Assembly (NCBI GenBank): GCA_028716975.1
Contig: JAQUOU010000001.1
Location: forward strand, 186,001 to 250,000
Reading direction: 5' to 3'
Length of the DNA: 64,000 nucleotides
DNA from: Methylobacter sp.
Lineage (GTDB): Bacteria; Pseudomonadota; Gammaproteobacteria; Methylococcales; Methylomonadaceae
Shown: positions 1-64,000 of the stretch, piece by piece
Layout of the letters: the number at the start of each line of letters is the position of its first letter
Position numbering within the stretch: position 1 is the first letter of the stretch
Notes under the pieces: generated by a model
Told to the model about the DNA's origin: nothing
The model's input: the letters and a program-made list of their open reading frames with translations, nothing else
Database searches by the model: none
Translations under genes and position numbers: made by a program

Positions 1-518
1 AATTTTTCAAGCAGGTTTTCAAGCTCCTGCCGGTCTTCCAGAGTATTTTTCGGTAAAACCTGAATGACTATGGGCAAAGGATTTTTTTCCAGCGCTTTAA
101 CTGCCGCGCCAAATCCACTGTATGCCTGAAACTCTGCCAAGGCCTGGGCCTTGGTAATCAGTTTGATTTCCTGAACGTTTGCCTTTTTTCTGATACTGTT
201 TGCAAGTCTATTTGCTTTTGCATCAGATACATCATCCTTGAGAAACAGGGAGATTTGATTGCTGGTTTCCAAATTGCCGGTCAATTGCTGAAGATTTGCC
301 ACCAGAATATAAAAACCGCTGGACAGGGAAATTGCAATCGCCAGCACAGTTATCGTCATTATCGAGGTAAATCTCGATGCTACTAATCGGCCAAGGCTTG
401 AAAACAGTGCATGGGCATGTAAAGCCCGGTAGGCATGTAACTTATCGACAAAATTACCTCCAGAGGTTTTCGTTTGCCGGGCATCCTGTCTGGTTTGAGT
501 TTTTTTAACCGGTTTCAT
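1..518 (-). CDS. ftsX: cell division protein FtsX (partial; C-terminus outside window)
   Basis: This is the first about 172 residues of FtsX, the membrane half of the FtsEX complex that controls septal peptidoglycan hydrolases. The start is an ATG at 518 (MKPVKKTQ), three bases after the ftsE stop. A basic, Gln/Thr-rich cytoplasmic N-terminus is followed by one hydrophobic segment (around SIMTITVLAIAISLSSGFYI). A periplasmic domain then begins, with the family-typical pattern ISLFLKDDVSDA. The reading frame is open to the window edge, so the last three membrane segments are not visible. The partner ftsE lies directly upstream, and the start spacing implies translational coupling. Confidence 0.93.
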   Translation of the reverse strand, partial: MKPVKKTQTRQDARQTKTSGGNFVDKLHAYRALHAHALFSSLGRLVASRFTSIMTITVLAIAISLSSGFYILVANLQQLTGNLETSNQISLFLKDDVSDAKANRLANSIRKKANVQEIKLITKAQALAEFQAYSGFGAAVKALEKNPLPIVIQVLPKNTLEDRQELENLLEK

Positions 519-521
519 AGA

Positions 522-1199
522 TTAACTTGCAACCAGTTGACCATGATCGAGCTTTAAGACTCTACGATTCATTTTTGTAATCAGGGCGATGTCATGAGAC
601 GCAATTAATACTGTAACGCCCACCTGTTGAAACTGTTCAAACAAAAGCATTATTTCTGCTGACAGTTCGGGGTCCAGATTGCCGGTGGGTTCGTCAGCCA
701 AAATCATCGGCGGTTTATTAACCACGGCTCTGGCAATGCCGACCCGTTGCTGCTCGCCGCCGGATAATGCCACAGGATATTTTTTTTCCTTACCAAGTAA
801 TCCGACTTTATCCAATGACGCCCGCACTCTGCGGGAGATTTCCTGATGTCCATAGCCTGCTATCACTAAAGGTAGTGCTACATTATCGAAAACGGTTCTG
901 TCCTGAAGCAGTTTATAATCCTGGAAAATTAACCCGATTTTCCTTCGTAAATAAGGTATCTGTCTGTCTTTAGCCTGATTCAGGTTTTGACCATCCAACC
1001 ATATCTGACCCCTGCTGCAACGCTCTATCACCGCTATCAGTTTTAATAAAGTACTTTTTCCTGCCCCGGAATGTCCCGTAACAAAGGCCATTTCACCGTG
1101 CTTCAGGTGAAAACTGACATTGAGCAATACATCGCCTGCATCAGGATAGCGCTTGCTGACATTTTCGAACTTTAGCATAAGGTTTTTAGTCTTTGACAA
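522..1199 (-). CDS. ftsE: cell division ATP-binding protein FtsE
   Basis: FtsE is the ABC ATPase that drives FtsX at the division septum. At 225 residues it has normal family length. Visible motifs are Walker A GHSGAGKST (about residues 42-50), the Q-loop region LIFQDYKLL, the ABC signature LSGGEQQRVGIARA, Walker B ILADEPTGNLDP and the switch His in IASHD. The start overlaps the end of the upstream ctaA-ftsY fusion gene by 14 bases and the stop is 3 bases before ftsX. The ftsY-ftsE-ftsX order is the classic gammaproteobacterial arrangement. Confidence 0.97.
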   Translation of the reverse strand: MSKTKNLMLKFENVSKRYPDAGDVLLNVSFHLKHGEMAFVTGHSGAGKSTLLKLIAVIERCSRGQIWLDGQNLNQAKDRQIPYLRRKIGLIFQDYKLLQDRTVFDNVALPLVIAGYGHQEISRRVRASLDKVGLLGKEKKYPVALSGGEQQRVGIARAVVNKPPMILADEPTGNLDPELSAEIMLLFEQFQQVGVTVLIASHDIALITKMNRRVLKLDHGQLVAS

Positions 1200-3228
1200 A
1201 CAAGGCGTTTATAAAAGTTTCTGCATCAAAATCCTGTAAATCATCGATACCTTCGCCAACGCCTATGTAACGAATGGGAATACCGAATTGTTTGGCCAAA
1301 GCAAAAATAACACCGCCTTTTGCCGTGCCATCGAGCTTTGTCAGTACCAGGCCTGTTAACGCTACAGCTTCATTAAACAGTTTTGTCTGAGACAACGCAT
1401 TTTGTCCTGTACCGGCATCTAATATTAACAGCACTTCATGAGGCGCAGTTTCATCCAGTTTGCCCATAATCCGTTTTACTTTTTTCAATTCATCCATCAG
1501 GTTGGATTTGGTATGCAAGCGTCCGGCCGTATCAGCAATCAAGACGTCTATGCCTTTTGCCTGCGCAGACTGTATGCCGTCATAGATAACCGATGCCGAA
1601 TCAGCTCCGGTATGCTGGGCTACCACATGAATATTGTTGCGCTCGCCCCAGATCTGCAATTGCTCCACCGCAGCCGCTCTAAAAGTGTCTCCGGCTGCCA
1701 GCATAACACTATAGCCTTGTGCCTGCAGGCGCTTGGCCAATTTTCCTATCGTTGTAGTCTTACCTGCTCCATTAACACCGACAACCAAAATTACAAAGGG
1801 TTTGTCCTGCTTTGGAATTTGTAAAGGTATATTGCAAGGCTTGAGTATACTCAACAATTCCTGCTTTAATGCGCTCATTAAAGCAGTGCTATCATTCAAC
1901 TGACGCCGTTCAACATTTTGGGTCAGGCGTTTGATTATTTCCGTGGTCGCGTCAACGCCTATATCAGCCATTAACAAACCGGCTTCAATGTCTTCCAGCA
2001 AATCCTCTTTAATTTCTTTTTGGCCTAAAGGAATGCTGGCGAATGCGGCGCCCAGTCCTGAGCGGGTCCGTTTTAGCTGTGATTTAAGGCGTAAGTAAAG
2101 AGATTCCGCCGTTGGCTCAACATAGACTTCTTCTGCAACTGTACCAACAGGCGCTGTAACTGTGCCGGGTCCCAAGATTTCCTGGGATGGCTCAGCCCGT
2201 ATGGAAGTCGGCTGTACCTGCACATCGGCATACCGGCTATAAAGACTGATAGCAATCAACGGCAACATTAATAAGGCTGCAAAAGCATTATGAGCTACCG
2301 CAGCCCATAAGGGCATATTGAACTTGAAGCCGATAATGCTTATAGCTATTTGTACAAATAGCAGGCCACTTAACCATAAGCCTGATTTTCGTACAGGTTT
2401 TGGATATTTTACCGAAGTTGCGTACAGCATCACCAGGCCAAGTAAAATAAAGCTGACCAGTGATCCCATTCTATGCAGCCAATTTACCGCAATCTGGGCG
2501 TCGAATGATATTACTCCGCTGTAACCGGAGAATAATCCATGTAATAAATTCAAGGCGCTTTGATAATCCGTTTTAGGCCACCACATGCCATTACATTGAG
2601 GTAAGCCTGAACATGCCAGGGCTGCATGATTTGTGCTGACCCAGACGCCCAAAGCTATTTGTAAAAATAAAATCAGTATGGCAAGAAAAGTGAAAATTTT
2701 GAGCCCGGCTTGCCGTCGGTTTACGCTAACGTTAGCTTGGCCTGCAACTTTCTGATTAACTATTAGAAATAGCCAAAAAAGCAGCCAGAAGATAATCATT
2801 TCAACTAAAAAATGAGCTGTTACGACAACGGGCATAAGAAACGTTTTCACCGCTAACATGCCTAAAGCTGCCTGCAAGCCGATGAGAACTATTAAGCTCA
2901 ATGTTGCCGTTACTGCCGCCGGACGGAATTGTTTTTCCCGCCATGAAAGCAAACCCAGCAACAGGATAGCTATATCCAGGATCGCTACCAGATAACGGTA
3001 GCCCATCTCCTTCCAGACATTGGTAATATCGAAAGGATGATCAGGAAATGCTAAAGCGGCCTGAGCTTTAAAATCTGCACTATTGCTAATAATAAGCTGA
3101 CCATAACAACCCGGCCAATCCGGACAACCCAGCCCGGCTCCGGATAAACGGACATAGGAACCAAATACGGCGACGATGAACGCTAAAACAACACTAAAGA
3201 GAGTTATTTTTCTAAACATTTTTTCCAT
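1186..3228 (-). CDS. fusion protein: heme A synthase (CtaA/COX15) joined to signal recognition particle receptor FtsY
   Basis: One uninterrupted 680-residue frame joins two normally separate proteins. Residues 1-333 are a complete CtaA-type membrane protein with about eight hydrophobic segments, the AGLGCPDWPGCYG loop, a second loop with C206 and C212, and His139, His252 and His313. Residues 334-373 form an acidic, Pro/Val-rich linker. Residues 374-680 are a complete FtsY N and G GTPase region: GVNGAGKTT (484-492), DTAGR (566-570), TKLDG (631-635) and GVGEGIDDL near the end. Met321 is followed by no Met until 420, so a stand-alone FtsY with an intact N domain would need a rare start. The best candidate is TTG at 2175 (Leu352) behind AGGA. 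CtaA is already at the inner membrane, so it would replace the usual FtsY membrane-targeting A domain. The first conserved His of CtaA appears as Tyr77. The start shares one base with the upstream stop (TAATG). Confidence 0.9.
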   Translation of the reverse strand: MEKMFRKITLFSVVLAFIVAVFGSYVRLSGAGLGCPDWPGCYGQLIISNSADFKAQAALAFPDHPFDITNVWKEMGYRYLVAILDIAILLLGLLSWREKQFRPAAVTATLSLIVLIGLQAALGMLAVKTFLMPVVVTAHFLVEMIIFWLLFWLFLIVNQKVAGQANVSVNRRQAGLKIFTFLAILILFLQIALGVWVSTNHAALACSGLPQCNGMWWPKTDYQSALNLLHGLFSGYSGVISFDAQIAVNWLHRMGSLVSFILLGLVMLYATSVKYPKPVRKSGLWLSGLLFVQIAISIIGFKFNMPLWAAVAHNAFAALLMLPLIAISLYSRYADVQVQPTSIRAEPSQEILGPGTVTAPVGTVAEEVYVEPTAESLYLRLKSQLKRTRSGLGAAFASIPLGQKEIKEDLLEDIEAGLLMADIGVDATTEIIKRLTQNVERRQLNDSTALMSALKQELLSILKPCNIPLQIPKQDKPFVILVVGVNGAGKTTTIGKLAKRLQAQGYSVMLAAGDTFRAAAVEQLQIWGERNNIHVVAQHTGADSASVIYDGIQSAQAKGIDVLIADTAGRLHTKSNLMDELKKVKRIMGKLDETAPHEVLLILDAGTGQNALSQTKLFNEAVALTGLVLTKLDGTAKGGVIFALAKQFGIPIRYIGVGEGIDDLQDFDAETFINALFVKD

Positions 3229-3824
3229 TACCCGATTTGTGAAATTCTCAGCAGGTGAGTAAGGTCGCTTTTAACTTTATAAGGATCGAAGCCCGGCTCA
3301 TACTGCATCATTAAATTACCCAGCGGATCCATTAAAAAAAGCATTCCGTCCGGGATAGCGCCTTGTCTGATTTCAGTCATTTTTTTAACCAGTGCATCAT
3401 TAGGCTTTACTTTCAATAAGAATTTATCCTCTTGCCACCAGCGGCTTGCAACGTCAGGCGCAACATCTCTAAAAACTATGACTATACGACGAGTCCGGGT
3501 TAAATCCTTGCTCATCATCAATTGCAATTGTTTGGTTTTATAAATGGCTTCCTGGCATTTTTCATTACAATCACTATTGGGAATCACATTGACTATCAGC
3601 CAGTGTCCGGGAAGTTCAGTCATATTATCCGTTGAAAATTGATCAAAACCTGTTAAATCATTACGTTCAGTAAGCAGGGGAGGCGTTATCAACTGGCCCT
3701 TATTGGTTCTGCCTTTTAAAATTTCCGGGTTTTGTTTTAATCCCCAAGCGATTAAGAAGGGGATGATAGACATGCCGAAAATAACCAGAATCAATATGTG
3801 ATTTTTTTTTTGTTGATTATCCAT
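3228..3824 (-). CDS. membrane-anchored Sco-like thiol protein of the oxidase-assembly cluster
   Basis: This 198-residue protein has one N-terminal membrane segment (about 9-27) and a periplasmic domain with C86-x3-C90 (SDCNEKC) after a predicted beta strand (WLIVNVIP). That layout resembles the CxxxC copper/thiol site of Sco1/SenC-type thioredoxin folds, and LFLMDPLGNLMMQYEPGFDP resembles the later Sco strand region. It sits between surf1 (8-base overlap) and ctaA-ftsY (1-base overlap), where Pseudomonas and relatives carry an uncharacterised protein of this size. I infer a role in cytochrome oxidase maturation, such as copper or thiol handling. The exact function is unknown. Confidence 0.75.
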   Translation of the reverse strand: MDNQQKKNHILILVIFGMSIIPFLIAWGLKQNPEILKGRTNKGQLITPPLLTERNDLTGFDQFSTDNMTELPGHWLIVNVIPNSDCNEKCQEAIYKTKQLQLMMSKDLTRTRRIVIVFRDVAPDVASRWWQEDKFLLKVKPNDALVKKMTEIRQGAIPDGMLFLMDPLGNLMMQYEPGFDPYKVKSDLTHLLRISQIG

Positions 3825-4527
3825 TGTTCTTTTTAAAACTGTACCAGATAAAAATTATCGTTAGTATTAAGGCCAGTGCAAACCATTGAACTGCATAGGC
3901 AATATGTTGTTCCGGCAGCATGAGTGTGGTCGTGCGCCATTCGCGCTTAAAGCCGTCGGGTAAATCTTTATCAAGCTCAATCTGAAATTGAAATAAAGGA
4001 TAACCTAAAGTCTTGGCCAAAATATGGCTGTCAGCTACTTGTACTACCGCCGGCCATGTATCTGTCGGTACATCTGCTCCAGCCAGTTTAATACCTACAC
4101 TGGGAAAATTATTGACTCTTCCGGTTATAGTTGCCTGCAATTTTTTAATCTCTACATTTGGTAAAACCGATCGGTCCCGGTTTAAAGGAATCCAGCCTCT
4201 GTTTACCAGAACAGCCTTGGCTGCTCCCTCTAATATAAAAGGCGTCAGAACAAAATAGCCGGGCTTTCCGTCACTGACCTGATTATCAATCAAGAATTGA
4301 TGGGCAGTATCATAATGCCCCTTAACCTCTACTTTTCTATATTTTAGTGCTTCCTTATTATCTTCAGTTGTCGGCGATAAGTGTAAGACTTCGGATACTG
4401 CTTGCCGGTGTTCCAGCTCCAGATAGGCGCGCTTTTGTTCCGAACGCTCCAGTTGCCAGATTCCCAATGCGATCAGTACGGGTAATAGGCACAAATAAGC
4501 CAAAGTTGGAACGAATTCAAATTTCAT
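3817..4527 (-). CDS. SURF1 family cytochrome oxidase assembly protein
   Basis: This 236-residue protein has the SURF1 hairpin layout. It has one membrane segment near the N-terminus (about 8-22), a large periplasmic domain and one at the C-terminus (about 211-231). Recognisable blocks are GIWQLERSEQKRAYLE, YRKVEVKGHYD, KPGYFVLTPF, VLVNRGWIP and HIAYAVQWFALA. SURF1 proteins help insert or retain heme a in oxidase subunit I. It is the first gene of the overlapping surf1 - thiol protein - ctaA-ftsY - ftsE - ftsX run and lies divergent to the DUF2909 gene. Confidence 0.93.
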   Translation of the reverse strand: MKFEFVPTLAYLCLLPVLIALGIWQLERSEQKRAYLELEHRQAVSEVLHLSPTTEDNKEALKYRKVEVKGHYDTAHQFLIDNQVSDGKPGYFVLTPFILEGAAKAVLVNRGWIPLNRDRSVLPNVEIKKLQATITGRVNNFPSVGIKLAGADVPTDTWPAVVQVADSHILAKTLGYPLFQFQIELDKDLPDGFKREWRTTTLMLPEQHIAYAVQWFALALILTIIFIWYSFKKNNG

Positions 4528-4634
4528 CGAACCATGTGTGAATTTAATAAATCAGGCATTTTTTCTTTATCCTATTGGCACAAGAGCTTGAATAACCGAG
4601 AATACAAAAAACATTACTTTACGTATATTATTTT

Positions 4635-4895
4635 ATGATAATAAAAATCATCGTTATTATTGCCTTTATTCTGATAATTATCAGTCTTGGCTCGGCATTG
4701 TTTCATCTGGTTAAATCAAGAAATCAGGAGCAATCTGAAAAAACAGTCAAGGCACTAACTTTCCGCATTACCCTTTCCCTTCTTTTGTTTATTTTCCTTT
4801 TTATTACGTTTGCTACAGGCCTGCTTAAGCCTCATGGACTGGGTGTTCAAATGCATATGCAAAAATCAATGGCCACTGACGACAGGTCTGAATAA
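4635..4895 (+). CDS. twin transmembrane protein, DUF2909 family
   Basis: This small 86-residue protein has two hydrophobic segments (about 2-27 and 46-67) separated by a basic, polar loop (KSRNQEQSEK). The second segment ends in FATGLLKPHGLG, which matches my recollection of DUF2909 twin-membrane proteins found beside aa3 oxidase operons. It is the only plus-strand gene in the oxidase region and sits between surf1 (divergent) and coxC (convergent). The shared terminator at 4921-4957 lies just after its stop. The function is unknown, and oxidase assembly is inferred only from position. Confidence 0.75.
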   Translation: MIIKIIVIIAFILIIISLGSALFHLVKSRNQEQSEKTVKALTFRITLSLLLFIFLFITFATGLLKPHGLGVQMHMQKSMATDDRSE

Positions 4896-4920
4896 TTAAA
4901 ATCAACGTTATAGAGTGACA

Positions 4921-4957
4921 AAAAAAAAGCGCTGCCTGTGATAGGCAGCGCTTTTTT
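4921..4957. terminator. bidirectional intrinsic terminator
   Basis: A perfect GC-rich stem AGCGCTGCC / GGCAGCGCT with a 7-base loop is flanked by a run of eight A on the left and seven T on the right. It can therefore end transcripts from both sides. It separates the plus-strand DUF2909 gene from the convergent minus-strand coxC. Confidence 0.92.
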
Positions 4958-4974
4958 TGGAATCGTTAAAAAGA

Positions 4975-5838
4975 TTACATCAAATAAACAAAAATAAATA
5001 GCCCTAACCATACTACGTCGACAAAATGCCAGTACCAGGCTGCCGCTTCAAAGGCAAAATGGTTTTCCGGTTTGAAGTGGCCTTTCCAGCTGCGAAACAG
5101 AACCACACTCAGGATAATAGCTCCCACGCATACATGGAAACCATGAAACCCTGTTAACATAAAGAAAGTAGAGCCATAAATACCGGAGCCTAAAGTCAGG
5201 CCCATTTCTGTATAAGCCTCATGGTATTCATAAGCCTGAAAAGATACGAACGAAAAGCCCAATACTACCGTTGCAATCAGTCCCTTAATTAATTGGGCAC
5301 GATTTTTTGCGAGTAACCCATGATGTGCCCAAGTAACCGTTACACCACTGCTCAGCAGAATTAACGTATTCAGGAAAGGCAAACCCCATGCTCCCATAGG
5401 CTCAAAATCTCCGCCGACTTTGCCGGGTCCATTAGTGGGCCAAGTCGCGTTAAAAGAAGGCCATAGTAACTCATTGGTCGCGGCGCCGGTTCCTGCACCG
5501 CCCAGCCACGGTACTGATAAGTTACGGGTATACCACAACGTACCGAAGAAAACGCCGAAAAACATAATCTCTGAAAAGATAAACCACATCATACCCATCC
5601 GATAGGAAATGCCTACCTGAGTGCTGTACATGCCGGATTCACTTTCTCCGGCCTGCAGGGTAAACCAACCGGTCAGCATGATAATAAATATTACAAGTCC
5701 CAATACCATCAGGGTTGAACCGATAGCTGAGCCATTTAAATAATTTGCAAAGCCAGCCAGCGTCATAACTAAACCGCCAGTACCGATAACTGGCCAAGTA
5801 GCTTTATGCGGGATGTAATAAGTATCATTTGTAGACAT
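4975..5838 (-). CDS. ctaE: cytochrome c oxidase subunit III
   Basis: This 287-residue integral membrane protein is subunit III of the aa3-type oxidase, which stabilises the core and its proton uptake. Typical blocks are the N-terminal YYIPHKATWPVIGTGG, GMMWFIFSEIMFFGVFFGT, TLILLSSGVTVTWAHHG, MLTGFHGFHVCVGAI and the C-terminal FEAAAWYWHFVDVVWLGLFIFVYL, which carries the conserved HFVDVVW motif. Seven membrane segments are expected and can be placed. It is the last gene of the coxB-coxA-ctaG-coxC operon, 12 bases after ctaG. Confidence 0.96.
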   Translation of the reverse strand: MSTNDTYYIPHKATWPVIGTGGLVMTLAGFANYLNGSAIGSTLMVLGLVIFIIMLTGWFTLQAGESESGMYSTQVGISYRMGMMWFIFSEIMFFGVFFGTLWYTRNLSVPWLGGAGTGAATNELLWPSFNATWPTNGPGKVGGDFEPMGAWGLPFLNTLILLSSGVTVTWAHHGLLAKNRAQLIKGLIATVVLGFSFVSFQAYEYHEAYTEMGLTLGSGIYGSTFFMLTGFHGFHVCVGAIILSVVLFRSWKGHFKPENHFAFEAAAWYWHFVDVVWLGLFIFVYLM

Positions 5839-5850
5839 AAACTTCCTCTA

Positions 5851-6396
5851 TTATTTTTGCACTGATATTTCAGTATTATCAAAAAATGTATATGCGAGCG
5901 TAACTGTTTTATATTCCTTTGGTAACGCAGGATCAACAACAAAACGAACAGGCAGAGTTCTACCTTCTCGCGCTTTGAATGTTTGTTCTGAAAAACAAAA
6001 ACACTCGGTTTTTTTAAAATATTCAGCAGCTTGTCCGGGCGATATACTGGGAATCGCCCGAGCAATCATGACCTTATCAGTCTTATTTTCAGCATAAAAA
6101 TTCACCCTATAATATTGGCCAGGATGAATTTTCATTTTTTTCATTTCTGAATTAAACACCATTGGGGTTAATTCATTCAGTGATGTCATAAATTCTACAG
6201 TAACTTCCCTGTTCTTATCGACTTCGTAACTAACTTCCTTAACAGCCGATGCTTCGACCTTGCCGTTAAGACCTGTTATATCGCACAGAACGTCATAAAG
6301 AGGAACCAGAGCATAGCCAAACCCAAACATGCCTATGATAATTAATATCAATGTACGAACCAGCCTGGCGTTTTTTTGGGTAACGCTTTGATTCAT
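5851..6396 (-). CDS. ctaG: cytochrome c oxidase assembly protein CtaG (Cox11)
   Basis: Cox11/CtaG delivers copper to the CuB site of subunit I. I chose the start at 6396 ([12 protein letters not shown]), giving 181 residues. It follows a GAGAG ribosome site and matches family length; an in-frame ATG at 6507 would add a tail with no family resemblance. One N-terminal membrane segment ([27 protein letters not shown]) precedes a periplasmic Ig-like domain. That domain carries the copper-binding CFCF motif in [12 protein letters not shown] and the family block [12 protein letters not shown]. The start codon overlaps the stop of the 32-residue gene upstream by four bases (ATGA). Confidence 0.95.
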
Positions 6397-6491
6397 TGAG
6401 AAATAGCTCTCATTACCGCAAAAACATAAATAATAACAGCGACTATGATTAAAACCAGTGCTGTCAATATATTCTTCTTCTTTATATCCAT
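6393..6491 (-). CDS. 32-residue single-pass membrane protein between coxA and ctaG
   Basis: This is a very short but convincing gene. An ATG at 6491 is preceded by AGGTGA at proper spacing. It encodes 32 residues: a basic start (MDIKKKN), one hydrophobic helix of about 22 residues, and a TGA stop that overlaps the ctaG start by four bases. Tiny single-helix proteins annotated as cytochrome oxidase small assembly proteins occur at this place in related oxidase operons. I infer an assembly or accessory role. The start, length and coupling are read directly from the sequence. Confidence 0.75.
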
Positions 6492-6554
6492 GTTTCACCT
6501 GATACATTACCTAATATTGGGGCAATGTATCTTTTAAAGTTATCCCTTAGTAAA

Positions 6555-8171
6555 TTAGATATGTTCATGTTCAGTCGGCACAACGGCTGGAGGTGTTGTA
6601 AATGTGTGATAAGGAGGAGGCGATGGCAGAGTCCACTCCAGGCCGTGTTTATGCGCATCTTCCCACACTTCATCCGTTGCTTTTATTCCAGTCCCGCCTT
6701 TGATGGTGTCAATAACGATATATAAAAACAGCAACTGACTTGCTCCGAAGATAAATCCGCCAATACTTGAAATCATGTTCCAATCAGCGAATTGAACGGC
6801 ATAATCAGGAATTCTGCGCGGCATACCAGCTAAGCCCAGGAAGTGTTGAGGGAAGAACAGGATATTGACCGATATTGTAGACAACCAGAAGTGCAATTGG
6901 CCTATTCTTTCATCATACATGTTACCAGTCCACTTTGGCAGCCAATAGTACCCTGCTGCCATTAGAATAAAGACAGAGGCAGGAACCAGAGTGTAATGAA
7001 AGTGAGCCACGATAAAATAGGTATCATGGTACTGGAAATCAGCAGGCGCCACAGACATCATCAAGCCGGTAAAGCCGCCCATAGTAAACAGTACGACGAA
7101 AGCGATTGAGAACAGCATCGGTGTTTCAAATGTCATTGACCCTTTCCACATGGTGGCAGTCCAGTTGAAGACTTTAACGCCGGTAGGGATGGCAATCAAC
7201 ATGGTTGCATACATGAAGTACAGTTCGCCCGCTATCGGCATCCCGACTGTAAACATGTGGTGAGCCCATACGATGAATGACAGGAAGGCAATCGAGGCGG
7301 TTGCATAAACCATTGAGCTATAGCCAAACAAACGCTTACGGGCGAATACCGGAATAATGGTTGAAGCCACGCCGAAAGTGGGCAGAATCATGACATAAAC
7401 TTCAGGATGGCCAAAAAACCAGAAGATGTGTTGATAAAGAACCGGATCACCGCCGCCAGCGGCATCAAAGAAACTGGTATTGAAAAAGCGGTCTGTCAAT
7501 AGCATAGTCACTGCGCCGGCGAAAACCGGCATGATAGCGATTAACAGGAAAGCAGTAATCAGCCACGTCCAGACAAATAATGGCATTTTCATCAATGTCA
7601 TGGCTGGGGCGCGCATATTGAAAATGGTCGCAATAATATTAATGGCCCCCATAATGGATGAGATACCCAGCAAATGGACCGAGAAAATCGCAAAAGGCAA
7701 GGCAGTACCCGTTTGCAACACCAATGGCGGGTACAATGTCCAGCCGGATGCAGGCGCGCCGCCTTCCATAAATAAGGTGCTGGCCAGTAGCAGCACGCCA
7801 GCCACAAGCATCCAGAAGCTCATATTGTTCATACGGGGCAATGCCATATCAGGTGCGCCAATCATCATTGGAATCATCCAGTTGGCCAAACCGACGAATG
7901 CAGGCATAACCGCACCAAACACCATAACCAAAGCGTGCATGGTGGTCATTGAATTAAAGAACTGCGGGTTAACAAACTGCATGCCGGGCTCAAATAATTC
8001 AGCCCGAATAATCATTGCCATTGATCCGCCAACAAAAAACATCGCCAGCGCAAACACTAGATATAACGTACCAATATCTTTATGGTTGGTGGTAATAACC
8101 CATCTTAATAGCCCCTTGGCAGGACCGTGCTCGTGATGATCATGCTCATGTTCAGCTACGATAGCAGACAT
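6555..8171 (-). CDS. ctaD: cytochrome c oxidase subunit I (aa3 type)
   Basis: This is the catalytic subunit, 538 residues with twelve membrane segments, holding heme a and the heme a3-CuB centre that reduces oxygen to water while pumping protons. Clear motifs are the start [36 protein letters not shown] (heme a ligand region), [14 protein letters not shown] (CuB His and the His-Tyr crosslink), [10 protein letters not shown] (CuB His pair), TGVKVFNW (K-channel region) and [11 protein letters not shown] (heme a3 and a ligands). The N-terminus is His-rich ([10 protein letters not shown]). It lies downstream of coxB and upstream of the micro-protein gene and ctaG. Confidence 0.98.
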
Positions 8172-8227
8172 AGTTTATACCTCAAAATATATAAAATGAT
8201 TAATGATAATAGAATTAATGACTATTT

Positions 8228-9796
8228 TTAGTCTTTATCTTCCTTTGCAGTAGGCAATGCTTCTTGCAGAGTTTGAATAGCTGGAGGCTGTATGGCATCA
8301 TTCATTGAATTACCCAGACTATTACGTGTATATGTTACGACTGCCGCAAAATCAGTTGGATTTAATACTTCGCCAAAAGCCGGCATCATGCCTTTGCCGT
8401 TGAATATCAGATTAACCTGAGCGTTTATGTCACCAGTAACTACAGAGCTTTTTGTCAAGGCGGGGAACATGGGCGGCATTCCCGCGCCTCCCGGTTGGTG
8501 GCACGAGGCGCAATTTTTAGCATAAACAGCTTCGCCCTTGGCAATCAACTCGTCTTTCGATAATTCTGCAACAGGAGTTATTTTAGCTTCCGGCAATGTT
8601 GGTTTTGCTGGGGCTGGCGTTACCGGAGTAACTTTTGCCGGAGCTGGAGGTGGCGTTGTGACCTCTGCCTTTATTTGAGGCAGTAATTTTGCTACATCTT
8701 TAGGCTGTATTTCATCCCCTACGGTGTTACCCAATGCATTTCTGGTATAGGTAATGACTTGAGCCAGTTCATCGGCTTTCAATATCTTGCTAAATGCGGG
8801 CATTATGCCTTTTCCATTCAGCACCAAATTTGCCTGTGCATTAATATCGCCGGTTACTACAGGACTGCCTTTAAGAGCTGGAAATGCTCCTGGAACCCCT
8901 TCACCATTCGGCATATGGCAAGAAGCGCAATTTGTAGCATATAGGGCCGCACCTTTGGAAACCAGTTCATCATGGCTTTGATCACTTAGGTCAGCTCCCT
9001 TCTTTGCCTCTTCCTTGGCTTTGTTTACCCAGGAATCGTAGTCAGGCTGATCCATGGCTACCACAACAATAGGCATAAAACCATGGTCTTTACCGCAAAG
9101 CTCTGCGCACTGACCGCGATAAGTGCCGGGCTTACCCACTGATGTCCATGACTCATTAATAAAGCCCGGGATAGCATCCTTTTTCCAGCCTAAAGCGGGA
9201 ACCCACCATGAATGAATTACGTCGGATGCTGTAAACACAAAGCGGATTTTCTTTTTTGTGGGAATGACTAAGGGCTTATCAACATTTAACAAATAATGGG
9301 GTACTGTACGCGGATCTATACCTGAATCCATCTGACGGGCTTTATTACTAGCTTCATCCAGGTTACTGAAAAAATGAATCCCGGTATCAAGATAATCATA
9401 CTCCCATTTCCATTGCCAGCCGGTTACTTTAATAGACATGTCGGAGTCTTGCACATTATCCAGATCTATCATGGCTTTTGTTGCCGGTATAGCCATACCC
9501 ACCAGGATTAACGTTGGGATAATAGTCCAGATAACTTCGACGGTAGTATTTTCATGAAACTGCGCTGCTTTATGTCCTTTTGATTTACGATGGTGGTATA
9601 TAGAATAGAACATTGTACCGAATACGCTAATCCCTACGAATATACAAATCCATAAAATCAGCATGTGCAGGTCGTAAGCCTCATTACTGGCCTGGGTGAT
9701 TCCTTTCGTTAAATTTAGCGTATATTCCCCATAAGCCATCTTTAGGCCTAAAGCCATCAAGATCAGACCTGCGAGCAGTTGCTTGGTTTTCTTCAC
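8228..9796 (-). CDS. ctaC: cytochrome c oxidase subunit II with two C-terminal cytochrome c domains
   Basis: At 522 residues it is much longer than an ordinary subunit II (about 280) and also longer than the one-heme caa3 form. A signal-like N-terminus is followed by two membrane helices (about 42-66 and 88-110). The CuA domain has H195, C230, C234, H238 and M241. Then come two cytochrome c domains, each with a CASCH heme site (290-294 and 429-433) and a later Met ligand (M332 in GIMPAF; M471 in GMMPAF). The two domains are close copies joined by a Pro/Ala/Thr-rich linker (about 380-410). First gene of the operon, it would accept electrons from a soluble cytochrome through covalent hemes. Confidence 0.95.
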   Translation of the reverse strand: MKKTKQLLAGLILMALGLKMAYGEYTLNLTKGITQASNEAYDLHMLILWICIFVGISVFGTMFYSIYHHRKSKGHKAAQFHENTTVEVIWTIIPTLILVGMAIPATKAMIDLDNVQDSDMSIKVTGWQWKWEYDYLDTGIHFFSNLDEASNKARQMDSGIDPRTVPHYLLNVDKPLVIPTKKKIRFVFTASDVIHSWWVPALGWKKDAIPGFINESWTSVGKPGTYRGQCAELCGKDHGFMPIVVVAMDQPDYDSWVNKAKEEAKKGADLSDQSHDELVSKGAALYATNCASCHMPNGEGVPGAFPALKGSPVVTGDINAQANLVLNGKGIMPAFSKILKADELAQVITYTRNALGNTVGDEIQPKDVAKLLPQIKAEVTTPPPAPAKVTPVTPAPAKPTLPEAKITPVAELSKDELIAKGEAVYAKNCASCHQPGGAGMPPMFPALTKSSVVTGDINAQVNLIFNGKGMMPAFGEVLNPTDFAAVVTYTRNSLGNSMNDAIQPPAIQTLQEALPTAKEDKD

Positions 9797-10266
9797 GGAG
9801 CAGCCTCTTCGATAATAGTTATAAACTCTTGTATACGCTATATTTTATAGTAATTTCAGGGCGAGGCTAAATTCCTCTTTATTATTTTAGTTATATTACG
9901 AAATTATTATTACGCATAAAAACCACAATTTTAACCTATGAAATCGTTAGACGCTAGGAAACTAATGGAATTTAGATTATCAACTGGTTTTGTAGTAATG
10001 TTATTTCAAGGATTTAGCTGATAAGTGCCCGGATATTTTTCTGTCTTGTCAGTTTTTAAGGAATCAAAATAAAGGTAAATAACCCCGATAAAAGACCAGC
10101 GGATGCAAATCTTTTTCACTACACATAAGTAAGGTTGCCGTAAATATCACCTGAAGTCCCAATCAATACAGCGATTACACAATTCTCATTTATACTACTT
10201 ATATAGCTTAGGCAATTAGTTATCAAATATCGCCGTTATGAAAAACATGGCTATTTAATTGATTTT
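9797..10266. other. 470-base non-coding stretch upstream of the oxidase operon
   Basis: AT-rich DNA between the coxB start and the end of the large lipoprotein gene. It must hold the minus-strand oxidase promoter, but no pair of promoter hexamers stands out. I see no gene, repeat or strong hairpin. Confidence 0.5.
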
Positions 10267-12165
10267 TTAGTGAAATTTTGCCAGAAAAGAGGAATCAATT
10301 CGACAGCCGCCTATTTCAGGATGATCTAGCAAATCCTGCTCAAAGTCACGGTGCGAGGGAAGCTGGAAAGTAATCCGGTTAATTTTTCCGCCGGAAAATT
10401 CAAACTCCATAGCACCGCCTTTAACGTGTGGTCTGCTGTTTTTCATGGTGAATAATAAAATCCCCACATTATTTGCAGCTTTTCCTAGCTGATCAGGAGC
10501 TGGGCGCGCGCAACTCAGCTCGTTTATAGACAGGCCGGAAAAGACTTGCGCCAACTGCTGCGTATCCACAATAACTCCTTCCCCGGGAATCGCTGCAACA
10601 GCATGAGAGACAGGTATAGAAGGCCCAGTACTGGTAACATCTGCAACCCTCGCATCAGTTGCACTAGGAGTAGCCGGCACTGGCGGAATAATTACAGGCT
10701 TCAACAGGGCTTCTAGTCCGAAGTCACCCAAATGATTTTGCAGCAGCACAGTACCGTCGCCACGCTTTCCTGTCGTTAACATAGGATAAAGCTGGCTTTC
10801 CATTTCGGTTAAAGCTGGATTTTTTAGTACGGAAATCAGCTGTCGTTCTATCGATTTAAGCGGCGTAAAAAATTGCTCTTTTTTCTGGCTCGATTCGCCA
10901 ATCTGATTCCAATCCGAGGGAGTGTTAACCGGCAGCCCCATCGCTTTCATCACCGCATAATCGTCGACTGCAAGGCACTGGCTAAAATCTTTACTGCGAT
11001 AATTTTCCATGACTTTAGGGCGAATGTCGTCATTCATTGCTTTCTGCCGCGAAATATTGTAATTTTTCCAATCATTGCTTTTGGCCAGAAAATAATAAAT
11101 AACGGCATTGCGATCAAATTTATTGAATCCCAGCTCTTTCATAACAACCTTCAGTTTTCGGCAGTTACTCTCCACTTCTTCGTAGTTATTCCAGTCCGGT
11201 TTTAAGTTAAGCTTTACCGGATGCTTTGTTTGTTCAATCAACTGCTGCAGGTTTATTTCTCCGCTGGTGGATTTTATTGGCGAGTATCCTATTTCTTCCA
11301 TTGATAAGTCACGCGCATCAGGCAGGCCATCTGACGCCGTCTTAAGTAACAAAGACGGAAGAATTTCCGGATAAATTTTTAGTTCACCCAGCGGCTGCGT
11401 ATCCGAACTAAACAGGTTGGCTCCGCCTTCGGCCACTTCATATACTTTAAACACGGTTTGGTTAAGTGTTCCTGTTTTACCGGCGAAAGAAGCAGCCGCA
11501 GGCAGTGAATGGGATTCGGAGCTGTGTTTAGCTGATGGCTTTACTGACTCAGCAGGGGCAGCAGGCGTTATCGGCGTTGGTTGCTGATTGTTTTTTACCC
11601 ATTGTCCGGTAACCTGACCTATGATGGCAACGCCTATGCCTACTCCCGTGAGAGCCAGTAAGTTGCTCGCAGCATTCACATCCCCGACCAAACCAGATAC
11701 ATCAACATCACTGTTGGCATTGGTATAAAAATTATAATCGACCAAGGTTTGTTTACCGGAATCCAGTCGTATCCAAGGTGTCAGGTAAACTTTTTTAGCA
11801 TCGAATTTAAAGTTACATTTGCCTGTTGTCGCCTGATATAAAAAACCTGTGACTTCACTGTTGAATTTGAGAATATCGTTACGAACGCTATAAATCAGGG
11901 CGGCGGATAAATCGTCTTTTTCATAAGACGGAGCCATATTAGCGCATCCGCTTTTTAATACGCTGTCTCCCTTAAAATCGAACTCCGAAATCAGGCGCAA
12001 ATAATAGTCATCGCCATCAATCACTTGAAAACCCGGCAAAGGCTGGAATGGGCTGGCCCGAATGGTTGGATGATCAATTGCGATTTGCCGGGTAGTGGCG
12101 CACCCTGGCAATAATGCGGCGGTAACTAAGACAAATCTTAAAGATAAGATACTACGAATGGACAT
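10267..12165 (-). CDS. large unknown lipoprotein (632 residues)
   Basis: I do not recognise a family. The N-terminus is a lipoprotein signal (SLRFVLVTAALLPGC, lipobox Cys about residue 22), so the protein is probably attached to a membrane facing the periplasm. A Gly/Ala/Val-rich stretch around residues 155-190 (LLALTGVGIGVAIIGQVTG) looks like a membrane or glycine-zipper-like segment. Pro/Ser/Ala-rich linkers occur near 195-225 and 500-520. The C-terminal part (FSGLSINELSC to RIDSSFLAKFH) looks like a compact domain. It stands alone, between the oxidase and biotin operons, with no obvious partner. Confidence 0.7.
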   Translation of the reverse strand: MSIRSILSLRFVLVTAALLPGCATTRQIAIDHPTIRASPFQPLPGFQVIDGDDYYLRLISEFDFKGDSVLKSGCANMAPSYEKDDLSAALIYSVRNDILKFNSEVTGFLYQATTGKCNFKFDAKKVYLTPWIRLDSGKQTLVDYNFYTNANSDVDVSGLVGDVNAASNLLALTGVGIGVAIIGQVTGQWVKNNQQPTPITPAAPAESVKPSAKHSSESHSLPAAASFAGKTGTLNQTVFKVYEVAEGGANLFSSDTQPLGELKIYPEILPSLLLKTASDGLPDARDLSMEEIGYSPIKSTSGEINLQQLIEQTKHPVKLNLKPDWNNYEEVESNCRKLKVVMKELGFNKFDRNAVIYYFLAKSNDWKNYNISRQKAMNDDIRPKVMENYRSKDFSQCLAVDDYAVMKAMGLPVNTPSDWNQIGESSQKKEQFFTPLKSIERQLISVLKNPALTEMESQLYPMLTTGKRGDGTVLLQNHLGDFGLEALLKPVIIPPVPATPSATDARVADVTSTGPSIPVSHAVAAIPGEGVIVDTQQLAQVFSGLSINELSCARPAPDQLGKAANNVGILLFTMKNSRPHVKGGAMEFEFSGGKINRITFQLPSHRDFEQDLLDHPEIGGCRIDSSFLAKFH

Positions 12166-12394
12166 GCATTAACCTTGTGCCGTAAGGGAGACGGCAAATA
12201 ATCCGGGTAAAAAGATAAAAATAATAGGACTTACAGAGCGATTTTGTCATGCTTTATTTTGCCAACCCAGCTATTGCGGGTGGAACATATAGATGGCGGT
12301 GATGAGCTGTCATTGGAGTAATTGTTGATGTTGTAACAACATTCACTATGAAAGTTTAAGTTAATAATTAATCTTATGAGACAAAACTCCCTTA

Positions 12395-13063
12395 CTACTT
12401 GCAGGGAAACTGTAATTGTTCTGATAAAAGTTTGAAATCAGGCGCTTCAAGATACGGCAATACACCCAGTAAGGGTGCCGCCATCGATGTTTTTATAGTA
12501 TTAATGATATCTTCGCGGTTCAATAGTTCGGGGGTTGTACACATGGCGATCCAGCCTGCGCATGTTAGCCCTGAATAGCGGATCGCTTCATAAGTCAGTT
12601 TTGCATGATTGATGCAGCCGAGCCTGATAGCGACAACCATTATAACCGGCAAAGCCAGTAGTTTTGCCAAATCACTAATGTTTTCCCTCTCATTGAGTGG
12701 GGTATACCAGCCGCCGGCGCCTTCGACCAAAACTATTTCCGCCAATTCTTTCAAGATATTAAATGTTGAAACAACTTTTTTTAAATTGACCGGATTATTT
12801 ATTCCCGCAATATGAGGCGACACGGCAAGCTCGTAGGCATAGGGATTAATTAAGTCATAGCTTATTGTTAATGACGTATGCTCCTGTATCAGCAATGCAT
12901 CTTCATTTTTCAACTTTTCCTCCTGCAAGAAACAACCGGAGGCCACCGGTTTCATGCCCGCTACAGATTTGCCTTGCGCCTTAAAGTAATGCATTAAAGC
13001 AATCGTAGCCCAGGTTTTGCCTACGTTGGTATCGGTACCGCTTATAAAGAAGCCATTTTCCAT
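12395..13063 (-). CDS. bioD: dethiobiotin synthetase
   Basis: BioD closes the ureido ring of dethiobiotin from 7,8-diaminopelargonate, carbon dioxide and ATP. The 222-residue length is normal. Motifs are the P-loop-like GTDTNVGKTW (about 9-18), KPVASG (about 40-45) and VEGAGGWYTPL (about 115-125). It is the last gene of a five-gene biotin operon, with its start 6 bases after the bioC stop. Confidence 0.95.
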   Translation of the reverse strand: MENGFFISGTDTNVGKTWATIALMHYFKAQGKSVAGMKPVASGCFLQEEKLKNEDALLIQEHTSLTISYDLINPYAYELAVSPHIAGINNPVNLKKVVSTFNILKELAEIVLVEGAGGWYTPLNERENISDLAKLLALPVIMVVAIRLGCINHAKLTYEAIRYSGLTCAGWIAMCTTPELLNREDIINTIKTSMAAPLLGVLPYLEAPDFKLLSEQLQFPCK

Positions 13064-13069
13064 AACACC

Positions 13070-13873
13070 TTATATGTTTGCCGTGACCATAATGACTTCG
13101 AAGGTTGCCGGAATGAGCTCTCCCGATCTATGTTTTTCATAAGCCTCAATCATGCGCTGCATGTGAGTTCGGGTGGTGATTTTTTTATTACGACCGTTGA
13201 GAGAGTTATGCGCCCCCAGTTGTTTTAATTCTTTCATTAATTCCCATACCGAATAGTAATTTGATATATAAATTTCGCTTTTAATCAATATATTCTTGAA
13301 CCCGGCCTGTTGCAGAAAAAGTTTTAGCTGTTCATCGCTATAAAATTCATTAACATGACGGTAGTCATCGACTTCTGCCCAAGCGCCTTTTAATTCCTTT
13401 AGCGTCTGTGGGCCAAATGTCGAAAAAACCAGCTGCTTACCGAATTTCAGGATTCGCTGGATATCGGCAAAAACAGCTTCAAGATTTCTGCACCATTGCA
13501 AAGCAAGACTGGAAAATACCAAATCCACGGATTTTCCAGCGATCGGCAATAACTCTGCATCAGCGCATAAGTACCCGATATTGGGATTATTTATCAGCTT
13601 ATTACGGGTTGTGTGCAACATAGGCCAGGCAATATCCAATGCGATAATATGCTGTAGGCTGGGGTGAGGTGCGATCCTCAATAATTCACCGGTTAAAAAG
13701 CCGGTGCCGCAACCTAAATCCAGGACTGTGCCGGCCAAATCGGTAGGATTGAGGGTGTTTAGTAATTCGTTGCCCACCCTGCGTTGTAATGCGGCGGCAC
13801 TGTCATAAGTGGCCGAGGCTGCCGAAAATGATTGTTTGACCTTGTTTTTATCCAGGCTAAAAGAGGCGCTCAC
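13070..13873 (-). CDS. bioC: malonyl-ACP O-methyltransferase BioC
   Basis: BioC methylates malonyl-ACP to start pimelate synthesis on the fatty acid machinery. The 267-residue protein has the class I SAM-methyltransferase core: VLDLGCGTGFLTGEL (about 50-64), IALDIAWPML, and DLVFSSLALQWC, the BioC-typical motif IV with LQW. The block LKELKGAWAEVD also fits the family. It is flanked by bioH (1 base apart) and bioD. Confidence 0.95.
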   Translation of the reverse strand: MSASFSLDKNKVKQSFSAASATYDSAAALQRRVGNELLNTLNPTDLAGTVLDLGCGTGFLTGELLRIAPHPSLQHIIALDIAWPMLHTTRNKLINNPNIGYLCADAELLPIAGKSVDLVFSSLALQWCRNLEAVFADIQRILKFGKQLVFSTFGPQTLKELKGAWAEVDDYRHVNEFYSDEQLKLFLQQAGFKNILIKSEIYISNYYSVWELMKELKQLGAHNSLNGRNKKITTRTHMQRMIEAYEKHRSGELIPATFEVIMVTANI

Positions 13874-14641
13874 TCATTTATCCATAAAACGGGAGATAAT
13901 GGACAACATCTCATGTTGATGAGATAAAAAAGGCGCATGCCCGGCCTTATCAATAATATTTAATTCCATCGCCGGCAGTAATTGCTGCATTTGTCGGCCT
14001 ACAGCTACAGGAACCAATAAATCTTCCTTGCCTAATATGCTCAAAACAGGAATATCCATTCCGGATAACACTGGTCTTAAATCTGATTGTTTTAGAAGTT
14101 CCAGACCCTCCTGCAACGTTTGGTTATCAGGAGTGCCGCATTCATCTATTTCTGCTTCCAGTTCTTTCAACAGGGCTTTATAACCGTGCAAACCCTTAAC
14201 TTGCAGGGACAGGAAGCGTATAAGAGTTGCGCGATAGTTTTTATTCAAATTATCTGCAAAAATATCCAGTAATCTGCCATTCATGCCATGCCACTGCGGT
14301 TTTTGAGTAAAACACGGACTTCCTGCCAGCAGGATCAGCGATACACAGCGTTCAGGGAACCGTCTAGCTATATCAAGCACGACGGTAGCGCCCAACGACC
14401 AGCCTAACCAGCAACTTCGCTCATCAGGAATCACATTAACCAGTGCCGTGCTAATCTGCTCCAATGTAAAAGGATCGATTTTTTCGCTTCGCCCATGCCC
14501 CGGCAAATCGATGCAGGTTACCTGATAATGCTGCGCCAACTGGTGGATAAATCCCCGCCAGATGCCGCTGTGCATTGCCCAGCCATGAACCATAACAATG
14601 GGCTTGCCTTTGCCGAAAGTTTCCCGGTGAATTTTCAACAT
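13874..14641 (-). CDS. bioH: pimeloyl-ACP methyl ester esterase BioH
   Basis: BioH removes the methyl ester from pimeloyl-ACP and so ends chain elongation. This 255-residue alpha/beta hydrolase has the oxyanion motif HGWAMHSGIW (about 19-28), the nucleophile elbow GWSLGA with Ser82, an acid in LGKEDLLVP (about 206) and the catalytic His in DKAGHAPFLSH (about 235). Being inside the operon between bioF and bioC is a known gammaproteobacterial layout. Its start overlaps the bioF end by 7 bases. Confidence 0.95.
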   Translation of the reverse strand: MLKIHRETFGKGKPIVMVHGWAMHSGIWRGFIHQLAQHYQVTCIDLPGHGRSEKIDPFTLEQISTALVNVIPDERSCWLGWSLGATVVLDIARRFPERCVSLILLAGSPCFTQKPQWHGMNGRLLDIFADNLNKNYRATLIRFLSLQVKGLHGYKALLKELEAEIDECGTPDNQTLQEGLELLKQSDLRPVLSGMDIPVLSILGKEDLLVPVAVGRQMQQLLPAMELNIIDKAGHAPFLSHQHEMLSIISRFMDK

Positions 14642-15798
14642 GCCATTGACTTAGCTAACGCATCCAGCAACTGGTCGATTTGTTGTTCTTCATGCATGGC
14701 AGAAAAAGTCACGCGCAACCTTGCAGTGCCTTGAGGCACAGTAGGCGGGCGAATCGCGCTTATCAAAAATCCGGCGTTCAGCAAGGCATTACTGATCACC
14801 ACTGCTCTTTTACTGTCGCCGATGAGGATAGGCTGGATAGCCGAAGATGAATCTACCAATTGCAATCCAAGTTGCTGCGCACCCGACCTGAAACGCGCAG
14901 ACAGCTTTTTAAGCTTATCTCTGCGCCAGTTTTCCGCGATAACAAATTTTAAACTTACCCTGGTTGCCTCTGCCACGGCTGCCGGTAATGCGGTCGTGTA
15001 TATATAAGTACGGGCTTTCTGGATCAGGGTTTCGATCAGCACTTCGGAACCGGCTACGAACGCCCCAAAAGTTCCGAATCCTTTCCCCAGGGTTCCCATC
15101 AGTATTGCTACATCGTCTTGCTTAAGATCATAATATTCCAGAATGCCTCCGCCGCGCTCGCCGACCACGCCCAGTCCATGCGCATCGTCAACCATCAGCC
15201 AGGCATTATGGCTTTTTGCAGCATGCGATAATTTCTTGAGCGGCGCGAAGTCACCATCCATACTGAATACGCCATCGGTAACAATTAATTTATTACCCGC
15301 TGCTTTTTGAAGATCGGTGACTAAATGATCAATATCGGCATGCGCATAGCGTTTGAATTTTGCTCCCGATAACAATCCGCCATCCAGTAAAGAGGCGTGG
15401 TTTAACCGGTCCTCAAATACCGCATCACCGCGCCCCAGCAATGAGGAGATAACTCCCAGATTAGCCATGTAACCGGTGGAAAATAATAATGCCCGGTCAC
15501 GGCCGGTAAATGCCGCCAACTCTTCTTCCAAGGCATGATGCGCAAAACTATGCCCGCAGACTAAATGCGCCGAACCGCTGCCAACCCCGTATTGATTGGC
15601 AGCCGTTATAAAAGCTTTCACGACATGAGGGTGATTGGCCAGTCCCAAATAATCATTACTGCAAAAATTCAGTATATTCCTGCCATCCAGTTGCAGATTG
15701 ATGCCTTGAGGAGATTCGATTATCCGCCGCGATCGATATAAATTTTTCCGGGCAATATTCTCCAGATTGGCCGCCAGCTGTGTAAAAGCCGGAGTCAT
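14635..15798 (-). CDS. bioF: 8-amino-7-oxononanoate synthase
   Basis: BioF is a PLP enzyme that condenses pimeloyl-ACP with alanine. The 387-residue protein carries the fold-type I motifs NFCSNDYLGLANHP, GVGSGSAHLVCGH, VDDAHGLGVVG and the PLP lysine in MGTLGKGFGTFGAF. Its first codon touches the bioB stop with a one-base overlap, which implies coupled translation. Confidence 0.96.
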   Translation of the reverse strand: MTPAFTQLAANLENIARKNLYRSRRIIESPQGINLQLDGRNILNFCSNDYLGLANHPHVVKAFITAANQYGVGSGSAHLVCGHSFAHHALEEELAAFTGRDRALLFSTGYMANLGVISSLLGRGDAVFEDRLNHASLLDGGLLSGAKFKRYAHADIDHLVTDLQKAAGNKLIVTDGVFSMDGDFAPLKKLSHAAKSHNAWLMVDDAHGLGVVGERGGGILEYYDLKQDDVAILMGTLGKGFGTFGAFVAGSEVLIETLIQKARTYIYTTALPAAVAEATRVSLKFVIAENWRRDKLKKLSARFRSGAQQLGLQLVDSSSAIQPILIGDSKRAVVISNALLNAGFLISAIRPPTVPQGTARLRVTFSAMHEEQQIDQLLDALAKSMAC

Positions 15799-16793
15799 TA
15801 TGCGTAGCTTGAACCGCCGGAATGCAGGCCTAAACGATCGAATAAGACCATATCATGATTAGTCATCGGATTATCGGTGGTTAACAGCTTATCGCCGTAA
15901 AAAATAGAGTTGGCGCCCGCCAGGAAGCACAGCGCCTGCATTTCATCGCTCATTTTATTACGGCCTGCCGACAGGCGCACCCGCGACTTGGGCATCATGA
16001 TCCTGGCAACCGCTATGGTTCTGATGAAGATAATGGGATCAAGCGTCGGAGTTCCCATCAAAGGCGTTCCTTCAACCTGCACCAGCATATTGACGGGAAC
16101 ACTTTCAGGATGCTTGGGTAAATTAGCCAGCTCAAGCAAAAGTTTGGAGCGATCAATACCGCTTTCACCCATGCCGATGATGCCGCCGCAGCATACATTA
16201 ATTCCGGCATCCCTGACTCTCGCCAAGGTATCCAGCCGATCCTGATAAGTTCGGGTAGTGATGACTTCAGAATAATAATCTTCAGAAGTATCCAGGTTGT
16301 GGTTGTAGTAATCCAGACCGCCTTCTTTTAATCTGATCGTTTGTTGATCAGTCAGCATTCCCAATGTGACGCATGTTTCCATGCCCAGTGCTTTAACACC
16401 CTGAACCATTTCTATTACCCGCTCAACATCACGGTCTTTCGGTTTACGCCAGGCCGCGCCCATACAAAAGCGCGACGCGCCTTGATCTTTTGCATGCCGG
16501 GCCGCTTTCAAAACCTCCTCAACCGGCATTAATGCTTCAGGCGTAATACCCGCATCATACCTCGCGCTTTGCGGGCAATAGCCGCAATCTTCCGAACACG
16601 AACCGGTTTTAATACTAAGCAAGCTGCTCACCTGAATCTCATTAGGATCGAAGTTATCTCTGTGGTTAGTTTGTGCTTTAAAAATCAAATCGTTAAACGG
16701 CAACGCAAACAGATCTTGAACTTCGTCCAATAGCCAGTTATGACGGATTGACGGTGAAACTTGAACGGGGTTAATTGCAGGACGTGCAGACAT
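15798..16793 (-). CDS. bioB: biotin synthase
   Basis: BioB is a radical-SAM enzyme that inserts sulfur into dethiobiotin. At 331 residues it has normal length. The SAM cluster motif is C66-x3-C70-x2-C73 ([15 protein letters not shown]). Other BioB blocks are [48 protein letters not shown] and the final [10 protein letters not shown]. It is the first gene of the biotin operon and diverges from comF with a 72-base gap. I saw no clear BirA operator in that gap. Confidence 0.97.
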
Positions 16794-16865
16794 TCTGTTA
16801 ATCTCCAGCTACAGTATTACTCGGAAAGACAATCAAAGCTCACTTGTCGACCTGTTTAAATTAAA

Positions 16866-17567
16866 ATGGTATCCAACTGGATTGATATTATACAGGATTA
16901 CCTGTTTCCGCCTACCTGCATATTATGCGGCAATCATGGGTTCGATTCTCGTGACATCTGTCATTCATGTTATCGGCATTTACCCAAAAATAATCAATGC
17001 TGTTATCAATGTGCTGAAATTTTGGAAATACCCACAGCTACTCCCATGCTTTGCGGTCGTTGCCTAAGACTGCGACCAGCTTTTGATGAGACTCTTGCCC
17101 CGTTTGTTCATCAAGGAGCAATAAGGTATTTGATTAGCTCATTAAAATTTAACGCTGATTTCAAAAATGCACGCTTACTGGGAATGCTTTTGGCAAAGCA
17201 TTTGCCCATTACGGCTAAAAAACCGGATTGTATTTTACCGGTTCCTCTGCATAAAGCCCGTTACCGCCAACGCGGATTCAATCAGGCCATTGAAATTGCC
17301 AGAACCGTTTCGAGGGAATTACAGATTCCGTTAGACCTTGCTTCATGCCATAGACATCGCGATACACTTCATCAAACAGCATTATCCGCAAAAAAACGCC
17401 GAAAAAACCTGAAAAATGCCTTTTCTATAATCCAACCGGTTTATGCGCAACATGTTGCTATTCTTGATGATGTGATGACTACAGGCTCAACAGTCCATGA
17501 ATTGGCTGCATTATTAAAAAAAGCCGGAGTTAGCAAAGTTGATGTTTGGGTGTGTGCAAGGGCCTGA
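16866..17567 (+). CDS. comF: ComF/GntX family phosphoribosyltransferase-like protein
   Basis: This 233-residue protein has the ComF layout. A zinc-ribbon N-terminus has several Cys pairs (CILCG, CHSC, CCYQC, CGRC). A phosphoribosyltransferase fold follows, with the PRPP-binding motif VAILDDVMTTGST (about 197-209) and the block LPVPLHKARYRQRGFNQA. Homologues support DNA uptake, or gluconate growth in the case of GntX. The position divergent to bioB is common in gammaproteobacteria. Confidence 0.92.
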   Translation: MVSNWIDIIQDYLFPPTCILCGNHGFDSRDICHSCYRHLPKNNQCCYQCAEILEIPTATPMLCGRCLRLRPAFDETLAPFVHQGAIRYLISSLKFNADFKNARLLGMLLAKHLPITAKKPDCILPVPLHKARYRQRGFNQAIEIARTVSRELQIPLDLASCHRHRDTLHQTALSAKKRRKNLKNAFSIIQPVYAQHVAILDDVMTTGSTVHELAALLKKAGVSKVDVWVCARA

Positions 17568-17717
17568 CCTAAATTCTAGTATGATTTCCGGCAGAAGGCA
17601 GCTAGAGTTCGTTTAATAGATAACAAACCGCTTTTTATGATTCGGCAAGTTTACTGCGTATCTTTGGATTAGCAATTCAACTTAGCTTCTGTCGGTTTTA
17701 AGGGATGATGCGGAAAA

Positions 17718-17745
17718 CCTGATACCCGGTCCACCGGATATCAGG
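17718..17745. terminator. hairpin downstream of comF (weak terminator candidate)
   Basis: Inverted halves CCTGATA..CCGGT / ACCGG.ATATCAGG form a stable stem with a tiny loop, 150 bases after the comF stop. No T-run follows, so a classical intrinsic terminator is doubtful. Confidence 0.35.
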
Positions 17746-17821
17746 TAAATAGTGGAGATTGATTGCCAGGCCATATGGCATTCTGCCTGAATAAAATTAA
17801 ACTCAGTAAATTAATTCCAAC

Positions 17822-18208
17822 TTAGACATCACATCGCTGCGTGGTTCCGCAACAATCCGCCATATTACCGCCGTGTTTGGCGCAATGCTCAGTACTGCAG
17901 TTATGGGCCGCCGAGCCTGAGTGGGCTGCACAGCTAGCAGTATTGCAACTTTTCGCAGCTACAGCCAGATGCTTATCACAGTGCGAGGTATTACACACAT
18001 GGGCTTTGGCAGCAGCACCAGGTGCGCAGTGCTGGGCACATGCCTGGTCTTTGTCACCGGGATGTAGGGCGCAATGCTTCGCGCAATCATGCGTTTCGAC
18101 GGTTTTGTGGATATCGCAGTGTTTCGGTTGAGATTTCGCGGCCACCGCCTCTACTGTCATCAGCGAAATAGGCAGTGCAAGCGAAATCAATAGGTAGTGA
18201 ATCTTCAT
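17822..18208 (-). CDS. secreted Cys/His-rich repeat protein, putative metal binder
   Basis: This 128-residue protein has a signal peptide (about 1-23, ending VEAVAA). The mature part, roughly 100 residues, contains 14 Cys and 13 His. They form five irregular repeats of C-x3/4-C, mostly followed by x2-H: CAKHCALH, CAQHC, CNTSHCDKH, CNTASCAAH and CSTEHCAKH. The tail has DCCGTTQRC. I do not know a named family with this pattern. The spacing suggests a periplasmic metal scavenger or store (copper, zinc) or a disulfide-rich repeat protein; both readings are inference. It is a single gene with no visible partner. Confidence 0.8.
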   Translation of the reverse strand: MKIHYLLISLALPISLMTVEAVAAKSQPKHCDIHKTVETHDCAKHCALHPGDKDQACAQHCAPGAAAKAHVCNTSHCDKHLAVAAKSCNTASCAAHSGSAAHNCSTEHCAKHGGNMADCCGTTQRCDV

Positions 18209-18290
18209 GATGTAATCTCCGGAATGAACTGAAGTTTGACTCTAGCATAAAAAACGAAACTCTATAATTAAGCCAGGTTATTTAACTCAT

Positions 18291-18473
18291 TTAAATTGAG
18301 CCATATGACACGATTTCCCTGATGCCGGGTATAAAACCAAACGTTTCAGCCTGAAAATTAAGTTCCAACTCTTCCTGCTTGGCCTTTAATTTATTTTGAA
18401 GCGCGGCACTTTGCTCTTCAAGAGCCGCAGCCTTATAGCCATATTTAAAATGGTGGTACGGAAAGTGCGTCAT
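18291..18473 (-). CDS. possible 60-residue small protein
   Basis: A short frame reading MTHFPYHHFKYGYKAA, then a charged, probably coiled-coil stretch (EEQSAALQNKLKAKQEELEL), then a less polar tail. The ribosome site is not convincing and I recognise no family. The composition is protein-like rather than random, but this may be a remnant or chance frame. Confidence 0.3.
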   Translation of the reverse strand: MTHFPYHHFKYGYKAAALEEQSAALQNKLKAKQEELELNFQAETFGFIPGIREIVSYGSI

Positions 18474-18639
18474 CTTTAGTGGTTTAGCCTTACTCCGTCA
18501 TTATCGCAAAGTTATTACCCCCTCTCAAAGAGCCCAGGATACAAAACAATGCATTATCAGGATACTCCAAGCCCTTATAAATAAAGAAATTTGATGAAGT
18601 AATAAAACAAGACAATAAAAAATCTTTCGGAAGCCTTAA

Positions 18640-19515
18640 ATGTCAATCCTAACACTTAGCCACAATCAGATTATCCAGCTGCTTCAAGACCATCGAGAAG
18701 CACTCACCCAATTCCTGATGAACAGAATCCGTTGTCCTGAAACCGCTCAGGATCTGTGCCAGGAAACTTACCTGCGTTTATTGCGGGGTACAATTATCGT
18801 CATTGGCCTTTTTCATACTCACGATTGGATTGTCAAGCGGCACATGGCTGGAATACAGCGCCGGAACGATAAGCTATGCGACGCGGATGGGCGAGCATCG
18901 CCGTATTGATTTGGCGTATAGCTTCCATATCGACCTGCATACCGGCACGCGGGTTTCGGTCAGAATTTCCCTTTTGCAGTGCAGCGTGGAGTTAACACAA
19001 GGTGAGGCGCTGTTTGAAGTTAGCCATAACCTTCTACGTCTATTTACCGTCCATGGGGGAGACCTGCGCATTCGTGATATTAGTACCCGTTTCAATATCC
19101 GTAAACAACCCAAAGGCGCTGTGACTTCAGTATTGGAAGATGAAGTCGAACTGAATACGGACAGAGCATGACCGATGAGCACCTGTTGGCAGGCAGCCAA
19201 CGGCTCTATAAGGAAACTGCCGGTTTAGAGCCGTTAAAAACCGTGAAGGCCGAAAAGCTTACCCCCTGGGTGAACGGAAAATTAGTCTTCAAGCGTATGC
19301 CGCTACGTGAAGTTGCGGCTGAATTGGAACACTATCATCCGGTTCAGTTTATCTTTGCCGATCCCAAACTTGCGCAGGAAACGCTCGGCGGCACGTTTGA
19401 TTCAGCTGATATTGATCCGTTTTTGCATGCTCTTGAAACTATCCTGCCTGTCCGAGCGAAGCGGCCGGAAAATTCAATTGCGGCGAACACAGAAAAATTA
19501 GGCCGGCTTCGATGA
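18640..19515 (+). pseudogene. decayed fecI/fecR-type sigma factor and anti-sigma pair
   Basis: The first 50 residues (18640-18789) match the N-terminus of an iron-type ECF sigma factor (QLLQDHREALTQFLMNRIRCPETAQDLCQETYLRLL) and then stop matching. In another frame (about 18840-19171) a FecR domain appears (ATRMGEHRRIDLA, TRVSVRIS, VELTQGEALFEVSHN, FTVHGGDLRIRDI). It shifts frame again around 19165 and continues as the FecR C-terminal domain (TPWVNGKLVFKRMPLREVAAELEHY, GGTFDSADIDPFLHALE). So sigma region 4 and the FecR start are deleted and at least one frameshift is present. No TonB receptor follows. In intact systems this pair controls a siderophore receptor gene. Confidence 0.8.
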
Positions 19516-19651
19516 TTTGACTTGAGGGTCAAGCCGCGCTATCGCCGCTTTAGCATTCCGGCTTTTTATGAGGGCTCCGCTTTTAAGATTGAGGAATATT
19601 ATTTTTGATTTCATCTTCTGATACACTGCCTAGTCGCTAATATAAAGTAGG

Positions 19652-20410
19652 ATGAATGACTTGATGAAACTTGCTCCAGCCAGAACTTTGTGCCCTGATT
19701 GCAGGCTTGTAGACTTATGCCTGCCATACGGTCTTCATATCGATGAAGTAAAGCAGCTTGCGCGTATAGTAAAAAATAAACGGTTGTTGCCGCCTGAAGA
19801 ATATTTGTATTTGCAGGGTGATGAATGCCGGAGTTTATATGCGGTTAAATCGGGCTCATTTCGGTGCTTTATTTCAAATGCTGATGGTACCGAGCAAACC
19901 CTAGGTTTTTATTTTCCGGGTGAGCTTATGGGTCTGGATTCCTTGCAGCATGGCCGATCCACCTGCTCTACCGTTGCTTTGGAAACAGGGATGGTTTGTG
20001 AGGTGCCGTTATCGCGTCTTAATGAATTATGCACCGAAATACCCGGTCTCCAGATTCAGATGATGCGCATTTTAGGTAAGGAAATCGCCTCTGATCATGA
20101 CCAAATCGTATTGCTGGGTCATAGTACGGCAAAAAAAAGAATGGCGACATTTTTGCTCATGCTATCAAGGCGATATGGCGCTCTAGGTTTTTCAAATACA
20201 GCATTTAACCTGAGTATGCGCCGCGTGCATATTGCCAATTTTCTTGGCCTGACGATTGAAACGGTTAGCCGTCAACTGGCTGAACTCGGCAAACAGGGCA
20301 TTATCACGATCAAACAGCGTGATGTGCAAATTAATGATCTCGATTTGTTAAAAGCAATCGTGGAACATTGCTCTGCGCAGCAACTGTATGCCGGACAGCC
20401 ATTGAGCTGA
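19652..20410 (+). CDS. fnr: Fnr-type oxygen-responsive transcription regulator
   Basis: This 252-residue Crp/Fnr protein has the iron-sulfur ligands of true Fnr: C14, C17 and C23 in LCPDCRLVDLC, and C116 in ALETGMVCEVPL. A cyclic-nucleotide-like barrel precedes a winged helix-turn-helix whose recognition helix IETVSRQLAELGK carries the E-x2-SR signature that reads TTGAT-N4-ATCAA. Fnr holds a [4Fe-4S] cluster and activates or represses genes when oxygen is low. A perfect Fnr box lies 280 bases downstream, in front of a small lipoprotein gene. The start is an in-frame ATG with a nearby AGGATG-type site. Confidence 0.93.
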   Translation: MNDLMKLAPARTLCPDCRLVDLCLPYGLHIDEVKQLARIVKNKRLLPPEEYLYLQGDECRSLYAVKSGSFRCFISNADGTEQTLGFYFPGELMGLDSLQHGRSTCSTVALETGMVCEVPLSRLNELCTEIPGLQIQMMRILGKEIASDHDQIVLLGHSTAKKRMATFLLMLSRRYGALGFSNTAFNLSMRRVHIANFLGLTIETVSRQLAELGKQGIITIKQRDVQINDLDLLKAIVEHCSAQQLYAGQPLS

Positions 20411-20465
20411 TGCGTTACGCTGTAACGTCACGCTACATTAACTCAATTCGCTGCAGCTGCGCAGG

Positions 20466-20585
20466 TTATTTTGAAATCTGCAAAGATTGCGAACTTGCCG
20501 GTTTATTTGGACCTTGGCCGGATTCACAGGCGGTAAGCATGGCAACAGCAATGGCTAATATAAATAAATAACTAACAGTTTTCAT
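20466..20585 (-). CDS. 39-residue lipoprotein, likely under Fnr control
   Basis: This is a short gene found by reading the minus strand upstream of fnr's end. An ATG at 20585 follows GAAGAG. The 39-residue product begins MKTVSYLFILAIAVAMLTAC, a complete lipoprotein signal with lipobox LTAC (Cys20), and has a short polar tail (ESGQGPNKPASSQ) ending at TAA. Tiny lipoproteins of this kind are common as entericidin-like or anchoring peptides, but no family is claimed. Its upstream region holds the perfect Fnr box at 20687-20700. It converges with fnr. Confidence 0.65.
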   Translation of the reverse strand: MKTVSYLFILAIAVAMLTACESGQGPNKPASSQSLQISK

Positions 20586-20686
20586 AAAAATATCTCTTCA
20601 AGTTTAAACACCCCCTCTTCCCTAATTGGAAGAGCTTTTACCTTTATCAGGACGGGGCTATTATTGCATAACTAGCCGGAATGAAA

Positions 20687-20700
20687 TTGATCCAGATCAA
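20687..20700 (-). promoter_or_regulatory. perfect Fnr binding site
   Basis: TTGATCCAGATCAA is an exact match to the Fnr consensus TTGAT-N4-ATCAA. On the minus strand an AATAAT -10-like element lies at 20660-20665. This puts the box near -41.5 of a start around 20652, the class II activation geometry, about 67 bases before the 39-residue lipoprotein gene. Confidence 0.75.
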
Positions 20701-20791
20701 GAATACCGCAGATAATTATCAGGCAGCAGTTCCTGAAAATCTTTTATTTGCGCCATAAAACGCTATAGACAGTTGTATTGCAATTAATGTC

Positions 20792-21110
20792 GGTTGTGTC
20801 GCAAATTTTTTAAAGGCCGAGGCTAGCTTGTCTTCAGGCAAAATTATCCTGCCAACGCCATAAATTGTTTATACGCCGGAATATTGTCTTCTGATAATTG
20901 CCGTTTTCGGATCATGGGCGCTGTTTCGATACCAGCGAGCGTCGCCTGTGCTGAAATAGAAGGCTTTGACTCCCCTCATCGGCTTAGTGATTTTCTTGAT
21001 GAACCGGTGGTCTTGCTCGATGAAAGTGTTCAAGTACTTGACCGGGCCTATTTCAACAAAAATGCCGATCCAGCCTACCCCCCGCATCGAGAGATGAATG
21101 TTCTCGAAGC
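20792..21110 (-). mobile_element. IS6-family insertion sequence relic (transposase 3' end)
   Basis: Minus-strand fragments match the C-terminus of an IS6/IS26-type transposase. One frame gives EIGPVKYLNTFIEQDHRFIKK and TKPMRGVKAFYFS. After a frameshift the next frame gives AQATLAGIETAPMIRKRQL and ends in a TAA at 20844-20846. About 40 bases beyond is GGTTGTGTCGCAAAT (20792-20806), which resembles an IS6-family terminal repeat. The 5' two thirds of the transposase and the other terminus are missing or unrecognisable up to 21249. Confidence 0.7.
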
Positions 21111-21249
21111 CCGCGTAGTTAGCCCCCCTTGCGTTTTTTGACTTCAGCCGTGATCAGCCAGGAGACGTTGATAACCCAACGGTTCTTCAGGGGGTGGCAG
21201 GGTCAACATAGTCGACTCCCATGTATTGCCTTTGCGGAAGACCGGCGAG

Positions 21250-21945
21250 TCAACTTATGCCTACCGGAGACGACGTCAGCAATTTGATTAGTTCCTGGGC
21301 AGCCGCTGTTGACGATGCCGGGTTCTGCCCGGTGATCAGATGGCCATCGACGATCGCGAAAGGCTGCCAGTCGGCGACCTTTTCAAAGTGGCCGCCCAGT
21401 CGCTTGAGTTCATCCTCGACCAGAAACGGAACTATCTCAGTGAGCTGAACAGCCTCTTCTTCAGTGTTGGTAAAGCCTGTGACACGTTTCCCCCTCACAA
21501 TCGGTTCGCCGTTAAACATTGCGTGATGCAATACGGCAGGAGCATGACAAACTGCTACGACGGGTTTGCCTGCGTTGTAAAACATTTCGATCAAGGTATT
21601 CGAGATCGGATCTTCAGCCAGATCCCACATTGGACCGTGACCGCCCGGATAAAAGATCGCGTCGTAATCTTGCGCCTTCATGTCGGATAATTTCGTTGTG
21701 CTGGCCAGTACGGCCTGCGCTTTGGGATCATCTTTAAATCGGCGGGTAAGGTCGGTCTGCCCCTCGGGTGTGTCGCTCTTGGGGTCGAGTGGCGGTTCAC
21801 CGTCTTTAGGGGAGGCGACTGTAACATTAGCGCCCGCATCGAGGAACGTGTAATAAGGGGTGCAGAACTCTTCCAGCCAGAACCCGGTCTTCCTTCCGGT
21901 ATTCCCAAGCGTGTCATGGGAGGTCAATACCATCAGAATGTTCAT
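21250..21945 (-). CDS. DJ-1/PfpI family protein, Hsp31-like (putative glyoxalase III or deglycase)
   Basis: This 231-residue protein has the class I glutamine-amidotransferase-like fold. Visible features are the conserved Glu in FWLEEF (25/26), the loop IFYPGGHGPMWDL (about 97-109) and the nucleophile elbow VVAVCHAPAVL with Cys133-His134. The overall pattern matches Hsp31-type enzymes that act on methylglyoxal or serve as stress chaperones. A strong GGAGAAACACC leader precedes the ATG. It sits next to IS relics, so acquisition by transfer is possible. Confidence 0.85.
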   Translation of the reverse strand: MNILMVLTSHDTLGNTGRKTGFWLEEFCTPYYTFLDAGANVTVASPKDGEPPLDPKSDTPEGQTDLTRRFKDDPKAQAVLASTTKLSDMKAQDYDAIFYPGGHGPMWDLAEDPISNTLIEMFYNAGKPVVAVCHAPAVLHHAMFNGEPIVRGKRVTGFTNTEEEAVQLTEIVPFLVEDELKRLGGHFEKVADWQPFAIVDGHLITGQNPASSTAAAQELIKLLTSSPVGIS

Positions 21946-22413
21946 GGTGTTTCTCCTTTATTCAAGTGATAAGCAAACTACAGTTGCGATTAAGCCAGAA
22001 AATCTATTGGACGAAGGTAGGCACTTGATTGAACTTATTAAACTTAAAATTTTAAAGTCACGATCAAGATGCATAATTTACAGACTTGATGACTTTTAAA
22101 AAATTCACTTGAAGAAGTTGAAATATTTTACATCCGCAACGCTTCTTTAAACATTAAGACTGTTTTGGATCAAGTCTTAATTTACATTCACCCTAACTGA
22201 CTGTCTGCTTTTGACCGGTTTTTTTAATGCGCTTGTTAATATTAAACCAGTGTGCGTTTAGGAGAAAGCACCCTGGTTAATTATAAGGTAAGGTATCAAC
22301 CTTAATTGGGGTGAGCGATTTGGGATTTTTGGGTCTTGTTGAAGGTGGAATTTTCTACATCGTAAATACGCTGGCCAGAATGCATCATCACAAAATCCTT
22401 TGTCATTCATTGT
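21946..22413. other. 468-base stretch with no recognised gene
   Basis: AT-rich DNA between the DJ-1-like gene and the DUF1993 gene. Short frames occur but none resembles a protein. Presumably it holds the minus-strand promoter of the DJ-1-like gene near 21960-22010. Confidence 0.4.
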
Positions 22414-22908
22414 TCATGTAATCTTTTTTCCTAACTCAACGCCCTGATGCCGGAGTATGGCGTAAGCCGTGGTGACATGGAAATAGAAATGGGGAATAAT
22501 CACATCCAGTAAATAAACCTGACCCGTATAGACCACTTCTTTATCATTCATTTTTATGATAATGATTTGGTCATAACTGTTGTCAATTTGCTCATTATTT
22601 ATAGCCTGCAAGAAACTAATGGTTTGGGCAATCAATGTCTTGAAGTCGGCAAAGGTGGTTTCGTTACCTTCATAACCGGGTACTTCCAGTCTTGCCAGGC
22701 GGGCAGCACAAGCCTTGGCCATATAGGTGACAATCTGTATTTGTTGGCTTAACGGGTACATGTCCGGTGCTAAGCGGGCGTTGATAAAAACAGAGGCTTC
22801 GATATTTTTTGTTTCAGCGTGAATACGGGCCTTATCAACTATTGAGGATAAATTACCCAGCATACGAATAAAATGGGGAATGGAGGCTTCGTTCATGGAA
22901 ATCGACAT
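22414..22908 (-). CDS. DUF1993 family protein, copy 1
   Basis: This all-alpha protein of about 164 residues matches DUF1993, a DinB-like four-helix family of unknown function. Typical blocks are IPHFIRMLGNLSSIVDKA, INARLAPDMYPLSQQIQ, GNETTFADFKTLIAQTI, and HFYFHVTTAYAILRHQGVELGK near the end. I take ATG at 22908 (MSISMNE); a GTG at 22917 would add three residues. It is roughly 60 percent identical by eye to the copy at 44245-44757. Confidence 0.85.
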   Translation of the reverse strand: MSISMNEASIPHFIRMLGNLSSIVDKARIHAETKNIEASVFINARLAPDMYPLSQQIQIVTYMAKACAARLARLEVPGYEGNETTFADFKTLIAQTISFLQAINNEQIDNSYDQIIIIKMNDKEVVYTGQVYLLDVIIPHFYFHVTTAYAILRHQGVELGKKIT

Positions 22909-23071
22909 AGTATACACCGCGAAATAGCATCAGGTTAGTGTGAAATTTGATAAGTCCGACAGGCTCCTAGCGCAATATGACCCGGATCGGTAAAAGTTCT
23001 CTTTTGTGTAAGAGGTGTCATAACGCCCACCTTCATAATTAAAGGGCAGTCGATAAATAAGTCAAAATCCC

Positions 23072-24391
<1,320 letters not shown>

Positions 24392-24709
24392 TCAAGAAGT
24401 TGAATCGATATGAGCCGTAGCCGGCCAGCTAACGATATGCTTAAAATCAAGCCTGGATTTGAGCGACTGAATGGCTTTTTCCACTTTGAGTGGCTCGTCG
24501 TAAAACTCAATAACCAGCGGTAATTCCAGGGATAAACTCAGCAAGGATGAGGTATGTATCTCGCGGTCTTCACCAAACCCGGCGATACCGCGGACAATAG
24601 TGACGCCAAAGATTTTTTCTTCATCGCGCAGAATATCTAAAGCCTGATTGACCTGGTCATGCCCTTCCATTGTATATATTCTTGCAATAGTGACTTCTTT
24701 TGCACTCAT
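24392..24709 (-). CDS. DUF190 family protein, partner of CrcB
   Basis: This 105-residue protein matches DUF190, a small ferredoxin-like fold often encoded beside crcB. Typical block: GVTIVRGIAGFGEDREIHTSSLLSLS cut by LPLVIEFYD. Its start overlaps the crcB stop by four bases (ATGA), a strong sign of a shared transcript and linked function. A role as cytoplasmic regulator or sensor of the channel is inference. Confidence 0.85.
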   Translation of the reverse strand: MSAKEVTIARIYTMEGHDQVNQALDILRDEEKIFGVTIVRGIAGFGEDREIHTSSLLSLSLELPLVIEFYDEPLKVEKAIQSLKSRLDFKHIVSWPATAHIDSTS

Positions 24710-25413
24710 ATCTGCTTACCTGCCAATAACCCTATCCACATCACTAAAAGACATATCAAGCCATTACCAAAAAAAATACTCAGCATTAAATTCAGATTGG
24801 ACTCAAACGAATAGCCATGCTCTATTAAAAAAAGAACTAAGTATAAACCGGTCAATGCTAAATAAGTGCTTACCATAATCACCATAATCGCGGCGCGATA
24901 TTCCAGGGACAGCGCAACTTTCTGCAATAAAATAGTCGCAATAATGCCTATTAAAAAAGCGATTATAGTATTTACGATGATCAGTGCATAAGGAAACACG
25001 CCTCCTGACCATTGAATTAAACCCCCTGAATAGAAGAATAAAGTTCTGCCGCAAAGTAATCCAATCCAGACAGCAAAGATACAGCCGATGACACTTAGGA
25101 GTACATTTAGAGAAGCTTTGGTTAAGCTGCCTTGCTCTATAAGATATACGGTTTCCAGCGAAAAAGTGGAGAATGTGGTAAAGGCGCCGATAAAACCGAC
25201 CAATATTGCAGCCCGGTATTCCAAGGTCATGGCAATGCGTTGAAGAATAAGGGCCTCTGTCAGCAAACCGATTAAAAACGAACCGACCATATTAACGGCT
25301 AAAGTTCCATACGGAAATCCCCGGCCTAGCCACTGATGTATACCGGATGAAACTAAAAACCGCACTACCGCACCAAATGATCCGCCCAGTGCAATAGCAA
25401 GCAATTGATTCAT
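24706..25413 (-). CDS. crcB: fused double CrcB/Fluc fluoride channel with a shortened, degenerate second half
   Basis: Two CrcB units lie in one 235-residue frame; single CrcB proteins have about 125. Unit 1 (1-123) has four membrane helices, the conserved VNMVGSF (Asn41) and the pore motif GAFTTFSTFS (76-85). Unit 2 (about 138-235) repeats GGVFPYALIIVN (Asn148), LSLEYRAAI and MWIGLLAG. It lacks a separate first helix, and its phenylalanine-box region reads STYLALTGLYL, so TTFSTF is lost. That gives seven helices, not eight. After four helices, a second unit that starts at its own helix 2 points the opposite way. This could make a built-in antiparallel pseudo-dimer like the natural Fluc dimer. 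It is coupled to the DUF190 gene. Confidence 0.88.
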   Translation of the reverse strand: MNQLLAIALGGSFGAVVRFLVSSGIHQWLGRGFPYGTLAVNMVGSFLIGLLTEALILQRIAMTLEYRAAILVGFIGAFTTFSTFSLETVYLIEQGSLTKASLNVLLSVIGCIFAVWIGLLCGRTLFFYSGGLIQWSGGVFPYALIIVNTIIAFLIGIIATILLQKVALSLEYRAAIMVIMVSTYLALTGLYLVLFLIEHGYSFESNLNLMLSIFFGNGLICLLVMWIGLLAGKQI

Positions 25414-25556
25414 AAAGCTACTTGGTTGATGTTATGCAAAAATTCCCACCGGGAACTGAAAAGCGTCAAGTTTCAAAAAGACAATCCGCCAGCACCTTTC
25501 TTAGTGCTCTCTGTGTTTTTTGTGGTAAATAGTTATGACTACTTGGTTATATTGCA

Positions 25557-26102
25557 TCAGAACTTGATAAAGTGTTCCCGGTAATAGCGCAACTCTTCAA
25601 TGGACTCAACAATATCGTCCAATGCCTGATGCTTGGATTCTTTATTAAAGCCCTTTTTTAGCTCCGGAGCCCATCTGGCTGCCAGTTCCTTAAGCGTTGA
25701 AACATCAATATTACGATAATGAAAATACGCTTCCAGCTTTGGCATGTAGCGATAAAGAAAACGCCGGTCCTGACCAATGCTGTTACCGCAGATAGGTGAC
25801 GTTTTTTCCGGGACCCATTGTTTTAAAAACTCGATAGTCAACCGCTCTGCTTCAGCATCATCAATCGTAGAAGCTTTAACGCGGTCAATCAATCCGGATT
25901 GACCATGATGCTTCTGATTCCATTCATCCATCGCAGCCAATGCCGAATCAGGCTGGCGCACTGCCAGCACCGGACCTTGAGCAAGCATTTTAAGGTCCTT
26001 ATCGGTAACAATCGTAGCAATTTCGAGGATTAAATCCTTATCCGGATCAAGGCCTGTCATTTCCAGGTCTATCCAGATAAGGTGCTGAGATTCCTGTGCC
26101 AT
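25557..26102 (-). CDS. orn: oligoribonuclease
   Basis: This DEDDh 3'-5' exonuclease of 181 residues finishes degradation of 2-5-base RNAs and of pGpG from c-di-GMP turnover. Exo I is [13 protein letters not shown] (Asp12, Glu14), exo II is [14 protein letters not shown] and exo III is [22 protein letters not shown]. Its divergence from the M48-rsgA pair echoes the orn/rsgA neighbourhood of enteric bacteria. Confidence 0.97.
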
Positions 26103-26187
26103 TTAATGATTCCGTATGTCAAAAAAGTGATGGTTAGTGTAGCATTGGGGAATCTGTAAGCCTAATTCTTAAAATTGGTACATATCC

Positions 26188-27438
26188 ATGAATATCTTCA
26201 CTATTATTTTTTTAATCGCACTGGTTATTTCTTATTCGATACAATTTTGGCTGTCCGGACGACAAGCGGCTTATGTTGCGGATCATCGGGCAGATGTACC
26301 CGAAGCTTTTAAAAATCGGGTATCTTTAGAAGCCCATCAAAAAGCGGCCGACTATACCATTGAAAAAGGCAGGCTGGGAAACATAGATAGCATTATCGGA
26401 GGCATTGTCTTACTGCTGTTGACTTTAGGCGGCGGCATTGATCTGGCTTTCAAATACTGGTCATCCACCGTCACAACCTCCTTAATCGCCGGTATTGGTG
26501 CCGTAGCCACTGTTTTTCTAATAATGACATTGGTGGATATTCCGGCCAGTCTGTATCAAACCTTTGTTATTGAAGAAAAATACGGATTTAATAAAAGCAC
26601 ATTGAAGCAATTTATCAAAGACCACGTCCTGCAACTGGTTTTGGGCGCCGCTATCGGCTTGCCTTTACTGGCTTTGATCATATGGATCATGGACAGCGCC
26701 GGTCCATTTTGGTGGTTATGGGCATGGGGAATACTGATGAGTTTTTCTCTGCTGATGAGCTGGCTTTTTCCTACCTTGATTGCGCCGTTATTCAACAAAT
26801 TCACGCCCCTGGAAGAAGGCTTATTAAAAGAGCGGATTCAACGATTGCTTGCGCGGTGCGGCTTTAACAGCCAGGGCATATTTATTATGGATGGTTCCAG
26901 GCGCTCGCGCCACGGCAACGCCTACTTCACCGGTCTTGGCAATAATAAACGCATTGTATTCTACGATAACCTGGTTAATTCGCTGGACGACGAAGAACTG
27001 GAAGCCGTATTGGCTCATGAGCTGGGGCATTTTAAATGCAAACATGTCATCAAAATGCTGATTGCCACTGCCATTATGAGTTTAATCGGTTTTGCCATCC
27101 TTGGCTGGCTGGTCAACCAGCAATGGTTCTATACCGGCCTGGGCGTGGAACAGGCATCCAACGCCGCTGCATTGTTATTATTTATGCTGGTTTCGCCGGT
27201 ATTTACCCTGTTCATGCAGCCGATCAGCGCTTATTTTCAACGTAAATTTGAGTTTGAGGCCGATGACTTCGCGTCAAATAATGCCCAAGCTTCAAAAATG
27301 ATCAGCGGCCTGGTTAAGCTGTATGAAGAAAATGCCAGCACGCTAACGCCGGATCCGCTTTATTCTGCATTCCATTACAGCCACCCTCCCGCTGCTATCC
27401 GTATTGCCCATTTGGAATCTAAAATACAACCGGCATAG
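26188..27438 (+). CDS. M48 family membrane metalloprotease (Ste24-like)
   Basis: This 416-residue protein has five or more membrane segments and the zinc site H277-E278-x2-H281 (LAHELGHFKCKH). The third ligand Glu is probably in KFEFEADDFASN (about 355). An N-terminal M48_N region (ADYTIEKGRLGNID, PASLYQTFVIEEKYGFNKST) places it with CAAX-protease-like Ste24 homologues rather than HtpX. In bacteria these are thought to act in membrane protein quality control. The stop TAG shares its G with the GTG start of rsgA. Confidence 0.93.
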   Translation: MNIFTIIFLIALVISYSIQFWLSGRQAAYVADHRADVPEAFKNRVSLEAHQKAADYTIEKGRLGNIDSIIGGIVLLLLTLGGGIDLAFKYWSSTVTTSLIAGIGAVATVFLIMTLVDIPASLYQTFVIEEKYGFNKSTLKQFIKDHVLQLVLGAAIGLPLLALIIWIMDSAGPFWWLWAWGILMSFSLLMSWLFPTLIAPLFNKFTPLEEGLLKERIQRLLARCGFNSQGIFIMDGSRRSRHGNAYFTGLGNNKRIVFYDNLVNSLDDEELEAVLAHELGHFKCKHVIKMLIATAIMSLIGFAILGWLVNQQWFYTGLGVEQASNAAALLLFMLVSPVFTLFMQPISAYFQRKFEFEADDFASNNAQASKMISGLVKLYEENASTLTPDPLYSAFHYSHPPAAIRIAHLESKIQPA

Positions 27439-28325
27439 TGGCTGTGCTTTTTGAAGGATTGGTAATTGCTCATTTAGGCCAGGGAATTGCTGTTGAATAT
27501 AATGATAAAATCGTTTTGTGCCAAACACTGCGGCGGCTGGAAACTGTCGCAGTGGGCGATAAAGTGTTGTGGTCTCAATCAAGCCCGGATCAAGGCCGCA
27601 TAGAAGAAATTTTACCCAGACGATCGCTATTGATGCGCCCCTCCAGAAACGGCAAAACCAGGCCTGTTGCCGCCAATATCGATACTGTTTTTGTCGTCTT
27701 TGCCGTTGAACCCTATTGTGATTTTTTATTGATCGACCAATATTTGGCTATTTGTGAAAACATGAATGTAGCCGCGGCGTTAGTGATCAATAAAATAGAC
27801 CTCGATAAATCAAACAGCATTGAAAAGGAACTGTTAGACTATCAAAACCTGGGCTATCCGCTTTACCGGGTCAGTGCGGCTGATTCCACTGGAATGCATG
27901 AATTAAAACAGGCATTAAAAGATCAGGTCAATATTTTCGCAGGACAATCCGGCGTCGGTAAATCTTCTTTAACGAATGCCATTATTCCTGATAAAGCGCT
28001 GAAAACCAATACCATTTCAGCCACCACCAAACACGGGCGGCACACCACAACTGCCGCAACGCTGTACCACATGACTGGAGGCGGCGATTTGATTGACAGC
28101 CCCGGCGTTGCAATTTTCGGATTGGCCGGTCTTTCCGAACAGCAACTGGCGTATGGTTATAGAGAATTTCAGCCCCTGCTCGATAACTGCCGGTTTAAAG
28201 ATTGCCGCCATTTTAATGACAAAGGTTGCGCCGTGCGTGTGGCTGCGGAAAAGAATGAGATTTCGATGACTCGATACCAGCGTTTTTTGAAGCTTAGAGA
28301 AAAAATACCGGTGTTGTATTCCTGA
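27438..28325 (+). CDS. rsgA: ribosome small subunit-dependent GTPase RsgA
   Basis: RsgA is a circularly permuted GTPase that checks 30S subunit maturation. Over its 295 residues the motifs come in permuted order: NKID (118-121), GQSGVGKSS (169-177), DSPG (220-223). An OB-fold region comes first, and the zinc knuckle C251, C256, H258, C264 is in CRFKDCRHFNDKGC. The start is GTG at 27438, fixed by the one-base overlap with the protease stop. Confidence 0.96.
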   Translation: MAVLFEGLVIAHLGQGIAVEYNDKIVLCQTLRRLETVAVGDKVLWSQSSPDQGRIEEILPRRSLLMRPSRNGKTRPVAANIDTVFVVFAVEPYCDFLLIDQYLAICENMNVAAALVINKIDLDKSNSIEKELLDYQNLGYPLYRVSAADSTGMHELKQALKDQVNIFAGQSGVGKSSLTNAIIPDKALKTNTISATTKHGRHTTTAATLYHMTGGGDLIDSPGVAIFGLAGLSEQQLAYGYREFQPLLDNCRFKDCRHFNDKGCAVRVAAEKNEISMTRYQRFLKLREKIPVLYS

Positions 28326-28390
28326 GATTAATTTCCTAACTGATGTTACGCAAAAGTGCAGAAATATAGGGTAATCTCTAATAATACAGT

Positions 28391-28462
28391 GCTTCGACAA
28401 GCTCAGCACGAACGGTTCTACTATTATCCATTAAGTTACGTTCGTGCTGAGCTTGTCGAAGC
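28391..28462. repeat. REP-like inverted repeat with 24-base arms
   Basis: Two perfect 24-base inverted arms (28391-28414 and 28439-28462) begin GCTTCGACAAGCTCAGCACG and are separated by 24 bases. This palindrome type, reading CTTCGACAAGCTCAGC, is a common dispersed intergenic repeat in proteobacterial genomes. It lies just after rsgA. A diverged relative flanks and builds the minisatellite at 58177-58320. Confidence 0.85.
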
Positions 28463-28636
28463 ATGAGTGTAACTTAATTTTTAGAGCTTCCCCAAACCCA
28501 GGCATAGCTGAAAATTTGCTATGCTTTAAAATGAAAGATTTCACAGGCTATTGAAAATATTATCTGTAGTAAAGCAGGGTAGATTTTATTATAATACGCT
28601 GTTAAATCAGTCCTTTTCAATACTCCTAGTCAATAC

Positions 28637-28662
28637 AAATAAAGCCACTTTGGGCTTTATTT
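28637..28662. terminator. perfect hairpin in the leader of the large oxidoreductase gene
   Basis: AAATAAAGCC (28637-28646) and GGCTTTATTT (28653-28662) pair perfectly around a 6-base loop, 29 bases before the start codon at 28692. The A/T outer stem resembles a bidirectional terminator, or an attenuator in the leader. No promoter was identified, so I cannot say on which side transcription starts. Confidence 0.5.
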
Positions 28663-28691
28663 GATCAGATCTAAGCTTATCAACAATAAAT

Positions 28692-31600
28692 ATGGCACAA
28701 AACAATCTTACACTTGGAATTTCCGGCTTCAACTACTCGGACTTATATGATGCTGCCCGTCTGAAAGATTTGCTGGATGTGTTCGATGCATCCGTAAAAA
28801 AACATGACGCCGAGCTCTACAACAAATTTGAAGCTTATCGCCAAAATCAGGGAATAGGATTTGAGCCGGAAGCCATATCGGATTTATTAGTGAAAATGGG
28901 GCCTTATGTTGGGCAATTTGTCGCCAGGCTTTTTAATGTTTCAGAGCAGCATCAGGCTCAAAGCCTAAAGATAAAAGACGAATTTGATACCGTTTTCACT
29001 TATAAGAACGAAGTCGTGGCAAAGCTGAATCCAGTCTTTAAAGATCAGGACATCAGTGACTGGGATATTGGCGCTATCCAAAACCGTTTTGAACTGCTTA
29101 TTGCCGCGGGTTTTCCTGAAGCCAATGAAGATAGCGATCCTGAACATCGTGTTGCCCGTGCCGGCGCCTATATCGGACTGCTGTCTACCCATTACAAGCT
29201 GATGGCCAAAGGCAAGGAAAGCAATTACCAAGCCGCGGACCAGACCGCAGAGAATTTACGTTCCAAACTGGCCAATCATAAGCAAGCAGCTGCTGAATTT
29301 AATGAAATCATTGCGGTGAAGGAGCCTGAAGGATTTATCAACGGCCTGATGGATATTGTACAACGCTGGAGTTTTGCGGCGCTAAACGATAACAAACTGG
29401 CTTCGGAATGGCTGAGTTTCAAATTTCCTGAAAAACGTGATTTCGAACATCTGGTCGAGCACGATACGGTAGACCGCGGCGAATATACCGCCTGGATGGG
29501 CGAGCTGGAACACCGCCGCCGCCGTGACGGCTTTAAACTGACTGATCCACGCTTTAACCAACGGCAGGTTTTATCTGAAGTGGATCATTGCATCTATTGC
29601 CACGAACGCGACACCGACTCGTGCTCCAAAGGCATGCGTAATAAAAAAACCAATACCTTTAAAGTTGATCCGTTGGGTGTGACAACCACAGGCTGTCCGT
29701 TGGATGAAAAAATCTCGGAAATGCATCTGGTTAAACGCAATGGCGACAATATCGGCGCATTGGCAATTATTATTATTGACAACCCGATGTGCCCGGGCAC
29801 CGGCCATCGAATCTGTAATGATTGCATGAAGGGCTGTATCTATCAAAAAACCGACCCTGTCAACATTCCGCAAATTGAGACGAATGTATTGACTGAAGTT
29901 TTATTCATGCCTTATGGATTTGAAATCTACAGTTTGCTGACACGCTGGAATCCTTTGAATGTCAAGCGTCCGACCATGCTGCCTTATAATGGCAAAAATG
30001 CGCTGGTTGTAGGTTTGGGGCCGGCGGGCTACACCATGAGTCATTATTTATTGAATGAAGGCTTCGGCGTCGCGGGAATTGATGCCTTAAAACTGGAGCC
30101 TTTACCCCTGGAATTAACCGGCGATAGTGAAAATTTACCTACTCCGATCGTTGATTTTAGCGAGCTCTATGAACAACTGGATCAGCGTATTCTGGCTGGT
30201 TTTGGCGGCGTGGCTGAATACGGCATTACCGTACGCTGGGACAAAAACTTTCTTAAAGTCATTTATCTTACATTGCTGAGGCGTGAGACGTTTCGCGCAT
30301 ACGGCGGCGTGCGTTTTGGCGGCACAATCACGATTGAAGACGCATGGAAAAGAGGCTTTGACCATATCTGTATCGCTTCCGGTGCAGGTAAACCCACTAT
30401 TATTGACCTGAAAAATAACCTTATACGCGGTATCCGCAAAGCCTCCGATTTTCTGATGGCTCTGCAATTAACAGGCGCCGCCAAAACGTCATCTCTGGCC
30501 AATCTGCAGGTGCGCCTGCCTGCCGGAGTTATTGGCGGCGGCTTGACTGCTATTGATACGTCCACGGAACTGATGGCGTACTATCCGGTGCAGGTTGAAA
30601 AAATCCTGAACCGCTATGAAGTCCTGGTTGATATCTATGGCGAACAAACCGTTCGCAGCCGTTACGATAAAGAAGAAACTCTTATTCTTGACGAATTTCT
30701 GACTCACGGCAAAGAAATTCGCGCCGAACGCCAACGCGCCAAAGCCGCCGGTGAACAACCGAATTTTCAACCGCTGCTGGAAAAATGGGGTGGTGTTACG
30801 CTGTTTTACCGCAAAGGCATGAAAGATGCTCCCGCCTACCGGCAAAACCACGAAGAAATTGCCGAAGCGCTGGAAGAAGGTATTGCGTTAGCCGAAGGCA
30901 TGAGTCCTCAGAGTGCATTGGCGGATGAATACGGACATCTTAATGCCGTGGAATTTGAAAAACTGGTTTTGGAAAGCGGCCGCTGGATAAGCTCAGGTCA
31001 GATTGTCAACGTGGCGTTACGCAGCCTGTATATTGCCGCCGGTACTTCGCCGAATACCATTTATCAAAGCGAGTATCCCGATACCTTTAAAATGGATAAG
31101 CATTTCTTTCAACGCTATGAGCCGGAATGGGTCAATGGCGAATGGGAGTTGGTGGCCATGAGCGATGAAACCGCGCCTAAACTGGGTAAACCTGCGCCGC
31201 TAACATCCTATCGCAAAGACGGCAAATTCATCAGTTTCTATGGTGACAATCATCCTGTGTATGCCGGCAACGTAGTAAAAGCCATGGCCAGTGCGAAAGA
31301 TGGTTATCCTTATGTAGTCAAATTATTTGAAAAAGAACTGGCAAACCTGAGTCCTGCCCAACAGCTTGAGCGTAATGCCGCGTTAAGGAAATTATTTGCC
31401 GACTTGGACGAAGCTTTCACTGCCACTATTGTGGCAATTAACCGGCTGACCCCAACCATTATAGAAGTTGTGGTTAAAGCACCGCTGGCGGCTGAAAAAT
31501 TCCGTCCCGGACAATTTTATCGCGTACAGAACTTTGAAGCCTTGGCGCCGGTTGAGGAAGGCACGGTGCTGACGGCAGAAGGCTTGGCGCTTACCGGCGC

Positions 31601-32429
31601 CGAAGTCGATAAGGAAAAAGGAACCATTTCATTGATCGCGCTGGAGATGGGTTCATCCTCACGCCTTTGTGCAACCTGGAAAATAGGTGATCCTCTGGTG
31701 ATTATGGGCGTGACGGGAACACCGACAGAAATACCTGCCGGTCAAACGGTACTTTTGATTGGCGGCGGCCTGGGCAATGCTGTTTTGTTCTCAATCGGTA
31801 AAGCCTTAAGAGCTGCCGGTAACCGCGTGATCTATTTTGCCGGTTATAAATACCGGCAGGATGTTTTCAAGATTGAAGATATAGAGGCGGCTTCCGACAT
31901 TACTATTTGGTCAGTGGATAAAATTCCCGGCGTTGAAGCTATACCGCCCACTCGGCCCCAGGATAAAACGTTTGTCGGTAATATCCTGGAATGCATGGTG
32001 GCTTATGCGGAAGGTGAATTGGGCGATCAACCTATTTCGCTGGCTGAAGTCGATCACCTGATAGTCATCGGTTCAGACCGGATGATGTCGGCAGTCAAAG
32101 ACGCCCGTTTCAATGTCTTGAAACCCTATCTGACTAAGGTTCAACACGCAATCGGTTCCATCAATTCGCCTATGCAATGCATGATGAAAGGGATTTGTGC
32201 TCAATGCCTGTGCAAACACATAGATGCTGAAACCGGGAAAGAATATTTTGTCTACTCCTGCTATAACCAGGATCAGGATTTGGACCGGGTCGACTTCAAA
32301 CATCTGAATGCCCGTCTCCGGCAAAATACGGTGCAGGAAAAACTTTCAAACCTGTGGCTGGATTATTTGCTGGAAAAACAACGGACAAAAAATACTATAC
32401 CTAAAGCAACACTGGAGCGGCAGGTTTAG
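28692..32429 (+). CDS. 1245-residue flavin/iron-sulfur pyridine-nucleotide oxidoreductase
   Basis: This is a multi-domain redox protein without a name I can assign. Residues 1-280 are helical and unrecognised. Residues 300-382 hold eight Cys: C300, C303 and C311 in CIYCHERDTDSC, C335, C367, and C375, C378 and C382 in CNDCMKGC, suggesting iron-sulfur clusters. From 437 a GltD-like FAD/NAD fold begins (VVGLGPAGYTMSHYLL), with a second dinucleotide motif near GVIGGGLTAIDTSTELM. The last 300 residues resemble a ferredoxin-NADP reductase/PyrK module (FRPGQFYRVQNF, LIGGGLGNAVLF) and end with a Cys cluster (C1163, C1169, C1172, C1174, C1190) like the PyrK [2Fe-2S] site. It looks able to pass electrons between NAD(P)H, flavins and an unknown acceptor. 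It stands alone with a hairpin in its leader. Confidence 0.8.
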   Translation: MAQNNLTLGISGFNYSDLYDAARLKDLLDVFDASVKKHDAELYNKFEAYRQNQGIGFEPEAISDLLVKMGPYVGQFVARLFNVSEQHQAQSLKIKDEFDTVFTYKNEVVAKLNPVFKDQDISDWDIGAIQNRFELLIAAGFPEANEDSDPEHRVARAGAYIGLLSTHYKLMAKGKESNYQAADQTAENLRSKLANHKQAAAEFNEIIAVKEPEGFINGLMDIVQRWSFAALNDNKLASEWLSFKFPEKRDFEHLVEHDTVDRGEYTAWMGELEHRRRRDGFKLTDPRFNQRQVLSEVDHCIYCHERDTDSCSKGMRNKKTNTFKVDPLGVTTTGCPLDEKISEMHLVKRNGDNIGALAIIIIDNPMCPGTGHRICNDCMKGCIYQKTDPVNIPQIETNVLTEVLFMPYGFEIYSLLTRWNPLNVKRPTMLPYNGKNALVVGLGPAGYTMSHYLLNEGFGVAGIDALKLEPLPLELTGDSENLPTPIVDFSELYEQLDQRILAGFGGVAEYGITVRWDKNFLKVIYLTLLRRETFRAYGGVRFGGTITIEDAWKRGFDHICIASGAGKPTIIDLKNNLIRGIRKASDFLMALQLTGAAKTSSLANLQVRLPAGVIGGGLTAIDTSTELMAYYPVQVEKILNRYEVLVDIYGEQTVRSRYDKEETLILDEFLTHGKEIRAERQRAKAAGEQPNFQPLLEKWGGVTLFYRKGMKDAPAYRQNHEEIAEALEEGIALAEGMSPQSALADEYGHLNAVEFEKLVLESGRWISSGQIVNVALRSLYIAAGTSPNTIYQSEYPDTFKMDKHFFQRYEPEWVNGEWELVAMSDETAPKLGKPAPLTSYRKDGKFISFYGDNHPVYAGNVVKAMASAKDGYPYVVKLFEKELANLSPAQQLERNAALRKLFADLDEAFTATIVAINRLTPTIIEVVVKAPLAAEKFRPGQFYRVQNFEALAPVEEGTVLTAEGLALTGAEVDKEKGTISLIALEMGSSSRLCATWKIGDPLVIMGVTGTPTEIPAGQTVLLIGGGLGNAVLFSIGKALRAAGNRVIYFAGYKYRQDVFKIEDIEAASDITIWSVDKIPGVEAIPPTRPQDKTFVGNILECMVAYAEGELGDQPISLAEVDHLIVIGSDRMMSAVKDARFNVLKPYLTKVQHAIGSINSPMQCMMKGICAQCLCKHIDAETGKEYFVYSCYNQDQDLDRVDFKHLNARLRQNTVQEKLSNLWLDYLLEKQRTKNTIPKATLERQV

Positions 32430-32593
32430 TAACTATGCTGCCACTATATCCGGGATGGAAATCCGTTCCGGGTATATTATCTTTCTTATACCCGGATTTA
32501 TGGAACAAGAAACATATTCCGAATGCCGGGTAATCCTGAAGTCGCGACAACAGGACAACGCTTAAAATTCCAGTGAGGAGAAAAACAATTTAT

Positions 32594-35419
32594 TCAATGT
32601 AAAGGCCCCGGTTTACCTATATGATATCCCTGCGCATAGTTAATCCCAAACTCGGTTCCAAATTCCTTAAGAATAACCAGGATCGCTTCATTCTCGACAA
32701 AGTCTGCTACTGTTTTTTTTCCAAATGCTTGAGCAGCTCCGGTTAATGCCTTAACAAAAATTTTATCGTCGTCACTTTTATCGATATTCCTGATAAGTGA
32801 ACAATCGATTTTTACATAATCGGCAGGAAAATGTTTTAAACAATAAAATGAAGAAAACCCCATTCCAAAACCATCCAATGCAAACAGGCAACCCAGATCC
32901 CTTATTTGATTAATTAATATCTCAGCCGCTGAAAAATTGGCTACAGTCGACGCTTCGGTAATTTCAATAATAATTTTCCCGGGCATAACTTCGGGAATAT
33001 TCAATAATCGGGAGATATATTCAAAAATTGTCGCGTCATTAAAAGAGCAGCCGGATAAATTTACCGCCAGTTTATAATCCTTGCCCTGACGATTTAACTC
33101 AATGTGTTTTTGTACCACTTTTTTCAGCATTAACCTGTCAACCTTACCTATTAAACCGAGTTCTTCAGCGTGACCAATAAAATCCGCAGGCATAAGCTGA
33201 ACATCGTCCTGCTGTAGACGGATCAGGCATTCAAAGTGATCAATGACATTAGTCTTGATATTAAGAATAGGCTGGTAGAGCAATATAAACTTGTCCTTGA
33301 GAATGGCGTCTTCAATTATTTCCTGCCAATACAGCATCAGGTTTAACTTGACCTGGTAATCGTAGTCAGGAGAAAAGATATGATACTGTTCCCTGCCGGA
33401 TTCCTTGGCCTGATGCACGGCGAGATCGGCATTTGCCAATAGCTCATTAATTGTCAGGCCATGTACAGGAAACATGGCAATACCTATGCTGGCACTGACT
33501 TGGTATGTTTTACCTCGAAAGCTGAAACTATGGGCCATAAGTTCGGCATTGATTTTTCTGGCGATGCAGTCGACACCCGGCACTTCCGAATGATGAATAA
33601 TCAGCGCGAATTCATCTCCTCCTACCCTGCACAGTAAATCAGTTGAGCGTATTGTTTGCCTAAGCACATCAGCGACTTGCACAAGCAAATTATCCCCGAT
33701 TTCATAATCGCTATCATCACTGATAACCTTGAACCGGTCCAGATCCAGGTAGAACAAGGCAACCTGATAACCATGCCGCTTGGCTCGAGCCAGTTCAAGG
33801 GCGAATTCCTCCTGAAATTTCCTGCGATTACCTAATCCGGTCAAATAGTCATAGGCGGACAGCCTGAAGATTTTCTCTTCGGCAATTTTGCTCACACTCA
33901 TATCCACGCCTAGTGTCAGGATAACCGTCTCTTCCCTGAGACTATTGGATTTTAATACCGAATGCAGCCAGGAGGTATCACGTTGGTTGCCGGATTCAGT
34001 CACTAAAAGGCCATCAACCTGAAATCGTTCAGTACGTTCTCCAATTCTTAACTGATTTAATTTCCTGAGATGTTCGCGGTCCGATTCCGGGAGAAAAACA
34101 TCAAATACCTTGCCGATTATTGACCGGCTGTCGGCCTCAAAACTGTCAACTCCGGCCTGGTTAATGGTCAGGATCATCCCATTTAATTTTTGCGTAATGA
34201 TGATAATGGGGGCGACTTCAACTAATTGCCGAATAAAATCCCTTTCAATGGCAAGATCCTGACTTTTCTCCATCAACATGAAGGTATTGTTGCGCACTTC
34301 CCGTACCAGATGTTCCAGCTGGTCTGTCAAGGTCAAGGCCGTATGATTTAACTTATCCAGCTCATCGTAGCCCACCGTAAAATTTTTCTTGATTGATATT
34401 TCTTTTCTAAATCTATCATATTGATTCTGTGATAATAAAGGCAATGCTTGTGAGAGCATTGCCACACGGCCTAAAGACAAATGCAGCACGAGTATCAGTA
34501 ATATTAACGAACCCGATAGGCTGATAATTCCATATAACCATACGTGTTTGAGGTTTTTATCAAGATCCTCGACATCTGAAGTAATATCATCCACCAACAG
34601 GAAAAACGGCGAACTGAAGGTCGTATTCTGCTGAACAGGGAGCACTCTGACTTCAAAAACAGAACCAGCCATTTTTACCGTTTTACTGTGAGCCCAAAGT
34701 TCAGCTATTGTGTAATTACGGGAGATATATTCAAAGACCGGCACATTTTTATCAGGTAATGTCATTCCCCACAGCTTGTAACCCCACTGTTGTTTTTCAG
34801 CTGTATCACTATCGCCAACAGTGGCATCTGCAACTAAAACACCAATATCTGAGCTTGTTGCACGCTTGTATTTAATAATAACATCGGCAAATGAACGTAT
34901 CACGCTGAAAGCGCCGGTTGCTTCCGACTTGCCGATTACCGGGATAATGGTTTGCTGATAACAGTTATCGGAACAAAATATCTGATGTTCAGGTGTTTCA
35001 TTTAGCAATACCTGCTTAACCTTTGATGCCGAAGTTAAGAGTTGGCTGCCCCAGGACTTAAGCATGACAGCCTGATGATTAAAAAAAGTAACATTCTCCA
35101 TGCCCCAGCTTAATTGCCACTGCGACCAATTTTCATCAAGCGCGGGTATATGATGCTGCGGATTTTCTTCGTAGGACGAAAACTCTTTAACCATGGCCAG
35201 CAATTCTGCAAATTGCTCCAGAACCAAAAAGGAATCTTCGGTTAATGCCTTGGCAACGTTGATATGGCTGTCCTGAATATTTTTTCGATCAATCGTAAAT
35301 TCATCGATAGCCTTCAAATATGAAACATAGGAAAAAACACTATGTAATACAAGAAATACTCCGCCAGACAGGATTGCTAATTTCCATCTCAGACTAAAAA
35401 AAAATCGGTTATTTCCCAT
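32594..35419 (-). CDS. periplasmic-sensor PAS-GGDEF-EAL signalling protein
   Basis: This 941-residue c-di-GMP protein has a membrane segment at about 12-32, a periplasmic sensor domain about 33-292, a second membrane segment about 294-314 and a linker. A PAS domain (about 395-510), GGDEF (about 520-685) and EAL (about 700-935) follow. The GGDEF motif (600-604) is intact, but the usual FKxIND is FKVISDD and the usual GHxxGD is DYEIGD. In the EAL domain the name motif reads ECL (730-732), which keeps the Glu, yet the metal loop DDFG is DGFG (D849, G850), so phosphodiesterase activity is doubtful. It is the last gene of a three-gene operon, 8 bases after the porin. Confidence 0.9.
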   Translation of the reverse strand: MGNNRFFFSLRWKLAILSGGVFLVLHSVFSYVSYLKAIDEFTIDRKNIQDSHINVAKALTEDSFLVLEQFAELLAMVKEFSSYEENPQHHIPALDENWSQWQLSWGMENVTFFNHQAVMLKSWGSQLLTSASKVKQVLLNETPEHQIFCSDNCYQQTIIPVIGKSEATGAFSVIRSFADVIIKYKRATSSDIGVLVADATVGDSDTAEKQQWGYKLWGMTLPDKNVPVFEYISRNYTIAELWAHSKTVKMAGSVFEVRVLPVQQNTTFSSPFFLLVDDITSDVEDLDKNLKHVWLYGIISLSGSLILLILVLHLSLGRVAMLSQALPLLSQNQYDRFRKEISIKKNFTVGYDELDKLNHTALTLTDQLEHLVREVRNNTFMLMEKSQDLAIERDFIRQLVEVAPIIIITQKLNGMILTINQAGVDSFEADSRSIIGKVFDVFLPESDREHLRKLNQLRIGERTERFQVDGLLVTESGNQRDTSWLHSVLKSNSLREETVILTLGVDMSVSKIAEEKIFRLSAYDYLTGLGNRRKFQEEFALELARAKRHGYQVALFYLDLDRFKVISDDSDYEIGDNLLVQVADVLRQTIRSTDLLCRVGGDEFALIIHHSEVPGVDCIARKINAELMAHSFSFRGKTYQVSASIGIAMFPVHGLTINELLANADLAVHQAKESGREQYHIFSPDYDYQVKLNLMLYWQEIIEDAILKDKFILLYQPILNIKTNVIDHFECLIRLQQDDVQLMPADFIGHAEELGLIGKVDRLMLKKVVQKHIELNRQGKDYKLAVNLSGCSFNDATIFEYISRLLNIPEVMPGKIIIEITEASTVANFSAAEILINQIRDLGCLFALDGFGMGFSSFYCLKHFPADYVKIDCSLIRNIDKSDDDKIFVKALTGAAQAFGKKTVADFVENEAILVILKEFGTEFGINYAQGYHIGKPGPLH

Positions 35420-35427
35420 TCTTTTGG

Positions 35428-36624
35428 CTAAAACTTAAAAGACAACTGCAATCCATACAAATCCCAGTCCTGAGTGGTCGGTCGTGTATCCGGATTATTG
35501 TCGGCCTGAGACAGCCAAGCCGTACCGTGAACCCGATGGTAGTCCGCTCTTACCATCCAGGATGGACTTATATCCCAACGCACACCGAATACCCAGTCGT
35601 TCGCAAAACTGGAATGCCGCTGATAGCCCAGTGCAGCAGCGCCATCTCCGCGTTTGTCACTCTTATCAACATAAATGACATCATAACGGACGGTTGCCTG
35701 AAATTGCGGCAAAAACTGATAGCTTCCCTGAACATACCAGCTCTCCGTTATGAATTTACCCCCCGGCGCAAAAGCGCCGAAGGTATTCCATCGATAATTA
35801 TACTCGCCGGTCAGGGTGAATTTTTCTCCGTTATACTGCGCGGAAAACAATAACGGCTGTATACGGGTCGTGCTGGGCAATATTGCTTCACCTGCTGCAG
35901 GGCGATAGTCAAGCTCAAGATCCATATAACTTACTGCAAAAATATATTCGCCCCCATTAATTTCATACATAAGTTGCGTAGCAATTGCAGGCTCCCCTTC
36001 AAGTTCACCTTTAGCATCTCCTCTACCGAGTATGATGGATTGGATTTCCCGATGATCCTTTAATGGCATGCCAACATTAAATTTAAAGGAAAAATCACCA
36101 TAACGTGTATCCTGTTCTGCATAAAAGGAGCCGCCATCTGCGGAAAGCAATAACGAGCGTGAACGATCAAAATAGATCCCCTGGGGCAACAGTATGGTCG
36201 GATGAGTAAAAGAAACATCGCGGGTTTCATTATATAAACCGAACGGAATTTTAATCCGCCCGCCCCGAATGCCTATCCGGCCGCTTTTATAGTTGAATAA
36301 TGTTAAATCCGCCAAACCGAAATCAAGCCTGACGCTACCCGGATCAATATCTCCGGCACGGCGATATAACCCTTGCGCGGCAAATCTTAATCTGTCAAAC
36401 GGTTGATAAGCTGCATTCAAACCGATTTCTGTCAATCCAGGGCTTATGCCATCATCGCTTTGCCCAAATACATTATTATCTGATGAGTGGAAAAAACCCT
36501 GGCTTAAAAAGCCGTGAAACTGAATTTCTTCCGGCAATAAATCCGCTTTTCCCGCATTGGACAAGGAAAACAAGACAAAAAACACGATCCTGTTATTGAT
36601 ATTTAAATAAGCGTATTTTTTCAT
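35428..36624 (-). CDS. outer-membrane porin-like beta-barrel protein
   Basis: The 398-residue protein has a probable signal peptide (RIVFFVLFSLSNAGKA) and then alternating aromatic/polar strands typical of a beta barrel. It ends in LQLSFKF, with the C-terminal Phe required for barrel assembly. Blocks such as IQFHGFLSQGFFHSS, RGGRIKIPFGLYNETRDVSFTHP and QFQATVRYDVIYVD resemble phosphate-selective-type or uncharacterised porins. It overlaps the upstream binding-protein gene by 32 bases and is followed by the GGDEF-EAL gene, so the three are probably co-expressed. The solute is unknown. Confidence 0.8.
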   Translation of the reverse strand: MKKYAYLNINNRIVFFVLFSLSNAGKADLLPEEIQFHGFLSQGFFHSSDNNVFGQSDDGISPGLTEIGLNAAYQPFDRLRFAAQGLYRRAGDIDPGSVRLDFGLADLTLFNYKSGRIGIRGGRIKIPFGLYNETRDVSFTHPTILLPQGIYFDRSRSLLLSADGGSFYAEQDTRYGDFSFKFNVGMPLKDHREIQSIILGRGDAKGELEGEPAIATQLMYEINGGEYIFAVSYMDLELDYRPAAGEAILPSTTRIQPLLFSAQYNGEKFTLTGEYNYRWNTFGAFAPGGKFITESWYVQGSYQFLPQFQATVRYDVIYVDKSDKRGDGAAALGYQRHSSFANDWVFGVRWDISPSWMVRADYHRVHGTAWLSQADNNPDTRPTTQDWDLYGLQLSFKF

Positions 36625-37051
36625 TATCCGGTCTGCTATTTAAATACCCAATCGAATTAGGCGTATTGGCTATTTCATTAATCATTTCCTGCTCTGAATC
36701 AAGCTGAACGGGTACTGCTCCTGTCCCTGAATAGGTCATTCTGTCCCAAGCCCTCCGTAGTTGGTGAGGAAACATATTCAGGTTATTTTTTACAAAATCT
36801 TTATGGAGAGGGTTGGTGTCAGATAAACAAAATACTTTTATTTGCTCGCCATTAGGCCAAAATCTCTGCCGCATAGTAAAAACTGCCCGAGCATCCATCA
36901 ATGAATACCGCTCAGTAGGCACAGTTTGGTTGACTATGATCTCAGCAGCACGCAGTACTGGAGAATACGTTGCAAAAGCAATAATCATGCATATAAAGCT
37001 AATTACCAGTTTGCCATATTCAAACTGCTGACATATCAATATTCTCAGCAC
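36593..37051 (-). CDS. PstS-like periplasmic substrate-binding domain protein
   Basis: This 152-residue protein has an N-terminal hydrophobic signal (about 14-35, ending VLRAAE). It then carries a half-size PstS-type binding fold: IIVNQTVPTERYSLMDARAVFTMRQRFWPNGEQI, HKDFVKNNL, RAWDRMTYSGTG, and NEIANTPNSIGYLN near the end. Small proteins of this type are often annotated as phosphate ABC transporter substrate-binding protein, but no transporter is nearby. As first gene of the operon with a porin and a sensor GGDEF-EAL protein, it may be the ligand-binding part of a signalling route (inference). Confidence 0.75.
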   Translation of the reverse strand: MLRILICQQFEYGKLVISFICMIIAFATYSPVLRAAEIIVNQTVPTERYSLMDARAVFTMRQRFWPNGEQIKVFCLSDTNPLHKDFVKNNLNMFPHQLRRAWDRMTYSGTGAVPVQLDSEQEMINEIANTPNSIGYLNSRPDNEKIRLFKYQ

Positions 37052-37165
37052 TGCTATTATCTAACGCCGTCTGTCATTATTATAGGCTAGCTTATGAATA
37101 ATAATCAGCATAAGCTTTCCTGATTACGTATAACTTTCAGTCGAAGCAGCCAACCCTTCAGCTCC

Positions 37166-37347
37166 CGTCATACCGGCATGGACTGCCGGACCAATCCGCC
37201 AGGAGCGGATTGGCATTTACCCCATTGGGGTGCGGGGCAGGAAAGCCCCGCATGCATCCAGAGCACAAGGATGTGACTTTCGCCTAAAATAATCGCTGAG
37301 TTTACATCCGTGTAGCCTGGACCCCGGCAGTGCATGCCAGGGTGACG
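37166..37347. repeat. structured inverted-repeat element (MITE- or REP-cluster-like)
   Basis: Imperfect 24-base inverted ends (37166-37189 and 37324-37347; core GGCATG.ACTGCCGG) bound about 182 bases. Inside are further stems: CCAATCCGC/GCGGATTGG, ACCCCATTGGGGT and GCGGGGC/GCCCCGC. No coding capacity is evident. It lies between the binding-protein gene and the end of copA, and looks like a non-autonomous mobile or BIME-type repeat. Confidence 0.65.
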
Positions 37348-37420
37348 TCGTTTCAGAACTCGCAGAATAGTCATTGTTTCAATTTTGGCTGAAGCTGGTA
37401 AGTAATCAGGTAAGCTTTTA

Positions 37421-39676
37421 TTATTTATCTTCTCCGAATTTTATCCAACGCAAGCGGTTGGCATTAGTAACCACGGTTAAGGACGACATAGCCATTGCTG
37501 CGCCCGCAATCATCGGGTTTAATAAAACACCAAAAACCGGATACAGCAAACCGGCCGCAACAGGAATACTTATCGTATTGTAGAAAAAGGCGCCGATCAG
37601 GTTTTGTTTTATATTTATTACTGTTGCTTTGGACAATTCGATAACTTCCGGCACCTTCAATAATGAGCCTTGCAGAATAACCACATCAGCACTTTCAATC
37701 GCAACATCAGTACCGGTACCGATAGCGATGCCCACATCAGCCTGGGCTAAGGCGGGCGCATCATTGATCCCATCGCCAACCATACCTACACAATAACCCT
37801 GTTGTTGCAATTCCTTAACAACCGCCGCTTTTTGCTGAGGCTGCACCTGCGCTCTTACTTCAGAAATGCCTGCTTGCCGGGCAACGGCATGAGCAGCTAT
37901 TTCATTATCGCCGGTCATCATTATTAAACGAATATCCAGATTTTTCAGTTGTTGTACTGCGCTTGCCGAATCCTTTTTAATAGGATCGGAAACGGTAATA
38001 ATACCAATCACCTTATTATCGACTGCAAGCAACATAGGTGTTTGACCTGACGCTGAAAGTTTTTCCAGCTTATTGTTATATCGGGTAAATTTGACATTTT
38101 CCTGATCCATTAACGCCTTATTGCCAAAAAGCACCCGCTTTTCATCGATTACCGCCATTACACCGCGACCGGCAACGGCTTCAAACCGGCTAACCGATTC
38201 AAGATTAAGTTGTTTATGTTTTGCAGCTGACATTATGCTCGCTGCTAACGGATGTTCCGAACCCGACTCAATGCTCGCGGCCAATTGTAATATGGCTTCT
38301 TGAGTATACTCTCCTAGGGCATCAATAGTCATAACAGTCGGTTTGCCTTCGGTTATCGTACCTGTTTTATCAAAAATCAGGCAGTTAACTTTACCGGCAG
38401 CCTGTAATGCATTGCCGTTGCGGATCAAAATGCCCGACTGCGCGGCTCTGCCTACAGCCACCATTACAGAAATAGGCGTGGCTAAACCTAATGCGCAGGG
38501 ACAGGCAATAACCAGGACAGTCATTGAAGTAACAAAGGCGAAGCCTAAAGAAGGATCGGGGCCCCATACATACCAAATCAGGAAAGTCAGTATCGCTACC
38601 ACCACCACAGAGGGAACAAAAACACTGGAAATTTTATCCGCCAAACGCGAGATTTCGGGTTTGCTGTTTTGAGCCTGACGAACGCTTTTAATAATTTGGG
38701 CTAATGCCGTATCGTGGCCAATGCGGGTTGCTTGAAACAGGAAGCTGCCAGTCTGATTCATTGTACCGGCAACAACTTCAGAACCCGCAGTTTTTTCAAC
38801 CGGTACCGGTTCGCCTGTTAACATGGATTCATCAATCGTAGAATGTCCTTCCAGCAGCACGCCATCAACAGGAATTTTTTCACCCGGCCTGACCCTCAAC
38901 GTTTCCCCTAATCCTACCTGCTCGATCGGAATATCCATTTCTTCTCCATTTTTGATTATCCGGGCGGTACGCGGCTGCAAACCGATTAATTTGCGAATTG
39001 CGCCCGATGTTTTGCCCCTGGCGCGCGTTTCCAGAGCAGTCCCCAGATTAATAAAAGCCAGAATTATCACGGCGGCTTCAAAATAGGCGTATTTTGCCAG
39101 GGAAGGCAAGGTATCGTAATAGCCAATAATTATACAGGAATACAACCATGCCGAACCCGTGCCCAAGGCGATCAATGTATCCATATTGGCTTGGGCATGA
39201 GATAACGCCTTGATTGCCCCACTATAAAAATGCCAGCCTGAATAAACCAGAATACCTAAGGTAATGAGCGCCATTTCCGGCCAGAACCATTGCCCTGCTG
39301 CTGAACCCATTTCCGGAAGCCAGCCCATGTGTTCGCCCAGCATAAGCGAAGCGCCAAACACTCCTGCTACCAATGCCTTTTTTCTCAGGCTTCGGTAGCG
39401 CTGCAATTCCAGTTCTTCCTGTTCATCAGGATCCTCAAATCCTTCCATCACGGCCGCATCATAACCGGCTTCTTTAACAGCTTGTGTTAATAACTCAGGA
39501 TCAGCATGGCCTTTAACCATCGCAGAATGATCCGCAAAATTGACCCTCACTTCTTCAACGCCCTGAACCGACGCTAAAGCGTTCTCAACAGCACTGACAC
39601 AGCCTGCGCAACTCATTCCTAAAATGGATAAGCGCAATTCGTCCGTTGTAGTATCAGAAGTTTCTTCTGTACTCAT
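37421..39676 (-). CDS. copA: copper-exporting P1B-type ATPase CopA
   Basis: At 751 residues it has normal length. The N-terminal HMA domain has GMSC23AGC26. Membrane helices then flank the CPC ion motif in [13 protein letters not shown]. The phosphorylation motif is [13 protein letters not shown], the ATP-binding His is in [11 protein letters not shown], and the hinge is [20 protein letters not shown]. The C-terminal helices carry [11 protein letters not shown] and [16 protein letters not shown], the Cu(I)-type helix 7 and 8 residues. It pumps Cu(I) to the periplasm. A separate HMA chaperone gene lies 48 bases upstream and is probably co-transcribed. Confidence 0.96.
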
Positions 39677-39724
39677 AAAATACCTTTTTTGATTAAAATG
39701 ACTGGTGAGTTAAGCGATCGAACG

Positions 39725-39949
39725 TTACTCAACTTTATAGCCGGCTTTAGTGATAGCCTCTTTAATAGCACTCAGATTAGTCTCATCAGCATCATATTCG
39801 ATGCGGACTTCTTTATCCTGACTGGAAGCCTTAACCGACTTGATACCCTCAATGGCTGTCAATTGAGCCGTTACATTTGACTCACAACCACCGCATTTCA
39901 TACCGCTTACAGTTAACAATAAAAATTCAGTCATATTTGCATTCCTCAC
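39725..39949 (-). CDS. CopZ-like heavy-metal-associated domain protein
   Basis: The 74-residue single HMA domain has the metal site GMKCGGCESNV (CxxC at about residues 19-22) and the normal beta-alpha-beta-beta-alpha-beta length. It probably carries Cu(I) to the CopA encoded next on the same strand. Confidence 0.9.
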   Translation of the reverse strand: MRNANMTEFLLLTVSGMKCGGCESNVTAQLTAIEGIKSVKASSQDKEVRIEYDADETNLSAIKEAITKAGYKVE

Positions 39950-40226
39950 GCCAGTATTTTTACTTATATCATACTCGCCTGATAGTCAATAATCATGCTA
40001 TAAAAATCTCTTACTTACTTTGTCCTAAACTTAATAAAAGCCTTAGTTGTTTATTTCATTTCTTTCTTGAATTCCGGCAAATATCCACCAAGATATAGAT
40101 ATTTCGGTAAGTAAATGAAGTTATAAATTCTTTTTTCACAGGCTAATTCCCAATTGATTTACCATCAAATAATTGTTTTACATGTTAAAACTAATTTAAT
40201 CGAATTTAAAACCTTAAGTAAACGCA

Positions 40227-41439
40227 ATGGCAGAATTTATTATCGGGAGACAACAAATATTCGACCAGAAGCTGAATATTTACGCTTATGAACTCCTTTT
40301 TCGAGGCCAGGATTTTGATTTAACTCATAAAGACGGCGCAACGCAAGCCACAAATCAGGTCATTACGGATTGTATTCTGGAGCTTGGACTTAATAATATT
40401 GTAGGCCCTCATAAAGCATTTATTAATTTTACGACCCAAAATCTCTTGGAAAATACGGCATTACGGCTTCCTAAAGACCGTATCGTTATTGAAGTTCTAG
40501 AAAATATTGAGATTGACTCACGGATTATCACTAACTTAAAAGAACTGTCCCAACTGGGTTATACCATTGCACTGGATGACTTTGTTTTTTCTGAGGAGTG
40601 GGAAGCTCTTATAGAGTTTGCCAATATCATAAAACTGGATATTCTGGAAATGGGCGAGACTAAAACTCGCGAACTGGTAAAGCTGCTCAAGCCCTATAAC
40701 GTAAAATTGCTTGCCGAAAAAGTAGAAACCCTTGATGAGTTTCATTATCTTCGGGAATTGGGTTGCGATTATTTTCAGCGTTACTTTTTCAACAAGCCCA
40801 ATATTGTTGCCGGCAGACGTATTGGCATCAATCAGTCCGCGGCCATTAGATTATTAACGATTGTTAATAATCCGGATGTGGAGCTTTTAGAGGTGTCTAA
40901 AATAATATCCCAGGATGTGGGGCTTAGTTATAAGCTGTTGCATTACATAAATTCCGCCTTTTTCGCTTTGCCCAATAATATTGATTCAATTAAACATGCT
41001 ATTTCATATCTGGGCCTTAAGGAAATAAGGCGTTGGACGAATATACTGGCCTTGGCTTCGTTATCAAATAAATCGGAAGCCGTCCTGCAAAATGCGTTGA
41101 TCCAATGCGTTGATCCGTGGAAAAATGTGTGAGCACTTGGCTAATCTTATCGGTGATCAGCCGGACCATTTTTTTCTAATCGGCATTTTATCCAGTCTCG
41201 ATAGTATTCTGGACATTTCCCTGGAAGATGCTCTTAAACAGCTGCCTTTAGCTCCGGATATTGCATCAGCCATATTAAATAAAGAAGGACTGGCTGGTGA
41301 GGCGCTTAAATGCGTCATTAATTATGAGCATTGGGAAATTCAGGCAATGACTTTTAAGGATCTGGATCAAAAGAGCATTGGTGAAGCCTATGTAAAAAGT
41401 ATTAATTGGGCTAAGGACATTCTGGGCAATCTGAATTAA
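40227..41439 (+). pseudogene. EAL-HDOD signalling protein gene (YuxH-like) broken by a 13-bp duplication
   Basis: The first part (40227 to about 41103) encodes an EAL-like domain of the YuxH type: IYAYELLFRGQ, IALDDFVFSEEWEAL, VKLLAEKVET and FQRYFFNKP. It is degenerate in several catalytic positions, as is usual for this family. The start of an HDOD domain follows (VSKIISQDVGLSYKLLHYINSAFF, IRRWTNILALASLS). At 41091-41116 the 13-mer AATGCGTTGATCC occurs twice in tandem, which shifts the frame to an early stop at 41132. Removing one copy restores QNALIRGKMCEH and joins to the rest of the HDOD region, ending at 41439. An intact protein would have about 399 residues. Confidence 0.9.
41091..41116 (+). 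repeat. 13-bp exact tandem duplication causing a frameshift
   Basis: AATGCGTTGATCC at 41091-41103 is repeated exactly at 41104-41116. Thirteen is not a multiple of three, so the host EAL-HDOD frame is broken. Loss of one copy by slippage would restore it. Confidence 0.97.
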
Positions 41440-41477
41440 CCAGGCTGCTCTAATAAATTATCTGTAAACAGAAACTT

Positions 41478-42101
41478 ATGCAATTAAACACGATTACCAA
41501 CCAAACCATAGCGCTTGCCGGTATAGCACAGGCAGCCGCATTGGTTCAACAACTGGCAACCACAGGCGTTGCGGAGTCTACAGCGATGGAGGCCAGTATT
41601 GCCAGTGTTTTGAAAATCGATTCCGACAGTGTTACCGATATTTATGGGGGATTAACCGGAGTAAAACTGGGTCTTGAACAACTTAACATTCAAATGACAG
41701 GTTATAAAATTGCCAATCCTGAACAGGCCCGTTACTCCGCTTCCCTGATTTTTCTGGAAAAACAGCTATCCAGCCGGCCGGAAATGATCAAATCAATACA
41801 AATAGGCATTGCCAAAGCCCAAGCCCAAAGTGAACATTTTGGCCTGCTGCATGAAAATGTACTGGCTAATCTTGGCGAAATTTATCACAGCACCATCAGT
41901 ACGCTGCAACCGAGAATTATGGTCAATGGTGAACAGGAATATTTATCCAGACCCGAAATTGCCAATAAAATACGCTCCTTACTGCTTGCAGGGATACGTT
42001 CGGCCATATTATGGAAACAATGCGGAGGCACTCGCTGGAAATTTCTATTTTGTCGAAAGAAAATTCAAATTGAAATACAAAACTTGCTGAAGCAAATATA
42101 G
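41478..42101 (+). CDS. hflD: HflD family protein
   Basis: This 207-residue, mainly helical protein matches HflD: ALAGIAQAAALVQQLATTG at the start, LYGG-like DIYGGLTGVKLGLEQL, YSASLIFLEKQL, HENVLANLGEIYHSTISTLQPRI cut into blocks, and IRSLLLAGIRSAILWKQCGG. In E. coli hflD follows mnmA and affects lambda lysogeny via CII; its own cellular job is unclear. Here mnmA is not adjacent. Confidence 0.93.
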   Translation: MQLNTITNQTIALAGIAQAAALVQQLATTGVAESTAMEASIASVLKIDSDSVTDIYGGLTGVKLGLEQLNIQMTGYKIANPEQARYSASLIFLEKQLSSRPEMIKSIQIGIAKAQAQSEHFGLLHENVLANLGEIYHSTISTLQPRIMVNGEQEYLSRPEIANKIRSLLLAGIRSAILWKQCGGTRWKFLFCRKKIQIEIQNLLKQI

Positions 42102-42666
42102 GCGCTAACCCGCTAACTCCTAATATCTTCTCTCTATAACGAAGCCAAGAGCATTGGCGGGAAAATCCCTCTTGAAGGGATCGGCAAGGGCACGTCACGC
42201 CTTTGGGACTGACGTCTTGATCCCGCCCTTAAAAAGAGCCATGTGTTTAAGGCGTGGATTGATGAGTGTCCGTGTCCATACCGGCAATAACGCCCCTCAA
42301 CACGTCCATATTCTCGGCTCGTTGCTACTGCCCTTTTGTCGGAGCACAACCGCTAGGCCCCTATCACCTGTTTGAGGAGAAGTGCGTCAACGCCAAGCTA
42401 GGGAGCAGGACCCCAGGGGTCAGTGATGACGGCGGAAGAACACGGTAGCTGTAGGTTGCAAGCGCACCTGACTTAGTGTGACAGGCCGTTGTGGCGTCAG
42501 GGCATCGGCAAACCAACCCGGCCTGCCGCCCAGAAAAGCCAGACGATAGCCCATACCCCCTGGCCGGGCCTCTGATGGGCCCGGCTTAGAACGCGTTTGC
42601 GCCTTCTTTGATGACCTTAACGCGTTTGCGCCGCAGTTGACCCCGCGTTAGAGTAGGTACCGTAAT
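42102..42666. other. GC-rich relic stretch without a recognisable gene
   Basis: Base composition is clearly richer in G and C than the neighbours, and all six frames are short and unlike proteins. A 14-base direct repeat AACGCGTTTGCGCC lies at 42590-42603 and 42619-42632. It sits just before an SDR gene fragment. It may be a degraded insertion, but no ends or transposase were found. Confidence 0.5.
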
Positions 42667-42849
42667 TTGAGTGAAGCCCGGAAAGAATACTGGCAAGGCG
42701 CCCTCTTAAAACCGCCGGATTTGATGACGTGTTATCGACAGCGACTGACTGCCCTCGGTCGCATCGGGGAACCAGAAAATATTGCCCGTATTGTTTTGTT
42801 TTTGGCTAGCGGAAGCATCTTGGATTCTCGCTCAAAACTAAGGGGTTAG
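42667..42849 (+). pseudogene. C-terminal fragment of a short-chain dehydrogenase gene
   Basis: The residues QRLTALGRIGEPENIARIVLFLASG match the C-terminal signature of SDR enzymes (the LGRxGxPEDIAxAVLFLAS block). Only this end remains; no Rossmann part or catalytic YxxxK precedes it. It differs from the intact SDR at 43372, so it is not a simple copy of it. Confidence 0.7.
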
Positions 42850-42933
42850 CGTTGGCTTCGCCTAACCATAAACGCCTCAGAAACCGTTTGAAAGCAGCAA
42901 GAAAATATGGATTTTGGCGTATTTCAAAAACAT

Positions 42934-43269
42934 CTACACTGTTTTCTGCTGTTTCACATATGTCTCAACAATTGCCCGTATCATCGGGCCAAAACGATCT
43001 TGCAACTCTTCGCAACGTGTTGAGTTGATAAGCTCGACGCCCTTGCGCTCGCTGCGGATTAAGCCTGCTTCACGCAAGATACGAAAGTGCATGGATAATG
43101 TCGATTTAGGCAATATCCGCTTTTGAATATTTAAAAAGGTTGAACAGTTTTTTGCGCATTCTGCGGTGGCTAAATTGGCGAATATTTCTATGCGTACGGG
43201 ATCAGAAAAAGCATGCAAGATGCCCTCGACTGTAATTTCTTCTACTTGCGGATGATGTGGTGTTCTCAT
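42934..43269 (-). CDS. ArsR-type winged-helix repressor
   Basis: The regulator has about 111 residues if started at ATG 43269 (MRTPHHPQVEEI). The winged-helix core is DPVRIEIFANLA, KSTLSMHFRILREAGLI and RSERKGVELINS. The usual ArsR metal box is not evident, though Cys occurs in ECAKNCSTF. It diverges from the SDR gene with a 102-base gap that holds a strong inverted repeat. I infer that it represses the SDR gene and probably itself. Confidence 0.85.
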   Translation of the reverse strand: MRTPHHPQVEEITVEGILHAFSDPVRIEIFANLATAECAKNCSTFLNIQKRILPKSTLSMHFRILREAGLIRSERKGVELINSTRCEELQDRFGPMIRAIVETYVKQQKTV

Positions 43270-43289
43270 AATAAATAGAATAGCACAGC

Positions 43290-43318
43290 TTGACATTGTA
43301 GTTCATTAGTTCCATAAT
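43290..43318 (+). promoter_or_regulatory. sigma-70-type promoter of the SDR gene
   Basis: TTGACA (43290-43295), a 17-base spacer and CATAAT (43313-43318) form a near-consensus promoter reading toward the SDR gene at 43372. Confidence 0.75.
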
Positions 43319-43335
43319 TCCGTACTAGTGAACTA
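43299..43335. promoter_or_regulatory. inverted-repeat operator between the repressor and SDR genes
   Basis: TAGTTCATTAGT (43299-43310) and ACTAGTGAACTA (43324-43335) are inverted copies with 11 of 12 matches, separated by 13 bases. The left half lies inside the spacer of the promoter and the right half at the expected start of transcription. This is ideal placement for repression by the divergent ArsR-type protein. Confidence 0.7.
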
Positions 43336-43371
43336 AATTGATTACATAACCTAAATCTAGAGGAAATAGAT

Positions 43372-44121
43372 ATGAGCAGGCTTTCTGGAAAAATCGCCGT
43401 TATCACCGGTGGGAACAGTGGGATAGGATTGGCAACGGCTAAATTATTTGCAAATGAAGGCGCTACCGTCATAATTACCGGCCGCAGACAAGCGGAGCTC
43501 GATGTCGCCGTTTCTCCAATCGGCGGTGATACTATAGGTATTCAAGGCGACGTATCAATGTTGACTGACCTTGATAAACTTTATGCCGAGGTTAAAGACA
43601 AATTTGGGCATATTGATATTTTATTTGCCAATGCAGGCATAGCCGAACCCGCCCTTATTGGCTCAGTGACTGAAGAGCATTTTGACAAACACTTCGGTAT
43701 CAACGTCAAAGGTTTACTGTTTACCGTTCAGATGGCGTTGCCGTTAATTGTAGAAGGCGGCTCTATCATTCTAAACTCTCCTATCGTGAACACTAAGGGC
43801 ATGAGGGCTTTTGGTGTCTATGCAGCAACCAAGGCAGCCGTACGTTCTTTTGCCCGTACCTGGACGACGGACTTGAAAGAACGCAAGATCCGCGCCAATG
43901 TGGTTAGCCCTGGCCCAATTGAAACCCCGATCTTTAGCAAAATGGGCTTATCAAAAGAGCAGGTACAGGAATTCAGCGCAACTGTAATAGAGCAAAATCC
44001 TTCCGGCCGTTTTGGTCGCCCGGAAGAAATTGCTCAAGCCGTTCTTTTTCTTGCTTCTTCTGATAGCAGCTATGTCTATGACATTGATTTATATGTGGAT
44101 GGAGGCATGGTTGCTGTCTAG
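43372..44121 (+). CDS. short-chain dehydrogenase/reductase
   Basis: This 249-residue classical SDR has the cofactor motif TGGNSGIG (about 13-20). ITGRRQAEL has Arg at the position favouring NADP. NAG is in LFANAGIAE, the conserved Ser is in LNSPIVNTKG, and the active-site Tyr-x3-Lys is in YAATKAAV. The substrate is unknown. AGAGGAAAT before the ATG is a good ribosome site. A divergent repressor and operator sit upstream and a DUF1993 gene follows 123 bases later. Confidence 0.93.
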   Translation: MSRLSGKIAVITGGNSGIGLATAKLFANEGATVIITGRRQAELDVAVSPIGGDTIGIQGDVSMLTDLDKLYAEVKDKFGHIDILFANAGIAEPALIGSVTEEHFDKHFGINVKGLLFTVQMALPLIVEGGSIILNSPIVNTKGMRAFGVYAATKAAVRSFARTWTTDLKERKIRANVVSPGPIETPIFSKMGLSKEQVQEFSATVIEQNPSGRFGRPEEIAQAVLFLASSDSSYVYDIDLYVDGGMVAV

Positions 44122-44244
44122 AGGAGTCGGCATTAAGTACTTTTGAAGTGATTTTTTGCGCGAGCAACTTTAGGCAGGACACTTTTAAAAAGTTATTTGC
44201 AGTTATCAAAATAAACACAAATCAATAAACATTGGAGAAAAATA

Positions 44245-44757
44245 ATGTCACTTAATATGTACCAAACCTCTATTCCTGTTTTTATCCGCATGTTGGGAAA
44301 TTTATCGTCGATACTTGACAAAGCGATGGCTCATGCCGAGGAAAAGAAAATCGATCCCTCAGTTTTTATAAACTATCGGCTGGCGCCCGATATGTATCCG
44401 TTAAGTAAACAAGTGCAAATTGCCACTGATATGGTTAAAGGTTGTGCGGCCCGGCTTGCTGGAATTGACGTTCCCAGCTATGAAGACAACGAAACCACTT
44501 TTGCAGACTTGCAGGCGCGTATCGCCAAGACCATCGCTTTTTTACAAAGCATAACCCAAGGGCAAATAAACGGCAGTGAGGAGAGGACGATCACGTTAAA
44601 AATTCGCGACAATGAGATCAGTTTTATTGGACAGTCTTACCTGCTCAATTTTGTGCTGCCCAATTTCTATTTTCATATCACCACAGCTTACGCCATCCTG
44701 CGGCATAAGGGGGTAGGTATTGGAAAAATGGATTTTTTAGGTGACATTATTAATTGA
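44245..44757 (+). CDS. DUF1993 family protein, copy 2
   Basis: This 170-residue homologue of the 22414-22908 protein shares the blocks FIRMLGNLSSI, RLAPDMYPLS, CAARLA, NETTFAD, and NFYFHITTAYAILRH. GGAGAAAAATA precedes the ATG. It may be read from the SDR promoter. The function is unknown; the DinB-like fold suggests a metal-dependent or thiol-linked stress role, which is inference. Confidence 0.87.
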   Translation: MSLNMYQTSIPVFIRMLGNLSSILDKAMAHAEEKKIDPSVFINYRLAPDMYPLSKQVQIATDMVKGCAARLAGIDVPSYEDNETTFADLQARIAKTIAFLQSITQGQINGSEERTITLKIRDNEISFIGQSYLLNFVLPNFYFHITTAYAILRHKGVGIGKMDFLGDIIN

Positions 44758-45029
44758 GTAAGCGTCCCACACATTTAAGTTACACTTTGAAAAGAATAAA
44801 GATACTAGGAATTCAAGCATTTACACCGTAACTATCTTAAGTATGTGACAAAGCGGAGTGTTTTGCCTTTTGCAACAGGTCGTGACGGCCGTCGCCATTT
44901 ATCTTGATCGGGTTGCTGGATGGCTAGCAGGTAGGCCGTTGGCAACTACACCAATCTCGCACTTTGCGGCACTGGCCGTCTAAACCCATTCGCCAACAGT
45001 ATCCGGTCGTTTATGAAACGGGTAAAACT

Positions 45030-45185
45030 ATATTAATTGGCTATGCAAGGGTTTCAAAATCGGATGGCTTTCAAGTTCTTGAGCCTCAAATCGACGCACT
45101 AATAGAGTAGGGCGTCACGCCCGGTCATATTTATAGCGATTATGCATTCGATGGGTCTTCTCATAAAGTTGACCCTCATTTTCAT
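45030..45185 (+). pseudogene. serine recombinase (Tn3-type resolvase) N-terminal fragment
   Basis: The translation ILIGYARVSKSDGFQVLE, then QIDALIE, an in-frame TAG, and GVTPGHIYSDYA matches the first about 45 residues of Tn3-family resolvases, with the catalytic Ser in RVSKSDG. The rest is absent. This is a footprint of a lost transposon between the DUF1993 gene and the TonB receptor. Confidence 0.75.
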
Positions 45186-45234
45186 TGATATTCAAATTAT
45201 TTTACTGCTCTTTTAGAAAATAATTACTGTAATG

Positions 45235-45254
45235 TGATATGTTATAACATATCA
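45235..45254. promoter_or_regulatory. 20-bp perfect palindrome, candidate Zur operator
   Basis: TGATATGTTATAACATATCA is perfectly self-complementary and lies 121 bases before the ZnuD-like receptor start. The core ATGTTATAACAT resembles zinc-uptake-regulator (Zur) boxes of proteobacteria. The repressor gene itself is not in the window. Confidence 0.6.
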
Positions 45255-45375
45255 TCTATTTAAAGTGACGCTTAATACAAACTTATACTTAATGACTTTA
45301 GGACACAAGTGGTAAAGCGGCCGCTTTTAAAGATCGGCTATAGGGTTACTTTTTTATCAATGATTTGAGTATATT

Positions 45376-47418
45376 ATGCATAAAAAGCTCGCTATTATTC
45401 TCTTACCGATCTGCACAATAAGTTCTATAGCATATGCGGAGGATAATAATATCCCGAAATTGGAAGAGATAGTTGTCACTAGTCCGGACATCAATGAACC
45501 TCCTTCAAAATCGACTCGTCCAATGACCGTATTGACTGAGGATGAGCTGCAAATGAAAACCGGCCACAGCATCGGCGAAACCTTGAAAAACGAACTGGGC
45601 ATCACTAGCCAATCATTCGGTCCCGGCGTCGGAAGTCCGGTTATCCGCGGCCAAGCCGGACCCCGAGTGCGGGTGCTGAACAACGGCATCGGCAGCAACG
45701 ATGCATCGGCAATCAGCCCGGATCACGCCACTAGCGTCGAACCACTGCTGGCGGATCGGATCGAAGTGTTGCGCGGCCCGGCTACTCTGCTCTACGGCAG
45801 CGGCGCGATAGGCGGCGTAGTCAATATCATCGACAACCGGATTCCTGGCCAGATACCCGATAAGTTATTGGGGGGAGCACTGGCACAACGCTTCGATTCA
45901 ACTTCTGATGAAACCAGCACGGCGATGAAAGCCGAAGGTGGACAAGGGAGTATCGCCTATCATATCGACGGCTTTTACCGGCACCGCAACAATCTCGATA
46001 TCGGCGGCACAGGCATTGATACTAATGCTGTGGCGATAACCGATCCATCGCTATCGGTAGTCGACAATCCCCACGGCTTTCTTAACAACACCGATGCCCA
46101 TGCCATTAGCGGTTCGGCGGGAGCTTCCTGGATCGGCGCGCCTGGATTTGCCGGGGTATCCATCAATCGCCTGGAAAACAATTATGGTATTGCGCCCGAT
46201 GGCGGCGGTACTGAAACGACACGCATTGATTTAAAGCAAAGCAAATATGACTTCAAAAGCGAATTGAACAAGCCGTTCCGCTTTGCAAAAAGTCTGCGGA
46301 CCCGGCTGGGCTATACCGATTACCAACACACCGAAATCACAAACGGCGCACCCGGCGCATTTTTCACCAATCAATCCTTCGAAGGCCGCCTGGAACTGAC
46401 TCATCAGGATTTGGGAGCAGTACACGGCATGGCCGGTTTTCAGGCGATTTCCAGCGACTTCAACGCCATCGATAAATCTACAAGTACGGCCATTGTCCCG
46501 CATTCGCTGATCAACAGCTATGGCGTGTTTGCGGTGGAAGCATTTGATATCGGCACCGTATCCTACCAATTGGGCATACGAATCGAACAAAGCAATATAA
46601 AGCCGGACGGCGTGAAGGATCTCAGTTACACGCCAGTCAGCGCCTCAGCTTCGGCACAGTGGAAATTGGACAAACGTAACAGCCTGAATCTGGCGGTTAC
46701 CCGCTCGTCGCGAGCCCCGCAGGTGCAGGAACTGCTGGCTAACGGCTTTCACGATGCTACCCGCAGTTTTGAACGCGGCAGCATGGATTTGAAAGAAGAA
46801 AGCTCTTATAACCTGGATCTGGGTTATCGCTTCAAATCCGGCTTGCTGCGCGCCGAGCTCGACTTGTTTCACAATTGGGCAGGTAATTATATCTATCAGC
46901 AACGTAGCGGTGAATTCGTGGACGAAGAAGGCAATCCCTGCATCGCTGACTGCGTGCCGCTGCTAATCAGTAGTCAACGCGATGCGATATTCAAAGGCTA
47001 CGAAGCCAAACTGATTTTTCCCATGATGGAAAACCATTACGGATTGCTGGATTTAACTCTATTCAGCGATTATACCCGTGGCGAATTTAAAGGTGGCGCA
47101 GACGTGCCCCGCATGCCGCCATTGCGTTACGGCCTGCAATTGGATTATGCCAAGGACGATTTCTCCGGTTATCTGCGCTTTACCCGCGCCTATTCACAAC
47201 CGCATGCCGGCGACTTTGAAACATCTACCGCCGGCTACTATCTGCTGAATGCCGGCATTCAATACCAGTTCGAGGCCTATCAGGACGCCAAGCTGATGTT
47301 GTTCGCCAAAGGCAATAATCTGCTCGACCAAAATATTCGCAACTCAACCTCTTATTTACGCAATTTTGCACCGGAAGCAGGACGCGGGGCAGAAATAGGT
47401 ATTCGAATCAGTTACTAA
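45376..47418 (+). CDS. TonB-dependent receptor, ZnuD-like (putative zinc uptake)
   Basis: This 680-residue outer-membrane receptor has a signal peptide (about 1-21, ending IAYA) and a TonB-box-like LEEIVVTSP. The plug domain is rich in the ZnuD-type pattern: SPVIRGQAGPRVRVLNNGI, DASAISPDHATSVEPLLADRIEVLRGPATLLYG cut into blocks, and GGVVNIIDNRIP. A 22-strand barrel follows, ending in EIGIRISY with a terminal aromatic residue. The ZnuD assignment rests on the plug (SPDHA block) and the upstream palindrome. Heme or copper as cargo cannot be excluded. It has a higher GC content than its flanks. Confidence 0.85.
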   Translation: MHKKLAIILLPICTISSIAYAEDNNIPKLEEIVVTSPDINEPPSKSTRPMTVLTEDELQMKTGHSIGETLKNELGITSQSFGPGVGSPVIRGQAGPRVRVLNNGIGSNDASAISPDHATSVEPLLADRIEVLRGPATLLYGSGAIGGVVNIIDNRIPGQIPDKLLGGALAQRFDSTSDETSTAMKAEGGQGSIAYHIDGFYRHRNNLDIGGTGIDTNAVAITDPSLSVVDNPHGFLNNTDAHAISGSAGASWIGAPGFAGVSINRLENNYGIAPDGGGTETTRIDLKQSKYDFKSELNKPFRFAKSLRTRLGYTDYQHTEITNGAPGAFFTNQSFEGRLELTHQDLGAVHGMAGFQAISSDFNAIDKSTSTAIVPHSLINSYGVFAVEAFDIGTVSYQLGIRIEQSNIKPDGVKDLSYTPVSASASAQWKLDKRNSLNLAVTRSSRAPQVQELLANGFHDATRSFERGSMDLKEESSYNLDLGYRFKSGLLRAELDLFHNWAGNYIYQQRSGEFVDEEGNPCIADCVPLLISSQRDAIFKGYEAKLIFPMMENHYGLLDLTLFSDYTRGEFKGGADVPRMPPLRYGLQLDYAKDDFSGYLRFTRAYSQPHAGDFETSTAGYYLLNAGIQYQFEAYQDAKLMLFAKGNNLLDQNIRNSTSYLRNFAPEAGRGAEIGIRISY

Positions 47419-47561
47419 AGCCTGATAAGAAAACTCTTCAAAATAGTTAAAGTATTTTATAGGTCAAGTATTTGCATAAGTTGGAAACATATAATTGAGA
47501 TATAAAATCAGGTTTGCTTTAATTTATTCATATTTTTAATTTCACCTGCACGAGGCTGATT

Positions 47562-48038
47562 ATGGATAATGAATTAGGGGATATGGCCGAAAGGTTGGGT
47601 CAATACCTAAAAGTAAACGGAAAAAAAATAGCCACTGCCGAATCCTGTACCGGAGGAGGAATTGCTCAAATTATTACTGAAGTTCCCGGCAGTTCAGCCT
47701 GGTTTGACCGAGGGTTTGTAACGTATAGCAATGCAGCAAAAGTGCAAATGCTAGGCGTCAGACAGGAGACGCTGGAAAAATACGGCGCAGTTAGTGCCGA
47801 GACTGCAAAAGAGATGGTAGCCGGGGCATTAGCCCATAGTGAAGCGGATATTGCAATTGCCGTAACAGGAATCGCAGGTCCTGATGGTGGAACCCCGCAG
47901 AAACCCGTGGGAACGGTATTCATAGCATGGGCATGGAAAAATGGGCATGATAAAGTTGAAAAAATGCAATTTTCCGGAAACCGACATCGAATAAGAGAGC
48001 AAACGATCAAAATTGCTATTGATCCGGAAAACATGTGA
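47562..48038 (+). CDS. pncC: nicotinamide-nucleotide amidohydrolase PncC (CinA C-terminal family)
   Basis: This 158-residue stand-alone CinA C-terminal domain hydrolyses NMN to NaMN for NAD recycling. Family blocks are KIATAESCTGGGIAQIIT, SSAWFDRGFVTYSNAAKVQMLGV cut at the catalytic region, GAVSAETAKEMVAGAL, and AVTGIAGPDGGTPQKPVGTVFIA near the end. GGCTGATT precedes the ATG. Confidence 0.93.
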   Translation: MDNELGDMAERLGQYLKVNGKKIATAESCTGGGIAQIITEVPGSSAWFDRGFVTYSNAAKVQMLGVRQETLEKYGAVSAETAKEMVAGALAHSEADIAIAVTGIAGPDGGTPQKPVGTVFIAWAWKNGHDKVEKMQFSGNRHRIREQTIKIAIDPENM

Positions 48039-48395
48039 GGGAAATCATTGATGTTTTTCAAGATGCTATCTTGCATTGGTTCTACTCAAACTTACCGGCT
48101 GAGTTGTAGTTAGCTTTAGTTGCGGGCATCGATTTAATTATCATCCACGAAGTATTAAAACATTCCGTTTGATTGGATGCTGTCCGATTATCGGATAGGT
48201 TGATATGAACCAAATTTTTCGGGGTTATTCAACCCCTATGTAAAGATGCTGCCGGTTCACTTTTTCCACATTCAATAGTAGCCATTGATTTAATTAACGT
48301 AATTTTCAAACTTTCTGTTATGGCATAGTAACTGCTTGATTGTAAGTTGAAAGACGACCCGCTGCACTTTTAATTATCGATGCGCGGGAGGGGGA
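48039..48395. other. 357-base leader region of the YfdX cluster
   Basis: No gene is seen. A 13-base palindrome TCCGATTATCGGA lies at 48183-48195, about 200 bases before yfdX. A GGGAGGGGGA ribosome site sits right before the yfdX start. Confidence 0.4.
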
Positions 48396-49391
48396 ATGAA
48401 TAAAAATAACCTTTTAAAACTAAGCAATGGAAAAATAATGAATAAATATCACTATCATAACAAAATGGCCCTTTATCTTTTATTAGCATCAGGGGCTACT
48501 TTTCTTGGCAGTAACAGTTTTGCTAAAACCGAAACATTAAAAATACAGCCGGCAACCACAATTGACAGGGTATCGGCCGCGACAAAGCATAAAATTCTTG
48601 AAGAAAAAGGTCAGTCAATTGAGCGTGAAGCGGCTGAAGTTGAAGCAGAAACTCACAAGGCCATCGTGGCTTTGGACACTAAAGACCCAAAGGACGCCGC
48701 CACTATTTTACAGACGGTTTCAACTAAGCTGGATAACCTGTTAGCGAAAAACCCAGGGTTAAACCTGGTTCCCGCCCGGATTGAAGCCGATGTCTATGAT
48801 TTCGACGGCACTAACAAGCAGGTCGCTCATGCCATCGACAAAGCGGATGATATGCTCAAGCATGGCAAACTTCAAAGCGCCAGAGCTATTGTGTCTGAGA
48901 TGGCCAGCGAAATTCGGGTCACCACGACCAGCATCCCTTTAGGCACCTATCCTGCTGCGATCAAACAGATCATTCCGCTCATTGAGTCCGGGAAAATCAA
49001 CCAGGCCGCCGTGGATTTAAACGGCGTACTGGATACCCTGGTGGTTACTACCGACATCATGCCGTTACCCGTGCTGCGCGCTGAAGAATTATTGACGGCA
49101 GCAGCCAAGCTGGAACATACGGATGACTTATCCCAAGAAAAGAGCCGGGCAGAGATTCAAACATTTACCGATGCAGCCAAGGATCAATTAGAACTGGCTC
49201 AACTGCTGGGTTACGGAAAAAAGGATGACTACAAACTGCTTTATCAGGAAATTGATGCTCTACATCAGGCGCTTTTTTCTGAAAAATCAGCCGCCGCCTG
49301 GCAAAAAGTGAAGGATGAATTGGCCCAGTTTAAGGACCGTTTAAAAGCGTTAGAGGAAGCGGCAGAAAGAATTGGTCATCCCGCTAAATAA
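48396..49391 (+). CDS. YfdX family periplasmic protein
   Basis: This 331-residue protein has an N-terminal signal region (LYLLLASGATFLGSNSFA). It has the YfdX layout of repeated helices: IVALDTKDPKDAATILQTV, KLDNLLAKNP, DADDML-like IDKADDMLKHGKLQSAR, TTTSIPLGTYPAAI and VDLNGVLDTLVV. In E. coli yfdX is switched on by EvgA together with acid-resistance genes. Here hdeD lies in the same cluster, so an envelope acid or multidrug stress role is plausible. Start: ATG 48396 behind a strong purine-rich site; a second ATG at 48438 would still keep the signal. Confidence 0.88.
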   Translation: MNKNNLLKLSNGKIMNKYHYHNKMALYLLLASGATFLGSNSFAKTETLKIQPATTIDRVSAATKHKILEEKGQSIEREAAEVEAETHKAIVALDTKDPKDAATILQTVSTKLDNLLAKNPGLNLVPARIEADVYDFDGTNKQVAHAIDKADDMLKHGKLQSARAIVSEMASEIRVTTTSIPLGTYPAAIKQIIPLIESGKINQAAVDLNGVLDTLVVTTDIMPLPVLRAEELLTAAAKLEHTDDLSQEKSRAEIQTFTDAAKDQLELAQLLGYGKKDDYKLLYQEIDALHQALFSEKSAAAWQKVKDELAQFKDRLKALEEAAERIGHPAK

Positions 49392-49509
49392 TCGGCAGAG
49401 ACAACGGCGGGGAGGCCCCCTCACGCTGATTTTCCATCCTCTGGATGAAAGCGGTTTTCATCAACGATAACTCTTAAATAACAGACTATTAATAGCCGAG
49501 GTAACAGCT

Positions 49510-49806
49510 ATGTATAAACAACTGATGAGTATCCTATTGATTCTCAGCGTCCCATTGACAACTTATGCGTTTCAGCCGCAACAAGGCAGTTCCGGGCTGC
49601 CTGATAAAACCCTAAGAATTGAGCATCTCACTAAAGCGCTTGGTCTGAACAAAAAGGAAAAAACCAAAGTAGAAGCCATTATTAATGACGAAAAAATGAA
49701 AATAGGCGCATTGCATGAGGAAAGTCGAACCCGTCTGCAAGGTCTTCTTACTGAAGAACAAATGGCTGAGTTTGATGCACTGGCGCAACAACGACATCAC
49801 CCATAA
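49510..49806 (+). CDS. small periplasmic Spy/CpxP-like protein
   Basis: The 98-residue protein has a signal peptide (about 1-20, ending TTYA). Its mature helices, about 78 residues, carry LGLNKKEKTKVEAIINDEK and LQGLLTEEQMAEFDAL, the LTxxQ-like motif of Spy/CpxP envelope chaperones. GAGGTAACAGCT precedes the ATG. It follows yfdX by 118 bases on the same strand. Confidence 0.75.
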   Translation: MYKQLMSILLILSVPLTTYAFQPQQGSSGLPDKTLRIEHLTKALGLNKKEKTKVEAIINDEKMKIGALHEESRTRLQGLLTEEQMAEFDALAQQRHHP

Positions 49807-49932
49807 TCCGGTAGAGGATTTGATGCAAAACAAGGCTGAAGAGTCCAACGTATACAAAGAAGTGACCAGTAAACAGCAAGAATCGGCCTAACAGCAAACT
49901 CAACCCTAACTTTTTTTAGCGGCGCAGCTCAG

Positions 49933-50142
49933 ATGAAATCACTTCTTATTGCAATGTGTCTAACGATGATGTTAGCCGGCGGCGTAGCGGAACCGGCGGT
50001 GATTAGTCCTGTGCCGGTGGGGGTAACCTATATCGCGCCTACTTATGCGAGGCCAGGCCCCGGGTATGTATGGCAGCATCACCCGCAATACGGCTGGGGC
50101 TGGCATCATCCCAACTTAGGGTGGCACCGGGGATGGCGTTAA
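49933..50142 (+). CDS. small secreted His/Trp-rich protein
   Basis: The 69-residue protein has a signal-like start (LIAMCLTMMLAGGVAEPA). Its tail is rich in Tyr, Trp and His (GYVWQHHPQYGWGWHHPNLG), reminiscent of YxWxxH-type envelope proteins. The ribosome site is weak. No precise family can be named. Confidence 0.6.
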   Translation: MKSLLIAMCLTMMLAGGVAEPAVISPVPVGVTYIAPTYARPGPGYVWQHHPQYGWGWHHPNLGWHRGWR

Positions 50143-50270
50143 GTACAACAAAGGTTACGAAGGAAGAAGACGGCTGGTTTAAAAAACTGTATAAACTAGC
50201 CAATCTAAGGTTTCGGCATTCTGGTGCCGAATAAATTTGAAGAGTCCCGGCAGGCGGGATGGAGGCTACA

Positions 50271-50570
50271 ATGAAAAAGATTTCAGCGGCCTGTGTGATT
50301 ATTGTCCTGGCTGTTCTAATGTCCACTACTTCGGTATGGGCGAGAGGCGGCGGGCATGGCGGCGGCGGTGGACACTTCGGGGGAGGGCACTTCGGAGGCG
50401 GACATCTTGGCGGTGGTTTCCACGGCGGTAGAGTTTACTATGGAAGCATCGGGTTGGGGATTTATGGCCTTGGCTATGGTCCAGGCTATTATGGCGGCTA
50501 TTATCCCTATTATGGCGGGTATGGCTATCCTCCCGCCGTAGTCACAGTACCGGCAACGCCTCCGGCTTAA
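50271..50570 (+). CDS. secreted Gly/His/Tyr-rich protein
   Basis: The protein has 99 residues from ATG 50271, which has GGAGG seven bases upstream; an ATG at 50259 lacks such a site. The signal peptide (about 1-24, ending VWA) is followed by four GGGHFGGGH-type repeats and a Gly/Tyr/Pro-rich tail. The repeats could bind metals or form a flexible surface layer. It is a low-complexity protein, so family assignment is unsafe. Confidence 0.65.
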   Translation: MKKISAACVIIVLAVLMSTTSVWARGGGHGGGGGHFGGGHFGGGHLGGGFHGGRVYYGSIGLGIYGLGYGPGYYGGYYPYYGGYGYPPAVVTVPATPPA

Positions 50571-50581
50571 GGAGTCTGGCT

Positions 50582-50983
50582 ATGGCACGTATTTCTAAAG
50601 TATTTTTGATTACGGTGGTATTGGCTTTAACCGGTTGCGCCAGCTTGCCCAACAGTCCCGATGTCATGGTTCTGCCCGGCGCAGGTTCGTCCTTTGAGCA
50701 TTTTCGTAACGACGATACTCTTTGTGAGCAATACGCTTATTCCCAGGTTGGCGGCACAACGGCTAATGACGCTGCCGCCTCCAGCGAGGAATTGCAACAG
50801 CACTACGATGTGGCTTATATTCAATGCATGTATGCCAAAGGCCATCAGGTACCGATATCAGGGCAATTCTCCGGCGTAATTCCTCACGCTACTGTTGCGC
50901 CCACTTTACATATTCCGCCACCGCCTCCCTCGGGCATCCCGCCTGCACCGCCGCCCGGCTCACCGAGCGCTTCACATAAATAG
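50582..50983 (+). CDS. small lipoprotein of the YfdX-HdeD cluster
   Basis: The 133-residue protein has a lipobox LTGC (Cys at about 19). Its middle region contains paired Cys in DDTLCEQYAYSQ and YIQCMYAKGHQVP, and it ends in a long Pro-rich tail (PPPPPSGIPPAPPPG). The Cys-Gln-Tyr and MYAKGHQVP pattern recurs in lipoproteins with glycine-zipper neighbours. It starts 11 bases after the Gly/His-rich gene, so the two are probably co-transcribed. Confidence 0.75.
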   Translation: MARISKVFLITVVLALTGCASLPNSPDVMVLPGAGSSFEHFRNDDTLCEQYAYSQVGGTTANDAAASSEELQQHYDVAYIQCMYAKGHQVPISGQFSGVIPHATVAPTLHIPPPPPSGIPPAPPPGSPSASHK

Positions 50984-51039
50984 CGCAATAACCGTTGATT
51001 AGAAGGTTTGGGTTACGAAACTATGAAAAAGGCTAGCTT

Positions 51040-51618
51040 ATGAAGAACACCGATGATTTAGTAACTGAATTGAAGAATGCACAACAAAATATGCTGGCTT
51101 ATCTGCAAAAACATTGGCGGCTATTTTTAGCCGAGGGCATTTTTCTCATCCTCGTGGGAACTGCCGCCATCGTTATCCCTCAAGTTATGAGCGTGGTCAT
51201 CGTCATTTTCCTGGGCTGGCTCATTGTTTTAACAGGGGTAATTCACCTAAGTCGAGCCTTATTTTTCCCGGATATGCCCGGTTTTGGTTTATGGCTGGGC
51301 CTGGGAATCTTGCAGATAGGCGCGGGTTATCTGCTTATTGCAGACCCTATTGCGGGTGTGCTGACACTCACGATGATGATGACCCTGTTTTTTGCACTGG
51401 AAGGTATCCTGAAAGTCTATCTGGCCTTTATGATGCGCCCTTTACCCCAATGGAATTTCGTGCTTTTTAGCGGGGTAACAGCGTTGCTTTTTGCAGCGAT
51501 CATCCTGGCGTTCTGGCCGGAAACCGAGCATTGGCTGTTAGGGTTATTTTTAGGTATTAATATGATTATTTTGGGAGCCTCGATGGTTAAAATGAGTCTG
51601 CAATATAAAGACCATTAA
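51040..51618 (+). CDS. hdeD: HdeD family acid-resistance membrane protein
   Basis: The 192-residue membrane protein has six hydrophobic segments in three repeated pairs, matching HdeD (DUF308). Blocks are RLFLAEGIFLILVGTAAIVIP, FLGWLIVLTGVIHL, LGLGILQIGAGYLLIADPIAGVLTLT cut within, ALEGILKVYLAF, and GLFLGINMIILGASMV. HdeD helps E. coli survive acid at high cell density. It closes the YfdX cluster. Confidence 0.9.
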   Translation: MKNTDDLVTELKNAQQNMLAYLQKHWRLFLAEGIFLILVGTAAIVIPQVMSVVIVIFLGWLIVLTGVIHLSRALFFPDMPGFGLWLGLGILQIGAGYLLIADPIAGVLTLTMMMTLFFALEGILKVYLAFMMRPLPQWNFVLFSGVTALLFAAIILAFWPETEHWLLGLFLGINMIILGASMVKMSLQYKDH

Positions 51619-51937
51619 TACTATGAGGTCTTCCAGAAGGAATAAGCCGTTCCTGCAATTGCGGTGCATGAGCCTTATCAGTAAGTTATCAGTGGCTGAG
51701 CATTTGTGGGTTTGGAGAATCCGGCTTGACACACATGCCGCTTAGTAAACAGGCTTAAACCACCCCCGGTAGTTAAGCCCGGGTGTAGGGCATTTAGTTC
51801 CTGTTATTGAATGCGCCCTTAAGCTTTAGCCCAAGGCAGGTTGAAAACTACCTACTCACGATGAGGCGAGTTATTAAATGTTAGTCAGTCCAGTTTCAAC
51901 AGGGGCGTTTAAATAGCGCCGCTTTAAATATACTCGA
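51619..51937. other. 319-base stretch between convergent hdeD and PII-like genes
   Basis: No gene or strong terminator is seen. A weak CACCC...GGGTG pairing occurs near 51757-51785, without a T-run. Confidence 0.4.
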
Positions 51938-52264
51938 CTACCCCAGATCCACATTTCTTTCACCGCTACTGATGCGGCCACCCTCAAGTGTATCGAGAAT
52001 ATATACTTTGCCATCGCCATGCTGTCCGCTATGGGCTACCTGCATGATGGTTTCAAAAATAATGTCCACCATACTGTCGGGGGCGAAAATCTCAAGCCGC
52101 TTTTTAGGCAGAAATGGCCCGTAATCTCTAGCATGTCCGATAAGTTCGCGCCCAAATCCACTACAGTCGATGACTGTCATCCCGGGAAATTTGGGTATTT
52201 CCAACAGAGCCATTGTTACATGGCTGAGCTTGTGGGGTTGAATAAAAGCGCGTATTTCTTTCAT
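51938..52264 (-). CDS. PII-like signalling protein linked to a metal efflux pump
   Basis: The 108-residue protein has the PII fold pattern: MKEIRAFIQPHKLSHVTMAL, the T-loop region CSGFGRELIGHARDYGPFLPKK, RLEIFAPD, and GQHGDGKVYILDTLEGGRISSGE with the B-loop Gly-x-Gly-Lys. The T-loop lacks the GlnB uridylylation Tyr context. Homologues occur at the end of CzcCBA/CusCBA operons and are thought to sense metals or nucleotides. It starts 9 bases after the RND pump gene. Confidence 0.85.
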   Translation of the reverse strand: MKEIRAFIQPHKLSHVTMALLEIPKFPGMTVIDCSGFGRELIGHARDYGPFLPKKRLEIFAPDSMVDIIFETIMQVAHSGQHGDGKVYILDTLEGGRISSGERNVDLG

Positions 52265-52273
52265 GATTTTCCT

Positions 52274-55200
52274 TTAAGGCTCATCGGCTTCAGCAAAATA
52301 GCGATACAGCGCCGGTAACAGTGTCAAGGTCAACAGAGTTGCGGTCATCAATCCGCCTATAATCACAACCGCAAACGGTTTTGCCGTTTCCGAACCGACG
52401 CTGGTGGAAAGCGCGGCAGGAAACAAACCGAGCATAGCCATCATCGCCGTCATGACTACCGGTCTTAGGCGGCTGACGGAGCCATTAACAATTGCATCGT
52501 GAAGTGTTTGACCTTCCCGGCGCAATTTATTTAATTGTGAAACCAAAATGACACCGTTTTGCACAGAAATTCCAAACAAGGCAATAAAGCCCACCGCTGC
52601 AGAAACACTAAGGTTAATGCTCGTAACCCATAAAATCAGAATACCACCGATCATCGCGAAAGGGACATTCATGAGGATTAACAATGCATTTTTGACGGAC
52701 ATAAAAGCCCAGAACAACAACACGAAAATCAGTCCCAGACTGATCGGCACGATAATCGACAGACGTTTCATGGCGCGCTGCTGGTTTTCGAATTGGCCGC
52801 TCCAGACAATATGGTAACCCGGCGGCAAATCGACCTGAGCAGCAACTTTCCGTTGAGCTTCGGCGACGAAACTGCCTTGATCGCGATCGATCAAATTACA
52901 TTTAATCGCGATTCTGCGCATATTATCTTCGCGGCTGATTCGGGAAGCGCCCTGATTAACTTGGATGGTCGCCAGTTCCGCTAGCGGAATACGCTGACCG
53001 TTCGGTGTTTGCACGGTCAGGCTTTCCAGGCCGGCTACCGAATTACGGGCGTTTTCATCATACCGTAAAGTAATATCGAAGCGCCGCTCACCCTCCAGAA
53101 ATTGGGAAGCGGCTTTGCCGCCCATGCCTATTTCCAACACGCGTTCGACATCAGCGACATTGATGCCGTAACGGGATACTTTGGCACGATCAATAGCAAC
53201 AATGACCTGTGCCAATCCGGCTTGCTGCTCGGCAGCAATATCGGTAGCGCCGTGAATGGAGGCAAGAATATGAGTGACTTGATCGCCCTTGTTCTGCAGG
53301 GTTTTCAGGTCGCTGCCGAATATTTTAATGGCAATTTCACCCTTGACGCCGGAAATGGCTTCTTCGACGTTATCCTGGATCACCTGCGAAAAGTTTGTGA
53401 ATATGCCCGGAAATATAGATAACTCCTTGTCCATTGCCTGCACCAGATCGTCCTTTTTCTTATAGCGCCAGGACTCTTTAGGTTTGAGATCGATCAACAC
53501 TTCAAGGTTGTTGAAACCCTTGGGATCAGTGCCGTCTTCCGGTCGTCCCAGCTGGGTTAATATTGTTTTGGCTTCGGAAAAGGTTTCCAGTTTATTGCGT
53601 ACCTTGCGTTCAAATTCTTTGGCCGTCGTCAGCGCTATCGGCGTCGGCAAGGTAATGGTCAGCCAGATATTGCCTTCGTCGAGTTTTGGCATGAATTCAG
53701 TACCAATCCAGCGTATGGATAAGAAACTTAAAGCCAACACAGCAACGGCTGAGATAAAGACCAGCCGGGCATTGGCGAGCACCCGCTCCAGAAGCCGCCG
53801 ATAATGTCGCTCCATCGCCTGCACCAAGGGGTTATGGCTTTCTGCCAGTTTCGGCCCTAACAGATAAGTCAGCATGGCCGGCACGAATGTTAAACTAAAC
53901 AGCATGGATGCGATCAGGGCGAAACTGAGTGTATAGGCCATTGGCGAAAAAATTTTGGCTTCTACCCGCTGGAAAGTAAAAATAGGTAAAAATGCGATAA
54001 TGATGATCGCTTTGGAAAATAAAATAGGCCGTCCCATTTCAGTTGCTGTGCTCGATAGCGTTTGCCGAAGGTGACGGATGTCAGCATTACGATGCAAGTC
54101 TAGCGTTACTTGCACCATCACAGCTTCTACTAATACAACGGCGCTATCGACGATAATACCGAAATCAATGGCGCCCAGCGAAATCAGGTTGGCAGAAATA
54201 CCGCCGAGGTCTACTAAAATAAATGCGAACAACAACGATAACGGGATAATCAGCGTCACCAAAAAAGCGGCCATGAAACGTCGCAGGAACACCAGCAGGA
54301 TGATTAAAATTAACGCCGCTCCTTCGACCATGTTGTGTTCGACGGTATGGATCGTATGCCCTACCAGTTCGGTGCGATCATAGATGGGGGTGATTTTAAC
54401 GCCGGGAGGTAAACCGAAGTCATTCAGTTCCTTAATTTTCTCTTTAACCCCGCTTAAGACATTAACCGCATCCCGGCCTTTGATCAGTAAAACGATACCT
54501 TCGACAATATCATCCCGCTGGTTCATGCCAACGATACCGGTCCGAGGTTGAGGGCCGACACTGATTTCGGCCACATCCTTGATGCGAACGGGCACACCGT
54601 CATTCGTGGTGACGACAATATCACCGATTTCATCAGCCGATGACAATAACCCGGTGCCTCTTACCACAAGTGCTTCGTCACCGTGCTGGATATAGCCGCC
54701 ACCGGTGTTGGTATTGTTGGCCGCTATGGCATCATATAGCTGCGTTAAATCAATGCGGTAATTTTTCAGGCGATCCGGTTTGGCGGACACCTTGTATTCC
54801 TTGACGCCGCCTCCGTATGAAACCACATCGGCCACTCCCTGAACAGTCCTTAAACGGGGCTCAATGACCCAATCCTGCAGGGCTCGCTGCTCAATCAGCG
54901 GTAAATGCCTGGCATTAATAACATAGCGGTAAATTTCACCCACACCCGTGGATAGAGGCCCGAGCTGAGGCTTGGTATCGTCGGGAATATCTGCGTTTTG
55001 CAACCGCTCCAAAACCTGTTGCCGGGAAAAATAGTCTTCGGCGCTGTCGTCAAACGTCAGAGTTACCACGGACAGGCCGAAGATCGACACCGAACGCATA
55101 TTCATCAAATGAGGCAAACCATTCATCTCGCGCTCAATAGGTAATGAAATCAGTTTTTCCACTTCCTCAGGCGCTTGTCCGGGATATTGCGTGACCACTT

Positions 55201-55342
55201 GGACAAACACGTTTTGCACGTCTGGAAAAGCTTGAACCGGCAGGTTCTCAAAAGCGATGATACCGGATATGGCAACCGCACAGGTAACGCCGATAACCAT
55301 CAGCCGCTGTTGCAAGCAAAATGCGATGAGACGCTCTATCAT
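52274..55342 (-). CDS. CzcA-type heavy-metal RND efflux pump
   Basis: The 1022-residue inner-membrane proton/metal antiporter has twelve helices and two large periplasmic loops. Helix 4 reads GAIDFGIIVDSAVVLVEA with Asp393, Asp399 and Glu406, the pattern of divalent-cation pumps (Co, Zn, Cd, Ni) rather than Cu/Ag CusA. Other HME blocks are NLPVQAFPDVQNVFVQV, RTGIVGMN, PIYDRTELV and GFIALFGISVQNGVIL. It works with the adaptor and outer-membrane genes directly upstream in the same operon. Confidence 0.95.
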   Translation of the reverse strand: MIERLIAFCLQQRLMVIGVTCAVAISGIIAFENLPVQAFPDVQNVFVQVVTQYPGQAPEEVEKLISLPIEREMNGLPHLMNMRSVSIFGLSVVTLTFDDSAEDYFSRQQVLERLQNADIPDDTKPQLGPLSTGVGEIYRYVINARHLPLIEQRALQDWVIEPRLRTVQGVADVVSYGGGVKEYKVSAKPDRLKNYRIDLTQLYDAIAANNTNTGGGYIQHGDEALVVRGTGLLSSADEIGDIVVTTNDGVPVRIKDVAEISVGPQPRTGIVGMNQRDDIVEGIVLLIKGRDAVNVLSGVKEKIKELNDFGLPPGVKITPIYDRTELVGHTIHTVEHNMVEGAALILIILLVFLRRFMAAFLVTLIIPLSLLFAFILVDLGGISANLISLGAIDFGIIVDSAVVLVEAVMVQVTLDLHRNADIRHLRQTLSSTATEMGRPILFSKAIIIIAFLPIFTFQRVEAKIFSPMAYTLSFALIASMLFSLTFVPAMLTYLLGPKLAESHNPLVQAMERHYRRLLERVLANARLVFISAVAVLALSFLSIRWIGTEFMPKLDEGNIWLTITLPTPIALTTAKEFERKVRNKLETFSEAKTILTQLGRPEDGTDPKGFNNLEVLIDLKPKESWRYKKKDDLVQAMDKELSIFPGIFTNFSQVIQDNVEEAISGVKGEIAIKIFGSDLKTLQNKGDQVTHILASIHGATDIAAEQQAGLAQVIVAIDRAKVSRYGINVADVERVLEIGMGGKAASQFLEGERRFDITLRYDENARNSVAGLESLTVQTPNGQRIPLAELATIQVNQGASRISREDNMRRIAIKCNLIDRDQGSFVAEAQRKVAAQVDLPPGYHIVWSGQFENQQRAMKRLSIIVPISLGLIFVLLFWAFMSVKNALLILMNVPFAMIGGILILWVTSINLSVSAAVGFIALFGISVQNGVILVSQLNKLRREGQTLHDAIVNGSVSRLRPVVMTAMMAMLGLFPAALSTSVGSETAKPFAVVIIGGLMTATLLTLTLLPALYRYFAEADEP

Positions 55343-55364
55343 GACTATATCCTGGTTTGCAATG

Positions 55365-56546
55365 CTAAGGATTAGCGCTATCGGTTTCGATTTCTTCTTC
55401 GGCGCGCAACATCAGCGCACCTTCAGTCACCAGTAACTCATTAGGCTCCAGTCCTTGTTTTATAACTGCTTTATCTTTCAGCCGGAGAGCTATTTCAACC
55501 GGACGCTTTTGGTAATGATTAGCATCGAGGGCTATAAAGACATAATCTTTATCATCTTCAGTAAAAACTGCCGTCAAAGGAATCACGATGGCCTGATCGC
55601 CGGGTTCACTTTCCACGTTAATGGTGGCGTACATGCCCGGTAGTAATCGGCCCGCGGCATTGGGCAAGTCGCAGCGCACTTGGACAGAACGGGTGTTCTC
55701 GTTCAGCACTTGGCCGATATACTGCACCGTGGCCGGAAAGTGTTCACCCGGATAGGCAGGCACTTCCACCGACAGCTTTTGCCCCAGCTTTATCTTGCCG
55801 AGATTAACCTCGAAAACTTCCATCACCAGGGTTAGCTTTTTAATATCAGAGACCACAAATAAGGGCGTATCGCGGTCGGGCCTCACTTCCACGCCCGGAT
55901 TGACGTTACGTTCGACCACCACGCCTGCAATCGTCGAACGCAAGGCAAAGCGGCCGTCGCTTTGTTTAAGAATTATATGCAGGTTTTTGAGGCGCTCCTG
56001 GGTGCGTTGCACTTCGCTGCGGGCATCATTTAAATTGTCTTGCGCCTGTTCCAGCTCCTTGCGGGAAACGGCTTTGCCCGTGTAAAGTTCTTGCTGGCGA
56101 TTAAAAGTATGCCTAGCCAATAGTAAGTCAGCTTGGGCTTTGGCAAAATTCGCTTCAGTATCGGCAACATCCGGGCTGTCCAGTTCGAGCAGTACTGACC
56201 CTGCTGTTACGGGCGTTCCCAAAGCGATCGGCGCAGTAACAACGCGGCCGGCTACCGGCGAGCTGATGCGTGAAGTGGCACCCTCGTTGTAGGAAATTTT
56301 CCCCGCCAAGGGTTCCAGTAAGGGGTACTGTGTCTTGCTCAAACCAGCAATCTTGACGTAAGCTTTTTTCGGCGAATCCGGCGTCAGATATACCTCGCCC
56401 GGCTTTTTAGGGGGATGCGGCACGGGTTGGGCATTGTTCGCTGAATCGGAACAGGCGATTATACATGCCGCTATTAATAGTCCGCATGCTATCGAATTTT
56501 TTCCGGGTAAAAGCTTCTGTTTATTTATTTTCACTAATTTGCCCAA
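55365..56546 (-). CDS. CzcB-type periplasmic adaptor of the metal RND pump
   Basis: The 393-residue membrane-fusion protein has an N-terminal lipobox-like IIAC in CGLLIAACIIAC. The barrel-hairpin-lipoyl order is visible: GKISYNEGATSRISSPVAGRV, SVLLELDSPDVADTEANF, a long coiled-coil hairpin (RHTFNRQQELY to QRTQERLKNL), STIAGVVVERNVNPG, and the C-terminal VIPLTAVFTEDDKDYVF. It links CzcA to the outer-membrane channel. It lies 22 bases before the pump gene start. Confidence 0.94.
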   Translation of the reverse strand: MGKLVKINKQKLLPGKNSIACGLLIAACIIACSDSANNAQPVPHPPKKPGEVYLTPDSPKKAYVKIAGLSKTQYPLLEPLAGKISYNEGATSRISSPVAGRVVTAPIALGTPVTAGSVLLELDSPDVADTEANFAKAQADLLLARHTFNRQQELYTGKAVSRKELEQAQDNLNDARSEVQRTQERLKNLHIILKQSDGRFALRSTIAGVVVERNVNPGVEVRPDRDTPLFVVSDIKKLTLVMEVFEVNLGKIKLGQKLSVEVPAYPGEHFPATVQYIGQVLNENTRSVQVRCDLPNAAGRLLPGMYATINVESEPGDQAIVIPLTAVFTEDDKDYVFIALDANHYQKRPVEIALRLKDKAVIKQGLEPNELLVTEGALMLRAEEEIETDSANP

Positions 56547-56591
56547 GAGCTAATTTTTGATTTTCGGCACATCTAGCCGGATACTTCATTG

Positions 56592-57941
56592 CTATTGAGT
56601 CTTCACGCCGGGTGATGGATGCGTGACCGCCTTTTTATCGGCGTTTAATTCTACTCCCAATGACTTTGCCAAATCGAAGTAAGCATTGGTGCGATTTATC
56701 ATCGCCGCGTAATAATCGCGCGTGACGATTTTATAACTGCGCTGGGCTTCGATAAAGTCGAGCACACTGGTAGCGCCTTTGCTGTAGGCCAGTTCAGAAC
56801 TGTTTCTTACCGTTAGCGCATCGTCTAGTAAGCCCTCCTGGAAACGTTGCACAATTTTGTTAGCACTGTTCCAGGCTGCCAAAGCACTGACCACGTCGTT
56901 GCGAATAGTAAGCTCGGTTTGCTCCGCCGCGAGCCGGCTCTGATTTAAATTGACACCTGCTTTTGAAGTCTCGCCCTGATATTGATAAAACAGCGGTAAC
57001 GGCACACTGAAGCCGATGAAACCGGAATTTAAGGTATTGTTGCTGGGATCGCGGACATAGCCTGCCGTCACATTAACATCGGGATATTTCAGACGCCGTG
57101 CCAGCTCCAATTCCTTTTCGGCTTGCGCCGCACGGAGTTTGTCGGCCTCTAAGTCGGGGCGCTGCTTTAAGGCCAGACTAATCAATTCTTCTTTTGGCCG
57201 GTTTTGGCCGATATTCATGAGGTCAGGCCACTGCTCTTTGGCTTCAAACTGCAAACTCTTGTCGGGCCAGCGCAGAATCATGGCTAAATTGGCTTGAGCC
57301 AGATCAACAGCTGTTTGGGCATTGTCGAGATCGGATTGGGCACGCATGGCTTCCATTCTAACTCGCAGAAAATCGGATTCCGAAATATCGCCACTCTTTA
57401 AACGCAGACGGTTAGCTTTGGAAATAACCTGATAATGATCAACTATTTCTTGCGCCAGCCACCGGTTTTTCTGCATTTGCAGCAGTTCGTAGAAAGCATC
57501 TCTAACCATATTGGAAAAAATGCGTTCGGCATCGCGAAAATCGCTTTCTGCCGCTTGGGTTGCAAAACCGCTGCTTTGAATGCGCAGGCCGCGTTTGCCC
57601 CCCACTTCAATCAACTGACTGAATGAAAAAAGTTCCGCCGGACCGCAGGAAACATTCTGATTATGGTTGCAACCAATGGCACTGGAGCCTTTGTTTAGGT
57701 TACGGCTCAATTCGGAGAGCTGAAAACTGAAAGTGGGATTGGGAATGGCGGAGGCAATCAAGGCTTCTGCGCGTGATTGGTCGATATTGTATTGCGCTGC
57801 AATGAGATCCAGATTACGCTGATAAAAAATAGCCAAGGCTTCATCGACGGAAATCGCTATACCTTGCCCGCACACATTCAAAGTAGTCAATAAACTGAAC
57901 AGCAGCACCAGTATCGAAGGCTTTAAATGACTTATTTCCAT
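56592..57941 (-). CDS. TolC-family outer-membrane channel of the metal pump (CzcC-like)
   Basis: The 449-residue protein has a signal peptide (about 8-26) and two outer-membrane efflux repeats: DEALAIFYQRNLDLIAAQYN with a later SEADFLRV-like SESDFLRVRMEA, and RPDLEADKLRAAQAEKELELARR with YSKGATSVLDFIEAQRSY. An insert with two Cys (CNHNQNVSC) near 93-102 is typical of CzcC-like proteins. It is the first gene of the czcCBA-PII operon. Confidence 0.93.
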   Translation of the reverse strand: MEISHLKPSILVLLFSLLTTLNVCGQGIAISVDEALAIFYQRNLDLIAAQYNIDQSRAEALIASAIPNPTFSFQLSELSRNLNKGSSAIGCNHNQNVSCGPAELFSFSQLIEVGGKRGLRIQSSGFATQAAESDFRDAERIFSNMVRDAFYELLQMQKNRWLAQEIVDHYQVISKANRLRLKSGDISESDFLRVRMEAMRAQSDLDNAQTAVDLAQANLAMILRWPDKSLQFEAKEQWPDLMNIGQNRPKEELISLALKQRPDLEADKLRAAQAEKELELARRLKYPDVNVTAGYVRDPSNNTLNSGFIGFSVPLPLFYQYQGETSKAGVNLNQSRLAAEQTELTIRNDVVSALAAWNSANKIVQRFQEGLLDDALTVRNSSELAYSKGATSVLDFIEAQRSYKIVTRDYYAAMINRTNAYFDLAKSLGVELNADKKAVTHPSPGVKTQ

Positions 57942-58176
57942 AGGTTTGACTTTCTTTTTGCGGTTAAACTGATAATTTACAAGCTAATATAAAAATCGAA
58001 TTAACCTCCATACTAATCATTGACATCCCAAGCCGAGTGGGGGCACTGTATAATAACCAGCCGGCAAGACAAAAGCGATCTTAACTATTGATCCGCCCTT
58101 TTAAAGTTTTAATTCCGCCCGCCTTGAGTCCTTCGTCTAGCTCAGGAGAGCTCTGTCGAACCCGTTCGTGGTGAGC
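57942..58176. other. promoter-side region of the metal efflux operon
   Basis: AT-rich upstream region of the minus-strand czcCBA operon, then a G/C-richer stretch entering the repeat array. No gene is seen. Confidence 0.4.
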
Positions 58177-58320
58177 CCTTCGGCTGTGCTCAGGAGAGCC
58201 CCTTCGGCTGTGCTCAGGAGAGCCCCTTCGGCTGTGCTCAGGAGAGCCCCTTCGGCTGTGCTCAGGAGAGCCCCTTCGGCTGTGCTCAGGAGAGCCCCTT
58301 CGGCTGTGCTCAGGAGAGCC
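58177..58320. repeat. minisatellite: six perfect 24-bp tandem copies
   Basis: Six identical 24-base units run without interruption from 58177 to 58320. Each unit starts CCTTCGGCTGTGCTC and ends AGGAGAGCC. Flanking sequence (CTGTCGAACCCGTTCGTGGTGAGC before, TTGTCGAACCATGAG after) resembles the dispersed REP-like family also seen at 28391-28462. The array therefore seems to be an expanded internal part of such an element. As 24 is a multiple of three, both strands have open frames of repeating 8-residue units, but these have no protein features. Confidence 0.95.
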
Positions 58321-58426
58321 TTGTCGAACCATGAGCGAAATCGATTTTTTCAACGCTTCCATAGATAAGCTAAATCCCTAAGGACTTGCAGGGGATAATC
58401 CTCAATGGATCCGTCGATGACAATAA

Positions 58427-58648
58427 TTAAGTCTTCCTTATCTGCTTTGACAATTTCATGTCGTTTTCATCTGCTTGTTCAGTCAGTAATCTCTGATGAG
58501 TCCCCGATAAGTGATCGCCGGTAGTGGGCAAAAACTGCGACTGTTTTTGCTTTTTTTCATCATCAGCACAGACATCCACTGAAAAAGGCAGTGATGAAAC
58601 CAGAATCAACGCCATGTAAGTGGCTATCCTATTGAAACACTTAATCAT
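58427..58648 (-). CDS. small secreted protein of unknown function
   Basis: The protein has 73 residues from ATG 58648, which has GGGGAG eight bases upstream; an ATG at 58663 is less well placed. A signal peptide (IATYMALILVSSLPFSVDVCA) is followed by a short polar, Lys/Gln-rich mature part (DDEKKQKQSQFLPTTGDH). No family recognised. Confidence 0.6.
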   Translation of the reverse strand: MIKCFNRIATYMALILVSSLPFSVDVCADDEKKQKQSQFLPTTGDHLSGTHQRLLTEQADENDMKLSKQIRKT

Positions 58649-59434
58649 ATTATTTCTCCCCATAAACTTTAATAAAGATTGCTAATCCACTGACTTAACT
58701 TAGTTGGCCCAGCATTATAAAAGACAGCTAATTTCGTGCCAGAAATTGATACTTGTAATAATATGAATAAAATCAATGCATTTTAATAAAGAGTCAAGAA
58801 TCCAGCTAAACCAAAAAAGAGTTTTAGGTTCAAATAAACCTTTTCCTTAGGATGCTTCTGAACATAAACCGCAACTTGCCGGAATTATTATTCAGCATTT
58901 AGTGATGGCCATACCGCTGACTGGCCACTATCCCTTTACTTGACAATATCGGTAATCCCTAGTCGAACCATATGCAATGCCTGTTGAACAGGTTTGAAAA
59001 TTTGACGGAACAGAACATCCTAATTTCAAATAGATAAATATAAATCAATGAGTTATATATTTATATCCTAACCTTTGACTGGGAAAAGAGAAGCTGTTAG
59101 TAGAAAAATGAGAAGCCATGTTACAGTCACGAAGTTTCTTCACAAAGATTAAACACGGAGGCGAGCGTTGCCAAGCAGGCCGGGTGATGGTACCACTGCG
59201 TGTGCGAGGAAAACTCACCGGCTTTATAATGCCGGTGTATCACTTGAAGCGTTCGAGGGCATTTTCGTAAGCACGAAGGGTAAAGCTATGGGTGATGTTG
59301 GCGAATCATTTGACTGCGGACGGCACGTTAAACAAACGCAGCAAGTTTCCTCTCGATCTCTAAGCAAGATCCATTATTTATCCAAAGGTGGAAGATGGAA
59401 GTTACTTCTGAATTTTCAGGTAGCCGGGTTCAGA
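58649..59434. other. 786-base stretch without a supported gene
   Basis: AT-rich in its first 450 bases, then a somewhat GC-richer part (about 59150-59400). Possible plus-strand frames in the second part have no family resemblance and no good ribosome site. It may hold remnant DNA. Confidence 0.4.
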
Positions 59435-60307
59435 TTATCGAATCAGATAATCGATTGCTAATCCGGCAAATATTACCATCCCAAACCAGTTGTTATTTAA
59501 AAAAGCTTTAAAGCAAAGCGGTTTTACCCGGCGAGAAATCAATTTTTGCTGATACATTGATAATATTGCCGCTACAAAAATACCCATATAATAAGGCCAG
59601 CTCAGTTGTTGCATTTGTCCGATACTAACCAGTAGTCCCAGTATAATGGCCTGGAGTATCCCTATAATTTCCCGGTCTTTATCGCCAAAAAGTATGGCGG
59701 TGGATTTAACGCCTATTTTTAAATCATCGTCTTTATCTACCATGGCATACATGGTGTCATAAACCAATGCCCATAATATAACAGCCAAATACATCACCCA
59801 CGCTACATCGGGAATATGGTTAAGCTGCGCGGAAAAACTCATTGGGACCGCCCAGCCAAAAGCAATGCCTAGATAGGCCTGGGGTAAATGAGTATAACGT
59901 TTCATAAAGGGATAACTGGCCGCCAAAAATGCAGCCACAAAAGACAACATAATGGTATATGCATTTAACAATAGAACCAGGCTAAAAGCGCACAGGCACA
60001 ATATTATAAATAAGATCAAGGCTTCTCCGGGCTTAACTTTATCTGCTGCGATAGGACGTTGTTTGGTGCGTTCCACGTGCGTATCAAAGTCACGGTCAGC
60101 GTAATCGTTAATCACGCAACCGGCGGCCCGCATTAGTACAACACCCAGGCAGATAACAACCAAGACCAGTAAATCAGGTCTGCCGTCACTGGCAATCCAC
60201 AGCGCCCATAAGGCGGGCCATAATAAAATAAAAATGCCGATGGGCCGGTCAAACCGTGCTAATAACCAGTATTGTTTAATTCGATCCATAATTATTGATG
60301 TTGCCAT
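59435..60307 (-). CDS. ubiA: 4-hydroxybenzoate octaprenyltransferase
   Basis: UbiA attaches the polyprenyl tail in ubiquinone synthesis. The 290-residue protein has about eight or nine membrane helices and the two Asp-rich motifs: [19 protein letters not shown] and [19 protein letters not shown] take ATG 60307 ([11 protein letters not shown]), with AAGGTAAGAG upstream; an ATG at 60325 would add six residues. It diverges from arsC. Confidence 0.95.
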
Positions 60308-60396
60308 TACTCTTACCTTTTTCAAAGCGACTATTTTTTAAAAAATGCTATTATAGCTTTTTTGTTTGTTTCACCGGTTTCTGAGGTAGGTGGATT

Positions 60397-60744
60397 ATGC
60401 ACGTAAAAATTTATCACAATCCGCGCTGCGGTAAATCACGTCAAACATTGCAGTTGCTGAAAGAACAAGGCATTGAACCGGAAGTTATTGAATATCTTAA
60501 AACGCCTCCGAATGCACAGGAATTGGATGATATTCTACAAAAACTTGGAATTGAGCCTCGTGAGTTAATGCGCAAGACAGAACCCGAATATAAAGCCAGC
60601 GGTTTAAACGACGAAAAACTGGATCGGCAGGCTTTAGTTAATGGCATGGTAAAGCATCCTATATTAATTGAACGTCCCATTGTTATTGCTAACGGCAAAG
60701 CAGCTATCGGACGACCTCCGGAAAACATCCTTAAAATCTTATAA
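60397..60744 (+). CDS. ArsC family protein (glutaredoxin-type arsenate reductase, YfgD-like)
   Basis: The 115-residue thioredoxin-fold protein has the catalytic Cys11 in YHNPRCGKSRQTL. Later Arg residues that bind arsenate are visible in LMRKTEPEYK, LIERPIVI and IGRPPENI. That supports reductase chemistry with glutathione/glutaredoxin, though YfgD-type members are not always linked to arsenic. No arsenic transporter or ArsR is adjacent. It precedes wrbA, as in several gammaproteobacteria. Confidence 0.9.
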   Translation: MHVKIYHNPRCGKSRQTLQLLKEQGIEPEVIEYLKTPPNAQELDDILQKLGIEPRELMRKTEPEYKASGLNDEKLDRQALVNGMVKHPILIERPIVIANGKAAIGRPPENILKIL

Positions 60745-60756
60745 TTTTGTTTTTAA

Positions 60757-61727
<971 letters not shown>

Positions 61728-61729
61728 CA

Positions 61730-62434
61730 ATGCCGGAACAACTTCCATTACACTTTGAATTCAGGGCAAACCAAACTTTTGATAATTTTTTCCCTGGCAC
61801 TAACCAGGAAATAATCACGCATTTACAAAACTGCATCGCAGGCGTTGGCGAGCAGCAAATTTTCCTGTGGGGTAAAGCGGGTCAAGGCAAAAGCCATTTA
61901 TTGCAAGCCTGTTGCCGTGAGGCGCAAAACCAAAACCATAATTCTTTTTATTTTGATTTTTCTACTTTAACGCTATCTGATCCGGCGATATTCAATGGGC
62001 TGGATGATTGTGAACTCGTTTGTCTCGACAATATTGAGCAAATAGCGGGCAACGCTGCCTGGGAACAAGCGGTTTTTAATTTTTTTAATCAACATCGCGA
62101 TTACAGCCACAAACTTATTCTATCGGCGGTTGCTGCCCCTAATGACATAGCCATTCAATTACCCGACCTGAAAACTCGTCTTAGTTGGGGATTAACCCTA
62201 AAAATACAGGCCTTAGCCGATATTGACCGCATCGCTGCCTTAATTTTCAAAGCCGGTCAAATGGGCTTTGAAATTTCCCCGCAAGCTGGAAATTTCCTGC
62301 TCACGCATTCAGACAGGGACTTGCCCTCTTTATGGGACTTACTGGAAAAGCTGGATCGAGCCTCGCTCGTTGCAAAGCGTAAACTAACCATTCCGTTTTT
62401 AAAGCAAATCCTGAACGAAATAAATAAATATTAA
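61730..62434 (+). CDS. hda: DnaA regulatory inactivator Hda
   Basis: Hda is a DnaA-like AAA+ protein that, with the sliding clamp, triggers ATP hydrolysis on DnaA. The clamp-binding N-terminus (MPEQLPLHFEF) gives 234 residues from ATG 61730; a TTG at 61724 is also in frame. Walker A is GKAGQGKSHLL and Walker B LVCLDNIEQIAG. LKTRLSWGL is the sensor/Arg-finger region. Confidence 0.94.
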   Translation: MPEQLPLHFEFRANQTFDNFFPGTNQEIITHLQNCIAGVGEQQIFLWGKAGQGKSHLLQACCREAQNQNHNSFYFDFSTLTLSDPAIFNGLDDCELVCLDNIEQIAGNAAWEQAVFNFFNQHRDYSHKLILSAVAAPNDIAIQLPDLKTRLSWGLTLKIQALADIDRIAALIFKAGQMGFEISPQAGNFLLTHSDRDLPSLWDLLEKLDRASLVAKRKLTIPFLKQILNEINKY

Positions 62435-62495
62435 CGATCCGACGCTGGTAGTGCAATGGTGCCGCCATCGCCTTTAAATCTTAAAAAATCTCTAT

Positions 62496-62523
62496 CGCCG
62501 TGAGAATGAGAAAGGCGTTTTTT
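62496..62523 (+). terminator. weak terminator candidate after hda
   Basis: CGCC/GGCG with a short stem and a following run of six T, 62 bases after the hda stop. The short stem makes this uncertain. Confidence 0.3.
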
Positions 62524-62671
62524 GGCAGTAGAATGAGGCCCGCTAACTAGCGCATCTAAAGTCTCAGAAAGAGAAAAATTTTTTGAATCGCGGAATATCG
62601 AATATCAAGCAAGTGACGTACTCAGCGGGGATTAATAGGAATACTCGATTCCCGCCAGACCGCAATGTCAG

Positions 62672-62952
62672 CTATAACACGCCTCGCTCTAATTCTTGCA
62701 GATAAATGAAGTCCGGTGCTTTTACGCCAGCCTTTCTCCTGAGTTCTACTAACTCTGGAGACTCGAAGAAGCATCGGGCATTGTCCAGCGAAGACCCCTC
62801 CGAGAAGTGGACGATGTTTTTGCATCTTGATCGTATCGCAGCAACTGGTAGCTGATTTCTCCGGCGTGTTTTCTAATGCCTGCTGCTTGGTCAAAAACAG
62901 CCTTCCATGCAGGATAAGACTCGACTTCATGAATAATTAAAACGTGCTGCAT
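62672..62952 (-). pseudogene. frameshifted small monooxygenase-like gene (ABM type)
   Basis: The minus strand starts MQHVLIIHEVESYPAWKAVFDQAAGIRK and runs to YDQDA. After a one-base shift at an A-run (62817-62821) it continues in another frame as IVHFSEGSSLDNARCFFESPELVELRR and APDFIYLQELERGVL, then a TAG at 62672-62674. Together they give a complete ferredoxin-like protein of about 93 residues resembling antibiotic biosynthesis monooxygenase-type proteins. A sequencing slip at the homopolymer is also possible. Confidence 0.75.
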
Positions 62953-63407
62953 ATAGATTCCTTGTTGAGTACTTATCGTGCAAAGTCCGTCTTATCTGTC
63001 GGGTTAGCACGGATTATGATAGGGGGTGAACCGTTTTTGTGGGCAAACTGCTATTTGCCCCGACGAGAAGCGCCTTTATGTCCTCATCGGGATATGACGC
63101 AGAATCGCCAGGACTACAATCACCAATTTCGGTATACAACCTCATAGTGTATTTGTTGATTAAGCATTGAATGTTGGGGTTTCCTGCTTTGAGCCCGGCA
63201 CACATTCCAGGTGACAGCAATGTTTCAGGCATTTGTAACGGAGATTGGCGCCAAGAAATAACAAAAATATTCATCCTGAGCGCTGCATTGTTTGTGATTT
63301 GCTCACGCAACTCTCCTGATAGCCCTAGCCAGCACTAGACATTCCAGTTAGGCAAAAAAGTACATTTTTTATTTGCCTCATATGCAAAAATTTCAATTAT
63401 GGCAGAA
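62953..63407. other. 455-base stretch with no recognised gene
   Basis: No frame on either strand has family resemblance. It probably contains the promoter of the monooxygenase-like gene and remnant DNA. Confidence 0.4.
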
Positions 63408-64000
63408 TTATACCCTCGACTGCGCATGCTCGATCAGCCATTGAATATACTCCAGTTGCACATCTTCATGACGAGTGGCCAAGTACATGGTCTTAGTCAA
63501 TGGCAGGTCTTTAAATCGTAAACTGATCACGTCCGGATTTTTGATTTTATCGGCCAGCAACCATTCCGGCAGCAGGCAAACGCCGCGCTGGCTGGCGACT
63601 AACAGCAACATGATGTCGGTTTCTTCCACGGTGATATGGGCCAGCGGTTCAATCCCGGCTGGTTGCAGGACTTTCCTGAACATATCCAGACGCTCGCGTT
63701 CGACCGGGTAAGTCAGGATCGTTTCTTGTTGTAACTCAGCCGGTTCTATTACTTTAAATCCGGCCAGCCGGTGTTCTTTCGCGACGATTAACACCAACTC
63801 AAAATCAAACAACGGTTGGTAGTGCAGCACGCCGTTAAACACGGGGTCGGAAGTCAGTACCGCGTCAAGCTTATATTGTTGGATCGCTTCGAACGAATTA
63901 AACCGGTAACGGGACGTCACTTCAATAGCCAAATCCGGCCAGGCTTGCAGGTAAGGCTGGAGAATCGTGCGAAACCATTCATAACAGGCATGGCAATCGA
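63408..64000 (-). CDS. metR: LysR-type regulator MetR (partial; N-terminus outside window)
   Basis: This is the C-terminal about 197 residues of a LysR-family co-inducer domain. The frame runs open to the window edge, reading CHACYEWF, then AWPDLAIEVTSRYRF. MetR-like blocks are LDAVLTSDPVFNGVLHYQPLFDFELVLI, ETILTYPVERERLDMFRKVLQPAGI, and VASQRGVCLLPEWLL. MetR controls methionine synthesis genes in response to homocysteine. The DNA-binding domain and the target genes are not in view. Confidence 0.85.
   Translation of the reverse strand, partial: DCHACYEWFRTILQPYLQAWPDLAIEVTSRYRFNSFEAIQQYKLDAVLTSDPVFNGVLHYQPLFDFELVLIVAKEHRLAGFKVIEPAELQQETILTYPVERERLDMFRKVLQPAGIEPLAHITVEETDIMLLLVASQRGVCLLPEWLLADKIKNPDVISLRFKDLPLTKTMYLATRHEDVQLEYIQWLIEHAQSRV

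Follow-up and report, generated by a model that had tools for sequence, protein, structure and literature searches.

The stretch of DNA analysed here (the window; 64,000 nucleotides of a Methylobacter contig) contains on its minus strand a crcB/Fluc gene whose product has 235 amino acids from ATG to stop (ORF translation, 25413..24706). The translation, the NCBIfam matches and the alignment all place two Fluc units in this one open reading frame (Table 1). A preliminary description of the gene had been right in its details, although it left the strand unstated. In a genome-wide profile search the fused gene was the sole PF02537 match of the whole genome, and its named homologues at 73-84% identity were mostly from Methylobacter species, which identifies the host of the window as a methanotroph of this kinship. 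Its stop codon overlaps by four bases (ATGA) the start of a DUF190 gene, which is followed by a gene that, from its translation, we take to encode seryl-tRNA synthetase. An exonuclease-like gene (25557..26102), presumably encoding an oligoribonuclease as judged by reading its translation, precedes crcB. We refer to families (f1 to f8), a genus (g29), genomes (G) and loci (L) by codes. A DUF190-like gene also adjoins crcB in L070, L094, L187 and L188; L070 belongs to an unfused Thiotrichaceae relative, and this neighbour is absent in L087. Our literature search found no paper considering crcB and DUF190 together. No fluoride riboswitch was detected upstream of crcB, in the 64-kb window or among the 13 genomes searched.

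The genome of the window also encodes two CLC proteins. The only CLC whose selectivity region could be read (L243) shows SGIP there, a motif typical of chloride-type CLCs. A CLC-family gene of this genome (L242, G000:C3:4972-5982) carries one in-frame TAG.

Table 1. Coordinates of the crcB locus in the window and of the paired fused genes of two further loci (numbered within each locus)
Feature	Coordinates	Strand	Basis
Fused crcB/Fluc gene, stop codon included	24706..25413	minus	ORF, translation, Pfam CRCB, NCBIfam crcB
Unit 1, residues 1-125, complete four-helix Fluc subunit	25039..25413	minus	AlphaFold2 helices, Foldseek
N41, pore Asn of unit 1 (N43 of Fluc-Bpe)	25291..25293	minus	invariant in 178/178 fused sequences
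TTFSTF, residues 79-84 of unit 1	25162..25179	minus	T79, T80, F81, S82 and F84 invariant in 178/178
Junction and short linker, residues 126-141	24991..25038	minus	alignment, AlphaFold2
Unit 2, residues 126-235, Fluc half-domain without TM1	24709..25038	minus	AlphaFold2 helices, dN/dS
N148, pore-Asn position of unit 2	24970..24972	minus	N in 156/178
LALTGL, residues 185-190, TTFSTF position in unit 2	24844..24861	minus	F82' = L187, F85' = L190
DUF190 (COG1993) gene, 105 amino acids	24392..24709	minus	Pfam DUF190, E 7e-16
Fused paralog pair of L187	689-1393, 1684-2391	+, -	
Fused paralog pair of L188	546-1259, 1559-2287	+, -	

Architecture of the fused protein

AlphaFold2, run on a 99-row alignment of relatives, modelled the fused protein with a mean pLDDT of 86.7 and a pTM of 0.79. 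The model has exactly seven membrane helices (4+3) and no linker helix, and the chain is packed confidently as one body. The monomer prediction that the preliminary description had proposed as a check thus gave seven helices, not eight, and unit 1 of the model matched Fluc-Ec2 and Fluc-Bpe in Foldseek (TM-score 0.80-0.92 by target length). Against the PDB, Foldseek matched one unit only, to single Fluc chains, and against a viral library nothing was found for the fused protein. The helices of unit 1 span residues 2-29, 35-56, 61-78 plus 81-93, and 97-127, TM3 being broken at TTFSTF as in Fluc.

Pfam CRCB covers residues 5-119 (E 8e-28), NCBIfam PRK14195 matches unit 1 above its cut-off, and this unit is 30-35% identical to the solved Flucs. 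The Fluc pore set (the pore Asn, the Phe pair of TTFSTF, T39 and E88) is present in it; TTFSTF contains the pore phenylalanines F81 and F84 and the vestibule serine S82. Across 178 distinct fused proteins R18, T37, N41, T79, T80, F81, S82 and F84 are invariant, and E87, which corresponds to E88 of Fluc, is E or D. By four-helix similarity and pore residues, unit 1 is predicted to be a genuine member of the Fluc/CrcB family.

The tail of TM1 is where unit 2 begins to align with unit 1, position by position (FFYSGGLIQWSGGVFPY vs FLVSSGIHQWLGRGFPY), and since this alignment starts at the last turns of TM1, that helix is missing. Residues 126-141 are homologous to the TM1 tail and loop 1, which leaves no room for a linker helix; in the AlphaFold2 model TM4 ends at residue 127 and is followed by a linker of about 14 residues with only two short strands and no helix. 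The remaining helices span 142-165, 170-198 and 203-234, and TM3 of this unit is continuous, unlike the broken TM3 of unit 1. Pfam CRCB did not match unit 2 by itself, and several NCBIfam CrcB models matched two stretches of the fused protein. With its first helix missing and no linker helix in between, unit 2 must by parity be inverted relative to unit 1. These results agree with the preliminary description, which had read 4+3 helices in one frame, a second unit devoid of its first helix, an inverted orientation and no extra linker helix. It had further noted that unit 2 had lost TTFSTF and kept its Asn, and indeed LALTGL occupies residues 185-190 and N148 aligns with the pore Asn.

Among the Fluc pore residues only the Asn is mostly kept in unit 2; both Phe, the Thr and the Glu are lost. 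Thr at T39' and Glu at E88' were found in 0% of the sequences (the latter position holds hydrophobic or small residues only) and Phe at F85' in 1%, residue 190 being Leu in 165 of 178 sequences. At F82' (residue 187) Phe persists in 10%: the counts are L134, F17, G9, V8 and A8, and the 17 sequences with F187 include the sister species as well as several lineages that branch early. In family f4, residue 187 is mostly G or A and N148 is missing (lost in 18/18 f4 sequences tabulated), with unit 1 unchanged. Other Fluc residues were well retained in unit 2, namely G77' (G182, 97%), S83' (S188, 93%), N43' (N148, 88%), T81' (T186, 81%) and a Cys at S112' (C221, 79%), and N217 and Y191 were gained.

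Distribution and origin of the fusion

The 4+3 form is shared by 178 distinct sequences, and a unit 2 query matched in 285 of the 311 genomes of the order. The proteins read from families f1 to f6 were mostly fused frames of 225-245 amino acids; in families f7 and f8 the gene is single and encodes 123-124 amino acids. The class was covered by 369 genomes and the phylum by 398; the matches inspected there from outside the order were single units, and the fusion was absent from the unfused Flucs sampled. Long CrcB frames elsewhere in the class were rejected as fusions, being single genes of 124-131 amino acids, as was a match of 235 positions with one stop in G890, also a single gene. The multiple matches in G224, G244, G111 and G161 came from copies that were partial, broken or split, and none of them formed an adjacent pair. 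In G111, a crcB reading (G111:C73:49684-50010; L250, L169) is interrupted by two TGA stops, and an uninterrupted copy (L246) lies on another contig, C93.

In a tree of unit 1, families f7 and f8 root outside one fused group (support 95/86), which places a single origin of the 4+3 fusion in the ancestor of most of the order. Two f4 loci have secondarily reduced proteins with an intact unit 1: L094 (1490-1891; 133 amino acids) has wholly lost unit 2, and L087 (1489-1971; 160 amino acids) has only the last helix of it left. Both are nested in a fused clade inside f4 (support 100/99), although an AU test against a tree placing them outside the all-fused clade gave p 0.10, so that their nesting is likely, not proven. 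Since L094 and L087 group together (support 91/77), the loss of unit 2 may represent one event or two.

Selective constraint on the two units

Over 42 disjoint pairs unit 1 had a median dN/dS of 0.036 and unit 2 one of 0.084. The values of unit 2 were about 0.08-0.11 in f1 pairs and mostly 0.06-0.31 in f4 and f6; unit 2 is thus under purifying selection and is not decaying. This constraint, together with its occurrence in 178 distinct sequences, implies that the 4+3 form is not a chance product, and the fused architecture is confirmed as real.

The constraint on unit 1 was evaluated at 39 positions conserved in at least 90% of unfused relatives. At 38 of them at least 80% of the fused unit 1s carry the same residue, and only residue 75 was clearly relaxed. 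Mean retention was 95% in unit 1 vs 39% at the homologous positions of unit 2. By this comparison of sequences, the constraint acting on unfused Flucs is almost fully preserved in unit 1.

Charge bias of adjacent fused paralogs

In adjacent homologues an opposite K/R bias is generally accepted as marking an antiparallel heterodimer, and a bias near zero as marking dual topology (PMC3755343, PMC3962082); the listed values are -2 to +1 for dual-topology proteins and 6-7 in size for heterodimer pairs (PMC3962082). Orienting the protein of the window by the positive-inside rule was attempted and rejected, as its bias is near zero (f1 mean -1.15), and no orientation can therefore be claimed for it. 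In four genomes of genus g29 (family f6), which include G307 and G308, two fused seven-helix paralogs lie adjacent and convergent, with a DUF190-like gene between them in both loci fully read (L187 and L188). One copy has biases of +2, +3, +2 and +5 and the other of -4, -8, -4 and -5. The 170 other fused proteins range from -3 to +2, close to the listed dual-topology range, and single-copy species of the same genus from 0 to -2. Random shifts of the loop boundaries by up to two residues left this picture unchanged. Within the f6 pairs the loops of unit 2 contribute the same sign, and those of unit 1 the same sign or zero; this agreement between the halves supports the predicted seven-helix topology. 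The four pairs stem from one duplication and therefore count as one strong observation, not four. Bias is not itself topology, but these adjacent paralogs point to pairing between chains.

Discussion

The fused gene probably goes back to a tandem crcB duplicate: a deletion of the stop codon, the intervening gap and TM1 of copy 2 would have brought the duplicate into frame with the C-terminus of copy 1. Which chains pair in the resulting protein is harder to decide. We favour, with about equal parts of confidence and doubt, a seven-helix subunit whose unit 1 pairs with a second chain, unit 2 being a conserved half-domain of putative role; the fused protein by itself probably does not form a whole channel. 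Unit 1 would be the working subunit, set antiparallel to unit 1 of the second chain to give the usual double-barrelled channel, each pore using F81 from one chain and F84 from the other. Single-copy species would achieve this by dual topology of the entire seven-helix chain, and in one genus the gene was duplicated, the adjacent fused paralogs taking opposite biases as would be expected of an antiparallel heterodimer. Unit 2, inverted beside unit 1 and with its pore chemistry lost, would be kept as a packing half-domain, either stabilising the subunit or assisting its insertion and assembly.

The pore residues bear directly on this question. In Fluc, every pore combines F82 from one subunit with F85 from its partner (PMC4969038, PMC5417652). 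With one Phe per subunit in each pore, the loss of both from unit 2 affects both pores that a single chain could build: pore I would have F84 and L187, and pore II F81 and L190. The preliminary description had suggested that one of the two pores may be dead; that wording understated the damage. In Fluc-Ec2, F80L or F83L alone left no detectable flux (PMC5636608). In eukaryotic FEX, also a single chain, the dead pore has lost its Phe, and every lost Phe belongs to that one pore (PMC5417652).

The main alternative, less probable in our judgement but a serious contender, is a single-barrelled channel made by one chain, in which unit 2 packs antiparallel to unit 1 across a Fluc interface, essentially what the preliminary description had proposed in suggesting that the chain may encode its own antiparallel dimer. 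Pore I, formed by TM1, TM2, TM4 and F84 of unit 1 and by position 187 and S188 of unit 2, would conduct through a remodelled Phe box, perhaps with the help of Y191, one helical turn from the lost Phe, and pore II would be dead. An odd helix number without a linker helix is just what such a protein needs, and the Fluc-specific residues of unit 2 are hard to explain without a Fluc-like interface. The residues of pore I are better kept (S188, and F or L at 187) than T39', E88' and F85' of pore II, and the lineages that retain F187 would keep a complete Phe box in pore I. The AlphaFold2 model, a prediction, packs the chain as one body, and in yeast FEX the loss of a live-pore Phe (F330A) had only a 1.4-fold effect (PMC5417652). 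The case for pairing between chains is further tempered in that the opposite-bias paralogs represent one duplication in one genus, and by the p value of the AU test, which may allow L094 and L087 to fall outside the fused group. It is rather unlikely, on our estimate, that an even-helix dual-topology protein became in this way a single-chain antiparallel pseudo-dimer by helix loss, conducting fluoride through one pore whose Phe box was rebuilt from Leu187 and Tyr191, with no need for Phe at both positions.

Several observations nevertheless argue for pairing between chains. F81 and S82, which within one chain would serve mainly the degenerate pore II, should drift if that pore were dead, yet they are invariant. 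Unit 2 lacks both Phe, the Thr of T39' and TM1, and by the chemistry of Fluc-Ec2 L187 would be lethal to pore I (PMC5636608); f4 mostly has G or A at this position, without N148, next to an unchanged unit 1. In two f4 genomes unit 2 is gone, either wholly or apart from one of its three helices, and unit 1 is intact. A self-contained channel needs neither opposite nor near-zero bias, and would leave the fused pairs of four f6 genomes unexplained. Finally, the fused protein is the only CrcB of its genome. The unrelaxed unit 1, the losses in unit 2 and the opposite-bias paralogs thus lead us to disfavour a dimer encoded within one chain.

That unit 2 has retained Fluc-specific residues suggests some continued Fluc-like packing, in its own chain or with unit 2 of the partner. 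Both pairings might therefore occur, unit 2 acting as an intramolecular placeholder during insertion that is displaced when chains meet, or the two unit 2s pairing in the finished dimer. This would reconcile the retention of G182, T186, S188, N148 and C221 with the constraint on unit 1 and the opposite-bias pairs; however, the short linker limits the geometry, and coevolution is too shallow to reveal either interface, since Gaussian DCA on about 60-90 effective sequences gave no usable contacts between the units, gaps and phylogeny dominating the signal. We regard such a combination of pairings as quite improbable. These residues and the 17 sequences with F187 are the reason why neither this combination nor the single-chain channel is given a lower probability. 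A unit 2 without any role, left over from a failed duplication and decaying, is very hard to believe in: its lost pore residues, a dN/dS about twice that of unit 1 and its loss, whole or in large part, in two f4 genomes would fit, but its dN/dS remains low in f1, f4 and f6, frame and length are kept across the order, and several of its residues are near-invariant.

Even-helix dual-topology proteins have been called evolutionarily frustrated, as duplication and fusion give a parallel pair (PMC3962082), and Fluc fusion in eukaryotes was regarded as requiring an additional, captured helix (PMC3755343). In the bacterial order studied here, Fluc was fused by helix loss instead of helix capture. A literature search that included only a minority of subscription journals gave no paper dealing with CrcB in Methylococcales or with a Fluc fusion by helix loss, and the architecture is new relative to the searchable literature. 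Because unfused outgroups survive alongside single-copy species with the fusion, a fused pair of opposite bias and lineages that later lost the second half, natural proteins allow a test of the steps by which dual topology gave way to an inverted repeat, and of whether the Phe box is needed.

With the bacterial Fluc/CrcB channels (Fluc-Bpe, 5nkq and 5a40; Fluc-Ec2, 5a43) unit 1 shares the fold, the Arg, T39, N43, TTFSTF, E88 and the polar-track positions of TM4. Those channels consist of single four-helix subunits of 120-130 residues, whereas here a three-helix second unit devoid of TM1 is fused on. Eukaryotic FEX (4+1+4) likewise has two Fluc units per chain, one of them with degenerate pore residues, but FEX inverts its second unit by an extra linker helix and keeps 4+4, whereas here a helix was lost and there is no inversion linker. 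Its lost Phe belong to one pore, in contrast to the loss here of both Phe of one unit, which affects both intrachain pores; one complete pore, as in FEX, would be lacking within the chain of the window and most relatives, and could be present in the F187 sequences. Fraternal Fluc pairs of the La1/La2 type and other opposite-bias pairs of small membrane proteins are adjacent homologues, like those of the f6 genomes, in which, however, each partner is a seven-helix fusion and the genes are convergent. The engineered Laf-TM and Ec2 concatemers also join two Fluc units covalently, and Laf-TM inverts its second unit by an engineered glycophorin helix, a result that the natural fusion would have reached by losing a helix.
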